From positions 62,001-126,000 of the forward strand of contig JAFQRY010000026.1 in NCBI GenBank assembly GCA_017409845.1: a stretch of DNA of 64,000 nucleotides, given 5' to 3'. The translations under genes were made by a program, and so were the position numbers. The notes below the pieces were generated by a model, which had not been told where the DNA came from, did no database searches, and worked only from the letters and a program-made list of their open reading frames with translations. Positions 1 to 64,000 of the stretch are shown here, piece by piece (the stretch's first letter is position 1; each line of letters opens with the position of its first letter). The DNA comes from Clostridia bacterium (GTDB taxonomy: Bacteria; Bacillota; Clostridia; Oscillospirales; Acutalibacteraceae).

Positions 1-107
1 TAACCGACAGCGACCATGTGATTCTGACCTATCTTCAGAGCGAAACCGTTGCAAACAGGCTTAATGATGATATGGACGAGCTTGAAGAAGAGGAGGATGA
101 TGAATAA
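1..107 (+). CDS. remA: RemA/DUF370 regulator, C-terminal end only
   Basis: The open frame entering from the window edge (codons in phase with position 3) ends at the TAA at 105-107. Its residues include DSDHVILTYLQSETVANRL, which closely resembles the C-terminal part of Bacillus subtilis RemA (DSDHVIL..VQPETVAQRL), a small DNA-binding activator of extracellular matrix genes. It is followed by an acidic tail of Asp and Glu. Its stop overlaps the gmk start by one base (TAATG), and remA next to gmk is the usual Firmicute order. The N-terminal half lies outside the window, so a second family cannot be fully excluded. Confidence 0.8.
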   Translation, partial: TDSDHVILTYLQSETVANRLNDDMDELEEEEDDE

Positions 108-718
108 TGGATAAAAACGGGATTCTTATTATTCTTTCCGGTCCCTCAGGCTCAGGTAAGGATACGGTGCTTAACGAGCTTATCAAAGACCGTGATGATG
201 TCAGAGTTTCTGTTTCGATGACAACCCGTCAGAAAAGAGACGATGAAATTGACGGCATCCATTATTATTTTGTTGACAGAGAGTATTTCGAAAAGAAAAT
301 TGCCGATAATAAAATGCTTGAATTTGCAGAATATGCAAAAAATTATTACGGTACTCCCAAGGAGCCCGTTGATGAAATGCTTTCAAACGGTAAAGCGGTT
401 ATTTTAAAAATTGAGGTTCAGGGTGCCGAAAAAATCAGAATGCTTTATCCCGATGTTATCAGTATTTTCCTTATGCCGCCCTCAATGAGAGTGCTCGAAG
501 AGCGTCTCAGGTCACGCAATACCGAGGATGAAGAAACAATCAATCATCGCCTTGTCATTGCCCGTGAAGAAATGAAAAAAGCACCGGATTATGATTTCGT
601 GGTTGTTAACGACACGATTGAAAGTGCGGTTGAAGGAATAAAAACAATAATCAGTTCAGAAAGACTTAAAGTAAAAAGAAATAAAAAATTTATAAGTGAG
701 GTAATCAACAATGTTTAA
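107..718 (+). CDS. gmk: Guanylate kinase
   Basis: Phosphorylates GMP (and dGMP) to GDP with ATP in the cytoplasm. At 203 residues it has the normal family length. The P-loop GPSGSGKDT lies at residues 12-20, and the GMP-binding region follows with TTRQKRDDEIDGIHYYFV around residues 40-57. The start overlaps the remA stop, and the last 8 bases overlap rpoZ, so the three genes look translationally coupled. gmk-rpoZ adjacency is classical across bacteria. Confidence 0.97.
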   Translation: MDKNGILIILSGPSGSGKDTVLNELIKDRDDVRVSVSMTTRQKRDDEIDGIHYYFVDREYFEKKIADNKMLEFAEYAKNYYGTPKEPVDEMLSNGKAVILKIEVQGAEKIRMLYPDVISIFLMPPSMRVLEERLRSRNTEDEETINHRLVIAREEMKKAPDYDFVVVNDTIESAVEGIKTIISSERLKVKRNKKFISEVINNV

Positions 719-920
719 TCCAGATTTAAGAGATGTTCTCAAAAACCATCTCAGCCGTTATTCTCTTGTAACTGCAACAGCAAAAAGAGCAAGAGAAATT
801 TCTGAAAATGCAGAAGAAAACAAGATTATTATGACGGAAAAACCCGTCAGCGTTGCTATTGACGAAATAATCAGAGGCGAATACGTTATCGTAGAGCCTG
901 AGGAGATCAGAAATATCTGA
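711..920 (+). CDS. rpoZ: RNA polymerase omega subunit
   Basis: Small 69-residue subunit that helps assemble and stabilise RNA polymerase by binding the beta-prime chain. The frame shows the omega pattern: an N-terminal helix, then SLVTATAKRAREI, then the KPVSVAIDEI helix and a short acidic end. It starts inside the gmk stop region (8-base overlap), and a GTGAGG ribosome binding site sits inside gmk. The recognition rests on the conserved helix and the gmk neighbour. Confidence 0.95.
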   Translation: MFNPDLRDVLKNHLSRYSLVTATAKRAREISENAEENKIIMTEKPVSVAIDEIIRGEYVIVEPEEIRNI

Positions 921-954
921 GTTTATTGAATTTTCAGGCAGGGGAGTGAATCAG

Positions 955-3393
955 ATGAAATATGCGAAGGTCGCTGTTGAAGCGGCAACCTATACCTTTG
1001 ATAAAGAATTTGATTATATCATCCCCGATCATCTTGAGGAATCTGCAAAACCGGGCTGCAGAGTAACTGTTCCCTTCGGAATAAAAAATAAAAAATGCCT
1101 TGGTGTTATTTTTGAAGTAACCGATTATTCCGAAGGAAAAAAACTGAAAAAAATTTCAGAGGTGCTTGACGAAAGCCCACTTCTCAATGAGGAGATGCTT
1201 TTACTTGCTTCATGGATAAAAGACAGAACCTTCTGTACTCTTTATGAAGCCGCCAAAGCAATGCTTCCTACAGGCATCAATCATAAAATGGTTGTTTCGT
1301 ATGCTTCCAATCCCGATGCAGATGCAGATAAGGTTAACGCGTTGAGCGGTACCGAAAAAGAAATATATGATTTTCTTGAAAAGAAGAAAATATATATTAA
1401 ATCTCAGACTCTTTTTAAATCTCTCGGAATTAAAAATGATCCTTCATTGCTTTCCGCTATGATAAAAGATAATCTGATTCTCTGCAATTCGGATGCGGTG
1501 CGTAACTTAGGCGATTTATCCGTGAAAATGATGCGTCTGGTTCCCGAGGCTCCCGAAAAGAAGCTTACTCAGAAGCAGCAACAGATTGTTGATGTTCTGA
1601 AAGATATCGGAACCGCCTCTGTCAAAGAAATATGCTATTTTACAGGACTTACTCCCGCTGTTGCAAACACACTTGTCAAAAACGGTATTGCTGAGTTTTA
1701 TGAGCAGGAAATAATAAAGCTTCCTGATTTTGCCGATAAAAAGGGCGAAAGAAAACCGATTGAGCTTACCGATGAACAAAAAGCTGCTTTCGCAAAACTT
1801 TCGGATGCTGCATCGAAAGAGAAGGCATCTGTTTCACTTCTTTACGGTGTTACCGGAAGCGGAAAAACATCTGTTTATATGAGCGTGATTGACAAGGTTG
1901 TTGATGAGGGAAAATCGGTAATAGTTATGGTTCCTGAAATCGGACTCACTCCGCAGACTATCTCCCTTTTTTGCAAAAGATACGGCGGAGATATTGCTGT
2001 TTTTCACAGTGCTCTTTCAGTCAGAGAGAGGCTTGAACAATGGAAAAGAGTCAAAAGCGGAAAAGCCTCAATTATTATCGGAACAAGGAGTGCGGTTTTT
2101 GCACCTGCAGAAAACATCGGTCTGATTATTATTGATGAGGAGCAGGAGCATACATATAAATCTGAGCAGACTCCGAGATACAATGCTGTTGATGTTGCGA
2201 AGTTCAGAGCGGCATATAACAAGTGCCTTTTGCTTCTTGCATCTGCCACTCCCAGTGTTGAAAGCTTTGCTTCGGCACAAAGCGGAAAATATGAATTATG
2301 CAGACTTGATAAGAGATACGGCAGTGCTGTTTTGCCTGATGTTGTTACAGTTGATATGCGTAATGCGGAAAAAGCTGACGGCAGCCGTGCAATAAGCCTT
2401 ACACTACTTGAAAGTCTGAAAAAGAATGTTGATGAAGGAAAGCAATCAATTCTGCTTATCAACAGACGCGGATTTAACACCTTTGCCGCCTGCAATTCCT
2501 GCGGTAATGTTGTTTGCTGTCCGCATTGCAGCATTTCCATGACCTATCACACAGCAAATAACCGTCTCATGTGTCATTATTGCGGTCATTCCGTACCGTT
2601 TTCGAGCGAATGTCCCGAATGCGGTGAAAAATCTGTTAGATATTCGGGTTTCGGTACTCAGAAGATCGAAGATGAGCTTGCACGCCTCATTCCCGAAGCG
2701 AGAATTATAAGAATGGATGCCGATTCCACATCGGGGAAAAATTCGCACGAAATGCTTCTGGATAGCTTTGCAAAGGGCGAATATGATATAATGATAGGCA
2801 CACAGATGGTTGCCAAAGGTCTTAATTTTCCTAATGTGACGCTTGTAGGCGTTGTTTCTGTTGACCAGCAGCTTTATAATGATGATTTCCGCAGTCTTGA
2901 AAAAACCTTTTCACTGCTTACTCAGGTAGTCGGCAGGTCTGGAAGAGGAGAATTCAGGGGTACTGCAATAATCCAGACCTTAACTCCCGAGAACGAAATA
3001 ATCCGTCTTGCCGCAAGGCAGGATTATGATGCGTTCTTCAAAACCGAAATCAGGCTTCGCAAGGCACTGGTTTATCCGCCTTACTGCGATTTGTGTGTTA
3101 TCGGTTTTACGGGTGAAAATGAAACAGTAGTAAAAAACGCGGCAAGAGAGACCCTTGATATGCTTAAGAAATATTCAAACGGAGAATTCAGGGGTGAAAA
3201 AATTATTGTGCTTGGTCCCATGCCCGAAAGAGTGGCAAAAATAAGCGAAAAATACAGATACAGACTTGTTATCAAGTGTCGGAATACGGCACGATTCAGA
3301 GAAATGATTTCAAAATTACTTGTTGAAACGGGCAATGATTCCCGTTTTTCAAAAGTAACGGTTTATGCGGATATTAATCCGGAAAATACATAA
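955..3393 (+). CDS. priA: Primosomal replication restart helicase PriA
   Basis: 3'-to-5' superfamily 2 helicase that reloads the replisome at stalled forks. A GTG at 946 is also in frame, but the AGGGGAG box at 940-946 sits directly against it and lies about 8 bases before the ATG at 955, so I chose 955 (812 residues). Walker A GVTGSGKT lies near residue 297 and the DEEQ box near 392. Between about 512 and 560 are the paired zinc-binding CxxC motifs (CNSCG, CPHC, CHYCG, CPECG) typical of PriA. coaBC, which precedes priA in Bacillus, is absent here. Confidence 0.96.
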   Translation: MKYAKVAVEAATYTFDKEFDYIIPDHLEESAKPGCRVTVPFGIKNKKCLGVIFEVTDYSEGKKLKKISEVLDESPLLNEEMLLLASWIKDRTFCTLYEAAKAMLPTGINHKMVVSYASNPDADADKVNALSGTEKEIYDFLEKKKIYIKSQTLFKSLGIKNDPSLLSAMIKDNLILCNSDAVRNLGDLSVKMMRLVPEAPEKKLTQKQQQIVDVLKDIGTASVKEICYFTGLTPAVANTLVKNGIAEFYEQEIIKLPDFADKKGERKPIELTDEQKAAFAKLSDAASKEKASVSLLYGVTGSGKTSVYMSVIDKVVDEGKSVIVMVPEIGLTPQTISLFCKRYGGDIAVFHSALSVRERLEQWKRVKSGKASIIIGTRSAVFAPAENIGLIIIDEEQEHTYKSEQTPRYNAVDVAKFRAAYNKCLLLLASATPSVESFASAQSGKYELCRLDKRYGSAVLPDVVTVDMRNAEKADGSRAISLTLLESLKKNVDEGKQSILLINRRGFNTFAACNSCGNVVCCPHCSISMTYHTANNRLMCHYCGHSVPFSSECPECGEKSVRYSGFGTQKIEDELARLIPEARIIRMDADSTSGKNSHEMLLDSFAKGEYDIMIGTQMVAKGLNFPNVTLVGVVSVDQQLYNDDFRSLEKTFSLLTQVVGRSGRGEFRGTAIIQTLTPENEIIRLAARQDYDAFFKTEIRLRKALVYPPYCDLCVIGFTGENETVVKNAARETLDMLKKYSNGEFRGEKIIVLGPMPERVAKISEKYRYRLVIKCRNTARFREMISKLLVETGNDSRFSKVTVYADINPENT

Positions 3394-3422
3394 TATTACG
3401 GTTCTTGAAAGGATTGACATTT

Positions 3423-3878
3423 ATGGCAATCAGAAATATCGTTAAAATCGGCGATCCGATTTTAGCAAAAAAATCACGTCAGGTTGAAAAATTTGATGCA
3501 CGCCTCTGGCAGCTTCTCGATGATATGAAGGAAACCATGTATCACGCAAACGGAGTTGGTCTTGCGGCTGTTCAGGTGGGCATCTTAAGAAGAGTTGTCG
3601 TAATTGACTGCGGCGACGGATATATTGAGCTTATCAATCCCGAAATCACAAGTGCGGAAGGTGAACAGTTTGAAGAAGAAGGTTGCCTTTCTCTTCCGGG
3701 TGAATCAGGTGTTACCTGCCGACCTGCAGTTGTAAGGGTCAAGGCTCAGGACAGAAACGGAAAATGGTGCGTATATAAAGGCGAGCAGCTTAAGGCACGC
3801 TGCTTCTGCCATGAAATCGACCATCTTGACGGAATTGTTTTCACACAGAAGGTTATTAAAAAGGAGCTTTCGGAATGA
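3423..3878 (+). CDS. def: Peptide deformylase
   Basis: Metalloenzyme that removes the formyl group from nascent N-terminal methionine. The three family motifs are present: GVGLAAVQ near residue 44, EGCLS near 85 (metal-binding Cys) and HEIDHLDG near 130 (two metal-binding His and the catalytic Glu). Upstream in-frame TTG codons exist, but the GAAAGGA site at 3407-3413 is spaced for the ATG at 3423, giving 151 residues. It overlaps fmt by four bases (ATGA), coupling formyl addition and removal. Confidence 0.96.
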   Translation: MAIRNIVKIGDPILAKKSRQVEKFDARLWQLLDDMKETMYHANGVGLAAVQVGILRRVVVIDCGDGYIELINPEITSAEGEQFEEEGCLSLPGESGVTCRPAVVRVKAQDRNGKWCVYKGEQLKARCFCHEIDHLDGIVFTQKVIKKELSE

Positions 3879-4801
3879 GAGTAGTGTTTATGGGAACTCC
3901 TGATTTTGCCGTTCCCTGCTTACAGAAGCTGATTGACTGCGGACACGAGGTTACGGGTGTGTTTACTCAGCCTGATAAACCTCAGGGCAGAAAAATGATA
4001 TTGACTCCGCCGCCCGTAAAGGTGCTTGCTGAGGAAAAAGGAATAAAGGTATACCAGCCTTCAAAAATGAAAGACGGTACAGCCCTTGAAATGCTCAAGG
4101 AGGCAGATCCCGAGCTTTGTATTGTTGTTGCCTACGGAAAAATTCTTCCCAAGGAAATTCTGGAATATCCGGAATACGGCTGTATCAATATTCACGCTTC
4201 TCTTCTTCCGAAGCTCAGAGGTGCTGCTCCGATACAGTGGTCAATCATCAACGGCTTTGATAAAACGGGCGTTACCTCAATGCAGATGGATGAGGGACTT
4301 GATACCGGCGATATGCTGATTATGCGGGATATTGAAATTGATGAAAACATGACAGCGGGTGAGCTTCACGATAAGCTTTCCGCTTTGGGTGCATCGGTCC
4401 TTGAAGAAACAATTGATGCACTTCAAAAAAATGAGCTCAGACCCGAAAAGCAAAACCATGATGAATTTACATATGCTCCCATGCTTTCCAAGGAATTGTC
4501 TCCCGTTGATTGGAATGCGTCAGCAAAAGAAATTCATAATAAGATAAGAGGTCTCTCTCCGTGGCCTTCTGCGAATGCGGTTCTTCACGGAAAAAAAGTA
4601 AAGCTTCACAATAGTGCTCTGACCGATATAAAAGGTTCAAAGCCCGGTGAAATTGTTGAAGTCGGCAAACGCCTCATTGTTTGCTGCGGGGATCTCAACT
4701 GTATTGAAATTCTTAATCTTCAGGCAGAAGGAAAAAAAGCGATGTCTGCAGCAGATTTTATGAGAGGAAATCAGCTCAGCATCGGAGATATATTTGAATA
4801 A
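3875..4801 (+). CDS. fmt: Methionyl-tRNA formyltransferase
   Basis: Transfers a formyl group from 10-formyl-tetrahydrofolate to initiator Met-tRNA. The 308-residue length is standard. It opens with MGTPDFAVP, has the catalytic block NIHASLLPKLRGAAPIQW near residues 105-122 with Asn and His of the active site, and the downstream GLDTGDML carries the catalytic Asp. A C-terminal OB-like domain follows from about residue 205. ATGA overlap with def. Confidence 0.97.
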   Translation: MRVVFMGTPDFAVPCLQKLIDCGHEVTGVFTQPDKPQGRKMILTPPPVKVLAEEKGIKVYQPSKMKDGTALEMLKEADPELCIVVAYGKILPKEILEYPEYGCINIHASLLPKLRGAAPIQWSIINGFDKTGVTSMQMDEGLDTGDMLIMRDIEIDENMTAGELHDKLSALGASVLEETIDALQKNELRPEKQNHDEFTYAPMLSKELSPVDWNASAKEIHNKIRGLSPWPSANAVLHGKKVKLHNSALTDIKGSKPGEIVEVGKRLIVCCGDLNCIEILNLQAEGKKAMSAADFMRGNQLSIGDIFE

Positions 4802-4818
4802 TCGAAAGGAGAAAGAAC

Positions 4819-5508
4819 ATGCCCTATTTCTTTGTGGATTATTATTACATTTTGCTCGTTATACCTGCAATGATTATTGCTGCATGGGCACAGGTTAAAG
4901 TAAAGTCAACCTATAAAAAGTTTTCTCAGATTGAGAATGCAAGAAGAATTACGGGTGCTTATGCAGCCCAGGCTATTCTCAGTCACTACGGAATAACCGA
5001 TGTCAGAATTGAGCAGGTCTCAGGTAAGCTTACCGACCATTATGACCCTAAGGCCAAGGTTATCCGCCTTTCTGAGGGTGTTTATAACAGCACAAGCATT
5101 GCTGCGGTCGGAATTGCATGTCATGAAGCAGGTCATGCAGCACAGCATGCCGAGGCATACAAACCCATAAAAATCAGAAATTCTCTTGTTCCCGTTTGTA
5201 ATATAGGTTCTTATATTGGTGTTCCTCTTGCACTTTTAGGCTACTTTTTAGGCTTTGAGCCTCTTATTACTGTTGGTCTTTTGCTTTATGCCGCTATTTT
5301 TGTTTTTCAGGTTGTTACTCTTCCCGTTGAATTCAACGCAAGCCGAAGAGCAATAAACTGCATATCCGAAAGAGGACTTCTTGCGGAGGATGAAGTCCCC
5401 AAGGCAAAAAAGGTTCTTTCCGCAGCTGCAATGACCTATGTCGCATCAATGATTGTTGCACTTGCAAACCTTCTCAGACTCATTCTGAGATTCAGAAGCA
5501 GAGATTGA
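4819..5508 (+). CDS. YugP-type membrane zinc peptidase
   Basis: Putative zinc metallopeptidase of the YugP/Zn_peptidase_2 family, 229 residues. An N-terminal membrane segment lies near residues 6-26. The zinc motif CHEAGHAAQHAE falls around residues 99-110. A hydrophobic hairpin covers about 133-170, and a further membrane segment lies at the C-terminus. The family is predicted membrane-bound with an unknown physiological substrate. It sits between fmt and rsmB behind a good AAAGGAG site. Bacillus lacks it at this position; Clostridia often carry it here (from memory). Confidence 0.88.
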   Translation: MPYFFVDYYYILLVIPAMIIAAWAQVKVKSTYKKFSQIENARRITGAYAAQAILSHYGITDVRIEQVSGKLTDHYDPKAKVIRLSEGVYNSTSIAAVGIACHEAGHAAQHAEAYKPIKIRNSLVPVCNIGSYIGVPLALLGYFLGFEPLITVGLLLYAAIFVFQVVTLPVEFNASRRAINCISERGLLAEDEVPKAKKVLSAAAMTYVASMIVALANLLRLILRFRSRD

Positions 5509-5536
5509 TTATTTTCCCCGAAAGGATGCTGAATAT

Positions 5537-6871
5537 ATGAAAAGTGCTAGGCAGGTTGCGTTTGAGGCGCTCCTTAAAGTACACAAAGACGGAGCGTATT
5601 CAAACCTGGCTGTTGACAGCCTTCTGAAGGATAATCCGGGACTCGATGAACGCGACAGAGCTTTTGTCTGCAATCTTGTTTACGGGACTCTTGACCGTCT
5701 GATGCTGATTGATTATAATCTCAGCCTGTATCTTAATCAGCCGGTAAGGAAGCTCAGACCCGAGCTTCACACCATTCTCAGAATGGGTACATACCAGCTT
5801 TTGTTTATGGATAAGGTTCCTTCAAGAGCTGCTGTTAATGAAAGCGTTAACCTTGCAAAGGTGAATAAATCATCCTTTGCGGCTTCGCTAGTTAATGCAG
5901 TTCTCAGAAGAGTTTCCGATAACGGACTCAGACTTCCCGAAGGGGACGAAAAGGACCCGAATTTTCTTTCAATCAAATATTCATGCCCCGAATGGATTCT
6001 TTCGCTCTGGATTGATGCATACGGATTTGAAAATGCAATTGCTCTTGCTGAAAAAGCACTTGAAGCACCTAATGTTGTTGTTCGTGCAAACACAACAAAA
6101 ATCTCTGCCGATGAACTTGTATGGAAGCTTGCGGAGGAGGGTGTTATCTCTGAGAAAACAGATATTGTCAAAGATGCTCTTATTCTCAGTAACACAGGTT
6201 CGGTAGAAGAGCTTGATGCATATAAAGAGGGTCTTTTCCATGCTCAGGACCTTGCTTCACAGATCTGCTGCAAAGCACTTGACCCGAAGCCGGGAGAGGT
6301 TGTTTTTGATATGTGCTCCGCCCCCGGCGGAAAAGCCTTTACTATTGCCGAAACAATGGAAAATAAGGGCGTTGTCAGAGCTTTTGATATATATCAATCC
6401 CGTGTTGAGCTTATAAGAAGCGGTGCCGAACGTCTGGGACTTGAAAATGTTTTTTCATATCTTTCGGATGCTTCCATATTCAACGAAAATTACGGTCAGG
6501 CAGACAGAGTTCTCTGCGATGTTCCGTGTTCCGGTCTCGGTATTATCAGAAGAAAGCCGGAAATACGATTCAAAAGCCGCAATGATATTGACAATTTACC
6601 TGAGTTGCAGTATCGTATACTTTGTAATTCGGTTAAATATCTTAAAGACGGCGGCAGGATTGTTTATTCAACATGTACGCTTAACCCGAAGGAAAATTCA
6701 GAGGTTTGTGATAAGTTTCTTAAGGAGCATCCCGATTTTTCGGCGGTTGAGATTATGCCCGGGCTTCAGAGATACGCAGAAGGTGAAAAGTATCTTACTC
6801 TTATGCCTCATCTTCATTCAACAGATGGCTTCTTTGTTGCCGCTTTTGTGAAAAACGGAGGCAGCAAATGA
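5537..6871 (+). CDS. rsmB: 16S rRNA m5C967 methyltransferase
   Basis: RsmB (Sun) methylates C967 of 16S rRNA using S-adenosylmethionine. The 444-residue protein starts with a NusB-like RNA-binding domain (about 1-130) and continues with the Rossmann methyltransferase domain. SAM-binding FDMCSAPGGKAF lies near residue 256, the PCSGLGIIRRKPE motif with one cysteine near 329, and the catalytic-cysteine motif STCTLNPKENS near 377. ATGA overlap with rlmN indicates coupled expression. Confidence 0.96.
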   Translation: MKSARQVAFEALLKVHKDGAYSNLAVDSLLKDNPGLDERDRAFVCNLVYGTLDRLMLIDYNLSLYLNQPVRKLRPELHTILRMGTYQLLFMDKVPSRAAVNESVNLAKVNKSSFAASLVNAVLRRVSDNGLRLPEGDEKDPNFLSIKYSCPEWILSLWIDAYGFENAIALAEKALEAPNVVVRANTTKISADELVWKLAEEGVISEKTDIVKDALILSNTGSVEELDAYKEGLFHAQDLASQICCKALDPKPGEVVFDMCSAPGGKAFTIAETMENKGVVRAFDIYQSRVELIRSGAERLGLENVFSYLSDASIFNENYGQADRVLCDVPCSGLGIIRRKPEIRFKSRNDIDNLPELQYRILCNSVKYLKDGGRIVYSTCTLNPKENSEVCDKFLKEHPDFSAVEIMPGLQRYAEGEKYLTLMPHLHSTDGFFVAAFVKNGGSK

Positions 6872-7917
6872 GCAGGGATATTCTTTCAATGACCTTCGGT
6901 GAGCTGACGGACGCGTTTACTGAGCTCGGTATTCAGAAATTCCGTGCAAAGCAGGTTTATGAATGGCTTCATAAGCATCTTGCTTCGGATTATGATGAAA
7001 TGCTGAATATTCCGAAATCACTGCGTACAGAGCTTTCCGAAAAGCTTCCGCTTTACACCTGCAAAATAGCAAGAAAGCAGGTTTCAAAGCTTGACAGCAC
7101 CGTTAAATATCTTTTTGAAATGCATGACGGCGACTTTGTTGAAAGCGTTGTTATGAAATATAAATACGGCTATACAATCTGCGTTTCCTCGCAGGTCGGC
7201 TGTAAAATGGGTTGTGCATTCTGTGCTTCAACCCTCGGCGGCTTCAAAAGAAGCTTGCTCCCCGGTGAAATTCTTTCTCAGCTTTACACAGCTCAGAAGG
7301 ATCTTGGTGAAAGAATCTCCCACATTGTGTTAATGGGAATGGGCGAGCCGCTTGATAATTATGATAATGTTTTAAGATTTCTGGAGCTGATAACCGACGA
7401 AAAGGGTCTTAATATTTCGATGAGAAATATTTCTCTTTCAACCTGCGGAATAGTTCCTAAAATCAATGATTTGATTGACAAGCACCTTCAGCTTACTTTG
7501 TCAATTTCCCTGCATGCACCGAGTGATGAGCTTCGAAGCAGAATAATGCCGGTTAATAATAAATACCCGGTTGACGAGCTTTTGCGTTCGTGCAGGAAAT
7601 ATGCAGCTGAAACATCGAGACGCATTTCTTTTGAATATGCTATGCTTTCAGGGGTCAACGATTCCGATGAGTGTGCTGCATTGCTTGCCTCAAAGCTGAG
7701 AGGTATGCTCTGCCATGTCAATCTTATTCCTGTCAATGAGGTTGCTGAAAGTCCGTTTAAGCCCAGCAGCCATGACAGAGTTGAACGGTTTGTTGAAATT
7801 CTTAATAAAAACGGAATTAACGCTACCGTGCGAAGAAAACTCGGTTCAGATATTGATGCATCGTGCGGTCAGTTAAGACAAAAAGAAAACAAAAACCGCA
7901 AGAAAGGAGTTGAATAA
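6868..7917 (+). CDS. rlmN: 23S rRNA/tRNA adenine C2-methyltransferase
   Basis: Radical SAM enzyme methylating A2503 of 23S rRNA and A37 of some tRNAs. The cluster-binding motif CKMGCAFC lies near residue 111. MGMGEPLDNYDNV is the family GEP segment, and a conserved Cys occurs near the C-terminus (IDASCGQLRQ), as needed for the RlmN methyl-Cys mechanism. The 349-residue length is typical. It overlaps rsmB by four bases and is followed two bases later by the phosphatase gene. Confidence 0.97.
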   Translation: MSRDILSMTFGELTDAFTELGIQKFRAKQVYEWLHKHLASDYDEMLNIPKSLRTELSEKLPLYTCKIARKQVSKLDSTVKYLFEMHDGDFVESVVMKYKYGYTICVSSQVGCKMGCAFCASTLGGFKRSLLPGEILSQLYTAQKDLGERISHIVLMGMGEPLDNYDNVLRFLELITDEKGLNISMRNISLSTCGIVPKINDLIDKHLQLTLSISLHAPSDELRSRIMPVNNKYPVDELLRSCRKYAAETSRRISFEYAMLSGVNDSDECAALLASKLRGMLCHVNLIPVNEVAESPFKPSSHDRVERFVEILNKNGINATVRRKLGSDIDASCGQLRQKENKNRKKGVE

Positions 7918-7919
7918 GT

Positions 7920-8648
7920 ATGAGAATTGTTGCAAGAACAGACAAAGGCTTTGTGCGTGACAATAATCAGGATTCATATACTGCGTGCGAGCTTTCAGGC
8001 GGAGCCGTGCTTGCCGTTGTTTGTGACGGAATGGGCGGTGCCGCTGAGGGAGCACTTGCAAGTGCCGAAGGAATTAAAGCTGTCAGAGAATATGTTTGTG
8101 AGCGGTATCTTGAGGATATGAGTGATCTTTCAATCAGAACAATGCTTGTTTCTGCGGTTGAAAATGCAAACAAACATATATATAATCTGTCAAAAACCGA
8201 TGAAAGCTATGAAGGAATGGGAACAACCGTTGTTGCCGTGCTTATAGCAAAATCATTTCTTTATATTGCTCACGCAGGTGACAGCAGGGCTTATAAGCTG
8301 TCGGGAGGAGAGCTTGTTCAGCTTACGAGAGACCATTCTGTTGTTCAGAATATGCTTGAAAAAGGTGAAATAACTGCCGAGGAAGCTGTTGATCATCCGA
8401 GCAAGCACATAATCACAAGGGCTTTGGGCGTTGATGATTTTATCAAGGTGGATTTCGGTCAGGAGCCGTTTGATGAAGATGAAATTCTTCTTCTTTGCTC
8501 CGACGGACTTACAAATTATTCAACACCTGAGGATATCCTGAGACTTACAAGTGACGGCTCTTATTATAAATATGCTGACAGACTTGTTAATCTTGCAAAT
8601 CAGAATGGCGGCGGAGACAATATAACAGTAGTTTTTGTTGCTTACTGA
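7920..8648 (+). CDS. prpC: PP2C-family Ser/Thr protein phosphatase
   Basis: Metal-dependent phosphatase that reverses PrkC phosphorylation. The 242-residue frame shows PP2C motifs in order: RDNNQDS near residue 18, VCDGMGG near 34, AHAGDSRAY near 118, LLCSDGL near 190 and GGDNITVV near the C-terminus, with the metal-binding Asp residues intact. It precedes the PASTA kinase by about 40 bases, the conserved prpC-prkC pair. AAAGGAG ribosome binding site upstream. Confidence 0.95.
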   Translation: MRIVARTDKGFVRDNNQDSYTACELSGGAVLAVVCDGMGGAAEGALASAEGIKAVREYVCERYLEDMSDLSIRTMLVSAVENANKHIYNLSKTDESYEGMGTTVVAVLIAKSFLYIAHAGDSRAYKLSGGELVQLTRDHSVVQNMLEKGEITAEEAVDHPSKHIITRALGVDDFIKVDFGQEPFDEDEILLLCSDGLTNYSTPEDILRLTSDGSYYKYADRLVNLANQNGGGDNITVVFVAY

Positions 8649-8687
8649 TAAAGATTTGACTTGCAGTTTTGAAAGGAATGTTTATAT

Positions 8688-10925
8688 ATGGATAATTACA
8701 CCGGAAAAAGACTTGACGGCCGATATGAAATTCAGGAAGTTATCGGCGTTGGCGGCATGGCTGTTGTTTATAAAGCATATGACAATATTGATGACAGAAC
8801 CGTTGCTGTTAAAATTCTGAAAGATGAGTATCTTGCAAACGAAGAATTCAGACGCAGATTCAAAAATGAATCAAAGGCCATTGCAGTTCTTTCTCATCCC
8901 AACATTGTTAAAGTTTTCAATGTCAGCTACGGTGACAGACTTCAGTATATCGTCATGGAGCATGTTGAAGGCATAACCCTTAAAGAGTACATAGAGCAGC
9001 AGGGAAGACTCGGAATAAAAGAAACAGTACATTTCACTATTCAGATTCTCAGAGCACTTCAGCATGCACACGATAAGGGTATTGTTCACAGAGATATCAA
9101 GCCTCAGAACATTATGCTTCTTTCAAACGGAAATATAAAAGTGACGGATTTCGGTATTGCAAGATTCAGCTACAGCGATACAAAGACCATGACTGACAGT
9201 GCCATAGGCTCCGTTCACTATATCAGCCCCGAGCAGGCAAGAGGCGATTCGACAGACAGCAGAGCAGATATTTATTCTGTAGGCGTTGTTATGTATGAAA
9301 TGCTTACCGGTCAGCTTCCCTTCCAGTCGGATAATTCTGTTTCGGTTGCACTTATGCAGCTTCAGAGCGACCCGACAAAACCGAGAGAGCTCAACAGCAG
9401 CATTCCCGTCGGTCTTGAGCAGATCGTTATGCATGCAATGCAAAAGAATAATAAAGACAGATATCAGTCTGCAGCGGAAATGCTCCTCGATATCGAAGAG
9501 TTTAAAAGAAACCCCACGATCCGTTTTCAGCGTGATTATTTTGTTGATACTGATCCCACAAAGTTTGTCCCGAAAAAGGGCGTTGTGTCTCAGCCTGCAA
9601 TAAAAACGCCTTCTCATTCGGCAGTGCAGCCTCAGATGCCTGTTTATGATGAGTATGACGATGAGGATGACGAGCCCAAAAAGAGCAAGGGCGGTCTTAT
9701 TGCGATCGGTGTTATAATCGGTCTGCTTGTTATTTCAATTCTCGGTTTTGCATTCATGTATTTCTTTACAGATGTTTTTACCGGAGAAATGGTAACAGTA
9801 CCCAAGTTTGTCGGCTATAACTATGAAACCGATATCAAGGATAATCCTGAATACAGAAACTTCCGCTTTGAAATCAGCACCATTTCAAACAGTGCTTATG
9901 AAAACGGAACTGTTTTTGACCAGGAGCCTGACAGCGGACAGAAGATGAGTAAGGATAATAATGTTGTTCAGCTTGCTATCGTTCAGAATGAGCAGAAGGT
10001 TGTAATTCCTTCGGTTGTCGGTCTGGGCTATGAACCCGCAAAACAGACTCTTGAGAATAAAGGTCTCACCGTTAAGCTTGCTCCCATGCTCAGTCTGACC
10101 GAGGAATTCGGAACAGTTATCAAGACCGATCCTGAAGCAGATACTGAGGTTGACAGCGGATCAGTAATTATTGTTTACTATGCAAGCACTGATGAGCTTG
10201 TTGAGGTTCCTGCAATTGCAAATGTCGGCTTTGACACCGAAACCGCACGCCTTTTCCTTGAATCCGTTCAGCTTGTGATGGATACTGAAATCAAGGAAGA
10301 AAACAGCAACGAACCTCTCGGAACTGTTATTGCACAGTCACCCGAGGCGGGCGAAAAGGTTATGCCCAACTCAAAGGTTACAATTACTATCAGTAACGGT
10401 ATTCCCGAGTCAAGTGAAGCAACATTGAATATCAATCTTCCCGCATCGGGTTCGAGCGGAAAGTTTGAGGTTTATGTAAGCAATGAGCCTCTCATCACAA
10501 AATCGCTTCTCCTTGACGGAAGCCCCTATACCTTCACCATCGAAGGCAGCGGCGAAAATGTTTCGGTTAAGATTTATATTGATAACAAAGAATATTACAC
10601 ATGTGTGGTTGACTTCACAAAGGACCCTGCAGTTGTTTCCCAGGGAACATATTCTTCACAGAGTCCGATTGTTAACACAGGACGCATCCAGATGCCTTCC
10701 GTAATCGGAATGACAACCGACCAGGCAATTTCCTCTCTTGTTGCGGCAGGATTCAATTCCAATAACATTCATATTAACCCCACGATTGTTTACTCTGATT
10801 CTGAAAACGGCGTAGTTATTGCACAGAATCCTCAGGCAACATCTTCAGGCATTATCGGCATCACTCAGACATATGATTCAAACACACAGATTACTCTTAC
10901 TGTCGGTCAGAAGGAAGGAATATAA
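8688..10925 (+). CDS. prkC: PASTA-domain Ser/Thr kinase PrkC
   Basis: Membrane receptor kinase that senses cell-wall fragments and controls growth, germination and wall metabolism. Residues 1-270 form the kinase: glycine loop GVGGMAVVYKA, AVKIL lysine, HRDIKPQN near 132, DFGIA and SPEQA. A basic/acidic linker leads to one membrane helix near 335-360. Outside are PASTA repeats beginning VPKFVGY, IPSVVGL, VPAIANV and, after a roughly 110-residue beta-rich insertion, MPSVIGM. That insertion before the last repeat is not part of the standard B. subtilis layout. The organism probably uses the PrpC-PrkC switch. Confidence 0.96.
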   Translation: MDNYTGKRLDGRYEIQEVIGVGGMAVVYKAYDNIDDRTVAVKILKDEYLANEEFRRRFKNESKAIAVLSHPNIVKVFNVSYGDRLQYIVMEHVEGITLKEYIEQQGRLGIKETVHFTIQILRALQHAHDKGIVHRDIKPQNIMLLSNGNIKVTDFGIARFSYSDTKTMTDSAIGSVHYISPEQARGDSTDSRADIYSVGVVMYEMLTGQLPFQSDNSVSVALMQLQSDPTKPRELNSSIPVGLEQIVMHAMQKNNKDRYQSAAEMLLDIEEFKRNPTIRFQRDYFVDTDPTKFVPKKGVVSQPAIKTPSHSAVQPQMPVYDEYDDEDDEPKKSKGGLIAIGVIIGLLVISILGFAFMYFFTDVFTGEMVTVPKFVGYNYETDIKDNPEYRNFRFEISTISNSAYENGTVFDQEPDSGQKMSKDNNVVQLAIVQNEQKVVIPSVVGLGYEPAKQTLENKGLTVKLAPMLSLTEEFGTVIKTDPEADTEVDSGSVIIVYYASTDELVEVPAIANVGFDTETARLFLESVQLVMDTEIKEENSNEPLGTVIAQSPEAGEKVMPNSKVTITISNGIPESSEATLNINLPASGSSGKFEVYVSNEPLITKSLLLDGSPYTFTIEGSGENVSVKIYIDNKEYYTCVVDFTKDPAVVSQGTYSSQSPIVNTGRIQMPSVIGMTTDQAISSLVAAGFNSNNIHINPTIVYSDSENGVVIAQNPQATSSGIIGITQTYDSNTQITLTVGQKEGI

Positions 10926-10928
10926 TTA

Positions 10929-11819
10929 ATGACTTCTCTTGACGGAATAATCATTAAAGGTATCGGCGGCTTCTATTATGTTGAAGTCGCCGGTGAGATA
11001 TATGAATGCAAGGCGAGAGGCGTTTTTCGTAAATCTGGAATAAAGCCGCTCGCAGGTGACCGTGTAACTATAAGCATCAACGATAATGCAGAGAACACGA
11101 TTGACACCATTCGCGAAAGAAAAACCTTGCTTCAGAGACCGCCCGTTGCAAATGTTGATAAGCTTTTTATTGTTTCTTCGGTTTGTGAGCCGAAGCCGGT
11201 TCTTCTTATTATCGACAGACTTACCGCCCTTGCTACGGTAAAGGGTATAGAACCGATTGTTGTATTTACGAAAAATGATCTTGAATCGGCTGATGAATAT
11301 ATTGAAATATATCGCAGAGCAGGAATAAAGGCATATTCTGTTTCGTGTATGTCAGGTGACGGTGTTGGTGAAATCAAAGCGGAGCTGAAAGACCATATCA
11401 GTGCTTTCTGCGGAAACTCCGGTGTCGGAAAATCTTCTTTGCTGAATGCAATTGATCCTGAGCTTGCCCTCAAAACGGGAGAAATCAGCGATAAACTCGG
11501 CAGAGGACGCCATACAACCCGACACAGCGAGCTTTTTAAGGTTGAAGGCGGATATGTTGCGGATACTCCGGGTTTTTCTTCATTTGAAACGGATGAAACA
11601 GAGCTGATATTAAAGGATAACCTTCCGTATGCATTCTCTGAGTTTGAAGAATATATCGGTCAGTGCAAATTTTCAACCTGCCTGCACACAGTTGATAAAG
11701 GCTGCAGGATTATTCAGGCTGTTGAAGAAGGAGTCATTCCCAAATCACGACATGAAAGCTATTGCTCAATGATGGAGCAGGCGAAAAACATCAAAGAATG
11801 GGAATTGAAAAAGAAATAA
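10929..11819 (+). CDS. rsgA: Ribosome small-subunit GTPase RsgA
   Basis: Circularly permuted GTPase acting in late 30S assembly. An N-terminal OB fold is followed by the permuted G motifs: G4 FTKND near residue 115, G1 GNSGVGKSSLLNA near 162, then G3 DTPGF near 213. The C-terminal zinc-binding pattern CKFSTCLHTVDKGC is intact. 296 residues is a normal length. It lies three bases after prkC, as in Bacillus (prkC-cpgA/yloQ). Bacillus then has rpe and thiN; neither occurs here. Confidence 0.96.
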   Translation: MTSLDGIIIKGIGGFYYVEVAGEIYECKARGVFRKSGIKPLAGDRVTISINDNAENTIDTIRERKTLLQRPPVANVDKLFIVSSVCEPKPVLLIIDRLTALATVKGIEPIVVFTKNDLESADEYIEIYRRAGIKAYSVSCMSGDGVGEIKAELKDHISAFCGNSGVGKSSLLNAIDPELALKTGEISDKLGRGRHTTRHSELFKVEGGYVADTPGFSSFETDETELILKDNLPYAFSEFEEYIGQCKFSTCLHTVDKGCRIIQAVEEGVIPKSRHESYCSMMEQAKNIKEWELKKK

Positions 11820-11832
11820 TGTAACGAAAAAT

Positions 11833-11896
11833 ATCACCGCTGATTATACTGTAATGAGCAAAGACTCAATCGGTATCATCGGGCGGTGATTTTTTT
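11833..11896 (+). promoter_or_regulatory. Long hairpin with T-run overlapping a small-gene start
   Basis: ATCACCGC at 11833-11840 can pair perfectly with GCGGTGAT at 11883-11890, and six T residues follow at 11891-11896. The 42-base loop is long for a terminator. The right arm also contains the only ribosome-binding-site-like sequence (GGCGGTGA) of the 47-residue frame that starts with TTG at 11895. It may be the rsgA terminator, a structure that blocks translation of the small gene, or both. Confidence 0.45.
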
Positions 11897-12038
11897 GAGA
11901 TATGAATCCAAGGGTCATGTGCTTATAGCCTTTGCCTTGGGAATGGTTGTTGCAGCACTGTTTCCTTATACAATTGCCATTCTTATAATAGCCTTGGTGT
12001 TGATTATTGCAGGCCTGAGCCTTTGCAGATTTTTTTGA
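11895..12038 (+). CDS. Small hydrophobic membrane peptide next to spoVM
   Basis: A 47-residue frame starting with TTG: MRYESKGHVLIAFALG, then an almost continuously hydrophobic stretch (two short membrane segments or one hairpin broken by FPY) and an LCRFF end. GGCGGTGA at 11882-11889 would be the ribosome binding site. It lies between rsgA and spoVM with 15 bases to the spoVM start, so cotranscription is likely. I do not recognise a named family with certainty. The soluble N-terminus ESKGH plus a membrane hairpin suggests a small membrane protein, possibly sporulation-linked by position. Confidence 0.55.
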   Translation: MRYESKGHVLIAFALGMVVAALFPYTIAILIIALVLIIAGLSLCRFF

Positions 12039-12053
12039 TTAAGGAGGATCGGA

Positions 12054-12146
12054 ATGAAAATAGTTGTTGTTCGCAGTCCTAAGGCGTTGCGTGGAATACT
12101 AAGAATGATGTTCGGAATCAAGAAAGAAGAAGTTAATTACCGTTAA
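12054..12146 (+). CDS. spoVM: Sporulation membrane peptide SpoVM
   Basis: A 30-residue frame beginning MKIVVVRSPKALRG and continuing ILRMMFGIKKEE. It matches the SpoVM pattern: start MK, a beta-like stretch, a Pro near position 9, a Lys/Arg-rich amphipathic helix, and a charged end. SpoVM marks the convex forespore membrane and is needed for spore coat and cortex assembly. It has an excellent AAGGAGG site 8 bases upstream. Position supports the call, since spoVM closes the prpC-prkC-rsgA region in Bacillus. It implies an endospore former. Confidence 0.85.
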   Translation: MKIVVVRSPKALRGILRMMFGIKKEEVNYR

Positions 12147-12147
12147 C

Positions 12148-12178
12148 ATAAAAAAGGGGGGCTGTTTTCACAGCCCCC
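12148..12178 (-). terminator. Terminator of the argF-carB/dapF operon
   Basis: Eight-bp GC stem GGGGGCTG (12157-12164) / CAGCCCCC (12171-12178) with a six-base loop. On the minus strand it is followed by a run of T (complement of the A-run at 12150-12155), so it is a good intrinsic terminator for the leftward operon ending at 12186. On the plus strand only CAAATTT follows, a weaker stop for spoVM. Confidence 0.85.
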
Positions 12179-12185
12179 AAATTTA

Positions 12186-15100
12186 TTAATATTCAAGTGA
12201 TCCTTCAAAGACAAGCTTTGTTGAACCTGTGAGATAAACGCCTTCATCTGTGTAGTTAACAATAAGGTCGCCGCCTCTTACTTTAACGGTAATGTCGGTG
12301 TTCTTTTTGCAGAATCCGTTTTCAACTGCAGCAACTACAGCAGCACAAGCACCGGTACCGCATGCAAGAGTTTCGCCGTTGCCTCTTTCCCATACTCTCA
12401 TCTTAAGAGTTGTTTCGTTAACCACTCTCACAAATTCGGTGTTGACTCTGTGAGCGAAAATATCAGCCTTTTCAAACTTGGGACCAATCTTTTCAATTTC
12501 AATGGTATCAACTCTGGGAACAAAAACAACACAGTGGGGATTACCCATTGAAACGCATGTGATTCTCTGTTCTTCACCGTTGATTGTAACGGGATAATCA
12601 ATGAATCTGTTGGTGCCGATTGTGCTTGTAACAGCATTATCGAGGTCTGCCTTGCCCATGTTTGCACAAACCGAGCTTACCTTGCCGTTCATTGTGTAAA
12701 GCTCAACGCTCTTAACACCGCTTGCGGTTTCTATGGTTACCGTTTCAGTTGTTACATAACCCTTGTCATAAACATACTTTGCAACAGATCGCATTGCGTT
12801 ACCGCCCATTCTGCCCTCGCTGCCGTCAAGATTGAATACTCTCATTTTAACCTGAGCAACATCCGATTTTTCAACAAGTACAACACCGTCGCTGCCAACT
12901 CCGTGATTTCTGTCACAAAGGCTTACGCAAAGGCTTTCGGGGCAGGTGATGGAATTGTCAAAGTTTTCGATAACGATATGATCGTTACCCGATGCATCCA
13001 TCTTGACAAAGTTGAGTGTCTGTCTTTCGGAACGCATATCGTTGATATCGACAAGCTCAGTATTCTGCTGATTGAAACGGCTTGCAATAATGTCTGCAAG
13101 TGCATTTGCGGTATCAAGTGAGGTTATGCAAGCGATTGAAAGCTGAATTGCACGTCTGTGAAGAGCAATGTAATCGCCCATTGTTGAATCCTGAAGAGCG
13201 CCTGTATAAACAACATAGTCTATCTTGCCGCTTTCGAGGAGCTTGTAGATTTCTGAATTGTCATCATATCTGCTGTTGACATATTCAACATCAATACCGA
13301 GCTGAGAAATAGCATCTGCAGTTTCTTTGGTGGCATAAATGTTAATCTTGAGGTCGTCAAGCTTCTTTGCGAGTGAAACGGCATCGAGCATATCGTGGCT
13401 GTCAACGCTGAGAAGAATACCGATATTCTTTTCGGCTGTGGGAAGCTGGATTTTGAAGCCTGCAGAGGTAAGTCCTTTATAGAGAGCTTCTGCAGTGGTT
13501 TTGCCGATACCGAGAACCTCACCGGTTGATTTCATTTCGGGACCGAGAATGGAGTTAACATCCGAAAGTTTTTCAAATGAGAATACAGGAACTTTGACTG
13601 TGTAATAAGGCGGAGTCTTATAAAGACCGGTACCGTAACCGAGGTCTTTGAGAGGCTGACCGACCATTACCTTTGAAGCAATGTCAACCATTGGAACACC
13701 CGTTACCTTGCTGATGTAGGGGATGGTTCTTGATGCTCTGGGGTTAACTTCAATAACATAAAGCTGATTATGATAGATAAGATACTGGATGTTGACAAGA
13801 CCCTTTGTTCCGAGTGAAAGTGCAAGCTTTTCAGAAACATCACAGATGTTTTCACGCATTTTATCGTTGAGATTATAGGGCGGATAAACAGCGATTGAGT
13901 CACCGCTGTGAACGCCTGCTCTTTCAACATGCTCCATGATACCGGGAATAAGAACATCCTTGCCGTCTGAAATAACATCAACCTCAAGCTCTGTACCCAT
14001 CATGTATTTATCAACAAGAACGGGATTTTCAATTTCGCCTGAAAGGATGATATCCATGTATCTTTCAACATCGGCATCCTCGTGTGCGATTGTCATGTTC
14101 TGACCGCCGATAACATATGAAGGACGGAGAAGAACGGGATAGCCGAGTGTGTTTGCAGCATTGAGCGCTTCCTGCTTTGTCATAACGCCCATACCCTTGG
14201 GTCTGCGGATTGCAAACTTTTCAAGGAGAGCATCAAAGCGTTCTCTGTCTTCAGCAGTATCAATACCGTCAGCTGAAGTGCCGAGGATTGTAATACCGTT
14301 TTCATCAAGGAATTTAGTGAGCTTGATAGCAGTCTGACCGCCGAAAGCAACAACAACACCGATGGGTTTTTCAACCTTGATGATGTTCATAACATCCTCG
14401 GGAGTGAGAGGCTCGAAATAAAGTCTGTCTGCAGTGTCGTAGTCGGTTGAAACAGTTTCGGGGTTATTGTTGATTATTGCAACCTCATAGCCGAGCTCTT
14501 TAAGAGTCCATACGCAGTGAACGGATGAATAGTCGAATTCAATACCCTGACCGATTCTGATGGGACCGGAACCGAGAACAATAATTCTGTCTTTCTTGCT
14601 GTTTTCAAGGAAGGGACGTGCCTCACATTCTTCGTCGTATACCGAATAGAAATATGGTGCGGCAACGGGGAAGTTTGAGGAGCAGGTGTCAACGATTTTA
14701 TAGACAGCATCCTTGTGAGCAGGAAGCTTGTCCACACCCGAAAGACGCTTGAGAGCAGCATCTGTATAACCGTAGTTTTTACCCTGATTATAAAGCTCTT
14801 CGGTAAGGTTGCCGTTTTCAATGGTCTTTTCAAAGTCAGCAAGATTTTTGAGCTTTTCAAGGAACCACTCGGTAATTTTTGTTATTTCGTGAACTTTCTC
14901 AATTGACATTCCGCCCTTGATAGCCTCGAAGACAGAGAAGAGTCTCATATCATCGGTGTTTCTGAGTCTTTCTTCAAGAGGAGCATTGGTCTTGGGTGCT
15001 GCATTGAGAGTGTCAAGAGAAATTTCCGCACCTCTGACCGCCTTCATAATTGCGTTTTCAAAGGTAGGACCGATTGACATAACTTCACCGGTAGCCTTCA

Positions 15101-16226
15101 TCTGTGTGCCGAGCTGGCGGCTTGCATTAACAAACTTATCGAAGGGCCATTTGGGAAGCTTGACAACGATATATTTTACATCGGGCTCAAACTTTTCGCA
15201 GTTAAGTCCTGTAGTTTCGTTTTTGATTTCATCAAGAGTGATGCCGAGAGCAAGCATTGCAGTTACTTTTGCTATGGGGTAGCCTGTTGCCTTACTTGCA
15301 AGAGCAGATGAACGCGAAACTCTGGGGTTAACCTCAATAACAGCATAGTCCATGCTGTTGGGGTCAAGTGCAAACTGGCAGTTACATCCGCCGATGATTC
15401 CGAGAGCATCAACAATATCAAGTGATGCCTTGCGGAGCATCTGGAATTCTTCATCGGTAAGTGAAAGAGCGGGTGCTGCAACTATACTGTCACCGGTGTG
15501 AATGCCGACGGGATCGAAGTTTTCCATGCTGCAGACTGCAATGCAGTTACCCTTGCTGTCACGCATGGTTTCAAACTCGATTTCCTTCCAACCGAAGATG
15601 TACTTTTCAACAAGAACCTGAGTGATGGGGGAGAGGTCAAGACCTGTTTTTGCAATAACAGCAAGCTCTTCTGCGTTGTATGCAACACCGCCGCCGCCAC
15701 CGCCGAGAGTGAATGCGGGTCGGATGATGATGGGATAACCGATTTTTTCCGCAATTTCAAGAGCGGTTTCAACATCATTTGCAATTTCGGAAGGAATAAC
15801 CGGCTGATTGATTGATTCCATTGTGTCTCTGAACATTTTTCTGTCTTCAGCCTTATCAATGGCTTCAGCGTTTGTTCCGAGAAGCTTAACGCCCATTCTG
15901 TCAAGATAGCCATCCTTGCTCAGCTGCATGGCAATGGTAAGACCTGTCTGTCCGCCGAGTCCGGCAAGAAGACTGTCGGGCTTTTCTTTTTCGATAATTC
16001 TCTTAACCGTTTCAGCGGTAAGAGGTTCAAGATAAATCTCATCTGCAAGAGCTTTATCTGTCATAATGGTTGCGGGGTTTGAGTTAACAAGAACAACATC
16101 AAGACCTGCATCCTTAAGAACACGACAAGCCTGTGTTCCTGCGTAGTCAAATTCGGCAGCCTGACCGATAACAATGGGACCTGAGCCGATGACCATGACT
16201 TTTTTGATATCTTTATTGATTGGCAT
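12186..16226 (-). CDS. carB: Fusion: carbamoyl-phosphate synthase large subunit + DapF-like domain
   Basis: One uninterrupted 1346-residue frame. Residues 1 to about 1060 are CarB, which makes carbamoyl phosphate from glutamine-derived ammonia, bicarbonate and two ATP. They hold two ATP-grasp halves (GPIVIGQAAEFDYAG near 15; second half opening GSGPIRIGQGIEFDYS) and an MGS-like allosteric domain before residue 1060. Residues 1068-1346 are a full-length diaminopimelate epimerase-like module starting LNFVKMDASGND, with NPHCV and the second catalytic motif LACGTGACAA (Cys1289). The first catalytic motif, normally MCGNG, reads MGGNA (Gly1141). The start is preceded by AAGGGGG. It lies 23 bases after argF, so the CarB part probably feeds arginine synthesis. 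No carA is in the window. Confidence 0.93.
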   Translation of the reverse strand: MPINKDIKKVMVIGSGPIVIGQAAEFDYAGTQACRVLKDAGLDVVLVNSNPATIMTDKALADEIYLEPLTAETVKRIIEKEKPDSLLAGLGGQTGLTIAMQLSKDGYLDRMGVKLLGTNAEAIDKAEDRKMFRDTMESINQPVIPSEIANDVETALEIAEKIGYPIIIRPAFTLGGGGGGVAYNAEELAVIAKTGLDLSPITQVLVEKYIFGWKEIEFETMRDSKGNCIAVCSMENFDPVGIHTGDSIVAAPALSLTDEEFQMLRKASLDIVDALGIIGGCNCQFALDPNSMDYAVIEVNPRVSRSSALASKATGYPIAKVTAMLALGITLDEIKNETTGLNCEKFEPDVKYIVVKLPKWPFDKFVNASRQLGTQMKATGEVMSIGPTFENAIMKAVRGAEISLDTLNAAPKTNAPLEERLRNTDDMRLFSVFEAIKGGMSIEKVHEITKITEWFLEKLKNLADFEKTIENGNLTEELYNQGKNYGYTDAALKRLSGVDKLPAHKDAVYKIVDTCSSNFPVAAPYFYSVYDEECEARPFLENSKKDRIIVLGSGPIRIGQGIEFDYSSVHCVWTLKELGYEVAIINNNPETVSTDYDTADRLYFEPLTPEDVMNIIKVEKPIGVVVAFGGQTAIKLTKFLDENGITILGTSADGIDTAEDRERFDALLEKFAIRRPKGMGVMTKQEALNAANTLGYPVLLRPSYVIGGQNMTIAHEDADVERYMDIILSGEIENPVLVDKYMMGTELEVDVISDGKDVLIPGIMEHVERAGVHSGDSIAVYPPYNLNDKMRENICDVSEKLALSLGTKGLVNIQYLIYHNQLYVIEVNPRASRTIPYISKVTGVPMVDIASKVMVGQPLKDLGYGTGLYKTPPYYTVKVPVFSFEKLSDVNSILGPEMKSTGEVLGIGKTTAEALYKGLTSAGFKIQLPTAEKNIGILLSVDSHDMLDAVSLAKKLDDLKINIYATKETADAISQLGIDVEYVNSRYDDNSEIYKLLESGKIDYVVYTGALQDSTMGDYIALHRRAIQLSIACITSLDTANALADIIASRFNQQNTELVDINDMRSERQTLNFVKMDASGNDHIVIENFDNSITCPESLCVSLCDRNHGVGSDGVVLVEKSDVAQVKMRVFNLDGSEGRMGGNAMRSVAKYVYDKGYVTTETVTIETASGVKSVELYTMNGKVSSVCANMGKADLDNAVTSTIGTNRFIDYPVTINGEEQRITCVSMGNPHCVVFVPRVDTIEIEKIGPKFEKADIFAHRVNTEFVRVVNETTLKMRVWERGNGETLACGTGACAAVVAAVENGFCKKNTDITVKVRGGDLIVNYTDEGVYLTGSTKLVFEGSLEY

Positions 16227-16249
16227 ATTAAATACCCCCTTGAGCTGAT

Positions 16250-17155
16250 TTAGTCTTTAAGAAGTTTAACGAGAACTGCTTTCTGGGCGTGAAGTCTGTT
16301 TTCTGCCTCTTCAAAAATTTCTTTTGCGTGAGCTTCAAATACCTTTGCGGTAATTTCTTCTTCGCGGTGAGCGGGGAGGCAGTGAAGAACCATTGCGTCG
16401 CTCTTTGCAACAGCCATAACGCTATCGTTAATCTGATAACCGTCAAAGATTTTCTTTCTTTCTTCTGCTTCGCTTTCCTGACCCATAGAAGCCCAGACAT
16501 CAGTGTAAAGAACATCGGCATCCTTTGCAGCAGCAAGAATATCGGTTGTGCATGTGAAGTCGCCGTTTTCTGCAGCCCATTTCATGATTTCTGCATCGGG
16601 CTTATAGTTTTCGGGGCATGCGATGCTGACAGCCATTCCCATTTTGATACCGCCAACGATAAGTGAGTTTGCCATGTTGTTGCCGTCACCGATGTAGCAG
16701 AGTTTGTTGCCCTTGATTGAGCCTCTGAATTCACGGATTGTCATAAGATCGGCAAGAACCTGACAGGGGTGGCAATAATCGGTGAGTCCGTTGATAATGG
16801 GGATTGAACCGTATTCAGCAAGAGTTTCAACATCACTCTGGTCGAATGTTCTTATCATTATACCGTCAAGATATCCGGAAAGAACACGGGCTGTATCGTT
16901 GACGGGTTCACCTCTTCCGAGCTGTATGTCGTGAGAGCTGAGAAAAAGAGCCATGCCGCCGAGGTCATACATACCGACTTCAAAGGAAACTCTTGTTCTG
17001 GTAGATGACTTTGCGAAAATCATACCGAGTGTTTTGCCTTTGAGGTGATGGTGTTCGATTCCGTTTTTCTTTTCGTATTTGAGCTGATCAGCGAGATTGA
17101 GAATCTCATTGATTTCGTTTGTGCTCAAATCCATAAGTTTGAGTAAATGCTTCAT
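16250..17155 (-). CDS. argF: Ornithine carbamoyltransferase
   Basis: Joins carbamoyl phosphate and ornithine to give citrulline. The carbamoyl-phosphate loop SSTRTRVSFE lies near residue 50, HPCQVLADL is the next substrate motif, and HCLPAHR is the conserved Cys/His ornithine region near 263. The start chosen is the ATG at 17155-17153, preceded by TTGGAGG five bases away; a further in-frame TTG upstream would place the ribosome site inside the gene. 301 residues is normal. First gene of an operon with carB, matching substrate flow. Confidence 0.96.
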   Translation of the reverse strand: MKHLLKLMDLSTNEINEILNLADQLKYEKKNGIEHHHLKGKTLGMIFAKSSTRTRVSFEVGMYDLGGMALFLSSHDIQLGRGEPVNDTARVLSGYLDGIMIRTFDQSDVETLAEYGSIPIINGLTDYCHPCQVLADLMTIREFRGSIKGNKLCYIGDGNNMANSLIVGGIKMGMAVSIACPENYKPDAEIMKWAAENGDFTCTTDILAAAKDADVLYTDVWASMGQESEAEERKKIFDGYQINDSVMAVAKSDAMVLHCLPAHREEEITAKVFEAHAKEIFEEAENRLHAQKAVLVKLLKD

Positions 17156-17204
17156 ATATGCCTCCAAAAACAATTGATAACAAGATTAAGTTTATATTCG
17201 ATAT

Positions 17205-17233
17205 ATTATAACATATATAAATTATTTTTTAAA
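17205..17233 (-). promoter_or_regulatory. Promoter of argF-carB
   Basis: On the minus strand a perfect TATAAT -10 (17205-17210) is preceded at 17 bases by TTTAAA (17228-17233), a weak -35. It lies about 50 bases upstream of the argF start in a very AT-rich region. I see no clear ARG box. Confidence 0.6.
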
Positions 17234-17263
17234 TCCCTTATTCAAAAAAAATTGAATTTTTTT

Positions 17264-17297
17264 GCAAAAAAATACCGTCATCATAAAAGATGACGGT
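17264..17297 (-). terminator. Terminator of the surface-acylation operon
   Basis: Stem ACCGTCATC (17274-17282) / GATGACGGT (17289-17297) with a six-base loop, followed on the minus strand by ATTTTTTT. It ends the leftward operon whose last long gene stops at 17387. The last codons and stop of the possible small gene 17394-17281 lie inside its stem and loop. Confidence 0.85.
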
Positions 17298-17394
17298 GAG
17301 ATAATAAATCACATGAATAAACAGAAGCAATGCCCGTTGCACCAAGAGTGCAGCAGGTTGAGCACGATGTTGATTTTTTTGAAATCTCAGTCAT
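17281..17394 (-). CDS. Possible Cys-rich 37-residue peptide
   Basis: The ATG at 17394-17392 has a near-perfect ribosome site GGGAGG five bases upstream, itself inside the end of the DHHW gene, with which the start overlaps. The frame has a Ser/Thr/Cys cluster (STSCSTCCTLGATG at residues 8-21) and a fourth Cys at 28, then LLSHRHLL, and stops inside the operon terminator. The composition recalls modified peptide precursors, but no modification enzyme is nearby and I know no matching family. It could be a chance frame with a lucky ribosome site. Confidence 0.35.
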   Translation of the reverse strand: MTEISKKSTSCSTCCTLGATGIASVYSCDLLSHRHLL

Positions 17395-18508
17395 TGCTTC
17401 CTCCCATTAATTCAATAAGCGAAAAGTTCTGTTCCTGCGAAAAACCGGAAACATTAAAAAGTATTATCACTTCATTGTATTCAGAGGGATTGATGCCTCT
17501 GATCTGTGTATGTGAGCAGTAGCGTGGGTCAACGAGAGTGATTTTTGAATAATGTTCTGCAAGAAAAGGAACAAAGCAATTTGCATAGCTGTCCTTTATA
17601 AGCAGAAGTTCTTTTTTTTCGGAAATACTTTTGTTTTCTATGCTGGAAATTCCGTGATTTCCCGAGAGAAAATAAGAATACTTATCTTTCTCATTGAGAA
17701 ATTTTTCAAAATACAGAGATTCATGTTTTTCTTCCTTGACAGTAAAAACAAATTCCGTATCTGTTTTATACGCTTTTATGGTATCTGAGGTGATTTTTTC
17801 GTTGAGCGTTTTTGAATAAAGTGTGCCTCTGAATTCATCCGAAACACTTTCGATTTTAAAGCTTTCGGTGCCGAGAGGGGTAAAGCCGAGTTTTTCGGAA
17901 ACTTTGACATATGCATTATATGCCGAGTCCGTAGTCCAATGGTGATCAGTTTTATAGAACGGATAATCGGTATCGTGTATTTCCCGGGAAACATCTGTGA
18001 TTTCCACTCCGATGAGCTTGCTTTTGCAATATTCAATATAGTCCGCTTCGCTTTCGAGATTCAAATATGCAGGTAGCAATTCCGAATATATTTCCTGAGC
18101 GGTAATAATCGGTACGAAATAAAACGCAACATCGGGATTTTTGGATTTCAGTTTATTCATTGCCGAAATATTTCTGTCGGTCAGTTTATAATCAATGTTT
18201 TTGAATGTCTGTATAAGATTGCCGTTAATTTCGAAAACTTCGTTGATTTCGTTTTTACCAATTATTTTTTCAATGGAGTTTTTGAATCTGATAAATTCTT
18301 CTCTTAAAACAAAATGGTCTGAAAAATAATCTGAAAGACCTGTCATAAAAGAACGGTTTTTCCAGCTTTCAAAGCTCAGCTTCGGAAACTCGGCAAGTGT
18401 TTTGTTTTCGTTATAGCTGACTGTTTCTTTTTCACCCAAAAGTGTAAAAGCGGGTATTATAAGTATTATCAGGAAAAAGAGGATAACTCTGAGAACCTTT
18501 GTTTTCAT
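17387..18508 (-). CDS. DHHW-family exported protein of surface O-acylation system
   Basis: 373 residues, with an N-terminal membrane/signal segment (about 5-24) and an extracellular AlgJ/AlgX-like region. The signature FYKTDHHWTTDSAYNAY near residue 190 carries the DHHW motif of this SGNH-like family. Such proteins act with MBOAT acyltransferases to acetylate surface polymers outside the membrane. The substrate here is unknown. It starts nine bases after the MBOAT gene behind AGGAGA, clearly in the same operon. Family assignment is firm, function inferred. Confidence 0.85.
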   Translation of the reverse strand: MKTKVLRVILFFLIILIIPAFTLLGEKETVSYNENKTLAEFPKLSFESWKNRSFMTGLSDYFSDHFVLREEFIRFKNSIEKIIGKNEINEVFEINGNLIQTFKNIDYKLTDRNISAMNKLKSKNPDVAFYFVPIITAQEIYSELLPAYLNLESEADYIEYCKSKLIGVEITDVSREIHDTDYPFYKTDHHWTTDSAYNAYVKVSEKLGFTPLGTESFKIESVSDEFRGTLYSKTLNEKITSDTIKAYKTDTEFVFTVKEEKHESLYFEKFLNEKDKYSYFLSGNHGISSIENKSISEKKELLLIKDSYANCFVPFLAEHYSKITLVDPRYCSHTQIRGINPSEYNEVIILFNVSGFSQEQNFSLIELMGGSND

Positions 18509-18517
18509 TGTTGTCTC

Positions 18518-19915
18518 CTAAAAGTTAAAATAAAGGAAGGGATTATATGATGCATCAACAAGATATGCGATTGAAGCTGCCATTCCGATTGCTTCTCCCG
18601 CAATACATAATCCGTCAGATTTTCTGCCGGAAGATATTTTTTTCCATATTCTGAGCGGCAGACCGGATGAGGTGATCGCAGCGATTATAAGTGTTAAGGA
18701 ATAATTATGAATTGCATTGAGGGTGAATGAATCATAAAGAATACCTGATGTGCCGAACATTGAGCCGATAAAGCTTAACATTAATGCAGGGGAGTATATT
18801 TCAAAAATAATCCAGCCGAAAACAACAGCGAGAAGTGTGTATATTCTTGTGATTACGGTCGGAAGCCTTTTTATTACGGATGCAAAAACGAATTTTTCGA
18901 GGATAAGCAGTATTCCGTAATAAACACCCCAGATGATAAAATTCCAGCTTGCTCCGTGCCACATTCCTGTTAAAAACCAGACGATGAGCAGGTTGCGTAT
19001 CGTTTTTACTTTTCCGTTGCGGCTTCCGCCGAGCGGGAAATAGACATAGTTTTTGAACCAGCCGCCGAGAGTCATGTGCCATCTGCGCCAGAAATCACTG
19101 ACGGTTTTTGAGTTGTAAGGATAATCAAAATTTTTCGGGAAATTAAAACCGAGCATTTTGCCCAGACCGACAGCCATGTCGCTGTAGCCCGAAAAGTCAA
19201 AATAAATCTGAAGAGTGAAAGCGATTATTCCGAGCCATGCGGTTGCAGCCGGAAGCGAAGAATAATCGGAATCTTTAACGGAAGTCCAGAGCTCACCGAC
19301 TGAATTTGCAATCAGTACCTTTTTACACAATCCGCAGATAAAAATTGATATTCCGTTGCTTACAGCTTCAAAATTAATTTTTCTTTCTTCAAGCTCTTTG
19401 GCAATATCATCGTAAAGAACGATGGGTCCTGCAACAATCTGTGGAAACATTGTGACAAATGCTGCAAATTTTATGAAGCTTTTCTGAACCGTAATTTTTC
19501 TTCTGTAAAGGTCAATGGTATATGACATTGACTGAAAAGTGAAAAAGCTGATGCCGATAGGAAGCGGAAGATCAGGATTATAAAGTGAAAGGTTAAACAA
19601 AGAATTAACAGAGTCAATCAGAAATCCGCTGTATTTAAATACTCCGAGAAGCGAAAGATTCATAATCACGGATATAACAAGAGCGATTTTTCGGATTCTA
19701 TTGTTGCTGTCAAATCTGTCCATGGTTCTGCCTGCAAGATAATCTATCAGAGTTGACAGAACCATAATCAGGACATAAACGGGTTCTCCCCATGAATAGA
19801 AGAGCAGACCTGTGAAAAACAGAACAGCATTCTTAAACCTGAAAGGCACTGCATAATAAACAAGCAGGGAAACAGGTAAAAACAAAAACATAAATACGGG
19901 TTCAGAAAAAACCAT
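18518..19915 (-). CDS. MBOAT-family membrane O-acyltransferase
   Basis: 465 residues with about ten membrane segments. The conserved catalytic His lies in TGMWHGASWNFIIWG near residue 320, and the upstream SDFWRRWHMTLG motif is typical of AlgI/DltB-type proteins. The family moves acyl groups, usually acetyl, across the membrane onto polysaccharides or teichoic acid carriers. With the downstream DHHW protein it forms the AlgI-AlgJ type pair. GGAGA ribosome site upstream of the ATG. Confidence 0.93.
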   Translation of the reverse strand: MVFSEPVFMFLFLPVSLLVYYAVPFRFKNAVLFFTGLLFYSWGEPVYVLIMVLSTLIDYLAGRTMDRFDSNNRIRKIALVISVIMNLSLLGVFKYSGFLIDSVNSLFNLSLYNPDLPLPIGISFFTFQSMSYTIDLYRRKITVQKSFIKFAAFVTMFPQIVAGPIVLYDDIAKELEERKINFEAVSNGISIFICGLCKKVLIANSVGELWTSVKDSDYSSLPAATAWLGIIAFTLQIYFDFSGYSDMAVGLGKMLGFNFPKNFDYPYNSKTVSDFWRRWHMTLGGWFKNYVYFPLGGSRNGKVKTIRNLLIVWFLTGMWHGASWNFIIWGVYYGILLILEKFVFASVIKRLPTVITRIYTLLAVVFGWIIFEIYSPALMLSFIGSMFGTSGILYDSFTLNAIHNYSLTLIIAAITSSGLPLRIWKKISSGRKSDGLCIAGEAIGMAASIAYLVDASYNPFLYFNF

Positions 19916-19931
19916 GATTTATTTTCTCCGA

Positions 19932-20399
19932 TTAATTATTGTTGAGTGTTTCAAGAATATTGCCGACAGCATCAGGATTTTCGCAAATGCAAAGGATAAC
20001 CGTTTCTGCAGAGGAAATGATTACAGCTGATTTTATTTTCGGAACCTGGTCAGGTCCGTAGCTGCTGTATCCTTCTTCGAGATAAGCTTTTCTTGAATTC
20101 ACTGCTTCAAGAACCGTTTTTGCCGATTCGGTATCAATGCAGTTGAAGACTGCAATTTCATCTGCAGTTGCACCGCTTCCGACATAAATTGCGGCATCGC
20201 TGCAAAGAGCGGAATCAATGCCGTAAATCGAATATGCTGCCTCTGCGGTGCTTTTTTCAAGAGATTCTCCGAAGGTCAGAGCTGCATTGAGAGCATCTGC
20301 AGCAGCATTTGCATCATAATTTTTTGCTGTATTGTCAACACATCCGCTTATGCAGAAAAGCAATGCGAATGCCGCGATAATTGAACATATTTTTTTCAT
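19932..20399 (-). CDS. DUF4358-like lipoprotein
   Basis: 155 residues starting MKKICSIIAAFALLFCISGC. The lipobox FCISGC puts the lipidated Cys at residue 20, so it is anchored to the outer face of the membrane. A longer upstream frame exists but GGGTGA lies five bases before this ATG. The body has an EIAVF.C...SAKTVLEAV pattern and ends in a domain on Ile/Val strands, as in DUF4358 proteins that commonly sit beside MBOAT-DHHW genes in Clostridia (from memory). Function unknown. Confidence 0.7.
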   Translation of the reverse strand: MKKICSIIAAFALLFCISGCVDNTAKNYDANAAADALNAALTFGESLEKSTAEAAYSIYGIDSALCSDAAIYVGSGATADEIAVFNCIDTESAKTVLEAVNSRKAYLEEGYSSYGPDQVPKIKSAVIISSAETVILCICENPDAVGNILETLNNN

Positions 20400-20419
20400 C
20401 TTTGTCACCCGGTTTAAAA

Positions 20420-21370
20420 TTAATAGATATCTTCTGCGATAGCAAAAAGCCATTTTTTTGAATAGCTTTTGTTAAGATGTACTCCGTCACTTGCCGCTTC
20501 CGAAATGAGAGCTCCGTTTTCGGTAAGAAGCGATGACGGGGGAGCGATATAGCCGATTCCCTCATCGGCTGCAAGCTGTTTGATTTTTTGATTGAGAGCG
20601 GCGATTGTGGAGTTGTTTACTCCGTAGTTGTTTTCTTCGGATTCGGCACTGCTGACCGGAAGAATACCATGCAGAAATATTTCGGCACGGGGAACTCTGT
20701 CTTTTACCGCCTTGATAACCTTTGAATATCTCTCAATAAAGATATTCTGATTTGGCCATCCGCATTCATTGTCACCGAACATAAGAATTATTTTATCGAA
20801 GTTTTTTCCGTTAAGCTCGTTGATAACGGTGATATTACTGCCTGAGCAGGATTTTGTGAATACTGTGTCAACATTCAGACCGACAACAGAATAAACATTT
20901 TTTGCAAGTCCGTAATTCTTAAAAGAAATAAATCTTGAGTTTCCGACAAATGCACAATTATCAAAGCAGCTAAGATCAATTTCACCGGAGGGAGTTGTGG
21001 GAAGCTCCCTTGAAGGAGTGAATATCTCAGGAATTCTGAGAGTCGGAATCTGAATGGGAAAGGTAATTGTATCGGAAAATGACTTTGTTGTTGTTTCTGC
21101 AGCGTGAGTGGTGTTTTCATGTGTTGTTGACTGAGATTCAGTTGTTGTTTCGGTGTTTAAAACAGCCGTTGTTGATTGTTTTTTTTTGGTATGTTCAACT
21201 TTTGTTGACGTAATTTTTTCAGTGCTGTGATTGTCAGCGGATTCGGAAACAGCTGACGGTGTTGAGGTTTCCGAGATTGCATTCGGAAGAACTGTCTTCG
21301 AGAAAGAAACTCCTGCAGTGATAACGGCTGCTATTCCGCATATCATAAGGAGATATTTTGATTTTTTCAT
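20420..21370 (-). CDS. Membrane-anchored SGNH/GDSL-like protein
   Basis: 316 residues. An N-terminal membrane helix lies near 6-26, a Ser/Thr-rich wall-spanning linker near 30-105, and then an SGNH-hydrolase fold. The nucleophile block reads CAFVGNSRF, with Asn where GDS is usual, block III-like MFGDNECG follows, and block V is SDGVHLNKSYSKKW with its Asp and His. This is the first gene of the operon; ATG at 21370 is preceded by AGGGTGG and is preferred over an in-frame GTG four codons earlier. A role in removing or transferring acyl groups at the surface is inferred from its neighbours. Confidence 0.8.
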   Translation of the reverse strand: MKKSKYLLMICGIAAVITAGVSFSKTVLPNAISETSTPSAVSESADNHSTEKITSTKVEHTKKKQSTTAVLNTETTTESQSTTHENTTHAAETTTKSFSDTITFPIQIPTLRIPEIFTPSRELPTTPSGEIDLSCFDNCAFVGNSRFISFKNYGLAKNVYSVVGLNVDTVFTKSCSGSNITVINELNGKNFDKIILMFGDNECGWPNQNIFIERYSKVIKAVKDRVPRAEIFLHGILPVSSAESEENNYGVNNSTIAALNQKIKQLAADEGIGYIAPPSSLLTENGALISEAASDGVHLNKSYSKKWLFAIAEDIY

Positions 21371-21400
21371 TGTTTTGTCCACCCTGTATTTTACCCTGTT

Positions 21401-21429
21401 TATATATGTTGAAGTTCAAAATAATCCAA
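21401..21429 (-). promoter_or_regulatory. Promoter of the surface-acylation operon
   Basis: Minus-strand TTGGAT (21424-21429), 17 bases, TATATA (21401-21406), about 30 bases before the SGNH start codon. Confidence 0.55.
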
Positions 21430-21517
21430 AGTGTATTTTACAATAATAATACCGATAAATCAATGGATAATTAGTTACAGTTTTATAACAAAATATTACA
21501 ATTTTAATGGGATTTCA

Positions 21518-21548
21518 ACAAAAAACCGGCACCGCAAACCGGTGCCGG
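21518..21548 (-). terminator. proS terminator
   Basis: Very strong GC stem between CCGGCACCG (from 21526) and CGGTGCCGG (to 21548), with a T-run on the minus strand (complement of A-run 21520-21525). It lies directly after the proS stop. Confidence 0.9.
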
Positions 21549-21559
21549 AAAAACAGTTT

Positions 21560-23275
21560 TTATTTAAGTCTTTCTTCGATGATTTCCTTAACTGTGTCGA
21601 TTACTTTTGCGAGCTCAACCTTCATGCTGATTTCCTTGTCTCTCGTAACGATTTCGCAAACGCCTTCTTTGAGATTTCTGGGGCTGACGATAACTCTTAC
21701 GGGTACACCGAGGAGATCTGCATCAGAGAACATTGCTCCGGGACGGATGTTTCTGTCATCATAGATAACTTCCATTCTGTCATCGAGCATCTTCTGATAA
21801 AGGTCATCCGAAACACCTCTGCACTCATCGTCATCTGCTCTCAGACAGCAGATCTGAACATGCCAGGGAGCAATTGACATGGGCCATATGGGTCCGTATT
21901 CATCGTGATGAGCTTCACAAACGGAGGCTGCAAGTCTGCCTACGCCGATGCCGTAGCAGCCCATAATGGGATACTGAAGATTGCCTTCGCTGTCAAGATA
22001 CTGCATGCCCATTGATTTTGTGTATTTTGTGCCGAGCTGGAAGATGTTGCCGACCTCGATTCCTCTTGAAATGCTGATTGAGTGTTTACCGCATTTGGGG
22101 CAAATGCCGCCTTCCTTGATTTTTGCAAGGTCAATGTATTCAACATCTCCAATATCTCGGCTGATTTTCAGACCTTTATAATGGTGATCAAGCTGATTTG
22201 CACCGCATGAAAGATTATGAGTGTTTTCAAGTGATTTGTCAAAAAGAACGGTGAATTTTTCTCTGTCAAGATTATAAGGTCCGATAAAGCCTGCAAAAAG
22301 ACCGCAATCTTCGGTAATAACAGCAGGATGAACAGCTTCGCCAAGGTAGTTTGTGAGCTTTGTTTCGTTGATATCAAGGTCACCTCTGACAAAGATAACA
22401 ACATATTCATCAGTCATGTTTTTCTGATAAACAACAGCCTTGCATGATTCCTCAAGGGGTGTTTTGAGGAAGTTGCAGATATCTTCAATTGTGTGGATAT
22501 CGGGAGTATAGACAAGCTCAAGGTCGTTTGATTCTCCCTCGATTTTGTTTTCAATAATGCTTTCCGCAGCTTCCATGTTTGCTCTGTAATCGCATTCTGA
22601 GCAAACTGCAATCGAATCCTCACCAACAGGAGACAGAAGCATATATTCGTGAGAAATGCTGCCGCCCATCATGCCTGAGTCGGAAGCGACGGTGATAACC
22701 TCGGGGATGCCTGCTCTTGCAAAAATTCTTTCATATGCTTTGTAGCAAATGTCATAATATCTTTCAAGATCCTCCTGAGAGGTGTGGAATGAATACGCAT
22801 CCTTCATGGTGAATTCGCGGACTCTGATAAGACCGCCTCTGGGACGACCTTCATCACGGAACTTTGTCTGAACCTGATAAATCATAAAGGGATATTTTGT
22901 GTAGCTGTTTGCGTATTCTCTTACGAGCTGAACGGCAGCTTCTTCATGCGTCATGCCGAGAACCATGGGAGTGCCGTTTCTGTCATTCATTCTCATAAGC
23001 TCGCTGCCGATGCTTTCATATCTTCCTGATTCAGCCCAGAGAGATGCAGGCATAACAACGGGAAACTGAACCTCCTGACCGTCAATTGCATCCATTTCTT
23101 CACGGATAATGTTTTCAATTTTTCTTGTGATTCTTCTGAGTGGCATAAACGATGAATAAATACCGTTTGCAACGCCCTTCATATAGCCGCCTCTGAGCAT
23201 GAGAGCATGGCTGTCAATGACGCAATCAGAGGGTTTCTCTTTAAAACGTTCACCTGCAAGTTTTTCAATTTTCAT
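21560..23275 (-). CDS. proS: Prolyl-tRNA synthetase
   Basis: Class II synthetase charging tRNA-Pro, 571 residues, bacterial type with an editing domain. Motif 2 FRDEGRPRGGLIRVREF near residue 138 and motif 3 GCYGIGVGRLAAS near 440 flank the YbaK-like insertion (about 225-385) that edits Ala-tRNA-Pro. The C-terminal anticodon domain ends at residue 571. The ATG is preceded by GGAGG. Expression is controlled by the T-box leader immediately upstream. Confidence 0.97.
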   Translation of the reverse strand: MKIEKLAGERFKEKPSDCVIDSHALMLRGGYMKGVANGIYSSFMPLRRITRKIENIIREEMDAIDGQEVQFPVVMPASLWAESGRYESIGSELMRMNDRNGTPMVLGMTHEEAAVQLVREYANSYTKYPFMIYQVQTKFRDEGRPRGGLIRVREFTMKDAYSFHTSQEDLERYYDICYKAYERIFARAGIPEVITVASDSGMMGGSISHEYMLLSPVGEDSIAVCSECDYRANMEAAESIIENKIEGESNDLELVYTPDIHTIEDICNFLKTPLEESCKAVVYQKNMTDEYVVIFVRGDLDINETKLTNYLGEAVHPAVITEDCGLFAGFIGPYNLDREKFTVLFDKSLENTHNLSCGANQLDHHYKGLKISRDIGDVEYIDLAKIKEGGICPKCGKHSISISRGIEVGNIFQLGTKYTKSMGMQYLDSEGNLQYPIMGCYGIGVGRLAASVCEAHHDEYGPIWPMSIAPWHVQICCLRADDDECRGVSDDLYQKMLDDRMEVIYDDRNIRPGAMFSDADLLGVPVRVIVSPRNLKEGVCEIVTRDKEISMKVELAKVIDTVKEIIEERLK

Positions 23276-23289
23276 AATTTTACCTCCAA

Positions 23290-23541
23290 TAAAAAAATCC
23301 CGGAGCCTTATTGGCTCGGGACAAACAAATTAAAGTCTGCGGTACCACCCGTTTTCAGATAAAAATATCTGCTCTCTTTTTCCGATAACGGCGGAAAACC
23401 GGCAAGGCTTACTTTTGTGTTTTTTCGGCCTGCGGCTCAAAGACGGGTTCGGCAAATCGAAATTAAGAGCTTTCACCCACCGCTCTCTCTCTGGAAAATT
23501 CAGAAATGCTTACTGTTTCTTATCGTTGCCTTTAAATTATC
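23290..23541 (-). promoter_or_regulatory. T-box riboswitch leader of proS
   Basis: Minus-strand leader of about 250 bases carrying the invariant T-box GGGTGGTACCGC (complement at 23339-23350), which pairs with the uncharged tRNA acceptor end. It is followed by an intrinsic terminator (CCCGAGCC / GGCTCCGGG with a run of seven T, 23291-23320). Upstream is a stem I region with AGAGAGAG and a possible Pro specifier within GAACCCG. Low charged tRNA-Pro should favour the antiterminator and switch proS on. The exact specifier triplet was not resolved. Apart from this leader and promoters the 480-base gap holds no gene. Confidence 0.93.
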
Positions 23542-23547
23542 TATAAT

Positions 23548-23576
23548 ATTTTACATTAAAATTCTTGTGTTGTCAA
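23548..23576 (-). promoter_or_regulatory. Promoter of proS
   Basis: Minus-strand consensus TTGACA (23571-23576), 17-base spacer, TAAAAT (23548-23553). Transcription would start near 23541, at the beginning of the T-box leader. Confidence 0.85.
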
Positions 23577-23667
23577 CAATTTATTTTTGCTTTTTTAATT
23601 CTCCTCTGAAATAATAAAAAAGTCGGACATTTACGGTGTTTTGTGCATAAAGATGTTGCATTTTTGC

Positions 23668-23697
23668 TTGATTTGTAATTTAAGATTGTGATACAAT
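23668..23697 (+). promoter_or_regulatory. Promoter of the epimerase gene
   Basis: TTGATT (23668-23673), 18 bases, TACAAT (23692-23697), about 60 bases before the ATG at 23758. Confidence 0.6.
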
Positions 23698-23757
23698 ATA
23701 AAAAGACAAATTGCAACAAATTTGTTCACTTTTGAGCACTGGAAAAGGGGGATTACA

Positions 23758-24747
23758 ATGAGTAACGGTGTTAATGTTATAACAGGCGGAAAGGGTCATG
23801 TAGGATATGCTTTGGTAAAGGAGCTTGCAGGCAGAGGAGAAAAAATTCGTCTGATTCTTCGTTCTGACAGTCCTGTTTTTGACAAGATTGACTGCGAAAA
23901 AGTTATGGGCGATATTTGTAATCCCGAGGTGCTTGACAAAGCTTTTGAGGGTGCCGAAACGGTTTATCATGTTGCGGGTGTTGTTGACATCAGCGGAACA
24001 AAGGATAAGCAGGTCTGGGAAGTGAATTATGAAGGAACGAAAAAGGTCGTTGAAGCTTGTAAAAAAGCCGGCGTAAAAAATCTCGTTTATGTTTCTTCGG
24101 TGGATGCAATCCGTGTTGATGACAGCATGGAGGTTATCACGGAAACCAATGATTTCGACCCTGATTTGCTTGAAGGTACATATGCAAAATCCAAGGCAGC
24201 TGCTACAAGATATGTTCTTGACAGTGCGGATGAAAATCTCAAAATCTGCGTTGTTCATCCCAGTGCATGCATCGGACCTTACGATAATAACAGAACATCC
24301 AGCATGATTACTGCAATCAATCTTTATTCAAAAGGATTCTTCTCGTTGACATTTGATTTCGGCGGCTATAATTTTGTTGATGTCCGTGATGTTGCCAAGG
24401 GTATGATCGGAGCTGCCGAAAGAGGCAGGAACGGTGAATGCTATATTCTTTGCGGAAAAGCATATACTCTTAATGAGTTTATGTGTTCGCTTGCTGATGT
24501 TTGCGGCAAGAAGCATCCCAAGATTACTATAAAAAAGAAGCATATTGATACCATTATACCGTTATTTGAAAAAATATCGGCTGCCGCAAAAATTCCTCCG
24601 GTTGTTAACGAATATGCAATCCGCAAAATTTGTGAGAATTGTAATTTTACATATGCCAAGGCTGAAAAAGAACTCGGATACACATCCAGACCGCTTTCCG
24701 ATTCACTCAGAGACACAATCAAATGGCTTAAAAAGAATGACGATTAA
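23758..24747 (+). CDS. NAD-dependent epimerase/dehydratase family protein
   Basis: 329-residue extended short-chain dehydrogenase. The nucleotide-binding glycine motif TGGKGHVGYAL opens the protein, VSSVDAI gives the catalytic Ser/Thr region, and TYAKSKAAATRYV is the YxxxK motif. The substrate could be a nucleotide sugar or a small carbonyl compound such as a dihydroflavonol-like ketone; the sequence does not decide. The start at 23758 follows AAAAGGGGG; an upstream TTG-type extension has no ribosome site. It stands alone between its own promoter and terminator. Confidence 0.85.
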   Translation: MSNGVNVITGGKGHVGYALVKELAGRGEKIRLILRSDSPVFDKIDCEKVMGDICNPEVLDKAFEGAETVYHVAGVVDISGTKDKQVWEVNYEGTKKVVEACKKAGVKNLVYVSSVDAIRVDDSMEVITETNDFDPDLLEGTYAKSKAAATRYVLDSADENLKICVVHPSACIGPYDNNRTSSMITAINLYSKGFFSLTFDFGGYNFVDVRDVAKGMIGAAERGRNGECYILCGKAYTLNEFMCSLADVCGKKHPKITIKKKHIDTIIPLFEKISAAAKIPPVVNEYAIRKICENCNFTYAKAEKELGYTSRPLSDSLRDTIKWLKKNDD

Positions 24748-24758
24748 TTTAAAAAGCA

Positions 24759-24794
24759 AAAAGCTCGGCTTCGTTGTGAAGCTGAGCTTTTTTA
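24759..24794. terminator. Bidirectional terminator between epimerase and azlD
   Basis: Stem AAAGCTCGGCTTC / GAAGCTGAGCTTT with A-run on the left and T-run on the right, serving both converging genes. Its right end overlaps the last codon and stop of azlD. Confidence 0.85.
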
Positions 24795-25091
24795 AAACAA
24801 TAAACCCGTGACCAGAGCCGAAACGCAGGCTGCAAGTGCAACAACGGTTAACGGAAGCCTGAAATAGGCGAGGATGATTGCAATAACGGTACCGACTGCG
24901 GCTGTTGCAGGGTTATCTGTCGAATAAAAAACAGCAGGAAAGGTCATTGCACTGAGTACCGCATAAGGGATGTAATACAGAACACTCTGAAGAAAACGCG
25001 ATTTAATCTTTTTTCTGAAAACCGTAAACGGAATCATTCTTATCAGATATGTAACTCCTGCCATAACGGCAATGTATATTATCATACTCAT
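24792..25091 (-). CDS. azlD: AzlD-type branched-chain amino acid export subunit
   Basis: 99 residues, nearly all hydrophobic, with three to four membrane helices. It includes MAGVTYLIRMIP near the start, as in AzlD, the small partner of AzlC exporters for branched-chain amino acids. Its ATG overlaps the azlC stop (ATGA), and AGGAGG lies upstream within azlC. The much longer open frame running further upstream is only azlC read out of phase. Confidence 0.9.
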   Translation of the reverse strand: MSMIIYIAVMAGVTYLIRMIPFTVFRKKIKSRFLQSVLYYIPYAVLSAMTFPAVFYSTDNPATAAVGTVIAIILAYFRLPLTVVALAACVSALVTGLLF

Positions 25092-25798
25092 TCTGCATTT
25101 TCCTCCTTTTCGGCAATTTCGACCGGAAACAGCAGTGCTCCGATTACAGCAGCTGCAACAGAGCTGATAATTATGGCAAAACCGAAAGATACATCGGGAA
25201 GAAAATATTTGAAAATCATGCTGAATGCCGCGGCAAAGCAGATTACAATAAGATCTTTTCTGCTGCTTCTGGCTGCGGGGACAATGATCGCAATAAACAT
25301 TCCGTAAAGCATAATACCCATGGCTGCTGTTATTGCAGAAGGCAGGGCAGTGCCTGCAAGAGCACCGGCAGCCGTTCCGCCGACCCAGCCGAAGCAAGCA
25401 ACGGATATCATGCCGTACATATATGAAGGTACGAGCTTTTCCTTCTGTGAAGACGCAACCGCAAAAATTTCATCGGTTATTCCGTATGAAGCAATTATGC
25501 GATGGAATGAATTGAATGATTTATCAAGCTTCTGAGAAAGAGAAAGTCCCATAAGTGAGTATCTCAGGTTGATAACAAATTGCGTAGCGGCCATTTCAAG
25601 AAATGACCCGCCTGCCGCGATTATTCCTACTCCTGCTGCCTGTCCTGCAGAGGTCAGATTGGTGAGTGAAATAATTATAGCGTTAATGGCACTGAGTCCT
25701 GATTTTACAGCCATTATGCCGAATCCGAAGGAGACGGAAAAATATCCGAGGGCAATAGGAATACCGTGTGTAATTCCTTTTTTAAACGGTGATTTCAA
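25088..25798 (-). CDS. azlC: AzlC-type branched-chain amino acid exporter
   Basis: 236-residue membrane protein. GITHGIPIALGYFSVSFGFG near the N-terminus is the AzlC family opening. About eight membrane segments follow, with the ASYGITDEIFAV motif near residue 100. AzlCD complexes export branched-chain amino acids or analogues. The start appears to be TTG at 25798, preceded by AAAGGAAG. Two-gene operon with azlD. Confidence 0.92.
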   Translation of the reverse strand: MKSPFKKGITHGIPIALGYFSVSFGFGIMAVKSGLSAINAIIISLTNLTSAGQAAGVGIIAAGGSFLEMAATQFVINLRYSLMGLSLSQKLDKSFNSFHRIIASYGITDEIFAVASSQKEKLVPSYMYGMISVACFGWVGGTAAGALAGTALPSAITAAMGIMLYGMFIAIIVPAARSSRKDLIVICFAAAFSMIFKYFLPDVSFGFAIIISSVAAAVIGALLFPVEIAEKEENAE

Positions 25799-25828
25799 TT
25801 TCTGTGCTTCCTTTCAATGCAGGAAAAT

Positions 25829-25859
25829 TCCCGACCGTTTCTTAAAGAAACAGTCGGGA
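25829..25859 (-). terminator. Terminator of the ceramidase-like gene
   Basis: Stem TCCCGAC-C-GTTTCTT / AAGAAAC-A-GTCGGGA with a short loop and an ATTTT tract on the minus strand, just after the stop at 25870. Confidence 0.8.
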
Positions 25860-25869
25860 TAATTTTTAT

Positions 25870-27624
25870 TTATTTGCCGAGAAGGTTGGCAATTTTGTTG
25901 AAGCCCTTCATGATTGATGAGCCTGCGTATTTACCGAGAGAAATCATTTCCTGATAGTGGTCGCCGAGAAGTGACATTGAATAGTCGTTATCGGGAACAA
26001 CGTATCCGATAGCATCGTTCATAAGACCGAAGCAGATTGTATCTTCGCCGAAGAGCTCATAGATTGACTTGTGACCGAAATCTTTGCCTGAGAATGAACC
26101 TTCAGCTGTGAGTGATGCACCGCCGCAGATAAGATCCTGAACGATTTCGCCGGGCATAAGAGCAACCTTGACACCGCCGATTTCCATGTAACCGATTTCT
26201 GCGAAAATAAGGTATTCGAAGAGACCGTTCTTGCAAACTGTATAGTTGACAAGATTGAGCTTACCTACAAGCTGAATAAGAGGATTGGTAACCTTGATGC
26301 CGACTTCATCAATAATTATGTTGAGGTTGGGTTCAAGGACTTTTTCTTCAACGGGAGTCCAGCCTTCATACCAGAGAGTGTAATTCTCGCCGCCGATTTT
26401 CTTTTCTTCTTCCATGACAGCTTTTTCTTCTGCAGTCATGTTTGCTTCGATCTGCTCAACGCTGTTTGTGAGGTTGAGTGCCATGTTGGCAACCTCGTGA
26501 CCGTAGCGAAGAGTTTCTTCGTATCTGCGTTCTGTGGGAACACCGTCGCTTGCGGGGCCTCTGCCTTCATAGATGCCTGCGATAGCACCGTTGAAGAACA
26601 TGAAGTTAAAGCCCTTTTCTTCGATTCTTTCGCCGAGATAATAAATATAGTCGCCAGAAAGATCCCTGCCGTTATCAATATCGTCAACAGGAAGACCTGC
26701 AACGTCGGGATGAGCAGCGATGTTAACAATCATGGTGGGCTTTGAAGCTGCGTTGTCGGGAGTGAATACAAATCTTGCAAGCTCGTCAATAATAGCTGTT
26801 GACTGGCTTCTGTTTTTGTTGTTAAAGTATTCTTCGTTTACTTCTTTAACAGCATATGTAAGAGTGCCGGGCTCCATTGCTTCAACAGCATTCTTCATTG
26901 TCTGAGCAGCGGTTGCATAGATGAATTCCATGTATTCCATGTCAACGCCGGGCTCTTTTTCAACGAAGGGGATGTATGAAAGAGCAAGGTTCTTGAAGAG
27001 CTTTGCAAAAAGGTTTGTCCAGAGACCCTGAGTATCAATACAGCTGTGAGTATGTGTTGATGAAACGTTGATGCTGTTGAAATCAACATCGGGAAGAAGC
27101 TCTACAAGAGCTTTACGGATCTCTTTGATATCACCGTTTGAAAAACCGATGCAGTCAATGTTTGCAAAAACAGAAACGCCTCTGCCTGTTCCGTCAGAAA
27201 GAGCAATAACTCTAATCTGCATGTCATCAATGATTTCTTCAACCTTGTTTGTCATGCCGTTGTTGGGGTCAATGAAACCGCCGAGATAATAGTCTTTTGT
27301 TTCCCAGTCAGAAGGAACAAGAGATGCCTTTGCGTGACCGAGGCTCCATTTACCGTTTTCGGGAGTCTTGGGTTCCCATTTTGTGCCTGAATAGAAATTG
27401 TCGGTGTTGCGTTCGGAAACATCAACAAATTCGGGACTGTCGGGAACGATCATGTTAAGTCCGCCGACAAGAGTGGTGAAAATAACTTCAACAATGGTAA
27501 GTCCGGCTTTTTCCAATGTTTTTCCGATATCAGCGGCTGCTGATGCACCCATTGATGATGCTCCGCCGATAAGGAGTGACATGGCAAGCACTACGCTGAG
27601 AATTTTCATGCCGATTTTTTTCAT
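25870..27624 (-). CDS. Secreted neutral ceramidase-like amidohydrolase
   Basis: 584 residues with a signal peptide (about 1-30, ending in GASAAA). The body shows hallmarks of the neutral/alkaline ceramidase superfamily: SSTHTHS near residue 201, where the His residues bind zinc, and NIAAHPDVAG near 300 with a further metal His. The family hydrolyses N-acyl bonds of sphingolipids, but this relative is distant and the substrate may differ. A hydrophobic segment directly follows the signal peptide, and the C-terminus is weakly amphipathic (IMKGFNKIANLLGK). Strong promoter and AAGGAGAT site upstream; single-gene unit. Confidence 0.65.
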   Translation of the reverse strand: MKKIGMKILSVVLAMSLLIGGASSMGASAAADIGKTLEKAGLTIVEVIFTTLVGGLNMIVPDSPEFVDVSERNTDNFYSGTKWEPKTPENGKWSLGHAKASLVPSDWETKDYYLGGFIDPNNGMTNKVEEIIDDMQIRVIALSDGTGRGVSVFANIDCIGFSNGDIKEIRKALVELLPDVDFNSINVSSTHTHSCIDTQGLWTNLFAKLFKNLALSYIPFVEKEPGVDMEYMEFIYATAAQTMKNAVEAMEPGTLTYAVKEVNEEYFNNKNRSQSTAIIDELARFVFTPDNAASKPTMIVNIAAHPDVAGLPVDDIDNGRDLSGDYIYYLGERIEEKGFNFMFFNGAIAGIYEGRGPASDGVPTERRYEETLRYGHEVANMALNLTNSVEQIEANMTAEEKAVMEEEKKIGGENYTLWYEGWTPVEEKVLEPNLNIIIDEVGIKVTNPLIQLVGKLNLVNYTVCKNGLFEYLIFAEIGYMEIGGVKVALMPGEIVQDLICGGASLTAEGSFSGKDFGHKSIYELFGEDTICFGLMNDAIGYVVPDNDYSMSLLGDHYQEMISLGKYAGSSIMKGFNKIANLLGK

Positions 27625-27661
27625 GTTTAAAATCTCCTTACGATTTGTTAAACTTTAGTAT

Positions 27662-27690
27662 ATAATAGCACCTTTTTCGGAATGTGTAAA
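27662..27690 (-). promoter_or_regulatory. Promoter of the ceramidase-like gene
   Basis: Minus-strand TTTACA (27685-27690), 17 bases, TATTAT (27662-27667), about 40 bases before the start. Confidence 0.7.
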
Positions 27691-27750
27691 GTATTTTTTG
27701 ATGTTTATTGATTATCAATTTGAATTTTTTGAAAACTTTCAAAAATACTG

Positions 27751-27779
27751 TTCACGTTTGTAAATAAATAATGTATAAT
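27751..27779 (+). promoter_or_regulatory. Promoter of the ZIP transporter gene
   Basis: TTCACG (27751-27756), 17 bases, TATAAT (27774-27779). The predicted start near 27786 leaves a leader of only about 13 bases before the ATG at 27799, just enough for the GGCGGTGA ribosome site. Confidence 0.7.
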
Positions 27780-27798
27780 AGCTTTAGGCGGTGATTAT

Positions 27799-28551
27799 AT
27801 GACAATGGTTTTATTAACAGCAATCGGTGTCGGAGCGGCAACGATTATCGGAGCCGTAATCGGATTCATATTCAAAAATATAACGCATAAATTTTCCGAT
27901 ATTGTTCTTTCTTTTGCTGCAGGTGTCATGCTTTCTGCAGCTGTTCTGGGTCTGATTCTTCCGTCTGTTGAATACGGCGGAAAATTCGGAATACTTATTA
28001 CGGTTGCCGGAATTTTTACCGGAGCTGTTTGTCTGAATCTTATGGATAAGGTTGTTCCTCATCTTCATAAGCTGACAGGTAATGATTCCGAGCATCACAG
28101 CAGCACTAATCTCGATAAGGTGCTTTTGTTTGTAACCGCAATTGCAATTCACAATCTTCCCGAGGGAATTGCCGCAGGTGTCGGCTTCGGAGCCGGTGAT
28201 GATACTCAGGCACTTATAATTGCAGGCGGTATTGCGTTGCAGAATATCCCGGAGGGAATGGTGATAATCGGACCAATGCTTGCTGCGGGTGTAAGTCCTC
28301 GAAAAACATTTTTATGTGCGGCTGCAACGGGAATTATTGAGGTTGCAGGAACACTTATAGGATATTTTGCGGTCAGCGTTGCCTCTGCAATACTTCCTTT
28401 TGCTCTTGCTTTTGCAGGCGGAACGATGCTTTATGTTATCAGCGATGAAATGATTCCCGAAACCCATTCACACGGCAGTGAAAGGGGAGCAACATATGCT
28501 CTTCTTGCAGGATTCTGTGTTATGCTTGTAACGGATGTTTTGCTCGGATAA
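27799..28551 (+). CDS. ZIP-family metal transporter
   Basis: 250 residues with about eight membrane helices, importing divalent metals such as zinc. The two ZIP metal-site helices are clear: AIHNLPEGIAAG near residue 116 and ALQNIPEGMVIIG near 147. A His-containing cytoplasmic loop (SEHHSS) precedes the first, and the protein ends soon after the last helix. It resembles the GufA/ZupT branch. Single gene with its own promoter and terminator. Confidence 0.93.
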   Translation: MTMVLLTAIGVGAATIIGAVIGFIFKNITHKFSDIVLSFAAGVMLSAAVLGLILPSVEYGGKFGILITVAGIFTGAVCLNLMDKVVPHLHKLTGNDSEHHSSTNLDKVLLFVTAIAIHNLPEGIAAGVGFGAGDDTQALIIAGGIALQNIPEGMVIIGPMLAAGVSPRKTFLCAAATGIIEVAGTLIGYFAVSVASAILPFALAFAGGTMLYVISDEMIPETHSHGSERGATYALLAGFCVMLVTDVLLG

Positions 28552-28558
28552 AATACAA

Positions 28559-28597
28559 AACGGCTTACAAAGAATTTATTTTCTGTAAGCCGTTGCT
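28559..28597. terminator. Terminator between ZIP and fucosidase genes
   Basis: Stem ACGGCTTACA / TGTAAGCCGT enclosing 14 bases, A-rich on the left and followed by TGCTTTAT on the right. It can serve both converging genes. Confidence 0.75.
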
Positions 28598-28602
28598 TTA
28601 TA

Positions 28603-29886
28603 TTATTTAGTAAGTTTTATTGTATAGAGCCAGTTGCTGTCAACTGTATCGGGATTGATTGCAGGGAAAATAATTTCCGCTTTACCGTTATTATTTCTTA
28701 TTTCGAGCTCTGCATCGCTGCCGAGAAGGCTTGCTTTGAGGCTTGCATCGTAATCAACAAGCTCAAGAATCTGAGAACCGAATGGGAAGCGGTTGATTAT
28801 TGCAAAAACATCATTATTCTTTTTTGTGTAATAAACACCGTTTTGCTTTGATTTGGAATAAACTTTTGTGGCATATATTGCTTCACCGTTGACTCTGAGC
28901 CAGTCACCCATCTGAAGAAGTCTTTCCTCCATGATAACGGGAATTGTTCCGTCTGCAGCAGGTCCGATATTAAGAAGAAAGTTGCCGCCCATTGAAACAA
29001 GGTCGCAAAGCATTTCTATAAGCTCTTTTGCGGAGAGGTAATCTTCGAGGTTTTCATTTCTGTTGAAACCGAAGGATCTTCCGATTCCTCGGCACTCCTC
29101 AAAGGGTCTGTCAAGCTCCACATCTTCAATTTTTTTGTTTGCTTCAATCCATCCGTATTCAGTTGTAAAGTTTCCTCCGAGATGACCTCTTGTTTCTTTA
29201 CCCCAGCGGTCGTTAGGAACAATGAAATCTTTTACGCTTGATTCGTTATAGAGCCACTGAAGGAATTCTGTTGAATGCCATACAGATGAAGGATGATCCC
29301 ATTCTCCGTCGGTGAAGAGGGTGTTGGGCTGATATTTCTCTACAAGCTCCTTAAGCATGGGAATGAGATGCTCGAGGGCATACTGCTCGGGATTTTTGAG
29401 ATATGTCGGATGAAACCATTCATAAACCGAATGATAAACGCCGAATTTTACATCCGTGCCTTCAAGAGCATCCTTCATTTCCTTAAGAAAATCACGGTGG
29501 GGACCAACATCAACGCTGTTCCAGTTCCATGCGTAATCGGATTTGTAAAGACAGTATCCGTCATGGTGTTTAGAAACAAAGTTGATATATTTTGCACCGC
29601 TTCTCACAAAAAGATCTGCCCATTTATTTGCATCAAAAAGCTCTGCGGTAAATCCTTTTACGAAATCCTCGTACTTAGCATTTTCGCCGTAAACGCGTTC
29701 GTGGAATGCATAAGATTCTGTTGTTTTATCCTCGATTTGTCTCATATACCATTCGGCATAGTCACCTTTTTTTGTGAAAGCAGGAACCGAATACAGTCCC
29801 CAATGAATAAAGATGCCGAATTTTGCATCGCCGAACCATTCCGGAACGGGACGGGAATTCAGTGATTCCCAATTATTTTCATACAT
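28603..29886 (-). CDS. Alpha-L-fucosidase, GH29
   Basis: 427 residues with no signal peptide, so probably cytoplasmic. GH29 features are AKFGIFIHWGLYSVPAF near residue 20, KHHDGYCLYKS near 108, and LFTDGEWDHPSS near 195, where the Asp is the likely nucleophile. A short beta domain closes the protein after NIGPAADGTIP. It would release fucose from host or plant glycans after uptake. The ATG at 29886 has GGAGGA seven bases upstream; an upstream in-frame ATG lies inside the promoter and is not the start. Confidence 0.93.
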   Translation of the reverse strand: MYENNWESLNSRPVPEWFGDAKFGIFIHWGLYSVPAFTKKGDYAEWYMRQIEDKTTESYAFHERVYGENAKYEDFVKGFTAELFDANKWADLFVRSGAKYINFVSKHHDGYCLYKSDYAWNWNSVDVGPHRDFLKEMKDALEGTDVKFGVYHSVYEWFHPTYLKNPEQYALEHLIPMLKELVEKYQPNTLFTDGEWDHPSSVWHSTEFLQWLYNESSVKDFIVPNDRWGKETRGHLGGNFTTEYGWIEANKKIEDVELDRPFEECRGIGRSFGFNRNENLEDYLSAKELIEMLCDLVSMGGNFLLNIGPAADGTIPVIMEERLLQMGDWLRVNGEAIYATKVYSKSKQNGVYYTKKNNDVFAIINRFPFGSQILELVDYDASLKASLLGSDAELEIRNNNGKAEIIFPAINPDTVDSNWLYTIKLTK

Positions 29887-29915
29887 AATTATATCCTCCG
29901 ACTCTGTTTTTATAA

Positions 29916-29944
29916 AGTATATCATCACGGTGCTTTGTTGTCAA
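29916..29944 (-). promoter_or_regulatory. Promoter of the fucosidase gene
   Basis: Minus-strand TTGACA (29939-29944), 17 bases, TATACT (29916-29921). The -35 box overlaps the left copy of the 12-bp direct repeat. Confidence 0.8.
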
Positions 29945-29952
29945 CGAGAAAG
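29941..29952 (+). repeat. Left copy of 12-bp direct repeat
   Basis: TCAACGAGAAAG, identical to 31427-31438. The two copies bracket the AT-rich M16 peptidase gene with its promoter and terminator. Confidence 0.7.
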
Positions 29953-29988
29953 AAGATTAGTTTCCATTTTGCAAAACATACATAGTTC

Positions 29989-30017
29989 TTGATTTTCCTT
30001 TCTGATATTGCTATTAT
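29989..30017 (+). promoter_or_regulatory. Promoter of the M16 peptidase gene
   Basis: TTGATT (29989-29994), 17 bases, TATTAT (30012-30017), about 40 bases before the GTG start. Confidence 0.65.
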
Positions 30018-30057
30018 GTATTTATAGCATTTTGTCATAATTAAGGAGGCTGATTTA

Positions 30058-31332
30058 GTGAAAAATTATGACTGCATTATTAATGGAATCAAACTTGGAG
30101 TTTACACAAACACATGCTTTAACACATTTTGCATCGGGGTTATTGTTAGAGCCGGAAGTATGTTTGAAAGTAATAATTTTAACGGAATATCACATCTTTT
30201 GGAACACGTCATTTTCAGAAATCTTAAAGAACAATATAAAGAAAATTTTTATGAACTTCTTGCATTGAACGGTATAGATATTGATGCTTGTACTTATAAA
30301 GAGTTTTTATATTTATCTATCAGCGGTCCGTCATACTCTTTCGGATTTGGCTCTGAATTATTAAGCAAGATTTTTGGTAATATTGAAATAAGTTCAGATA
30401 ATTTTAATCGAGAAAAGAATCGGATTAAAGCTGAAATTCGTGAAAAAGATGAAAAGCACTCATTGGATTATTCATATAATAAAGCTGTTTGGAAGGGAAC
30501 TTGCATAGAAAACAGCATTCTTGGTAACTACAGCACAATAAACAGAATATCTTTGAAGAAACTTGATGAATTCAGAAGTGAAGTTTTTTCTAAAAATAAT
30601 ATTTATGTTGTTTTAACGGGAAATATTGGTGAAGCCGATATTGAAAAAATAAAAAACAAATTAAATGATTTCAATATTAATCAAACTGAAAAAATTTTTG
30701 AAAACAAAGTGAAGAATACAGAAGGTTTTTTCAACAGAAGCACAGATATTATAGTCAAACAAGATTACTGGCATTATGTGAAGATAGGTTTTGATGTAGA
30801 AACAGCAAAATACAGAGGCGGAGTTCACGACTTGATTTATGCTGTTTTGTTCAAAGGCGATAAGGCTTTGTTTTATCGTTTTCTATCCGAAGACAATCCG
30901 CTAATTTATTCTTATGATCCTGTATATGAACAGTATAATGATGTTGGTAATGTTTCTGTTAAGTTTGAAGTTTCTGATGAATGTTTACATGAAGCATTTG
31001 AAAACATTGTAAAAACTTTAAAGAAACTTAAATCAGGTGAATTTAATTTTGAAGCAAACCTTCAAAGTGAGTTAGCCTCATGGCGAAAGACGGCTGACAA
31101 TATTGATAACCTGAACTGGAACATAGGTTATTACAATTATGTTTTAGAAACAGAACCTCTTGATTTATCTGAAGAAAAATTCGGAAGACTTAAATGTGTC
31201 GATAAAGATCAGATTGTAGAAGCTGCAAATGAAATATTTAAAAAATCAAATATGACAGTTGCTATCAAGGGGAATAAAAGAAAAATTAACATTCAACAAA
31301 TAAATGAAATATTAAGCAAATTAGATAAATAA
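30058..31332 (+). CDS. M16-family zinc peptidase, AT-rich
   Basis: 424 residues, one insulinase-type half-size subunit. The inverted zinc motif HLLEH (in GISHLLEHVIF) lies near residue 43, and the IKAEIREKDE helix near 120 supplies the usual downstream Glu. The second domain follows from about 210. Start is GTG at 30058, eight bases after AAGGAGG. Codon use is visibly more AT-rich (AAA, ATT, AAT, TTA) than the neighbours. No RiPP precursor, radical SAM or transporter gene is adjacent, though small M16 enzymes often process peptides in such clusters. Substrate unknown. Confidence 0.88.
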   Translation: MKNYDCIINGIKLGVYTNTCFNTFCIGVIVRAGSMFESNNFNGISHLLEHVIFRNLKEQYKENFYELLALNGIDIDACTYKEFLYLSISGPSYSFGFGSELLSKIFGNIEISSDNFNREKNRIKAEIREKDEKHSLDYSYNKAVWKGTCIENSILGNYSTINRISLKKLDEFRSEVFSKNNIYVVLTGNIGEADIEKIKNKLNDFNINQTEKIFENKVKNTEGFFNRSTDIIVKQDYWHYVKIGFDVETAKYRGGVHDLIYAVLFKGDKALFYRFLSEDNPLIYSYDPVYEQYNDVGNVSVKFEVSDECLHEAFENIVKTLKKLKSGEFNFEANLQSELASWRKTADNIDNLNWNIGYYNYVLETEPLDLSEEKFGRLKCVDKDQIVEAANEIFKKSNMTVAIKGNKRKINIQQINEILSKLDK

Positions 31333-31360
31333 CGAAACATCAATTGTTTCTGACAGTAGT

Positions 31361-31412
31361 GCTGTGTAAATGTGGTAAATTCATTTTCCACATTTACACG
31401 GCTTAATTTTTT
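31361..31412 (+). terminator. Terminator of the M16 peptidase gene
   Basis: Fifteen-bp stem GCTGTGTAAATGTGG (31361-31375) / CCACATTTACACGGC (31388-31402), one mismatch or G-U pair, followed by TTAATTTTTT. Confidence 0.85.
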
Positions 31413-31426
31413 ATGCTATGTAATAA

Positions 31427-31438
31427 TCAACGAGAAAG
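31427..31438 (+). repeat. Right copy of 12-bp direct repeat
   Basis: TCAACGAGAAAG, identical to 29941-29952, between the M16 terminator and the exonuclease promoter. Confidence 0.7.
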
Positions 31439-31454
31439 GCGGCTAATTTAATGC

Positions 31455-31483
31455 TTGCAAAGTAGCATGAAATATAGTATTAT
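31455..31483 (+). promoter_or_regulatory. Promoter of the exonuclease-rfbB pair
   Basis: TTGCAA (31455-31460), 17 bases, TATTAT (31478-31483), about 36 bases before the ATG. Confidence 0.65.
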
Positions 31484-31519
31484 TATTTAAGTTAAAAATT
31501 TATCAGAAGGAATGTTTTG

Positions 31520-32395
31520 ATGCAGTTTGTTGTAATGGATCTGGAATGGAATAACACATATGCAAAAAAAGCAAACGGATATATCAATGAAATAATCGAA
31601 ATCGGAGCTGTTAAGCTTGACGAGGACAGAGAAACCGTTGACACCTTTTCGTGCATCATCCGTTCTCAGATAGGAAAGAAGCTCAGAGGCACCGTCAAAC
31701 GCCTTACTCATCTTACAAATGACGATATAAACGGCGGAATGCCTTTTACAAAAGCATTTTCTCTTTTCAGGAAATGGATAGGAAACGAAGATACCGTTAT
31801 CATTACATGGGGTGACAGCGATATCCGTGTTCTTCTTGATAATTTCAAATATCTTAACGGAATCAAGGTTGTTCCGTTTCTTAAAACATATTGCGATTTG
31901 CAAAAATGCTTTCAGAAATATGCCAAAACAGGAAGAGGTCAGCAGACAGGTCTTCTGGCTGCTGCAGAAATGGTTGGAATTGACCCTGAAATGTATATTC
32001 ATCACCGTGCCCTCGGTGACAGCATGCTTACTGCAGATATTCTTAAAAAAATCTATGATATGGGGTTTGTTGAGCCCGAGTTTGTTTGCTGTGACGATGA
32101 TTTTTATTCAAGACTTCTTTATAAAGCAAAGGTTATCAGAAATATTGACAATCCTCTTGTTGATAAAAAGCGTCTTAACCATACCTGCGAATCCTGCGGC
32201 AACGCATGTGAACAGCTTTCAAACTGGAAATTTCACTGTCAGTTTTTCAGAGCAAATTTTTATTGCTCGCATTGTGACCTCACATATTCTGTAGGGGTGC
32301 GTTTTAAAAGACTTTATGATCAGGTTGAATTCCGTAAAATAGTTTCAGTTGTTGAGCCTGAGCCTGTAATTGAATCGGAGGAAAATGAAGAATGA
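31520..32395 (+). CDS. DEDDh 3'-5' exonuclease with zinc-ribbon tail
   Basis: 291 residues. The N-terminal RNase T/DnaQ-type domain shows VVMDLEWNN (first Asp and Glu) at the start and HHRALGDSMLTADIL near 165, giving the His-Asp pair of DEDDh enzymes. From about 215 is a four-Cys zinc-ribbon-like segment (CESCG, then CSHC) separated by a Trp/Phe-rich stretch, which probably helps nucleic acid binding. Start ATG 31520 follows AGAAGGA. Target (RNA or DNA) unclear. Its end overlaps rfbB by four bases. Confidence 0.85.
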   Translation: MQFVVMDLEWNNTYAKKANGYINEIIEIGAVKLDEDRETVDTFSCIIRSQIGKKLRGTVKRLTHLTNDDINGGMPFTKAFSLFRKWIGNEDTVIITWGDSDIRVLLDNFKYLNGIKVVPFLKTYCDLQKCFQKYAKTGRGQQTGLLAAAEMVGIDPEMYIHHRALGDSMLTADILKKIYDMGFVEPEFVCCDDDFYSRLLYKAKVIRNIDNPLVDKKRLNHTCESCGNACEQLSNWKFHCQFFRANFYCSHCDLTYSVGVRFKRLYDQVEFRKIVSVVEPEPVIESEENEE

Positions 32396-33405
32396 AAATA
32401 TTGGTTACCGGCGGTGCGGGATTTATCGGCTGCAATTTTGTTTATTACATGCTTGATAAACACACCGATTATAAAATCGTCTGTCTTGATTCTCTTACAT
32501 ATGCGGGTAATCTCAGAAGCCTTGAAAAAGCAATGGAGAATCCGAATTTTAAGTTTATTAAGGGGAGCATTTCAGATAAAGAGCTTGTCAACAAGGTGTT
32601 TGAAGAGGAGCAGTTTGACATCGTTGTTAACTTTGCTGCCGAAAGTCATGTTGACCGTTCGATTGAAAATCCGTTTATTTTTCTTGAAACAAATGTTATG
32701 GGCACCGCATGTCTGCTTGATGCAAGCAAGAAATACGGCGTAAAGCGTTTCCATCAGGTTTCAACTGATGAGGTTTACGGCGATCTGCCTCTTGACAGAC
32801 CCGATCTTTTCTTCACAGAAGATCTTCCTCTTACCGCTTCAAGTCCTTACTCGGCATCAAAAGCATCGGCGGATTTGCTGACTCTCGCTTTTCACAGAAC
32901 CTACGGTCTTCCCGTTACCGTTTCAAGATGCTCAAATAATTACGGTCCTTATCAGTTCCCCGAAAAGCTTATCCCGTTAATGATTGTAAGGGCTCAGGAA
33001 AATCAGAGCCTTCCCGTTTACGGTCAGGGTCTCAATGTGCGTGACTGGCTTTATGTTGATGATCATTGCAAGGCTATTGATATGATTATCCATAACGGAA
33101 AAGTCGGAGAGGTATATAATGTGGGCGGTCATAATGAAAAGAGAAATATTGATGTTGTGAAAACAATTCTTTCTCAGCTTGGAAAACCCGAAGAGCTTAT
33201 CACTTATGTCAAGGACCGTGCGGGTCATGACCTCAGATATGCTATTGATCCCACAAAAATTTCGGATGAACTGGGATGGCATCCCGAGACTGCTTTTGAT
33301 GATGGAATGAAAAAAACCATTCAGTGGTATCTTGATAATACTGCATGGACCGATGAAATCAAAAGTGGGGAATATGCCGAATACAGCAAAAGAATTTACG
33401 GATAA
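32392..33405 (+). CDS. rfbB: dTDP-glucose 4,6-dehydratase
   Basis: 337 residues, the second step from glucose-1-phosphate to dTDP-rhamnose or other deoxysugars. It has GGAGFIGCNF at the NAD site, AAESHVDRSI near residue 83, STDEVYGDL with the catalytic Thr-Asp-Glu near 122, YSASKAS with the Tyr/Lys pair near 158, and NNYGPYQFPEKL. The rest of the rhamnose set (rfbA, C, D) is not beside it. It is coupled to the exonuclease gene by an ATGA overlap, an odd pairing. Confidence 0.95.
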   Translation: MKILVTGGAGFIGCNFVYYMLDKHTDYKIVCLDSLTYAGNLRSLEKAMENPNFKFIKGSISDKELVNKVFEEEQFDIVVNFAAESHVDRSIENPFIFLETNVMGTACLLDASKKYGVKRFHQVSTDEVYGDLPLDRPDLFFTEDLPLTASSPYSASKASADLLTLAFHRTYGLPVTVSRCSNNYGPYQFPEKLIPLMIVRAQENQSLPVYGQGLNVRDWLYVDDHCKAIDMIIHNGKVGEVYNVGGHNEKRNIDVVKTILSQLGKPEELITYVKDRAGHDLRYAIDPTKISDELGWHPETAFDDGMKKTIQWYLDNTAWTDEIKSGEYAEYSKRIYG

Positions 33406-33423
33406 CAATCAGCTTAATATAGT

Positions 33424-33465
33424 AAAACTGCAAGCCTTCCTTATAAAGAAGGCTTGCAGTTTTTT
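33424..33465. terminator. Bidirectional terminator after rfbB
   Basis: Sixteen-bp stem AAAACTGCAAGCCTTC / GAAGGCTTGCAGTTTT with T-run to 33465, serving rfbB and the convergent GDSL gene. Confidence 0.92.
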
Positions 33466-33474
33466 ATGAAAATA

Positions 33475-34317
33475 TCAACAACTGAAAAGATTATATATTA
33501 CTGAAATTGCATTGAATATAAATCCTGCGAATCTTAATGTTGATGTAAAAACAGCAGAAATCTCGATGTCTTTACCTTTTTCAATAATAACGGGAGCTGC
33601 TCCGCTTCCGAGTCCGAGCTCGTTGAGCTTTTCAAGAATAACCCTTGCAATTGTTTCGTTACCCTTTGTGCTGGGATGAATTTCATCATCTGCATAGTTT
33701 TCCATATCATCGCCGAGTGCGGATGCAACATCGACAATTACTATTTCTCCCGGATTTTCTTCATTGTATTTTTCGATTGCGGCGTTTATTCTGTCAGCAC
33801 CCTGCTGATAAGGTGCACGAAGATAACCCGACTGCGGATTATAAAGAGTTTGCATAAGTATAACTGCATCTTCGTTATGTGAGTTGATGATATCAATTAT
33901 TTTGGTGAAGTTTGTGTAAAAACCGTCTGCAATTCTGTCAAATTCACTGTGATCGTTCTTTACGATTGAATCAAACATAAGACCGATAAGATTACTCATA
34001 AGAAAGTCGTTTCCGCCGATTGAGATGCTGATGATATCTGCTTTTTTCAGGTCTGAAATAACAGTTTCGTCGTTAAGTCGGTTTATCAGATTTGTTGTTG
34101 TGTGACCGGGAATGGAGTGGTTGACATATTCATATCCGTTTGTATCGGCTACGATCTTTCCGTAGCATGCTTCTCTCGGATTGGAAAGTCCTGACCCGTA
34201 AGCAATGGAATCTCCGAGTACGAGATAAAACGGTTTTTCGGTTTCGGCATATCCGCAAACGGTGAATATGCTGAATATCATTGCGAAGCTTAAAATTAAT
34301 GCAGTTGATTTCTTCAT
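33475..34317 (-). CDS. Secreted GDSL/SGNH esterase
   Basis: 280 residues with a signal peptide (about 1-25, TVCGYAE). All SGNH blocks are present: LGDSIAYGSGL (nucleophile Ser), HSIPGHTTTNL (Gly), SIGGNDF (Asn) and DEIHPSTKGNE (Asp and His). The fold fits lipases or carbohydrate esterases. The C-terminal end FIFNAISVIYNLFSC is a short hydrophobic tail outside the catalytic fold, like those of other secreted proteins here. The ATG at 34317 is preceded by AAGGAG at about ten bases; a TTG two codons earlier is the alternative. Confidence 0.9.
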   Translation of the reverse strand: MKKSTALILSFAMIFSIFTVCGYAETEKPFYLVLGDSIAYGSGLSNPREACYGKIVADTNGYEYVNHSIPGHTTTNLINRLNDETVISDLKKADIISISIGGNDFLMSNLIGLMFDSIVKNDHSEFDRIADGFYTNFTKIIDIINSHNEDAVILMQTLYNPQSGYLRAPYQQGADRINAAIEKYNEENPGEIVIVDVASALGDDMENYADDEIHPSTKGNETIARVILEKLNELGLGSGAAPVIIEKGKDIEISAVFTSTLRFAGFIFNAISVIYNLFSC

Positions 34318-34348
34318 TTTCAATTCTCTCCTTTTTGATATTTTCTAA

Positions 34349-34378
34349 AATATAACATAAAAGTAATCTGACGGTCAA
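34349..34378 (-). promoter_or_regulatory. Promoter of the GDSL esterase gene
   Basis: Minus-strand TTGACC (34373-34378), 18 bases, TATATT (34349-34354). Confidence 0.65.
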
Positions 34379-34450
34379 TAAAAAAATCAGCTTTAAAACA
34401 TAATCGGATTATATTGAATAAATTTAAACATAACGCTTTTATATTTATTA

Positions 34451-34480
34451 TTGAAACAAAACAGCATTGTAAAGTATAAT
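34451..34480 (+). promoter_or_regulatory. Promoter of the GH3-esterase-lipase run
   Basis: TTGAAA (34451-34456), 18 bases, TATAAT (34475-34480), about 30 bases before the GH3 start. The following two genes lie 25 and 21 bases apart and probably share it. Confidence 0.75.
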
Positions 34481-34511
34481 GTATATATAAAATTAGATCA
34501 GAGGTGGTTTG

Positions 34512-37115
34512 ATGAAAAAGAATATTCAGAAAGTATTGTCTGTTGTGCTTGTGCTGTTGCTTTTGTGCGGAAATGCTGCGTTTGCCACAAGCGGCGATGT
34601 AGACCCGGAAATAATAGCAGAAACAAGAGAAACCGCAATTCAGATTGAAAGCGAAGGAATTGTTCTTCTCAAAAACAAAGATAATTTTCTTCCGCTTGAA
34701 AACAAAAAGGTAAATATTTTCGGAGCAGGTTCGGTGTGCCCGTTTTTCGGCGGAGCAGGCTCGGGTGCAATAACAACAGATGACCCGATAACTCTTTATG
34801 AAGCTTTTGAAGCTGAAGGTGTTGAGTATAATCAGGAGCTTCGTGCTCTTTACGAGAAGCATTGCCTTTCAAACGAGCTTCCCAAAACAGATAATACCGT
34901 TATCAATAACCTTCTTCAGGTGCTTCTGGCTAAGAATACTCTTAATGAAATGGACCCCAAACACCTGACGAAAAAGCTTTTTGATAATGCTCTTGCTTTT
35001 TCGGATACGGCGATAATTGTAATCAGCAGAACCAGTGCGGAAGGAACGGACCATACGGTTGAAACCCTGAGCCTTTCTGATGATGAAAAAGCGATGGTTG
35101 AAAAGGTAACATCATCGTTTGAAAATGTTGTTGTACTTTTCAATATCGGCAATGTTATGGAGATGGGCTGGATTGATGATTACGAAAGCATCAAGGCTGC
35201 TGCGATTATATGGATTCCGGGTGAATTCGGAATGACTGCAGTGCCCCGCATGCTGGACGGAAAGGTCAATCCCTCGGGTAAGCTTACGGATACAATTGCA
35301 TACAGTATCAGCGATCACCCCTCAAGCGAATGTTTCGGAAGCAATAAGTATAACGGCGGCGAGCATTTTGTTGAATATTACGAGGGCATTTATATAGGCT
35401 ACCGTTATTTTGAAACCTTTGCAAAGGATAAGGTGCAATTTCCCTTCGGCTACGGTCTTTCTTATACTTCTTTTGAAAAATCTGTTGTTTCAACAGACTT
35501 TAACTCAGAAGAAATCAGCGTAAAAGTGAAGGTAACAAATAAGGGCGAAATGGCAGGTAAAGAGGTTGTTCAGCTTTATTACAGTGCTCCCTATACCGAA
35601 GGCGGCATTGAAAAGAGTGCGATCTGCCTTGGCGGCTTTGCCAAAACCGATACGCTTGAGCCCGGTGAAAGCGAAACTCTTACAATCTCATTCAAAACCG
35701 ATGACATGGCTTCTTATGACTACAAAGAAAACGAAGCATGGCTGCTCGAAAAGGGTACATATAAAATCATCGTTGCCAATGATGTCAGAAATCACATAGT
35801 AAGCTATAACTATGAAATACCGGAAACGAAAATAATAAAAAAAGATTCTGCGACCGGTAATGAAATCGAAAATCTTTTTGAAGATGTTTACAGCGGTTAT
35901 GAAATTATGTCAAGGGCTGATGTAAACGGAACATATCCTGAGCTTCGTGAGCTTGATAAAGGCGATTATCTGATTGATGTGGATAAGCTTCCTGATCCGG
36001 TAACTGAAGGTGAAAAGCCGAAGATGGGAGTCAGATACGATAAAACAATAACTCTGCAGGATGTTGCAAATGATGAAACACTCTGGGATGCATTTCTTGA
36101 CCAACTTACTCTTGATGAAATGACTATGCTTGTTATAAACGGCGGCTACGAAACTCACGGAGTTGAGCGTCTCGGAATTCCGCACACGATGGATAATGAC
36201 GGACCATCAAGCGTCAAAGGCAGAAACGGTCTTGTTTATACCGACAGCGGTACGGCTTATCCGTGTGCAACTGCAATAGGCTGCACATGGAACGTTGACC
36301 TTGCATACGAAATGGGAAAGGGTGCAGGCAAGGAAGCCAAGGATATGGGTACCGATACATGGTATGCTCCCGGTGCAAATATTCACAGAAACCCCCGTGG
36401 CGGCAGAAACTTTGAATATTTCTCTGAGGATCCTGTTATTTCCGGTGTTATGGCTGCTGAAATCATAAAGGGTGCAAATTCCGAAAATCTTGTGACAACA
36501 ATAAAGCATTTTGCACTTAATGACCAGGAATCTCACAGAAACGGAATTTTTACCTGGTGCGATGAGCAGACGATGCGTGAAATTTATCTTAAAGCTTTTG
36601 AAATTCCCGTTAAAGAAGCACAGCCCAGAGGAATTATGTCGGCATATAACCGTATAGGCACAAAATGGTGCGGTTCAAGCTCGGCACTTCTGAAAGACCT
36701 TCTCCGTAATGAATGGGGATTTGAAGGATTTGTTGTTTCTGATTATTCATCAAACTTTACGGGCAGCGGATACATGAGTCCCGTTCTTGCGGTTTATAAC
36801 GGAAACGATACCATACTTTCGGGAATGTGGGCGTTGCAGGCTGTGCAGCATAAGGCGGCTGTCAAGCTTGCTTACGCAAATGATCCTATCGGATTCGGAA
36901 ACGCATTGCGTGAAGCCTGCAAGAATCTGTGCATTATGAAAATGGAAACCAAAGCGTTCAAAAATCCCGAAATAACCTATGACTCATCACTTATCGGTTC
37001 ACTTGATACGCTTGATGACTGGGAATTTGAATTCCCCTATGTATTTACATTTATCAGATTTATTTTCAATAATTTCCTTAATGTTATAATCTATGCCTTC
37101 AGATTCATTCTGTAA
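34512..37115 (+). CDS. Secreted GH3 beta-glycosidase, permuted domains
   Basis: 867 residues with a signal peptide (about 1-25). Unlike the usual order, the GH3 C-terminal alpha/beta domain comes first (IESEGIVLLKN near 37), then a fibronectin III-like domain (about 310-420). The TIM-barrel N-terminal domain follows from about 510: ERLGIPHTMDNDGP, GANIHRNPRGGRNFEY, TTIKHFALNDQE and VVSDYSS, whose Asp is the likely nucleophile. Such inverted GH3 enzymes are known from Ruminococcus and Butyrivibrio. The last 25 residues are a hydrophobic tail ending NVIIYAFRFIL. Start ATG 34512 follows AGAGGTGG. Confidence 0.92.
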   Translation: MKKNIQKVLSVVLVLLLLCGNAAFATSGDVDPEIIAETRETAIQIESEGIVLLKNKDNFLPLENKKVNIFGAGSVCPFFGGAGSGAITTDDPITLYEAFEAEGVEYNQELRALYEKHCLSNELPKTDNTVINNLLQVLLAKNTLNEMDPKHLTKKLFDNALAFSDTAIIVISRTSAEGTDHTVETLSLSDDEKAMVEKVTSSFENVVVLFNIGNVMEMGWIDDYESIKAAAIIWIPGEFGMTAVPRMLDGKVNPSGKLTDTIAYSISDHPSSECFGSNKYNGGEHFVEYYEGIYIGYRYFETFAKDKVQFPFGYGLSYTSFEKSVVSTDFNSEEISVKVKVTNKGEMAGKEVVQLYYSAPYTEGGIEKSAICLGGFAKTDTLEPGESETLTISFKTDDMASYDYKENEAWLLEKGTYKIIVANDVRNHIVSYNYEIPETKIIKKDSATGNEIENLFEDVYSGYEIMSRADVNGTYPELRELDKGDYLIDVDKLPDPVTEGEKPKMGVRYDKTITLQDVANDETLWDAFLDQLTLDEMTMLVINGGYETHGVERLGIPHTMDNDGPSSVKGRNGLVYTDSGTAYPCATAIGCTWNVDLAYEMGKGAGKEAKDMGTDTWYAPGANIHRNPRGGRNFEYFSEDPVISGVMAAEIIKGANSENLVTTIKHFALNDQESHRNGIFTWCDEQTMREIYLKAFEIPVKEAQPRGIMSAYNRIGTKWCGSSSALLKDLLRNEWGFEGFVVSDYSSNFTGSGYMSPVLAVYNGNDTILSGMWALQAVQHKAAVKLAYANDPIGFGNALREACKNLCIMKMETKAFKNPEITYDSSLIGSLDTLDDWEFEFPYVFTFIRFIFNNFLNVIIYAFRFIL

Positions 37116-37140
37116 TTAAAATTTAAGGGAGAGAGAAAAA

Positions 37141-38025
37141 ATGATTCAGATTTTACAGAGAATAGTCGCGGTTATCATGTCTTCGTTCAGTGTTTTTACA
37201 ACCTTTATCGGCGGCTTATCATCCGAAGAATATGATGTTTTCAGCAATATTGCTTACGGTGAGGCTGAAAGAAACGTTATGGATATCTATGTTCCTGAGT
37301 CTGCTTACAACAATGAATATAACGGCGTTATTCTTTATATTCACGGCGGTTCATGGACCGGCGGGAAAAAAGAGGATATGGCGGAAAAATGCGAAAGGTT
37401 TGCAAAGAAAGGCTATATTACCGCAACAATGAATTATACGCTTTATGCTGACGGACTTTTCGGAAAGGTTACCGCTCTGACAATGTGTGATGAAATCGGG
37501 AAAGCTATAGATAAAATCAAGGCATTCTCTGAAGAAAAGGAGCTTAACATAACAAAGCTCGCGGTTTCCGGCTATTCCGCAGGTGCACATCTTTCAATGC
37601 TTTACGGTTTTTCAAGAGCAGATGAGTCATCAATTGAGCTTGTGTTTACGGCAAATCAGGTCGGACCTTCCGATTTTCATTCGGAGGTGTGGGGCAGCAC
37701 AGGTCTTGCAAGCATGCTTTCGGGTATCGAAATCACGGAGGATATGATTGCTGACGGAAGAGCTGAGGAGGTTATCGGTCTTGTTTCGCCGACTGCTTAT
37801 GTTACCAAGGATACCGTTCCTTCGGTGCTTGCTTACGGAGGCACGGATATGATTGTTCCTTCGGGCAATGCAGAAAGAATAAAGGCTGCTTTTGAAAATG
37901 CAGGTGCTGTTCACAGCTATATACTTTATCCGCTTTCAAATCACGGCCTGGGTCTTGACCCCTTGTGCGAAATGGAATATATCAACACGGTTGAGCAGTA
38001 TTGCCTTGAATATTTCGGTTATTAA
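37141..38025 (+). CDS. Alpha/beta-hydrolase carboxylesterase
   Basis: 294 residues with a hydrophobic N-terminus (about 1-22) acting as a signal or anchor. Oxyanion motif YIHGGSWTGG lies near 70, nucleophile elbow VSGYSAGAHLS near 142, catalytic Asp in GGTDMIVPSGN near 240 and His in SNHGLGLD near 267. It matches the BD-FAE/esterase-lipase type that can remove acyl groups from plant polysaccharides. Sits 25 bases after the GH3 gene behind AAGGGAGAG, suggesting a joint role in glycan breakdown (inferred). Confidence 0.85.
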   Translation: MIQILQRIVAVIMSSFSVFTTFIGGLSSEEYDVFSNIAYGEAERNVMDIYVPESAYNNEYNGVILYIHGGSWTGGKKEDMAEKCERFAKKGYITATMNYTLYADGLFGKVTALTMCDEIGKAIDKIKAFSEEKELNITKLAVSGYSAGAHLSMLYGFSRADESSIELVFTANQVGPSDFHSEVWGSTGLASMLSGIEITEDMIADGRAEEVIGLVSPTAYVTKDTVPSVLAYGGTDMIVPSGNAERIKAAFENAGAVHSYILYPLSNHGLGLDPLCEMEYINTVEQYCLEYFGY

Positions 38026-38046
38026 AAATAAAGGAGAAATAATAAA

Positions 38047-39138
38047 ATGGCAAAGATAGTTTCAATTCCGCTGGCAATAATTATGAGCATTGTTTCGTTG
38101 TTTTTCCCAGGAAAGGTTGAAAAACCTGACAGTGAGCAATGGTCCACCAACTATACTTATGTTTTTGTTCACGGTCTGATGGGCTGGGGAGAATATGATG
38201 CACATTATAAGCTGATGCCGTACTGGGGAATGTTTGGCGGCGAGCTGCTCCGCAAGCTTGATGACAAGGGGTATGACTGCTGTGCCGCATCGGTTTCGGG
38301 TACTGCAAGTGCATGGGACAGAGCATGTGAGCTTTATGCTCAGCTTACCGGAACGGTGGTTGACTACGGTAAAAGCCACAGCGAGCAATGCGGACATGAC
38401 AGATACGGAAAGGATTTTACCGGCAAAGCACTTGTTGAAGAATGGGATGCGGAAAACAAAATCAATCTTCTCGGTCACTCATTCGGAGGTGCAACAATCC
38501 GCGTTTTTGCAACCCTTATGGCAAAAGGAAATGAGGCTGAAATGAATGCAACTCCCGCAGATGAAATTTCGCCTTTATTCACGGGCGGTAAAGCTGACTG
38601 GATTTATTCTTTGACTTCTCTTGCTGCTCCCCATAACGGTACAACCGCCTACGGACTTGAAGATTCATCGCCTGAAAACACGGATTCAGCCGCATACGAT
38701 ATGTTTATTGACCATGCAATGGAAATCAACAGAAACATGGTCACCGATGAAAACACATATTATTTCTCGATTCCCTGCACTGCAACAACTCAGAACAGTG
38801 ACGGCACATTCAAGGCAGACAAGAGCAGAATGGAGATTCTTTTCCAGAGCAGTGCCGATGAAATCGGTATGCTGAAAGGTACAACCTCCGGTGGCTATGT
38901 TGTGGATGAAAGCTGGTTTGAAAATGACGGTCTTGTTAATACCGTTTCAGCAAAGGCACCCTCGGATGCACCAACAAAAAACTATGATAAGAATGATATT
39001 GATCCTGGAGTATGGCAGATAATGCCTGTTTATCAGGGCGACCACATGTCGCTTCAGGGCGGATTTTTTAAGGTTAACACCGATGTTGAGCGACTTTATA
39101 CAGAGCATCTCGATATGATTAACAGGATTTCAAAATAA
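38047..39138 (+). CDS. Lipase resembling family I.5/I.6 enzymes
   Basis: 363 residues with an N-terminal hydrophobic anchor or signal (about 1-22). It parallels Geobacillus and staphylococcal lipases: FVHGLMGWG near the oxyanion hole, HDRYGKDF, GHSFGGATIR with the nucleophile Ser near 145, SLAAPHNGTTA after it, NDGLVNTVSA near 300, and catalytic His in GDHMSLQ near 343. Probably a surface triacylglycerol lipase. Third gene of the GH3-led run; a strong terminator follows. Confidence 0.87.
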   Translation: MAKIVSIPLAIIMSIVSLFFPGKVEKPDSEQWSTNYTYVFVHGLMGWGEYDAHYKLMPYWGMFGGELLRKLDDKGYDCCAASVSGTASAWDRACELYAQLTGTVVDYGKSHSEQCGHDRYGKDFTGKALVEEWDAENKINLLGHSFGGATIRVFATLMAKGNEAEMNATPADEISPLFTGGKADWIYSLTSLAAPHNGTTAYGLEDSSPENTDSAAYDMFIDHAMEINRNMVTDENTYYFSIPCTATTQNSDGTFKADKSRMEILFQSSADEIGMLKGTTSGGYVVDESWFENDGLVNTVSAKAPSDAPTKNYDKNDIDPGVWQIMPVYQGDHMSLQGGFFKVNTDVERLYTEHLDMINRISK

Positions 39139-39150
39139 ACAGTATAAATA

Positions 39151-39193
39151 AAAAAGCGGCTTGCAGAGTCTGAAACTCTGCAAGCCGTCATTT
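39151..39193. terminator. Bidirectional terminator between two lipase genes
   Basis: Stem CGGCTTGCAGAGT (39157-39169) / ACTCTGCAAGCCG (39175-39187), A-run on the left, CATTTG on the right. Confidence 0.85.
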
Positions 39194-39199
39194 GTTATG

Positions 39200-41026
39200 T
39201 TATGCAAAAACCGTGTTGAAAAATTCTGTTATTGCACCGAATATTATGTTGAGAGAAATTCTCGGCATTTCTGAATAACCGTTAGTTCCGTAGTTTTCAT
39301 AGAGCCATTCCGAAAGATTTTCAAAGAAGGTGTAATCCTTGACCTCTTCAGCTTCCACAGCTCCGATTTTTACAAGGATTGCGTTGAGTCTGTTTTCAGC
39401 TTTTTCAAAATCGCCGGGCTCGCAAACGGTAGTATCAAGGAGAGTTTTTGCCTGAAGTACAGCTGCGTCAAGTTCCGCCTTGTCTTCAGCCGAAAGCGAA
39501 GCTTTGTCTATGCCATCTACGATTTCAAACATTTCGTGAAGATCCCACACATCCCTGCCGATGTTGAACTGCGGGAAAGCGGGTGAGGAATAAACGTCTG
39601 TGATATCATCATGTGCTATAAGATGAAAAGCAAGCTTGAGAATAACGTCATTATTACGGGTTCTTTCGTGTTTCTGACCGTCGAAATAGAAGGTTGTGTC
39701 AGGCAGAAGACCTGTTGATGCATCTACAACTCTGTCAGGAGAAATGTGATTGTGTTCGGGATTAGAACAATAGGTGTTTGCCTGAACATAATCCTCCGGA
39801 AGTGTTTCACCGACTTTTGCAGCATAAGCTCCCATTGAAGTTGAATCAAGCTGAATTATGTAGTCGGCATTCTGAGTGTTCCAGTTTTCTCCGACATTGA
39901 TCATGTTTACATCATATTCGGCAACGTTGAATATCTGAACGCCCTTCTCAAGGAGCTTTTTGATGTTTGCATCTGAGTTGAGCTGTGCCTGATAATATTT
40001 GTAGGTCTGTTCTTTGATGCTTGCCATTTCGGGCTTTGAAAGATACAGCTGAGCAGCGGAGGGATAATCACCCGAGGGGCAGAGTGCCCACATGCTTGTG
40101 CTTCTTGTCATAATATCTTCAACAAGGTATTTAACGCCCTTGTTAAGAGCACTCATAAGAACTTCATCGGGAAGGATTCTTGCGATAACCTCAATCATTC
40201 TCGAGGTACCTTTATCCATAAGTCCGCTGTTTTCAAGGAAACCGTGATAAAGATAGTCGGGATTGAGGAAATTGACTCTTCCGTTGAAAACATCGCCGAT
40301 AATGGTTGAACCGTCAAGAGCGGGAACAATGTATATTACCTTATGAAGAACATCCATGATTTCGGGATAATATTCAAAGATTGCATTTGCAAAGGTTCCG
40401 CCCTGGCTTATGGGAACAAGATTTATTTTGTTGTGTCCCGTCTGTTCCATAACCATATGAATGTAATCGTAAAGCTCTTTTGTTACATCAATATGGTTAC
40501 CGAATGAGTTGTAGGTAAAGTAATAAAGATGATCCTTCGGTAGGTCTGTGTGATAAAGCTCAAAGGGAATATGCTCGTTGATAAGCTCCTGCTCTTCTTC
40601 GGTGCATTCCGAATAGGGCTTGTAATATCTTTCGAGAATAACGTTGCCTGTATTCTGAGCTTCAAGATCGCTTGCGTTTATTTCGAAGCAGGTTTTGATA
40701 ACATCCGCAAAGGCATCCGAAAGTCCTGCGTCACGCTGGGTTATAAGCGATAAGAGAGCAGGTACGAGAGCTCTTTTGATGATCTTGGGAAGCTGAATAT
40801 AAGCAGGAAATGCCGAAACTCTTTTTCCGCTGTCGTCAACAAGAATTTCACCGTTTTCGTCTGCAACAAAAACGCCTGACTGACCGAGACCGGGAATGAT
40901 GATTGTGGGATAAAACTCACAGCTTCCATCGCAGTCGGTTTTCTTTTCTTCGACCGCAAAACTGCTGATGCCGAAAAGCGAAACAACAATTGCGGCACAA
41001 AGAAGGATTGAAATGATTTTTTTCAA
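39200..41026 (-). CDS. Secreted lipase-like alpha/beta hydrolase
   Basis: 608 residues with a signal peptide (about 1-24, SSFAVEE). FYPTIIIPGLGQSG near 38 resembles the oxyanion loop of lipases and LCAT-type acyltransferases. The nucleophile elbow is probably NLVPISQGGTFAN near 205. Catalytic Asp and His are not certain. A helical region follows near 515-560, and the end SLNIIFGAITEFFNTVFA is a hydrophobic tail. Start is TTG at 41026 after AAAGGAGC. It has no close family name that I can support beyond the fold. Confidence 0.65.
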   Translation of the reverse strand: MKKIISILLCAAIVVSLFGISSFAVEEKKTDCDGSCEFYPTIIIPGLGQSGVFVADENGEILVDDSGKRVSAFPAYIQLPKIIKRALVPALLSLITQRDAGLSDAFADVIKTCFEINASDLEAQNTGNVILERYYKPYSECTEEEQELINEHIPFELYHTDLPKDHLYYFTYNSFGNHIDVTKELYDYIHMVMEQTGHNKINLVPISQGGTFANAIFEYYPEIMDVLHKVIYIVPALDGSTIIGDVFNGRVNFLNPDYLYHGFLENSGLMDKGTSRMIEVIARILPDEVLMSALNKGVKYLVEDIMTRSTSMWALCPSGDYPSAAQLYLSKPEMASIKEQTYKYYQAQLNSDANIKKLLEKGVQIFNVAEYDVNMINVGENWNTQNADYIIQLDSTSMGAYAAKVGETLPEDYVQANTYCSNPEHNHISPDRVVDASTGLLPDTTFYFDGQKHERTRNNDVILKLAFHLIAHDDITDVYSSPAFPQFNIGRDVWDLHEMFEIVDGIDKASLSAEDKAELDAAVLQAKTLLDTTVCEPGDFEKAENRLNAILVKIGAVEAEEVKDYTFFENLSEWLYENYGTNGYSEMPRISLNIIFGAITEFFNTVFA

Positions 41027-41187
41027 TTTTTACACGCTCCTTTGGTTTGGGTTAATCTGGTAACCATGATAAAAGTATATTATCACAGAATAAACAATAT
41101 TTCAATAAAACTTTAACATATTTTTGTAACGTTACATATTTTATTCTTCAGCTTTTTGCAATTTTTGTGCGAATGGACAACTTTATA

Positions 41188-41216
41188 TTGTAAATAAAGA
41201 AAAAGTGATATATAAT
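41188..41216 (+). promoter_or_regulatory. Promoter of the MFS transporter gene
   Basis: TTGTAA (41188-41193), 17 bases, TATAAT (41211-41216), about 34 bases before the ATG. Confidence 0.7.
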
Positions 41217-41249
41217 CATATTGAATCGTTATGAAGGGAGAGCTTTTTA

Positions 41250-42692
41250 ATGACTGCCGTGAAACCCGATAAAACCGCAATCAGACGCGAAAAAGAAATC
41301 AGAAAATGGGAAAAGGAAAAAGCAAGACCTAAGAAAAATATGTATTTCGTTTATCTTGTTTTTATTATAGCTCTTATCTATGCAACGGATGAAATTGCAT
41401 CGCAGATAGGCACGCTTATGAAAACGGAAATTGCAAACGACCTTTTTTCAAAATACGGCGAAAGTTCTGTAGGTTTGCTTGATATTCTTTCCGTTCTTGT
41501 TGTTCCGTTTCAGGCTCTCGGACTTCTTTACAGACCGCTTGCTGACCGATGGGGCAGAAAAAAATTCCTGATTATAAATACCTTTGGCATGAGTCTTGCC
41601 ATGCTTATTATTTTTTTGTCAGGAAATCTGTTCGTATATTTTATCGGTGCTGTTCTTGTGCAGTTCTTTATTCCGCATGACATGCATGTTGTTTATATCA
41701 TGGAATCTTCCCCGACAAAGCACAGGGCACGCATCTATTCATCAATAAAATTTTTCGCAAACATGGCAGTAATGCTTATTCCTCTGCTGAGAAAAGCGCT
41801 GATGCATGATGCTTCTGAATGGAGACTTGTTTATTTTGTGCCAGCGATTGTTGGTGTGATAACATGTTTTATTGCTCTTGTTACTGCAAGAGAAACCGAT
41901 TCTTTTATTGATTCCCGTCTTCGCCATCTTCGCATGACCGATGAAGAACGTGAAACAGAAAAGAAACAGAAAAATGCTGAAAACGCACAGGGCGGACTTA
42001 TTCCTGCACTTAAATTTGCAATGAAGCATAATCAGCTGCGTTGGTTATATATCACATCGGCACTTGCGAATCTCGGCTTTATCGGCACAATCAATTATCA
42101 GGTTATCATGTCTTACGGATTTGCAAGGAATTATGTGGAAAACGGACTTTTTGCTTCACTCGGAGATGAAGTGATGAATGCCGTAAGCATCGGACCCGTT
42201 ACCGAAGCTTTGTTCATGTTTCCTGTCGGCTGTGCGGTTTCGCAGGTTATAATGGGCTTTGTTTCAGATTCAAAAGGACGAAAAACTGCCGCGATAATGA
42301 CTGCAGTCAATTGTCTGCTTGCATTTATAGGCTTTTCGGTCGGTGCAGGTATGGGATGGAATACATATCTCGTCGGATTCCTTTGCGGTGCCTGTATCGG
42401 AAGCTTCTATTCGACAAATGATGTTCTTATTATGATGATAGGTGAGTCATCACCCACCAATCTTCGTTCTTCAACAATGTCAGCACAGTTTATTGTTACC
42501 GCCGCGGGCGTTGCGATATCTTATATCGTAAGCCTTCCGCTTATAACCTTCCTCGGTAACAGCGTTACGGGCATAGTTTCGTTTGCACTTCTTGTTCCCG
42601 GATTTATTGCTGCATTCTTTGCTCTTGTGCGTAAAACACACGAAACAAAGGGAGTTGATATGGATAAGGTTACGGGTACCGAATGGGATTGA
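41250..42692 (+). CDS. MFS transporter
   Basis: 480 residues with about 12 membrane helices. The major facilitator signature after helix 2 reads RPLADRWGRKKF near 90, and the repeat in the second half is GFVSDSKGRKTAA near 335. The 30-residue N-terminus is highly charged (Lys/Glu/Arg), and the central loop (about 215-250) is long and charged. Substrate unknown. Its place between lipases and the redox operon leaves both uptake of sugars or lipids and steroid-type substrates possible. Confidence 0.88.
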   Translation: MTAVKPDKTAIRREKEIRKWEKEKARPKKNMYFVYLVFIIALIYATDEIASQIGTLMKTEIANDLFSKYGESSVGLLDILSVLVVPFQALGLLYRPLADRWGRKKFLIINTFGMSLAMLIIFLSGNLFVYFIGAVLVQFFIPHDMHVVYIMESSPTKHRARIYSSIKFFANMAVMLIPLLRKALMHDASEWRLVYFVPAIVGVITCFIALVTARETDSFIDSRLRHLRMTDEERETEKKQKNAENAQGGLIPALKFAMKHNQLRWLYITSALANLGFIGTINYQVIMSYGFARNYVENGLFASLGDEVMNAVSIGPVTEALFMFPVGCAVSQVIMGFVSDSKGRKTAAIMTAVNCLLAFIGFSVGAGMGWNTYLVGFLCGACIGSFYSTNDVLIMMIGESSPTNLRSSTMSAQFIVTAAGVAISYIVSLPLITFLGNSVTGIVSFALLVPGFIAAFFALVRKTHETKGVDMDKVTGTEWD

Positions 42693-42753
42693 TATTTGCA
42701 GGTGGTTGTTTTTGACGGCTTTGTTGCATTTACATTTTGACGGTAAAATAATA

Positions 42754-42788
42754 AGGTCAGGATTTCCGTGCTTCGGAGCTCCTGACCT
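42754..42788. terminator. Bidirectional terminator after MFS gene
   Basis: Stem AGGTCAGGA (42754-42762) / TCCTGACCT (42780-42788) with an inner CCG/CGG stem; flanking AATAATA and CAATTATTTT tracts. Confidence 0.8.
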
Positions 42789-42807
42789 CAATTATTTTAT
42801 ATTTGTA

Positions 42808-43239
42808 TCAGAATGCGATTATACCTGCATATGCGGCGTTTCGGCTGCTTGTACCGGTATAAACCGTGTAGTCTTTGTCAAGCATCCATTCACCGCTTTC
42901 GGGATTATAGAATTTAATATCATCAAAGTCAACTGTGATTTCAGCAACTGCGGTTTTTTCTGCATCAACCGAAATGCGCCTGAATCCCTTGAGCAGCTTG
43001 ACAGGTCTGTCTGTTTCGGTGTTGTTGCTTCCGATGTAAACCTGAATAACCTCGTCACCTGCACAGTCACCCGTGTTTGTGACCTCAACGGTTACTTTTA
43101 TGCTGTTTTCATTTTTGGTAATACGCGGTTCACTAATACTGAAGTCGGTATACGAAAGTCCGAAGCCGAACGGATAATCAGGCTCTGTACCTTTTTTGTC
43201 GAAAAGAGTATATCCGTGATAATATCCGTAGTCAATGCT
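42808..43239 (-). pseudogene. C-terminal remnant of a GH3 glycosidase
   Basis: About 143 codons encode only the end of a GH3 enzyme: the YHGYTLFDKKG and YPFGFGLSYTDF motifs, then a complete fibronectin III-like domain (TNTGDCAGDEVIQVYI). The catalytic barrel and about 600 residues are missing. Reading upstream, the homology stops at 43239 and the frame runs into the end of the flavoprotein gene. No ribosome binding site precedes a start. This looks like a deletion remnant, perhaps left when the redox operon was placed here. Confidence 0.75.
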
Positions 43240-43252
43240 TTGATGTAATCCA

Positions 43253-45052
43253 TTAATATTGCACCTCATTTATTTTATTAAGATACATTTCAAACGTTTT
43301 TTTCGGGTACGGAACAGGGGATACATCTCTGAAAGAAATCCCGTTACTGCCCGTTATGCTCAGATATTTTCTGTATTCAGTATTTTCTTCTATGATTTTA
43401 CCGTTAACGGTAAAAATGCTTCCGCCTCGGCTGCCGGTAAGCGGCATTTCGGAAAGTATTGCTTCAAGAAGTGCTTTTGAGGCTGTAAGCATGTCTTTGT
43501 CATAAAAATATTTGCTTAATGTTTTGTTGCTCAAAGGAAGGTTACTAAGAATAATGTTAATTTCTTCAAGAAGCGCTTCACAGTCTTCTTTTTTTCTGAT
43601 GAATGAAGCACACCTGCTCATTTTGTCGGGAATAAACCCGTAATCAATGCTTTCTGATACACAGAATCCGGATATAAGTCGGGATAATCTTTTTTTCGCA
43701 TCTTCAAGTGCATGAACATCGGGCATTGCTGCAGGGTGGTTTTTAATATGTTCCGCACACACAAGACCTCCGACCTGAGTATCATTGAGAGCAGAGCCGC
43801 CCGGTCTTGTCAATCCGAAGGAGCCTGCTGCTTCGCCGATAACATAAAGACCGTTTATGCAGCTCTGATAGTTCTCGTCGGTGTCAACTCCGCCGTTATT
43901 ATGCTGAGCGGATACCGAAATTTTCAATTTTTCGGTGTAAAGGTCAATGCCTTGACGCGAATAAACGTCAATTGCTTTTGCGTTCAGGATTTTTAATCTT
44001 TCAACTGGTGTTTCTGCAACAGCATTGTTTGCCGAAAGATAGTATTTAGCTTCATCTGAAAGAGCGTTGAAATCATATCCCGCAGGATTTTTTGTGAAGT
44101 CAAGATAAACGGTATTTCCTTTTGCTGTTTCTTTGTGAACAGCAATGTCAATCCCTGAAGAATAAAGGATTTTGTCATAGCAGAAGGGCCACTGATATCC
44201 CTTCAGAAACACGTTATCAAGTGCCTCTTTTGCACTTGGAAAGCAGTCAAGGAGAAATTCATTTTCAGTTCCGTTTTCGTCGATGCTTACAAACCTCGGA
44301 ATAACCTGCATAAAGCTTCCGGAAACGTTCCAACGGAAGTCTACCGATGCCGGACCGTACTGCCACTGCGTAAAGTTACACAGCTTTACACCTGAATTTA
44401 TAAGAACTCCCGTCATGCCGTGCTGTGAATGCGGATAAACAGAGTTTTTATAGATACATGCAGGTGCTCCGGTTGCGGCAACAACTGTTTTTGAAGCAAT
44501 TATTTCAATCGAATCTGTTTCATTATTCAATACCGCAACGCCGTGAACCCTTCCGTTTCTGACAATAATTTCGATAACCTGTCGGTTGTCGAGGAGGGGA
44601 GTCTTATTATGCTCAAGAACTCTTCTTTCAAGAGCATATGTCATCATTTTTGATGTCAGCGGACCTGCAGAGGTTGCTCTTGTTGTGTTGTCATGGTCGG
44701 TCTTGTAACCGGGATATCCTCCGAATTCATCTTTTGGAAAATTTACCCCGTAACGGCAAAGACGAAGAAAACATTCGGTGCTGTTCAGTGCCTGCTTATA
44801 TGCTTTTATTCCGTCGCAGGAGCCGAGTGAACATATATCCTCTGCCATTTTATATGCACTGTCAGCCGAATGACCGTCCATGGATATTTTATAATAGGTC
44901 TGTTTATCGCTTCCGGTGTTTCTTGAAGTGCCTGATAATCTGCTTTCGGTAATAACAGCAATGTTTGTTATTCCGTTTTCAAACAGACGGTCGGCGGCAC
45001 AGTATCCTGCCGCGCCGCTGCCGATTACTATTGCATCATAAATCTTCATCAT
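43253..45052 (-). CDS. FAD-binding flavoprotein, fumarate reductase type
   Basis: 599 residues. The N-terminal FAD motif AIVIGSGAAGYCAA lies near 8, a Thr/Ser-rich substrate cap covers about 60-330, and the C-terminal FAD-closing motif is GLYVIGEAAGSFGLTRPGGSALNDTQ near 410, preceded by SAQHNNGG. The family (FAD_binding_2) includes fumarate, urocanate and 3-ketosteroid reductases or dehydrogenases; no haem or flavin-attachment sequence is visible. It starts inside the stop of the SDR gene (ATGA) and is the last gene of a three-enzyme operon. Confidence 0.85.
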   Translation of the reverse strand: MMKIYDAIVIGSGAAGYCAADRLFENGITNIAVITESRLSGTSRNTGSDKQTYYKISMDGHSADSAYKMAEDICSLGSCDGIKAYKQALNSTECFLRLCRYGVNFPKDEFGGYPGYKTDHDNTTRATSAGPLTSKMMTYALERRVLEHNKTPLLDNRQVIEIIVRNGRVHGVAVLNNETDSIEIIASKTVVAATGAPACIYKNSVYPHSQHGMTGVLINSGVKLCNFTQWQYGPASVDFRWNVSGSFMQVIPRFVSIDENGTENEFLLDCFPSAKEALDNVFLKGYQWPFCYDKILYSSGIDIAVHKETAKGNTVYLDFTKNPAGYDFNALSDEAKYYLSANNAVAETPVERLKILNAKAIDVYSRQGIDLYTEKLKISVSAQHNNGGVDTDENYQSCINGLYVIGEAAGSFGLTRPGGSALNDTQVGGLVCAEHIKNHPAAMPDVHALEDAKKRLSRLISGFCVSESIDYGFIPDKMSRCASFIRKKEDCEALLEEINIILSNLPLSNKTLSKYFYDKDMLTASKALLEAILSEMPLTGSRGGSIFTVNGKIIEENTEYRKYLSITGSNGISFRDVSPVPYPKKTFEMYLNKINEVQY

Positions 45053-45786
45053 AATATTCTCACATTAAATCCGCCGTCGCAGTCGATGACAGTGCCCGTG
45101 CAGAAATCAAAATTACCCTGAGCAACCGAGAGAACACATTTAGCAATGTCCTCGGGCTGCCCCATTCTTTTTATGGGTGTAATGCCGTTTTCAATAAGAT
45201 TAACATATTTTTCTTTGACTTTTGCGGTCATATCCGTTTCGATAATTCCGGGGCGGATTTCGATAACGCTGACCCCGTATTCTGCAAGTCTTGCCGCAAA
45301 AAGCTTTGTCATCATTGATATTCCTGCTTTTGAAATGCAGTATTCACCTCTGTTTACCGATGCTGTATAGGCGGACATCGAAGAAATGTTAACAATTCTT
45401 GATTTTGGATTCTTTATAAGAAGAGGAACGAATTTCTGAGTTACAAAAAACGTACCTTTTAAGTTGATATCCGCAACAAAATCAAAATCCTCGGGAGTGA
45501 TTTCAAGGATATCTTTTCTCTCTCTCGGTGCAACACCTGCGTTATTAACAAGCAAATCTATCGCTCCGAATTTGTTTTCCGTAAATGAAACGAGCTTTTT
45601 TATATCTTCGGGTTCCGAAATATCAGCGGAAACAAAAAACAGCTTATCGGTAAATTTTTCTCTGAGTTTTTTAATTTCAGAACTTTCTTTTCTTGAAGAA
45701 ACAACAACCTCAAAGCCGTTATCAAGAAGCAATCCGGTGATTCCGAGACCGATGCCCCTGCTGCCTCCCGTTACTACTGCTACCAT
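45049..45786 (-). CDS. Short-chain dehydrogenase/reductase
   Basis: 245 residues, classical SDR: cofactor motif TGGSRGIG near 8, NNAGVAP near 87, catalytic Ser in NISSM near 138 and YCISKAG with Tyr/Lys near 151. NADP or NAD-dependent reduction of a keto group or the reverse. GAGGAG fits the second of two consecutive ATGs (45786) best. Lies between the OYE and flavoprotein genes with tight spacing. Closest by pattern to FabG and hydroxysteroid-type enzymes; the substrate is not determined. Confidence 0.88.
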   Translation of the reverse strand: MVAVVTGGSRGIGLGITGLLLDNGFEVVVSSRKESSEIKKLREKFTDKLFFVSADISEPEDIKKLVSFTENKFGAIDLLVNNAGVAPRERKDILEITPEDFDFVADINLKGTFFVTQKFVPLLIKNPKSRIVNISSMSAYTASVNRGEYCISKAGISMMTKLFAARLAEYGVSVIEIRPGIIETDMTAKVKEKYVNLIENGITPIKRMGQPEDIAKCVLSVAQGNFDFCTGTVIDCDGGFNVRIL

Positions 45787-45796
45787 CATAATCTCC

Positions 45797-47014
45797 TCAT
45801 TTCTTTAAAACATGTTTTTGATAGAACGGCATGTAAACTCCGCTGTCTCTTACGGGACAGCCGGCAACGCTTGCGTTTCTCATAAGCTCGGAGCATTTGC
45901 TGCACCTGAGACATACTTTGTTTTTTTCAAGACTGCCGTTCAGAATAAAATCTTTATAGAAATCGGGATAAGCAAAAGCCATTCTGCCGAATCCGGCAAA
46001 ATCGGCAACACCATCTTCTATGATTTCGGCCGCATAATCGAGTGCTTTTTCTGCGTTGAAGCTGAGTCCTGACATTACAAATTTAATATCCGGAAATGTT
46101 CTTTTGAGTTCTGCCGTAATATCACGGATACGCTTTATGCCGATATTTCCGTCCTCGGGAGCATTGATGCACGGTCGGTTTATATGCGGTATCAGGTATG
46201 GATTACCGAGCGTAAGATTTATAAGCTCGATCCCTTTTTTTCTTAATTCCGTAATTATTATTTTTGTTTCGGTAAGGTCAATGTTGTTGTTTTTGTCAAC
46301 ACCGAATCCGTAAGGATAAGGAAAGCAGTCACAGGCATTCAGTCTTGTTGTTACAAACACATTTTTTGTGTTGCTTCTGACGCTGTCAATGCAATCGAAA
46401 TAAAGCCTTGTTCTGTTTTCAAGGCTTCCGCCGTAAATGCCTTCACGGTTTGCCGCACTGAGAAATTCATTGAAAAGATATCCGTGACAGCATTTGACGT
46501 CAATTCCGTCAAAACCGACTTCTTCCGCAAGTCTTGCGGTAACAGCATAGTCTTTGGCTATTGATTTACAGTAATCGTCTGTAGCGACTACATACGGCTG
46601 ATTTTCTTTTCCTTTTTCCCAATGAGAATTGCGGTAAGCGACAATAGGTTCAGGTGTGCCGTCAGGCTTACTGAATCTTCCGCTGTGAGTAAGCTGAACA
46701 ATGATAATCGGTTCAAATCCGTTTTCCGATAAAGAGGTTCTACGGATTTCGCAAATAAGTGCTTTGAAGCTTTCTTTTGTTTCTTCGTTGAGATAGAGCT
46801 GGCGTGGGTTTGCTCTGCCTTCGGGACATACAGCCGTTGCTTCAAACCAGATAATACCCGCACCCGATTTTGCAAAACGGCGGTATCTTCTTGCTGTAAG
46901 CTCGTCTATGGCACCTTCTTTTGTTCCGTCACAGCCCTCCATTGGTTGAAGTACAATTCTGTTTTTTGTTTTTTTACCGTAAATCTCAATCGGATTTTCA
47001 AGAATACACTTCAT
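45797..47014 (-). CDS. Old yellow enzyme family FMN oxidoreductase
   Basis: 405 residues. The FMN barrel has NRIVLQPMEGCDG near 20, QLTHSGRFS near 108, GIDVKCCHGYLFNEFLS near 175 and SGLSFNAEKAL near 315. The C-terminus carries the Cys pattern CLRCSKC...C (near 365-385), which in enoate reductases binds a 4Fe-4S cluster. The C-terminal FAD/NADH half of 2,4-dienoyl-CoA reductase or BaiCD-type enzymes is absent, so electrons must come from another protein. The ATG at 47014 follows GCGAGG; first gene of the operon. Confidence 0.88.
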   Translation of the reverse strand: MKCILENPIEIYGKKTKNRIVLQPMEGCDGTKEGAIDELTARRYRRFAKSGAGIIWFEATAVCPEGRANPRQLYLNEETKESFKALICEIRRTSLSENGFEPIIIVQLTHSGRFSKPDGTPEPIVAYRNSHWEKGKENQPYVVATDDYCKSIAKDYAVTARLAEEVGFDGIDVKCCHGYLFNEFLSAANREGIYGGSLENRTRLYFDCIDSVRSNTKNVFVTTRLNACDCFPYPYGFGVDKNNNIDLTETKIIITELRKKGIELINLTLGNPYLIPHINRPCINAPEDGNIGIKRIRDITAELKRTFPDIKFVMSGLSFNAEKALDYAAEIIEDGVADFAGFGRMAFAYPDFYKDFILNGSLEKNKVCLRCSKCSELMRNASVAGCPVRDSGVYMPFYQKHVLKK

Positions 47015-47043
47015 TTTCAAACCTCGCCATTCAATTTATATTC

Positions 47044-47072
47044 AGCATAACAGAAACATTCCGATAATGCAA
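47044..47072 (-). promoter_or_regulatory. Promoter of the OYE-SDR-flavoprotein operon
   Basis: Minus-strand TTGCAT (47067-47072), 17 bases, TATGCT (47044-47049). Confidence 0.6.
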
Positions 47073-47108
47073 ATATTTTCGATAAAATCATTAATAAACT
47101 TGCATTAT
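47064..47108. promoter_or_regulatory. Inverted repeat over both divergent -35 boxes
   Basis: ATAATGCAA (47064-47072) and TTGCATTAT (47100-47108) are perfect reverse complements 27 bases apart. Each contains the -35 box of one of the two divergent promoters. A shared regulator binding both half-sites is plausible. Confidence 0.5.
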
Positions 47109-47128
47109 TTCCAATATGGATTTATAAT
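47100..47128 (+). promoter_or_regulatory. Promoter of the reductase-like flavoprotein gene
   Basis: TTGCAT (47100-47105), 17 bases, TATAAT (47123-47128), about 30 bases before the ATG at 47158. Confidence 0.7.
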
Positions 47129-47157
47129 TAAATAAAAATGAAAAAAGGAGAATCGTT

Positions 47158-48522
47158 ATGTCGAAATATGATATAGTCATTGTCGGAGCATCTACAGCGG
47201 GAAGCTATTTTGCACGCAGAATGTCTGAAAAAGGCTTCAGAGTTCTTGTGATTGATAAAAGCTCAAAGGAAAGAATAAGTCCTGATTATGATATTTTCCA
47301 CATGGGAAAGAGTGAAATGGAGCATTTCGGTCTGCCTGAGGTTAAAAAGGGTGACGGAATATATGCTTTTGAATTTTCCGAGCAATATATGTATTCCGCT
47401 TTCGGCGGTTATCCCAAGCCTTCACCGACTCACGTCATCGGAATGCATAAGCATGATTACATTATCCGCATGAATGAATGGGCATGCGAAACAGGAGCGG
47501 AGATAGTCTATGAGGCATCCTACGACTCCTGTGATTACGATGAAAACGGCAGGATTAAAGGACTTACATATCAGAAAAACGGTGAAAAAATAAACGTTGA
47601 ATGCCGTCTGGTTGCCGATTGCTCCGGTATTCCTGCTGTTGTAAGACGCAGCTTGCCTGATAATTACGGAATAGAAAAGTTTGAGCTTACCTCCGATGAT
47701 ATTCTGTATGTTATTCTTAAATACATTGATTTTACCGAGAAAAAAGAAGAATGGCTTAAGTCACACTTCTGGATTGCCTATAAATCATGGGTTGCACCCG
47801 CTGAGGTTACGGATGCTCTTATCGGCATCGGTTCATGTTTCGGCTTTGATTATGCAGAAAAAGTATATGAACAGTTTACACGGAATGTCAGGCTTCCGTC
47901 ACACACCGTGAAGAAAATCGAAAAAGGAAGAACTCCTTATCACAGAGCACCATATTCATTCGTTGCGGACGGATTCATTTGCATGGGTGATGCTGCGTGT
48001 ATGACCAAGCCCAACTGCGGTGAGGGCTGTACAGCTGCTCTTGTGCTTGAAGATATTGCTGTTGAAATTGCTTCCGATGTTATGAAAAATGATGGATATC
48101 CTACAAGAGAATCGCTCTGGAGTATCAACAAAAGATATAACGACACGCAGGGCAAGGAGTTTGCGGGAATGATGGCTCTTCTTGCTTCAATTGTCAGACA
48201 CAGCCCGAAAGCAAACGAATTTCTTTTTAAGCATGATGCAATCTTCAGCAAAAAAATCCTGGCAGGCATGGAAGGCGGACTTACTCTTGATGCATCCGAT
48301 TACCTTAAAACGGTTGTTTTTGTTGTTATCGGATTGGTTTCTGGGAATATCAGAATTTCTGAAATCAGGAGTATACTTGCAGGTGTAATCAACAGCGGTA
48401 AAATGACCGAACTCTATTCCCGTTTCCCTTCAACTCCCGATGGATTTGATGAATGGGTAAAGGAAGCGGAAGAGCTCTGGAAAAAAGCCGGCAAACTTGC
48501 CGACTGGAAGCCTCTTGGATAA
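47158..48522 (+). CDS. Geranylgeranyl-reductase-like FAD oxidoreductase
   Basis: 454 residues. N-terminal FAD motif DIVIVGASTAGSYFAR, then the second FAD motif GFICMGDAACMTKPNCGEG near 275, typical of the geranylgeranyl reductase/PHBH-type flavoproteins. These reduce isoprenoid double bonds or take part in flavin-based electron transfer. A C-terminal helical region (about 330-454) lacks a clear iron-sulfur motif. AAAAAGGAG ribosome site. It is transcribed away from the OYE operon and may act with it. Confidence 0.8.
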   Translation: MSKYDIVIVGASTAGSYFARRMSEKGFRVLVIDKSSKERISPDYDIFHMGKSEMEHFGLPEVKKGDGIYAFEFSEQYMYSAFGGYPKPSPTHVIGMHKHDYIIRMNEWACETGAEIVYEASYDSCDYDENGRIKGLTYQKNGEKINVECRLVADCSGIPAVVRRSLPDNYGIEKFELTSDDILYVILKYIDFTEKKEEWLKSHFWIAYKSWVAPAEVTDALIGIGSCFGFDYAEKVYEQFTRNVRLPSHTVKKIEKGRTPYHRAPYSFVADGFICMGDAACMTKPNCGEGCTAALVLEDIAVEIASDVMKNDGYPTRESLWSINKRYNDTQGKEFAGMMALLASIVRHSPKANEFLFKHDAIFSKKILAGMEGGLTLDASDYLKTVVFVVIGLVSGNIRISEIRSILAGVINSGKMTELYSRFPSTPDGFDEWVKEAEELWKKAGKLADWKPLG

Positions 48523-48539
48523 TAATAAATCACTTTTCT

Positions 48540-48573
48540 GAAACACATCCGGAATTCACGGATGTGTTTCTTG
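48540..48573 (+). terminator. Terminator of the FAD oxidoreductase gene
   Basis: Twelve-bp stem GAAACACATCCG (48540-48551) / CGGATGTGTTTC (48559-48570), then TTG. The U-tract is short. Confidence 0.75.
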
Positions 48574-48613
48574 TAAAAACCGTATATATTTATTTAAATA
48601 TATTCATTTTAAC

Positions 48614-48641
48614 TTGATTATTTTAAAATATAGTGTATAAT
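48614..48641 (+). promoter_or_regulatory. Promoter of the papain-like protease gene
   Basis: TTGATT (48614-48619), 16 bases, TATAAT (48636-48641). Confidence 0.65.
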
Positions 48642-48674
48642 GGATAATATAGCATCAGTATAGGGGGAATGGGC

Positions 48675-50492
48675 ATGAAAAAGTTTGTTTCGCTTGTAAC
48701 TGCAGCTGTGCTGTGGGTGACCGTTGCGTTCAGCGGTATGTCTGTCGTACCTTCTTCGACAATTCCCGAAATATTGACTGTTCAGGCAGACGGAAACGGC
48801 GAATACGGTTATGTCGACTATTCTTTTGTTGACGGCGATGGTAACGAGCTTGATATTTTCGGTGAGAAATCATATAAACCGCAGCAATCCGAAATTTCTC
48901 TTTTTTCGTTTTTTACCAAGAATAACTCTCTCTCACTTCCTGCTGCTTTTGATTCAAGAGATAATAATTGTGTTACTCCCGTGAAGCAGCAGGGCTTGTC
49001 GGGAAATTGCTGGGCTTTTTCAACCATGAGCATGCTTGAAAGCGATGCGATATTAAACGATATTGATGATTTAACTACTGCAGACTATTCCGAGGCTCAT
49101 TTTTCATGGTTTACTTCAAAAAGTCTTACCGATAACACAGACGACCCGACCTACGGTGACGGATTTAACTTTGATTCTCCGTTTGAGGTCGGCGGAAACT
49201 GGATGATTGCCGCAGGCTCTCTTGCCAGATGGACGGGTGCTGCAGAAGATGCCGATTATCCTTTCAGTCCCATGGATTTATCTTCCATGGGAAACTATGA
49301 CGAAAGCAGCAGATATGACAGAGGCAGCGGAGTTATTATAAAATCTGCAGAAGAGCTTCTTGATATGAACGATGCCAAGCAATGGATAATGGATCATGGT
49401 TCTGCAACGCTGGCTTTCTATTTCGGAGACGAATATTATAACAGTTCTTCGTGTGCTTATTTTTATAATGGTACAAATACTCTCAACCATGAAATAACCG
49501 TTGTCGGTTGGGATGATAATTATTCTTTATTTAATTTTAATGCGGATTGCCGGCCTGAGGCCAACGGTGCCTGGCTTTGCAAAAACAGTTGGGGTGTCAA
49601 TTGGGGAGATGACGGATATTTCTGGATCTCATATTATGACACTTCCATTGAACAGTTTGCAGGCTTTTCTGTAAGGCCTGCGGATGATTATTACAGAAAT
49701 TATACTTATAACGGTGCAGGGTGGGAGTCATATATCAGCCACAACGGCAGTGCTCAGCTTGCGAATGTTTTTACCGCAAAAGGACCCGAGCTTCTGAATT
49801 CGGTTTCAACATATACAATGAGTCCTGATCAGGAAATAACCGTTAAGATTTATAAAAATCTGCCTTCGGGATATACCGGTCCCGAAAAGGGAACTCTTGC
49901 ACTTGAATATTCTACTGTTCTCAGAAGACCTGGCTACCACACCATTGAGTTTGATAACAAGATTGAGCTTGAAAAGGGAACTGTTTTTTCGGTTGTAATC
50001 GAATATGTGTCAGACGGAATTATTTATATTCCTTTGGAGTCAAACGGACGCGGAACAAATGCTTATGCCTGCAATGCCTGCGAAAGCTACGCTAACCTTC
50101 CTGCCTATAATGCGGGATGGTATGATGTTCTGCTTTATGGCGTAGAGAATGTTTTTATTCAGGCGTTTACCGAGTGCAACCATAATACTCAACCCTTAAT
50201 TCACGAGCCGACCTGCACTGAAAACGGATATGAAATCAACATATGCTCTCTGTGCGGAAAAACCGTCAGCGAAAATATCATTTATTCATCCGGTCATAAT
50301 TTTTCGGAGTGGAGTGATTATGTTCACGATTTTGAAACCGATAAAGAGATAAGCTCAAGAGAGTGCCTGAATTGCGGTCATACCGAAGAACGCACGGTTT
50401 ATTATGTCAGAAACACAATCACTATAAATGATCTGATTGATATGCTTTATGAAATGATAACCGGATTTTTAAGAAATATATTTCTGAACTGA
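48675..50492 (+). CDS. Secreted papain-like (C1) cysteine protease
   Basis: 605 residues with a signal peptide (about 1-30). The mature C1 domain starts near PAAFDSRD. Gln and Cys are in VKQQGLSGNCWAF (Cys near 112), His in LNHEITVVGWDD near 271 and Asn in CKNSWGVNWG near 302, a complete triad. A beta-rich domain (about 335-480) follows, then CxxC modules (CSLCG, CLNCG) of a type seen in many clostridial surface proteins, and a hydrophobic tail LYEMITGFLRNIFLN. The AGGGGGA site fits the ATG at 48675, not the one at 48669. Confidence 0.9.
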   Translation: MKKFVSLVTAAVLWVTVAFSGMSVVPSSTIPEILTVQADGNGEYGYVDYSFVDGDGNELDIFGEKSYKPQQSEISLFSFFTKNNSLSLPAAFDSRDNNCVTPVKQQGLSGNCWAFSTMSMLESDAILNDIDDLTTADYSEAHFSWFTSKSLTDNTDDPTYGDGFNFDSPFEVGGNWMIAAGSLARWTGAAEDADYPFSPMDLSSMGNYDESSRYDRGSGVIIKSAEELLDMNDAKQWIMDHGSATLAFYFGDEYYNSSSCAYFYNGTNTLNHEITVVGWDDNYSLFNFNADCRPEANGAWLCKNSWGVNWGDDGYFWISYYDTSIEQFAGFSVRPADDYYRNYTYNGAGWESYISHNGSAQLANVFTAKGPELLNSVSTYTMSPDQEITVKIYKNLPSGYTGPEKGTLALEYSTVLRRPGYHTIEFDNKIELEKGTVFSVVIEYVSDGIIYIPLESNGRGTNAYACNACESYANLPAYNAGWYDVLLYGVENVFIQAFTECNHNTQPLIHEPTCTENGYEINICSLCGKTVSENIIYSSGHNFSEWSDYVHDFETDKEISSRECLNCGHTEERTVYYVRNTITINDLIDMLYEMITGFLRNIFLN

Positions 50493-50507
50493 GAAAGGGG
50501 AAGGCAA

Positions 50508-51461
50508 ATGAAAAAGAAAAGCTCTGTAATGTTAAAGGCAGCAGGTATTACTGCAGGTGTTGTCGGTGCACTGGGCTTTACTGTTTTCCATGAAATAATG
50601 CACAGAGATGCCTCGCTCCCCGAAAAAATGAGCAAGTTTATCAATAAGCAACCTGAACCTGCAGAACCGGTTCTGATTGATGAAAGATCCTTATGGTTTC
50701 ATAATCAGGTGCTTGAAGAGTTTGAGATAATTAACGCAAGGGGATTCAGATTAAAGGGTTATCTTCTTCCTTCAGATAAACCTTCAAAGGTTTTCGTTTT
50801 CTGCAGCCACGGCTACAGAAATTGCGGCACCGGAGAATTTCATTGCATGGCAAAATTCTACCACGATAAAGGCTGGAATGTTTTTCTTGTTGATCATCAG
50901 GCGGCCGGAATGAGTGAAGGAAAATACATAGGATTCGGTTACCATGAATGCCGTGACAGTCTGCAGTGGCTTGATTTTATGAATAATCATTTCGGCTCCG
51001 ATATAAAAATTGTGCTTCACGGAGTATCAATGGGAAGTGCAACGGTAATGATGATGAGCGGAAGCGGAAGGCTTCCTTCAAACGTAAAATTTACTGTTGC
51101 CGATTGCGGATATACCTCGGCTTATGATCAGTTTGTTCATAATGCAAAGGGAATGCATGTTCCTACATTCCCGATAGTTAATGCCGCAAACTTTTTTAAC
51201 AGAATAATTTCCGGCTTTGATTTCAAAGATGCAAGCCCTATTGAGGCTGTAAAAAATACTGTTGTTCCGATGATTTTTATTCACGGCGGAAATGACGATT
51301 TTGTTCCGACCCGAATGGTTAACGAGCTTTATAATGCATGCTCAAGTGAAAACAAGGAGCTTCTTATTGTTGAAAGTGCTGCTCACGCTGAAAGCTATCC
51401 TACAGACAGCGAAAGCTATGAAGCTCTGATTAACAGCTACGCTGAAAAATTTATTGATTGA
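50508..51461 (+). CDS. Membrane-anchored alpha/beta hydrolase
   Basis: 317 residues with one N-terminal membrane helix (about 8-27), then a serine-hydrolase domain. Oxyanion motif CSHGYRNCG is near 98, nucleophile elbow VLHGVSMGSATVM near 170, Asp in HGGNDDFVPTRM near 265 and His in SAAHAESYP near 293. It resembles Bem46/S33-like esterases or peptidases. Sixteen bases after the papain gene; the start follows AAAGGGG. Cellular substrate unknown; likely acts on the outer face of the membrane. Confidence 0.83.
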   Translation: MKKKSSVMLKAAGITAGVVGALGFTVFHEIMHRDASLPEKMSKFINKQPEPAEPVLIDERSLWFHNQVLEEFEIINARGFRLKGYLLPSDKPSKVFVFCSHGYRNCGTGEFHCMAKFYHDKGWNVFLVDHQAAGMSEGKYIGFGYHECRDSLQWLDFMNNHFGSDIKIVLHGVSMGSATVMMMSGSGRLPSNVKFTVADCGYTSAYDQFVHNAKGMHVPTFPIVNAANFFNRIISGFDFKDASPIEAVKNTVVPMIFIHGGNDDFVPTRMVNELYNACSSENKELLIVESAAHAESYPTDSESYEALINSYAEKFID

Positions 51462-51490
51462 ATCCGCATTGCGGAAGAATGGAGAATGTT

Positions 51491-52174
51491 ATGAATTATC
51501 TGATAGTGGCAGCCCATCCCGATGATGAGGTTCTCGGTGCAGGTGCAACAATTCATAAGCTTACTCAAAGAGGTCATAAGGTTGATGTGTGTATTATGTC
51601 AGCTCAGGCGGCAGCAAGAGCATTCCGACCCGAAGACGGTGAGCTTGAGTCTGATACGGATGAAAGCATGAATATTCTCGGTGTCAATAACCGTTATAAG
51701 GGCGGATTTCCGAATATTGAAATGAACACCGTTCCTCATCTTAAGCTTGTTCAGTTTATTGAGTCTGCAATTCTGCAGTCAAAGCCGGATGTTGTTATTA
51801 CTCATCATCCCTGCGATACAAATAACGACCATCTTCACACTTCTCTTGCCTGTCAGGCGGCAGTAAGAATTTTTCAGAGAAGAACGGATGTGAAGCCGGT
51901 TGACGAGCTTTGGTTTATGGAAATTCTTTCGGCAACGGATTGGTCTGTCAACACCGCAGTGAAAAATTTCACTCCGAATACCTATGTTGAAACAGGTAAG
52001 GAAGGAATAAATATCAAGCTGAAAGCGCTTGCACAGTACAGAGGTGTTATGCGAAGCTTTCCGCATCCCAGAAGTGAGGAAGGCATTTTCGGTCTTGCAG
52101 CAGTCAGAGGCGGCGAAAGCGGCTGTATGTATGCTGAAGCATTTGAATGTGTATTTAGGAGAATTACCCGATGA
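51491..52174 (+). CDS. PIG-L/LmbE-type sugar N-deacetylase
   Basis: 227 residues. The zinc motif AHPDDEVLGAG lies near residue 7, and HHPCDTNNDHLHT near 105 supplies the remaining metal His. PIG-L family enzymes deacetylate N-acetylglucosamine on lipids or nucleotide sugars. The ATG at 51491 follows GGAG by six bases; longer upstream frames overlap the previous gene without a site. It overlaps the following sugar transferase gene by four bases (ATGA), so it belongs to the polysaccharide operon. Confidence 0.9.
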   Translation: MNYLIVAAHPDDEVLGAGATIHKLTQRGHKVDVCIMSAQAAARAFRPEDGELESDTDESMNILGVNNRYKGGFPNIEMNTVPHLKLVQFIESAILQSKPDVVITHHPCDTNNDHLHTSLACQAAVRIFQRRTDVKPVDELWFMEILSATDWSVNTAVKNFTPNTYVETGKEGINIKLKALAQYRGVMRSFPHPRSEEGIFGLAAVRGGESGCMYAEAFECVFRRITR

Positions 52175-52872
52175 AACGCAGAATTTATTTTTTTTTGAAA
52201 AGAGCATTTGATATTATTGTTTCTTTTATCGGACTTGTTGTTTCATCGCCGGTATGGCTTATTGCTGTTATCGGAATTGAAATTTCTGACCCGGGTCCGA
52301 TATTTTACAAAGCAAAACGCATCGGAAAAGATAACAAGGAATTTGTTATGTGGAAATTCCGCAGTATGCGTGTTCCTAAAAAAGAAAGTGAAAAAAGTGA
52401 AGCAAGCTTCAAGGCGGATACCAACCGTATCTTTCCTTTCGGGGAGCTATGCCGCCGTTTGAAAATAGATGAGCTTCCTCAGCTTATCAATATTTTCTGC
52501 GGCACAATGTCAATCGTAGGTCCGAGACCTGCGGCTGTTGACCAGGTGGTGATAATGCGTGCAGGAAAATATAATATCGCATCTACCGTCAAGCCCGGTC
52601 TTACGGGTCCTGCAGCGATATATGACTACATATACGGTGACAGTGTTGAGGACCTTGAGGACTACAAGCGTCTTGTTCTTCCGACCCGACTTGCACTTGA
52701 GGCGTATTATCCCGAAAATATGGGTGTTTTCTTTGATATCAAAATGATATGGTATACTGCTGTCTGTATTCTTGCATCGGTTTTCGGAAAGAAGCCCGAC
52801 AAGATTTATAAAGAGCTGACGGAATGCGTTGCCGATATCAGAGAAGATGTTTTTCAAGAGGCGAACATATGA
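52171..52872 (+). CDS. Phosphoglycosyl transferase, initiating sugar transferase
   Basis: 233 residues, PglC/WbaP-type monotopic transferase. The single membrane helix lies near 10-32, DPGPIFYKAKRIG near 45, then the catalytic Asp-Glu dyad in KIDELPQL near 95 and SIVGPRPAA. It places the first sugar phosphate on undecaprenyl phosphate, beginning repeat-unit assembly of a surface polysaccharide. Overlaps by four bases with both neighbours, so it lies at the heart of the operon. Confidence 0.94.
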   Translation: MKRRIYFFLKRAFDIIVSFIGLVVSSPVWLIAVIGIEISDPGPIFYKAKRIGKDNKEFVMWKFRSMRVPKKESEKSEASFKADTNRIFPFGELCRRLKIDELPQLINIFCGTMSIVGPRPAAVDQVVIMRAGKYNIASTVKPGLTGPAAIYDYIYGDSVEDLEDYKRLVLPTRLALEAYYPENMGVFFDIKMIWYTAVCILASVFGKKPDKIYKELTECVADIREDVFQEANI

Positions 52873-53738
52873 GTGATAAATCCAAAACAATTCTTATAAC
52901 GGGATCATCAGGCATGATTGGTTCTGCGGCAGTTGAAGGCTTTTTGAATGCGGGATACCGTGTTATCGGAATTGATATTAAAGACTGCGGTAAATCTGCA
53001 GAAAATTACCGTCACTATACAGTTGACCTCGGTGATTCCTGTGCTGTTGAAAGCATAATCAAAGAAAACTGTATTGACCGTGTTATTCATCTTGCGGGAC
53101 TTGCTCATTCCGTTGACGGAAAAGAATATACATGGGATGACTATAAGCATCTCAATGTTGATTGTAGCGTTAATGTTCTTGAGGCTTCAAAAAATATTCC
53201 CGTTCTCTTTATCAGCACGGTTGATGTTTACGGCTTTACAGATTCTCCCGTAACTCCCGAAACAAAGGCAAATCCCGTTTCTTATTATGCAAAATCAAAA
53301 TTGATGGCAGAAAATGAATGCATAAAGCATCCCTGCCACAGTATTTTCCGATTTTCTCCTGTTTACACGGATGATATCAAGCGTGATATTCAGAAAAGAT
53401 ATTATCTCAGATGTCCTTCTGTTGCCTACCGTATCGGTAAGGGGACTGAATATGAAATACTTAATATAAAAAATGCCGTCAGGGCTATGGTGGAATGGTG
53501 TGCGGAAAATCCTTGCAACGATATACGTATTATCAAAGACCCCGTGCGGATGAATACTGCCGATTACATCAAAGCTGAAAAGAATGAGGGCAGGGCAAAT
53601 TTCGTTTTATATCTTCCTGAATGGGTGGTAAAAGCCGGATACAAGCTTCTCAGGGCTGTTACGGGAGAAAATAAATACACATATTTACTTAACAAGGCGG
53701 TTTGCCCTCTAAGGAGTGAAGATAAGCAGGATGGCTGA
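52869..53738 (+). CDS. Nucleotide-sugar epimerase/dehydratase
   Basis: 289 residues, extended SDR: TGSSGMIGSAAVEG at the cofactor site, STVDVYGF near 118 and YYAKSKLMAE with the Tyr/Lys pair near 145. The start ATG 52869 overlaps the transferase stop. Likely prepares a nucleotide or lipid-linked sugar for the capsule repeat; the exact reaction (epimerase or dehydratase) cannot be read from the sequence. Confidence 0.85.
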   Translation: MSDKSKTILITGSSGMIGSAAVEGFLNAGYRVIGIDIKDCGKSAENYRHYTVDLGDSCAVESIIKENCIDRVIHLAGLAHSVDGKEYTWDDYKHLNVDCSVNVLEASKNIPVLFISTVDVYGFTDSPVTPETKANPVSYYAKSKLMAENECIKHPCHSIFRFSPVYTDDIKRDIQKRYYLRCPSVAYRIGKGTEYEILNIKNAVRAMVEWCAENPCNDIRIIKDPVRMNTADYIKAEKNEGRANFVLYLPEWVVKAGYKLLRAVTGENKYTYLLNKAVCPLRSEDKQDG

Positions 53739-54891
53739 TTACTCAGGAACAAGAGTTCTTATTATTGAAGGATATGCAAGGCAGTGCCTTCCTCTTATCC
53801 GTGCTTTCAAAAAAGCGGATTGCTTTGTTTCGGTGCTTTGTAACTCAAAACTCGATGCCGCTTATGTTTCAAGATATACCGACGAAAGAATTCTCGGTGT
53901 GTGCGACCGTGAGCGTGAAAACGAAACGGTTGAGCAGATAAGAGCACTGCTTAAAACACGGAAATATGATGTTGTTGTTCCCTGTGTTGATTTCTCAGCT
54001 TCAATTCTTTCGCGAAACAAAAAAGAGTTTTCGCAATATGCAAAAATAGCATCAAACGACTGGAATGTTTACCGTATTGCCGCAGATAAGCAGGCAACAA
54101 TGTCAGTCTGTATGGAAAATGATATCCCTGCACCAAAGACCCTGACCGATGTTGAAACGGTTTCGGATATTCTGAATTCAGATATTAATTATCCGATTGT
54201 CATGAAGCCAAAAACAGGCTACGGTGCCATCGGTTTTAAAAAAATCAACGATAAGGATGAACTGGAAAATTTATTAAGAGAAAACGGTAAAAAGATTTCT
54301 CAATATGTTTTTCAGGAATATATTCCGCAGACATTACTTCAGTATGAATGTGCAATGTTTATTGATAACAACAATGAAATGAAAACAGCAACTGTTTTCA
54401 GCAAAAACAGGTGGTTTCCTGTTGAAGGCGGGTCAAGCACTCTCAATATAACTGTTGACCGACCCGATATTGTTGAAAGCTGTAAGGCTTTGCTTCAGAA
54501 AATCAACTGGAGAGGTGCCGCAGATATTGATCTTATTGATGACCCGAGAGACGGTAAGGCAAAGATTATGGAGATCAATCCCCGTGTTTCCGGAAGCGTT
54601 AAAATTGTTTTCGAGTCGGGAGTTGACCAGGCAAGACAGATGCTTGAGCTTCTCAGCGGTGATGAGGTTTCTTTGCAGACCGCATACAAAAAAGATCAGC
54701 GGCTCAGATGCACTCAGACTGATGTTTTGTGGTTTCTGAAATCATCTGACAGATTCAGAGCAAAGCCCTCATGGTTCAGCATAAAAAACACAAAGGACCA
54801 TACTTTTTACATCGATGACCCGTTGCCGTGGCTTGCTTTTTCTGTTTCGGGTCTGCTTAAATTCAAACAGGAAATGGGTAAAAGACAATGA
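53731..54891 (+). CDS. ATP-grasp ligase of the polysaccharide locus
   Basis: 386 residues. A pre-ATP-grasp Rossmann half (about 1-105) precedes YPIVMKPKTGYGAIGF near 160 with the ATP-binding Lys residues, QEYIPQTLLQYECAMF near 200, and AKIMEINPRVSGS near 280 with the metal-binding Glu and Asn. The fold matches carbamoyl-phosphate-synthase-like ligases, which join a carboxylate to an amine or similar group. It may add an amino acid or acid group to a sugar (inferred). ATG at 53731 overlaps the epimerase end by eight bases. Confidence 0.83.
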   Translation: MADYSGTRVLIIEGYARQCLPLIRAFKKADCFVSVLCNSKLDAAYVSRYTDERILGVCDRERENETVEQIRALLKTRKYDVVVPCVDFSASILSRNKKEFSQYAKIASNDWNVYRIAADKQATMSVCMENDIPAPKTLTDVETVSDILNSDINYPIVMKPKTGYGAIGFKKINDKDELENLLRENGKKISQYVFQEYIPQTLLQYECAMFIDNNNEMKTATVFSKNRWFPVEGGSSTLNITVDRPDIVESCKALLQKINWRGAADIDLIDDPRDGKAKIMEINPRVSGSVKIVFESGVDQARQMLELLSGDEVSLQTAYKKDQRLRCTQTDVLWFLKSSDRFRAKPSWFSIKNTKDHTFYIDDPLPWLAFSVSGLLKFKQEMGKRQ

Positions 54892-55427
54892 GCGGTAAAG
54901 TGAACTCTATTGACGAAAAAAAGCTTTCTCTTCTTTGGAGGGACGAAAACAAATCGTTATATGAATACAGTCCGACTCCTTTTTCTTTGCTGTATCATGA
55001 TTTTGAAAAAATGACCTTCCCGAGAAGAATAAGGCTTCTTATGGAGTATTTTGCAAAGGGCAGTTATAAAGTTTATTATCTCTCAGTTGACGGAAATCTC
55101 GTTGCTCATTGCGTAGTTGCTTACGGTAACAGAAGACTGAAAAGATCTTCTGAAAATGATATAGTGCTCGGTCCTTATTATGTTGCCCCTCATTTCCGTG
55201 GAAAGGGTTATGCAAAGGATATCATAAGATTGACTCTTTCTAACACTACCATGAGCTACCGATATGCCTATGACTATATCAATAAATCCAATATTCCCTC
55301 TGCGAAAGCAACTCTTGCATGCGGATTTGAAAAATGCGGGGAGCTTGATATTGAAGGCTTTCTGCATAATCTTGTTGAACGAGAGGGCGGGGAGTACGAT
55401 ATTTTCAGATTCACTCCCGATAAATAA
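54888..55427 (+). CDS. GNAT-family acetyltransferase
   Basis: 179 residues with the acetyl-CoA loop VAPHFRGKGYAKDII near 100, the R/Q-x-x-G-x-G/A type motif. GNAT enzymes acetylate amines; here a deacetylated or aminated sugar made by the neighbours is a natural acceptor (inferred). ATGA overlap with the ATP-grasp gene. Confidence 0.83.
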   Translation: MSGKVNSIDEKKLSLLWRDENKSLYEYSPTPFSLLYHDFEKMTFPRRIRLLMEYFAKGSYKVYYLSVDGNLVAHCVVAYGNRRLKRSSENDIVLGPYYVAPHFRGKGYAKDIIRLTLSNTTMSYRYAYDYINKSNIPSAKATLACGFEKCGELDIEGFLHNLVEREGGEYDIFRFTPDK

Positions 55428-55449
55428 AAAGATTTAATGGAATGTTTAT

Positions 55450-56625
55450 ATGAATATATTGTTTTTCAGTCAGTATTATCATCCCGAGCAATTCCTTATC
55501 AATGATATTACTCCCGAAATTGTGAAAAGGGGTCACAAGGTAACCGTTGTAACCGGACTTCCGAATTATCCCTCGGGTGTTATTGAAAAAGGATATAAAA
55601 AAATCCGACACGAAAATGTCAACGGTGTTGATATTATCAGGTGTCCGATTGTTCCGAGAGGAAAGAATAAAATTCAACTTTTTATTAACTATTTTTCTTT
55701 TATGTTTTCGGCAATCAGAGAATCGAAACGCATTAATGATGATTATGATATTGTTGTTTCGTATCAGCTTACTCCGATTTTTCAGGTATATCCTGCAATC
55801 AGATTCGCAAAAAGAAAAAATCTGAAGCTTCTTATGTATAATCTCGACCTCGCACCGATGAGCGGAAGCAAATTCGGTGAAAACAAAGCCTTTCTGTTTT
55901 CTCTCTATGCGAAATTTTCCAAATGGGCGATGAACAACTGTGACCGAATTGCAGTAACATCGGAATCTTTTATCGAGTATAACAACAGAGTCAATTCAGT
56001 ACCGCCCGAAAAGATGATTTATCTTCCTCAGCATGCTCCGGATTTTCTTCTGAATTCGGAAATGCAGTCCGAAGATAACGGAATTGCCGACTTCATGTTT
56101 GCGGGCAACATTGCAGGCGGTACCGGTCTTGACACAATTGTTGAAGCAGCTGCAAAACTGAGAGAAGATTCAGTTTTCAGAATTCATATTGTCGGTGACG
56201 GTTCTTATCTCCCGGCTCTCAAAGAAAAGGTTTTATCCTTGGGTCTTTCGGATTATTTTATTTTTCACGGAAGATATCCCGCAGCGGAGATGCCCGAAAA
56301 ATATAAGCTTGCAGATGCATTACTTATAACCCTGCGTGAAGGACAGATTACGGTTCCGGCAAAGCTGCAGACCTATATGACAACCGGAAAGCCTGTTTTC
56401 GGTGCCATGGACGGTTCCGGAAAAGATATTATCAATAAAACCGGATGCGGTATCTGTGCTGATGCAGGAGACAGTGATTCGTTATGCAGAAACATGAAGG
56501 ATTTCATAAATAATCCTGACGCATACAAAAATTGCGGAGAAAAGGGTCTCGTTTATTTTAAACAGAATTTCACTCTCGGAATATTCATAGACAGGTTTAT
56601 GAAAATTTTATCAGAGATGAAATAG
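55450..56625 (+). CDS. GT4 glycosyltransferase
   Basis: 391 residues, WbuB-like GT-B fold. It opens with FFSQYYHPEQF and has TVVTGLPNYPSG near 40, FAGNIAGGTGL near 218 at the start of the second domain, and the nucleotide-sugar binding region with VPAKLQTYMTTGKPVFG near 300. It transfers an activated sugar onto the lipid-linked intermediate. Separate ribosome site (TTTAATGGAATG region), 22 bases after the GNAT gene. Confidence 0.92.
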   Translation: MNILFFSQYYHPEQFLINDITPEIVKRGHKVTVVTGLPNYPSGVIEKGYKKIRHENVNGVDIIRCPIVPRGKNKIQLFINYFSFMFSAIRESKRINDDYDIVVSYQLTPIFQVYPAIRFAKRKNLKLLMYNLDLAPMSGSKFGENKAFLFSLYAKFSKWAMNNCDRIAVTSESFIEYNNRVNSVPPEKMIYLPQHAPDFLLNSEMQSEDNGIADFMFAGNIAGGTGLDTIVEAAAKLREDSVFRIHIVGDGSYLPALKEKVLSLGLSDYFIFHGRYPAAEMPEKYKLADALLITLREGQITVPAKLQTYMTTGKPVFGAMDGSGKDIINKTGCGICADAGDSDSLCRNMKDFINNPDAYKNCGEKGLVYFKQNFTLGIFIDRFMKILSEMK

Positions 56626-56701
56626 ATATACTTTATATATAATGTATATATTTTGACACAAAGGTCAATGTGTATAAATAATCTGAAAAGGAGCAAAGGT
56701 C

Positions 56702-59700
56702 ATGAAAAAAATCACGAAAATCCTGGCAATCGTGTTGTCACTCGTCATGCTTCTCGGTATTGTGCCTCATTCACTGGCAGCTGAAGCAAGCAGCCTTATG
56801 ACAACGGCATCAAAAAAGGTTTCGGCACTCGCCCCTGGTGTAACGGAAACCGAAGTTGTTTCGTATGACAAAAACGGCGACAGAGTTGTTTATTATGTTG
56901 TTAATGCGAACATTGCCAGCAACCCGGATGTTAAGGTCAAGGCTAACTACCATGACAACGACAACACAGGTGTATGGGGCAAGGCGACAGTTGTTGAACA
57001 GGCAAATGCCGCCAAGGAAAAGCGTGGTTACAATGTTGTTGCAACCACAAACGCTGCTTACTATAATGTTTCCACCGGCCAGCCGACAGGTGCGTTCGTT
57101 ATGGAAGGCGTTAACATCAACGGCGACAGCATGGGTAACTCCTATGAATTCTTTGCCATCATGAAAGACGGCAGCGCAATGATCGGCAAGAAAGGTACCT
57201 TCAGCCAGTATTCTGCAAATATTGTTGAAGCTGTTGCAGGTCATCTTCTTCTTGTATGGGACGGAGCAGTTGTCAGCGGACTTAATAATGTTGACAAATA
57301 TCCCCGTTCAACTGTAGGTATCAAGGAAAACGGTGATGTTGTTCTTATGCTTGCAGACGGTAATCAGAAGCCTTATTCGGCAGGACTTACTTTTGCTGAG
57401 CAGGCTCAGATTATGCTTGATCTCGGTTGCGTAACTGCTATTGAACTTGATGGCGGCGGCTCCGCAACATATGCTGCAAAGCCCGAAGGAACTGATGAAA
57501 TCGTTGTCCGTAACTCCTGCTGTGACGGTACCGTTCGTTCCGTTTCAAACACACTTATGGTTATTTCAACGGCAGTTGCAGACGGTACGTTTGACCATGC
57601 AAGCGTTAATTCTGCTTATCAGTATTATGTACCCTATTCAGAGGTTGCTTTTGATATAGTCGGTGCTGATAAGGCAGGCGGTCCCGCAGATATTCCTGCA
57701 GAAGGTGTATCCTGGAAGCTTTCAGATGATTCGTTCGGTACTGTTACAGACGGTGTGTTTACTTCAAACGGAAAGATCGGTGAAGTAACAGTTGAAATGA
57801 TTTATAACGGTGCAACTGTCGGTTCGGCAACAATAAATGTTGTTAATCCTGAAGTAATTGCTTTTGATGCAACAGAAAAGAGCATTCCTTACGGAAAGAC
57901 CGCTGCAATGAGCATCACCGCTACATACGGCCTCAACAATGAAGTGTTCATGGGCATTGATGCACTTGAAATTACACTTTCAGATAATGATGCCGCTACC
58001 ATTAACGGTGCCATGTTTACCGCAGCTCCCGAAAGCTCTGGAAAAACAGGAGTTACCGTTACTGCTGCATATAAGTATGCAGATATCGAAACAACATCGG
58101 TAACATATAAGTTCGGTAAGGAGTCGAGTGTTCTCTTTGACTTTGAAGGCGATGACGGTTCTCTCTGGACAACCGATTTTGATACCGCAAAGGCAGCTCT
58201 TGAAGGCAAGCCTATGATAGATATTCCCAATTCGAGCAACGGTATTGAATCCGGTCTTCGCATGGATTCGTATATCAGTAATGATTACTCAAAGACAGGT
58301 GACAGTTCACTCGCAGTCAATATCGACTATACCCAGTCTGAATCCTTTGGTAACTGGATGTATATGTATCTTTACTATCTTGGTGAGCCTGTTGTTTACC
58401 GTGATGTTGAAAACGGTGTTCTCGGCACAAGACTCGGCATGTGGATGTATATTCCTGAAGAAGCTGTCGGTATGTGTGCCCGTCTTTGCTATGCATTTGA
58501 TAACAACGGCACCATGAACGGCAACTATCTTTATATGACATATCAGTATGTTGCCAAGGGCTTCTCAAAGATAACAAGTGCAACCATTCCCGAAGCAGGA
58601 TGGGCATATGTATATGTTGATTTCTTTGATACCAATACAGTTGGTTGCGGCAGCGACTATTTCTCATCTCTTGAACCCGGTGCAGCAACAAACAATAAGG
58701 GCGCAAATTCAGACTATTATCCTGCATTCATTCAGTTCATCGCATCCTCGTCACACACAGGTTGCGAAGATATGACTTTTTATATTGACGACATTACTCT
58801 TGACTACGGTGATGTTGCTCCCGACAGAGATGCTCCCTTAGTAAGCGATACAAAGGTTTATTCGGCAGATGGTCTTACAAGCGCAGTTATTGACAATAAA
58901 AATGTTCTTGCGTTTAACCAGATTACTGTCAGTGCAAATGTTGCAGAGGATTATTCACACGCTGCAGCAAACGCAACAGGTCTTGATCTTTCAACCGCTC
59001 AGGTTTATGTAGACGGTCAGAAGGTAGCAACCAATGTTGTTAACGGAGTTATGTCATCTGATGTCATAACTCTCCCTGATGGCGTTCACGATATCGCATT
59101 TGAAATTGCCGATAACACAGGCAACTACACAAGAATCACAAAACAGATCACCGTAAGTGCAGGAACTGATTATCCTGTTGTTGCTCTTGACGGTCAGGCT
59201 TCAACTGACGGCAATATCCTTTGCGGTTCAATCTATAATTTGCTTCTGAATGTTGATCAGATTGAAAAGATTCAGAGCATAACAACAACTATCCATCTTG
59301 GCAGTGCTCACGAATTTGAAACCGACGGAATTACAGTTCCTGCAGGCTTTACTGCGTCAGCCGATGTTGATGAAGCTGCAAGTATTCTTACTCTCAAGGT
59401 TGAGCGTACAGGCGATAACGACCTCACAGGTCCTGCAACTCTTGCTGTAATTCCCGCACGTATGTGGGCATGGGATGCAGAGGAAACAGGCATTTCCGCT
59501 AAAGATCAGTGGGAAGCAAAGAATGGCGGCGCAGCTTGTTCACCCGTTCTTAAGTTTGAATATAAGATCAAATCAGGCTCGGTTGAATATGTTGACGGAT
59601 ACGCTGTTGATGAAAACGGCTATGTTCCCGGCTTCTCAAATATGAATGCTTCTCTTACAACAGAGCTTAATACAGGTATCGGAAACCTTAAGTCAGCAGG

Positions 59701-61744
59701 TAAATACTGGCATGTCCATTCTGACTATTCAGATACATGGACAACATCCAACAAGGCGGCAACTTGTGATGAAGCAGGTTACAGCGGCCGTGTTACCTGC
59801 GGTAAGTGTAACTCCGTAATCGATTGGGGTACCGCAATTCCCGCAACAGGTCATAAATATGAATTCAAAGACGGCATTCTCTGCTGTGTAAATAATGATT
59901 GTGATTCGCTCTTCACAGGTAACTATGAAGGTGTTGAATATGTTGACGGTTCAGTTGTTGCAGACGGTTGGAACGGCGATGTATACTTCAAGGATGGCGT
60001 TAAGCTTACCGGTATGCAGCTTATCGACGGATATTACTACTGCTTTGACGAAAACGGTGTTTGTGCAGAACAGCTTAAATTTACAGGTCTCTTTGAGCTT
60101 GACGGTGCAACCTATTACGCTATCAACGGAGAGCCTGTAAAGAACCGTTGGATTCAGGTAGACGATGCGTGGTATTGCTTCAGAAATGACTATAAGGCAT
60201 ATACCGGCGACTGTGAAATCAGCGGCAGACTTTATCATTTCGGCGAAACAGGTGCTATCACCGAAGGTCAGTGGTTTGATGTTGACGGCTATCACCGTTA
60301 TTATATAGGACCCAATTACTACCGCAGCCATTGGGGTCTTACAATCAAGGAAATCGATGGCGTAGAATACGGCTTTGATGAAAACGGCGATACCGTTAAG
60401 GGTTATTGCTACAATATTCTTGCAGCCGGTGACACAAAGAAGCTTTATCTCTTTGATGAAAACGGTGTAAGACAGACTGTTCCCACAGAACCCACAATCA
60501 TTGTTCTCGAAGGTGAATACCGTTATATCGACGGCGGCGAGCTTCAGGCAAACACAGGTCTTGTTTGCGTAGACGACAGTTACTACTATGTAAAGGGTAA
60601 CGGTAGTCTTGTAACAGGCAACTATTATATCAGTGAAGCAAAGAGCAACGGTCTCGGTTATGTTGGATATTATGATTTCGATGAAAATTGCAAGATGATA
60701 ATGAAAGACGGCATTGTTAACGGTCATTATTATCTGAACGGAATCATGCAGACAAATCTCGGTCTTATCTGTATTGACGGCGACTACTACTACGTAAAGG
60801 GTAACGGTAATCTTGCAACAGGCAACTACTATGTCAGCGAAGAAAAGAGCAACGGCCTCGGCTTTGTAGGTTACTTTGATTTCGATGAAACAGGTAAGCT
60901 TATCAAGAACGGTATCATTGACGGTCATTATTACATCGACGGTGTTCTTCAGTCTAACCTCGGTCTTGTTTGCGTCAATGGTGACTATTACTATGTAAAG
61001 GGCAACAGCAATCTTGCAACAGGCCGCTACTACATCAGCGAAAAGAAGAGCAACGGCTTCGGCTATATCGGTTACTACGATTTTGACGAAAACGGAAAGC
61101 TTATTCTCAAGGACGGCATCGTTGACGGCAACTACTATGTCGGCGGCGTTATGCAGACTAATCTCGGCATCGTAATTGTTGGCGAAGATTACTACTACGT
61201 AAAAGGCAACGGTAATCTTGCAACAGGCCGTTACTATGTAAGCGAAGCAAAGACAAACGGTTATTTTGCAGCAGGCTACTACGAGTTTGACGAAACAGGT
61301 AAAATGATTATTAGCACCAAGGAAGGAATTGTTGACGGTCACTACTATGTTAACGGCATTGCACAGTCAAATCTCGGTATCGTTGAAGTAAACGGTGATT
61401 ACTACTATGTAAAGGGTAACACCAGTCTTGCAACAGGCCGCTATTATGTAAGCGAAAAGAAGGCTAACGGTTACTTTGCGGCAGGTTACTATGAATTTGA
61501 CGAAACAGGTAAGATGATTGTTGATGAAATAGTCAAGGAAGGTATCATTGACGGTCATTACTACATCAACGGTGTTGCACAGTCAAATCTCGGTATCGTT
61601 GAAGTAAACGGTGATTACTATTATGTCAAGGGTAACACCAACCTTGCAACAGGCCGTTACTATGTAAGCGAAGCGAAGACCAACGGCTACTTTGCAGCAG
61701 GTTACTATGAATTTGATGATGCGGGCAAGATGATTGTCGCATAA
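56702..61744 (+). CDS. Giant secreted phosphodiester glycosidase with C-terminal repeats
   Basis: 1680 residues with a signal peptide (about 1-26). Residues about 45-300 form a NAGPA-like phosphodiester glycosidase domain with the conserved IELDGGGSATY near 246, which cleaves GlcNAc-1-phosphodiester-type links. Ig-like and carbohydrate-module-like beta domains follow (about 330-1010), then Cys-containing modules (CGKCN; near 1035) and glucan-binding-like YYY repeats. Six units of 65-72 residues from 1287 close the protein with no anchor after them. It sits inside the polysaccharide locus, so wall or capsule trimming is plausible. AAAAGGAG ribosome site. Confidence 0.82.
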   Translation: MKKITKILAIVLSLVMLLGIVPHSLAAEASSLMTTASKKVSALAPGVTETEVVSYDKNGDRVVYYVVNANIASNPDVKVKANYHDNDNTGVWGKATVVEQANAAKEKRGYNVVATTNAAYYNVSTGQPTGAFVMEGVNINGDSMGNSYEFFAIMKDGSAMIGKKGTFSQYSANIVEAVAGHLLLVWDGAVVSGLNNVDKYPRSTVGIKENGDVVLMLADGNQKPYSAGLTFAEQAQIMLDLGCVTAIELDGGGSATYAAKPEGTDEIVVRNSCCDGTVRSVSNTLMVISTAVADGTFDHASVNSAYQYYVPYSEVAFDIVGADKAGGPADIPAEGVSWKLSDDSFGTVTDGVFTSNGKIGEVTVEMIYNGATVGSATINVVNPEVIAFDATEKSIPYGKTAAMSITATYGLNNEVFMGIDALEITLSDNDAATINGAMFTAAPESSGKTGVTVTAAYKYADIETTSVTYKFGKESSVLFDFEGDDGSLWTTDFDTAKAALEGKPMIDIPNSSNGIESGLRMDSYISNDYSKTGDSSLAVNIDYTQSESFGNWMYMYLYYLGEPVVYRDVENGVLGTRLGMWMYIPEEAVGMCARLCYAFDNNGTMNGNYLYMTYQYVAKGFSKITSATIPEAGWAYVYVDFFDTNTVGCGSDYFSSLEPGAATNNKGANSDYYPAFIQFIASSSHTGCEDMTFYIDDITLDYGDVAPDRDAPLVSDTKVYSADGLTSAVIDNKNVLAFNQITVSANVAEDYSHAAANATGLDLSTAQVYVDGQKVATNVVNGVMSSDVITLPDGVHDIAFEIADNTGNYTRITKQITVSAGTDYPVVALDGQASTDGNILCGSIYNLLLNVDQIEKIQSITTTIHLGSAHEFETDGITVPAGFTASADVDEAASILTLKVERTGDNDLTGPATLAVIPARMWAWDAEETGISAKDQWEAKNGGAACSPVLKFEYKIKSGSVEYVDGYAVDENGYVPGFSNMNASLTTELNTGIGNLKSAGKYWHVHSDYSDTWTTSNKAATCDEAGYSGRVTCGKCNSVIDWGTAIPATGHKYEFKDGILCCVNNDCDSLFTGNYEGVEYVDGSVVADGWNGDVYFKDGVKLTGMQLIDGYYYCFDENGVCAEQLKFTGLFELDGATYYAINGEPVKNRWIQVDDAWYCFRNDYKAYTGDCEISGRLYHFGETGAITEGQWFDVDGYHRYYIGPNYYRSHWGLTIKEIDGVEYGFDENGDTVKGYCYNILAAGDTKKLYLFDENGVRQTVPTEPTIIVLEGEYRYIDGGELQANTGLVCVDDSYYYVKGNGSLVTGNYYISEAKSNGLGYVGYYDFDENCKMIMKDGIVNGHYYLNGIMQTNLGLICIDGDYYYVKGNGNLATGNYYVSEEKSNGLGFVGYFDFDETGKLIKNGIIDGHYYIDGVLQSNLGLVCVNGDYYYVKGNSNLATGRYYISEKKSNGFGYIGYYDFDENGKLILKDGIVDGNYYVGGVMQTNLGIVIVGEDYYYVKGNGNLATGRYYVSEAKTNGYFAAGYYEFDETGKMIISTKEGIVDGHYYVNGIAQSNLGIVEVNGDYYYVKGNTSLATGRYYVSEKKANGYFAAGYYEFDETGKMIVDEIVKEGIIDGHYYINGVAQSNLGIVEVNGDYYYVKGNTNLATGRYYVSEAKTNGYFAAGYYEFDDAGKMIVA
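60560..61741 (+). repeat. Six tandem protein repeats
   Basis: Units start near residues 1287, 1354, 1421, 1489, 1559 and 1631. Each has the pattern GDYYYVKGN.NLATG.YYVSE.K.NG.....GYY.FDE.GK followed by the spacer DGHYY..G..Q.N. Units 5 and 6 are almost identical, also at the DNA level, and unit 6 stops at the protein end without the spacer. Aromatic YYY stretches suggest sugar or wall binding. Repeats accumulate by unequal crossing-over, so copy number may vary between strains. Confidence 0.92.
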
Positions 61745-61759
61745 TTTCTGAGTCCTTAT

Positions 61760-61791
61760 CGGGGAATCGGTTGATTTTCAATCGGTTCCCC
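61760..61791 (+). terminator. Possible hairpin terminator
   Basis: CGGGGAATCGGTTGA and TCAATCGGTTCCCCG pair with a few G-U and mismatches around TTT. There is no U-tract, so termination would be imperfect and downstream glycosyltransferase genes may still be read through. Confidence 0.4.
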
Positions 61792-61837
61792 GGTTGAATC
61801 GAAAAATTTATTCAGCAAAAAGAAGGCAGGTATCTTT

Positions 61838-62617
61838 ATGTGCATACCTAAGGTTATTCATCTCTGCTGGTTCGGCAGAGGAGATTTTCCAAAGCTTGCG
61901 AAAATGTGTATTGAAAGCTGGAAGAAATATCTTCCTGATTATGAAATAAAGCTCTGGAACGAAGATAACTATGATGTCAATAAATGCAGCTATACTAAAA
62001 AAGCATATAAAGAACGCAGATGGGCTTTTGTGAGTGATTATGCACGCCTTGACATTCTTTATAATCACGGCGGAATATATATGGATACCGATCTGGAAAT
62101 AATTAAAGATTTTACCGACCTGCTTGAGGAAAAAAGATTTGTCAGCTCTTATATTGAGGGCGGACTTATAACTGCAGGCTTCATTGCCTGCGAAAAAAAT
62201 CATCCGTTTATAAAAAAGATAATTGATTTCTATGATGGGGAATCAAAAAAAATTGAGAATAATCAGCAGATTGATTATATAATGAATCCTCTGATTTTTA
62301 CCGAAGCCGCAATCAGAGAATATGGTTTCAGTTTAACCGACAACAGCTTTGAAAATGATGTAATAACCGTTTATCCTATAGATTATTTTATGGCATATAA
62401 AAAGGTGACGTTCGGAACATCTTATGCTCATTGGCGTTACCGTATAACCAAAAACACTTGTGCACTTCATCATGATATGTCATCATGGCACAAGCGAAAA
62501 AAGCTCACGAAGCTTATCAAATCGACTATAAGGCTGGTATTACCGCAGAATATATATATATCAATGAAAATCAAAAAGAATCTTGAAGAAATTGAAAAAC
62601 GCAAAATGAATAATTGA
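61838..62617 (+). CDS. GT32-type glycosyltransferase
   Basis: 259 residues. IPKVIHLCWFGRGDFPKL at the start is the OCH1/capsular-polysaccharide synthesis pattern, followed by DYARLDILYNHGGIYMDTDLE near 68-88, whose DTD binds the metal and sugar nucleotide. Cytoplasmic enzyme adding a hexose to a lipid-linked repeat. AGAAGGCAGG upstream of the ATG. Placed between the giant glycosidase and the polymerase. Confidence 0.92.
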   Translation: MCIPKVIHLCWFGRGDFPKLAKMCIESWKKYLPDYEIKLWNEDNYDVNKCSYTKKAYKERRWAFVSDYARLDILYNHGGIYMDTDLEIIKDFTDLLEEKRFVSSYIEGGLITAGFIACEKNHPFIKKIIDFYDGESKKIENNQQIDYIMNPLIFTEAAIREYGFSLTDNSFENDVITVYPIDYFMAYKKVTFGTSYAHWRYRITKNTCALHHDMSSWHKRKKLTKLIKSTIRLVLPQNIYISMKIKKNLEEIEKRKMNN

Positions 62618-62644
62618 TTTTCATTTTTATTTTTGGAGAAATCT

Positions 62645-64000
62645 ATGAATCAAATCAGAATTGTAAGCAGTCGCAAATCCTTGCACGACATAATAGTTGT
62701 TTTGTTTCTTTCTTTTGTTGCAGCTATGCCATTCTGGGCTTTCGGTGCACACGGGAAGGACGAAATCTGCATTTTGTCTTTTGTTTTCAACAGCATTGTT
62801 TTTATTGCGGGTATGACATCGTCATATAAGAAATATTCGATATCCATGGAGCTTGTTTATTGGGTTTTTATGTATTTCTTTATGTATTTTGCACCGCTTA
62901 TTCAATATTTGACCTCTGTTTATCCGTGGAGGGGTTCGCTTACGGATAATGATGTGCTTATAACAAATCTTGTTATTTTTCTTTTTAATATTGTTTTTAT
63001 TATCTCTATGATGACGGCAAGAAGAGTTAAAATTAAAAGTATAACCAATGCAAACGTAACCAAGTTTCTTTGCAGTAATTTTGAATTCGGAAAGAAATTT
63101 AAAATTCTTGTAACTGTTGTTGCTGTTTTGATGGCAGTTTTTTCTTTTTCAAGAACTGGTCTTGCAGGAATTGCCGTTTCGAGAGTTCAGGCAACTCAGG
63201 TTTTCTATTTGGGAAGCAATTCTGCAATCAAAATGATTGTTGAATCTGTTATTCCCGCATTTCTTGCCTATATTGTTGCAGAAGCAGCACAGAGCACAAT
63301 TGCCAAAAAAGAAAATCCAATCAGATTTATAATTCTTTTTGCAGCATTGCTTATTTGTTTTTTTCCGACCTCGCTTCCCAGATACAAGACCGTTACGATT
63401 TACGGAACCGTTTTCCTCGTTTTGTTTCCGAAGCTCAGAAAAGGTGCAAAATTTTTCTGGCTTTTCATTATTGCAATGTTCTTCATGTTTCCATTGATGA
63501 ACAGTTTCAGACATATTCTTTCGATGGAGAGCTTTCGTTCTGTTTTTGAAAACGGTTTTATGTCTGTTTATGTTGAAGCTGACTATGATGCATACAGAAT
63601 GCTCAGTTCAGCGATTAAATATGTAAGCAGATTCGGCATAAAATGGGGTTTCCAGCTTCTTGGTGTTTTTCTTTTCTTTGTACCGAGTGCTGTCTGGGGA
63701 GGCAAACCCGGCGGCAGCGGAGCGATGCTTATCCGCTCTGAATTCGGAAATGATGTTGCTTCAAATGTTTCATGTCCGTTCATAGGCGAAGGATATCTTA
63801 ATTTCGGTATTCCCGGTGTAATATTTTTTGCTGTTTTTCTCGGTGTCGCAATATGCAAAATGGATATGGGTTATTGGCGCACCAATAAAGATAAGGAATA
63901 CATTGCATTTTCACCCTATCTTTTCATGATGTTCATGATTCTTTTTATGCTTCGTGGAGACCTGCTGAGCAGCTTCGCATATATCTGCGGCTTTGTCGCA
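62645..64000 (+). CDS. Wzy-like polysaccharide polymerase, cut by window end
   Basis: An open frame of 452 codons reaches the end of the window. ATG 62645 follows GGAG by eight bases. It has about ten membrane helices, a helix start VVLFLSFVAAMPFWAFG, and an external loop with conserved-looking GGKPGGSGAM and a C-terminal GEGYLNFGIPGVIFF motif shared with O-antigen/repeat-unit polymerases. It would join flipped repeat units outside the membrane. Its C-terminus and any following flippase lie outside the window. Confidence 0.75.
   Translation, partial: MNQIRIVSSRKSLHDIIVVLFLSFVAAMPFWAFGAHGKDEICILSFVFNSIVFIAGMTSSYKKYSISMELVYWVFMYFFMYFAPLIQYLTSVYPWRGSLTDNDVLITNLVIFLFNIVFIISMMTARRVKIKSITNANVTKFLCSNFEFGKKFKILVTVVAVLMAVFSFSRTGLAGIAVSRVQATQVFYLGSNSAIKMIVESVIPAFLAYIVAEAAQSTIAKKENPIRFIILFAALLICFFPTSLPRYKTVTIYGTVFLVLFPKLRKGAKFFWLFIIAMFFMFPLMNSFRHILSMESFRSVFENGFMSVYVEADYDAYRMLSSAIKYVSRFGIKWGFQLLGVFLFFVPSAVWGGKPGGSGAMLIRSEFGNDVASNVSCPFIGEGYLNFGIPGVIFFAVFLGVAICKMDMGYWRTNKDKEYIAFSPYLFMMFMILFMLRGDLLSSFAYICGFVA

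Follow-up and report, generated by a model that had tools for sequence, protein, structure and literature searches.

The window, the whole 64,000-nucleotide stretch of Clostridia DNA that was analysed, contains a gene in which the large subunit of carbamoyl-phosphate synthase (CarB) continues into a diaminopimelate (DAP) epimerase (DapF). The features of this locus are the following:

12186–16226, minus strand: CarB–DapF fusion gene, a single stop-free frame of 1346 amino acids with an ATG start
13077–16226, minus strand: CarB part, residues 1–1050, comprising two ATP-grasp halves and, C-terminally, the allosteric (MGS) domain
13122–13382, minus strand: MGS allosteric domain, residues 949–1035 (Pfam MGS, 43 bits)
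13017–13076, minus strand: junction, residues 1051–1070, with DapF directly after the CarB tail
12189–13016, minus strand: DapF domain, residues 1071–1346 (TIGR00652, 261.8 bits; DapF fold predicted)
12804–12806, minus strand: Gly1141 codon, aligned with the position of the catalytic Cys73
12360–12362, minus strand: Cys1289 codon, aligned with the second catalytic cysteine (Cys217), which is retained
16250–17173, minus strand: argF (ornithine carbamoyltransferase), immediately upstream of the fusion gene on the same strand

The window gene encodes CarB and DapF, each complete, in one chain. The CarB profile NF003671 covers residues 1–1050 (1412 bits) and TIGR01369 residues 4–1045, at 1372.9 bits against a cut-off of 1027, with two CPSase_L_D2 stretches; the nearest solved structure to this part is E. 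coli CarB (998 bits). Compared with that family (TIGR01369; E. coli 1bxr), the protein is full-length in its CarB part and has the same two ATP-grasp halves and MGS domain, but differs in its 276-residue extra tail, a serine at Lys993 of the UMP site and the lack of an adjacent carA. The DapF profile TIGR00652 covers residues 1072–1345, with a curated cut-off of 114.65 bits. An AlphaFold2 model of residues 917–1346 reached a pLDDT of 86.5, and the best PDB match of the predicted tail was 9mro_A (TMt 0.91). The tail is homologous to known DapF over its whole length and resembles it in predicted fold, in the residues of the pocket and in having the second catalytic cysteine; it departs from it in being fused to CarB and in carrying glycine for the first catalytic cysteine. 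The frame and both profile matches bear out the stop-free fusion and the residue borders of the original prediction. The upstream gene was identified as argF by its cluster, whose representative (L048:2477-3385) matches TIGR00658 with 427 bits.

The draft state of the window genome, which has 35 contigs, would favour an assembly or frameshift error as the source of the fusion. However, the junction, for which the original prediction had suggested a search in related genomes, is not confined to one assembly. Within the order, at least 140 of the 394 sampled genomes have a match across the junction (six of those frames being shorter than 1000 amino acids); other families of the class share it, as does G675, a genome assembled as one contig. 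This recurrence leaves practically no room for an artefact, and the fusion is real. A fused frame is present in at least 48 of 99 genomes searched, counting the window's own genome and contig-cut frames, and at 47 of 80 named loci, two of the 47 being contig-cut. The fusion of CarB with a cell-wall-pathway enzyme occurs in many gut bacteria. In the fused proteins, an ELVDIN-x-MR motif passes directly into DapF; among 11 unfused CarB tails compared, two end much like it (EMIDINSIK in L105 and EMVDINTIR in L106) and the rest differ more. In 115 of 119 measured frames, a set with some duplicates, 32 residues separate the allosteric domain of CarB from DapF.

Neither a CarB–DapF fusion nor a DapF pseudoenzyme was reported in the literature searched (titles and abstract openings of the papers listed, outside subscription journals and domain-architecture databases), nor in the accessible parts of the two likeliest papers (PMC3901274 and PMC2705460). 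The accessible text of the latter describes DAP-pathway fusions, aspartate kinase–DAP decarboxylase and dihydropicolinate reductase–DAP aminotransferase. These also join a DAP-pathway enzyme to another enzyme, but both parts come from one pathway and neither is CarB or DapF.

The original prediction overlooked the loss of the first catalytic cysteine. The window DapF has Gly1141 at Cys73 (MGGN, versus MCGN in standalone DapFs), while Cys217 is retained as Cys1289, so that one of the two cysteines of an active DapF is present. Cys73 was found in all full-length standalone DapFs typed (32/32, 33/33 and 24/24 in three sets). Fused DapFs lack it in 40 of 47, 28 of 46 (one more being unreadable), 66 of 94 and 2 of 2 copies in four sets; the three larger sets may overlap in species, which was checked by the identity filters of the tree and Lys993 sets only. 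In the smallest set (2/2 lost, 24/24 standalone), fragments of G011, G031 and G059, cut by contig ends or broken, were left out. Alanine and glycine are the commonest substitutes. A bifunctional DapF/glutamate racemase is not indicated either, the NF038284 score being 108.3 bits against a curated cut-off of 350. Because glycine replaces the first catalytic cysteine, the window DapF is probably not an epimerase, and its activity would have been lost.

It is accordingly very unlikely that the window encodes an ordinary bifunctional CarB/DAP epimerase, although the domain scores above the DapF cut-off and such an enzyme probably does exist in Cys73-keeping relatives, around half of which adjoin dapL and one of which is L129 (Ruminococcus sp. 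FC2018). This reading is weakened by the Cys73 loss, set against its retention in every standalone copy typed, and by the other meso-DAP sources of the assembly. The assembly has Ddh, and the separate dapF that the original prediction had proposed looking for is there too, on a contig that needs care. Of 40 genomes with a defective fused DapF, 36 have another source (a standalone DapF or Ddh), a figure that becomes 38 of 42 when G036 and G009 are added; all 20 standalone DapFs counted in them are separate genes with Cys73. One of the 40, G088, was scored as Ddh-positive on a weak two-piece match only. In the remaining four (G026, G032, G065 and G087, 75–97% complete) no other meso-DAP route was found; in G065 the fused DapF lacks Asn75 and Cys217, while Cys73 is retained. 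By comparison, a standalone DapF was absent from all six genomes whose fused DapF is intact, three of which have Ddh. Fisher values for this comparison were 0.037 and 0.029; like all Fisher values given here, they ignore shared ancestry, and the phylogeny-controlled test found one pair and was without power.

The DAP-binding residues of the window domain are largely present: Asn11, Asn64, Gly74, Asn75, Asn157, Asn190, Glu208, Arg209, Gly218 and a threonine at Ser/Thr219. Gln44 is glycine, as it is in all 32 standalone DapFs of the same set. Apart from that of Glu208, residue roles follow the accessible parts of PMC8225329, in which Asn64, Asn157, Asn190 and Arg209 hold the distal carboxylate of DAP. 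All four are retained in the window, in contrast with the PddB-type Dab racemase described there, in which the distal-carboxylate residues are replaced. In 57 non-redundant Cys73-lost rows, mean retention is 96.3% for the remaining 11 pocket residues and 86.1% for 58 other columns conserved in standalone DapFs. All 11 are intact in 43 of the 57 rows and Cys217 in 55; in a later set, all 11 are found in 45 of 66, Cys217 and Arg209 each in 64 and Asn64 in all 66, while Asn11 has become aspartate in 15. Little of the pocket is left in the fused chain of G095 and G584.

In 17 Cys73-lost pairs, dN/dS was 0.008–0.11 for the DapF part and 0.009–0.081 for CarB, with dS near 1 in several pairs. The Cys73-lost DapF domain is under strong purifying selection. 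The tail shows one mark of a regulatory pseudoenzyme, a lost catalytic residue in a domain still under selection; ligand binding and control of the partner would be the other. With the catalytic residue lost and the binding pocket kept, it may serve as a sensor and no longer as an enzyme.

The same selection could act on a structural role, in which CarB needs the dead DapF for folding, oligomerisation or subunit contacts and no ligand is sensed. We regard this as unlikely, if worth serious attention. It would explain the constant 32-residue spacing, the similarity of dN/dS in both parts and the persistence of the fusion in G095 and G584, but not why the pocket, distal-carboxylate residues included, is better kept than other conserved columns. 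A further point for it is that E. coli DapF acts on a partner protein without catalysis of its own: according to the accessible parts of PMC4227774, DapF(C73&217A) activates RppH even though it produces no meso-DAP. That complex (PDB 6d13) differs from the fusion in comprising two separate proteins, with a naturally intact DapF and an unrelated partner.

A changed chemistry or ligand is similarly improbable, and slightly more so. The single thiol of Cys217 might support a one-base reaction, for which the accessible text of a review (PMC8142540) names a precedent, a one-way Asp/Glu racemase with one cysteine replaced by threonine. Alternatively, an arginine-pathway compound might be bound instead of DAP. 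The near-constant Cys217, the argF neighbourhood and the change of Asn11 to aspartate are consistent with these options. However, the distal-carboxylate residues are nearly all retained, and alanine and glycine are unable to serve as acid or base.

Returning to the sensor, the original prediction had offered this role for the DapF part on CarB. The lost catalytic base, the kept pocket and the strong purifying selection support it, as do the E. coli DapF(C73&217A) precedent and the other meso-DAP sources of most genomes with a defective fused DapF, and the tail may be surmised to bind a ligand and to affect CarB. Some observations sit less easily with it: a pure sensor need not keep Cys217, folding may account for the retention of pocket residues, and both the G095/G584 chain and the Asn11 changes depart from the DAP pocket. 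The four genomes in which no other meso-DAP route was found, and the three that have Ddh in addition to an intact fused DapF, also count against it.

The gene neighbourhood differs with the state of Cys73. In a first set (79 of 88 loci, eight having been missed by the tail motif and one lacking a usable neighbour), dapL adjoins 12 of 23 Cys73-keeping and 0 of 56 Cys73-lost fusions, and argF 0 of 23 and 24 of 56, respectively. In a later set, the figures are 14 of 28 versus 2 of 66 for dapL and 0 of 28 versus 44 of 66 for argF. Fisher values for this later set were 1.9e-10 and 1.9e-7. The neighbour counts are not independent, because a single clade of 43 tree rows holds most of the Cys73-lost copies, and the phylogeny-controlled test, with three independent supported pairs at most, was without power. 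Only one strong carA match was found in the assembly, on contig C8 next to a second carB, and an unfused carA–carB–dapF–dapL run is present in the same assembly; the fusion therefore probably began as two neighbouring genes. Given this run, the earlier statement that a physical link between the two pathways is unusual is only half right in this case. The window, whose DapF lacks Cys73, does not accord with the proposed tie of DAP supply to carbamoyl phosphate flux, which may hold for Cys73-keeping relatives.

On the best DapF tree, a quick one with many weak forks, Cys73 loss takes eight changes, at least three of them on starred branches; L156, unreadable at this position, was omitted. The fusion takes two changes because L144 falls weakly outside, and a single origin may still be compatible with this tree.

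An arginine-dedicated CarB was also considered and set aside, for which genomes with a Cys73-lost fusion as sole CarB would be expected to lack pyrB. The outcome was mixed. PyrB scores above cut-off in G021, G041, G044 and G007, which show no other full CarB, and therefore the fused enzyme is not simply arginine-only; in G063 and G087, whose only CarB is a Cys73-lost fusion, no PyrB was found above cut-off.

The UMP site of CarB is altered in part as well. When the MGS domain and its edges were aligned to E. coli CarB, with positions counted by hand, Ser948, Thr977 and Thr1042 were retained and serine stood at Lys993; Thr977 of the UMP site is kept and Lys993 of the same site is replaced (residue roles from the accessible parts of PMC6245113). 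Lys993 is present in 36 of 36 Cys73-keeping but only 22 of 90 Cys73-lost fusions, six of the 90 being gapped there (Fisher value 1.3e-16). This count drew on 142 loci selected by junction motif and length from 188 fused rows, reduced to 126 at 95% identity.

Enzyme folds have become regulators elsewhere. HisZ, a dead relative of histidyl-tRNA synthetase, regulates the biosynthetic enzyme HisG; it is a separate subunit with other folds, and regulation by the window tail would be the shared feature. Human CPS1 is switched by N-acetylglutamate, according to the accessible parts of PMC4655335; as proposed for the fusion, an amino-acid-like effector acts at its C-terminal end, although its effector site is no fused epimerase.

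We hold it evenly balanced that repeated conversion of a bifunctional CarB–DapF has produced CarB enzymes whose tail is catalytically dead and probably senses a ligand. The ancestor would have arisen from adjacent genes, probably of a carA–carB–dapF–dapL operon. The first catalytic cysteine would then have been lost in the window's lineage and some others, while the DAP-binding pocket stayed under selection. The ligand of the tail may now be DAP or a closely related compound that shares its two amino-acid ends, and the bound state may be relayed to CarB by way of the neighbouring MGS domain, in which the UMP site is changed too. More tentatively, and with appreciable doubt, the dead epimerase could be a built-in DAP sensor of carbamoyl-phosphate synthase that partly replaces lost UMP control and evolved repeatedly from an active bifunctional enzyme, so that lysine/peptidoglycan state would set the flow of arginine and pyrimidine precursors in a large group of gut bacteria.

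The fusion also carries a warning for annotation by family score, which names a probably dead domain diaminopimelate epimerase. The series from unfused neighbours through probably active and probably dead to decayed fusions offers a natural route for a stepwise test of how an enzyme becomes a regulatory domain. If the sensor reading is true, it would add a new allosteric input to a textbook enzyme and connect cell-wall/lysine synthesis directly with that of arginine and pyrimidines.

The fused gene, which encodes the carbamoyl-phosphate synthase large subunit (CarB) joined to a diaminopimelate (DAP) epimerase (DapF), is organised as follows:

12186-16226, (-) strand: CarB-DapF frame, 1346 residues, uninterrupted
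Residues 1-1050 of the frame: CarB part, far above the curated family cut-off
Residues 1072-1345 of the frame: DapF part, far above the curated family cut-off

The AlphaFold2 model of residues 917-1346, comprising the DapF part and the adjoining CarB allosteric domain (MGS), is confident (pLDDT 86.5, pTM 0.69), and its top Foldseek matches are DapF structures (9mro_A, TMt 0.91). The junction is simple, with the CarB tail ELVDIN-x-MR passing directly into DapF, and two of 11 unfused CarB tails inspected end much like this motif. Of 119 frames measured, some of them duplicates, 115 have 32 residues between the end of the MGS domain and DapF.

Among 99 genomes searched for DapF, those of the window and its relatives, at least 48 have a fused frame, contig-cut ones included, and these spread over genera and families of the order. 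An alignment of the MGS-DapF part from copies lacking the first catalytic cysteine of DapF (Cys73) served as query against 394 genomes sampled from the order; at least 140 gave matches spanning the junction, six of these frames being shorter than 1000 aa. When 391 genomes of the class were searched for DapF, the matches listed added fused frames in further families. Of 80 loci in named records, 47 carry the fusion; most of these belong to Oscillospiraceae, Ruminococcus and Clostridia metagenome assemblies, two to Gracilibacteraceae and one to a named strain, Ruminococcus sp. FC2018 (L129). The single-contig genome G675 also carries the fusion. Four fused named loci bear Treponema or Spirochaetaceae labels (L143, L151, L155 and L146), three of these copies forming their own branch within the Cys73-lost group, which suggests transfer from Clostridia or misbinning. 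At locus L206, within the 24 kb contig G222:C31, the fused frame has just 644 residues, keeps Cys73 and neighbours carA and dapL; its CarB may be split or frameshifted.

DapF catalysis uses two cysteines, Cys73 and Cys217, and an E. coli double Ala mutant gave no meso-DAP, according to excerpts of PMC4227774. In the window, Gly1141 occupies the Cys73 position, and Cys1289, equivalent to Cys217, is retained. Cys73 is present in all full-length standalone DapFs of three sets (32/32, 33/33 and 24/24). Among fused copies, it is found in 7 of 47 in the first set, in 18 of 46 readable copies from named records (tallying as fused the contig-cut L121 and L133, flagged single by script) and in neither of the contig-cut frames G009 and G036, typed later. 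A set of 94 (14 + 80 copies), gathered once the pattern had been seen, gave 28 with Cys73, a ratio that is biased because the set was drawn partly with the Cys73-lost query and partly from top-scoring DapF matches; its useful part is the neighbour pattern. Most replacements are Ala or Gly, the rest being occasional Ser, Phe, Thr and Pro. At the edge of contig G031:C38, DapF copy L313 is of the Gly73 kind and has a disrupted frame; it is probably a fused gene that has been truncated or interrupted.

The DAP-holding pocket, with residue roles taken from excerpts of PMC8225329, is almost fully preserved in the Cys73-lost copies. In 57 non-redundant rows, its 11 residues are kept at a mean of 96.3%, compared with 86.1% for 58 other conserved columns, and all 11 are present in 43 rows (45 of 66 Cys73-lost rows in the set of 94). 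Whereas the Dab racemase PddB has its distal-carboxylate residues replaced, the Cys73-lost fused DapFs keep them. Of the 66 Cys73-lost rows in the set of 94, 15 show the main departure, Asp in place of Asn11 (L220, L233-L236, L238-L240, L242-L244, L246, L263, L282 and L286); Asn11 holds the amino group of the ligand, and a change of ligand is possible. For the DapF part, 17 Cys73-lost pairs give dN/dS values of 0.008-0.11 and the single Cys73-kept pair 0.016, much as in the CarB part; these values are rough given a dS of about 1 in several pairs. The Cys73-lost DapF is not in decay, G095 and G584 excepted, which have lost most of the pocket. Further decay, with Cys217 lost, is found in L078 (G065), L090 (G088), L093 (G095), L269 (G584) and L265 (G675), and the fused frame still persists.

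An unfused carB adjoins dapF on the same strand in G000 (the window's assembly), G002, G008, G017 and G045. A tree built from 141 DapF domains places the fused copies in nearly one group (2 changes). Cys73 loss takes 8 changes, at least three on well-supported branches, and includes a large well-supported group of 43 lacking Cys73 throughout. Probably, neighbouring genes first gave an active fusion, whose catalytic base was later lost more than once.

The two kinds of fused copy differ in their surroundings. At 79 loci with readable neighbours (23 Cys73-kept, 56 lost), dapL lies nearby in 12/23 kept versus 0/56 lost, argF (ornithine carbamoyltransferase) in 0/23 versus 24/56, pyrG (CTP synthase) in 9/23 versus 1/56 and carA in 20/23 versus 36/56. 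The pattern recurs in the set of 94: dapL 14/28 versus 2/66, argF 0/28 versus 44/66, pyrG 10/28 versus 1/66 and carA 28/28 versus 56/66. Lys993, described in excerpts of PMC6245113 as crucial for UMP in E. coli CarB, is kept in 36/36 Cys73-kept versus 22/90 lost copies (gap in 6 of the 90), and the ornithine-site Thr1042 in 36/36 versus 88/90; these counts, like those of the neighbours, ignore shared ancestry, and the tree offers only three independent supported contrasts.

In the window's clade, the fused CarB sits behind argF without an adjoining carA. No CarA was found in nine drafts, 76-97% complete (G006, G013, G019, G021, G027, G033, G039, G041 and G044; one weak match in G039), and the fused CarB without CarA is possibly an ammonia-using carbamoyl-phosphate synthase. 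G024 and G025, likewise with no CarA found, have an unfused CarB a few kb from pyrB.

The distribution of other meso-DAP sources is in keeping with a dead fused DapF in genomes where it is defective and a functional one where it is intact. Where the fused DapF is defective (40 genomes), a standalone DapF occurs in 20, a meso-DAP dehydrogenase in 26 and at least one of the two in 36 (38 of 42 with G009 and G036 added); all 20 standalone DapFs, once read, proved to be separate genes with Cys73. The six genomes with an intact fused DapF have no standalone DapF (0/6) and a meso-DAP dehydrogenase in 3/6. The window's assembly has both a standalone DapF and the dehydrogenase; its standalone dapF is part of a carA-carB-dapF-dapL cluster on contig C8. 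Over ~10 kb this cluster matches contigs of two other species at 98-99% identity (copies L035, G000:C8; L037, G002:C39; L059, G008:C1), while the window region is about 77-86% identical to its relatives. Among the three species, DNA around the fused gene shares only about 77-85% identity. Recent transfer and shared contamination are both possible, so this dapF is to be used with care.

The fusion, the lost base, the kept pocket, purifying selection, the neighbour contrast and the UMP-site change are established. The fused tail would no longer epimerise; it may instead bind DAP or a near relative, and its binding state could be relayed to CarB via the adjoining MGS domain. There is precedent in excerpts of PMC4227774, where DapF acts on its partner RppH without catalysis. 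The near-complete retention of Cys217 counts against a pure sensor. PyrB in the single-CarB genomes G021, G041, G044 and G007 counts against an arginine-only role of the fused enzyme; G063 and G087, with no PyrB above the cut-off, point the other way.

A literature search for a CarB-DapF fusion found no account of one. Both parts are known, being already modelled in family libraries, whereas neither the pairing of CarB with a dead epimerase nor the changes linked to it are described, as far as the literature was searched. The arrangement is of a known kind, a metabolic enzyme carrying a pseudoenzyme domain with a putative regulatory role.
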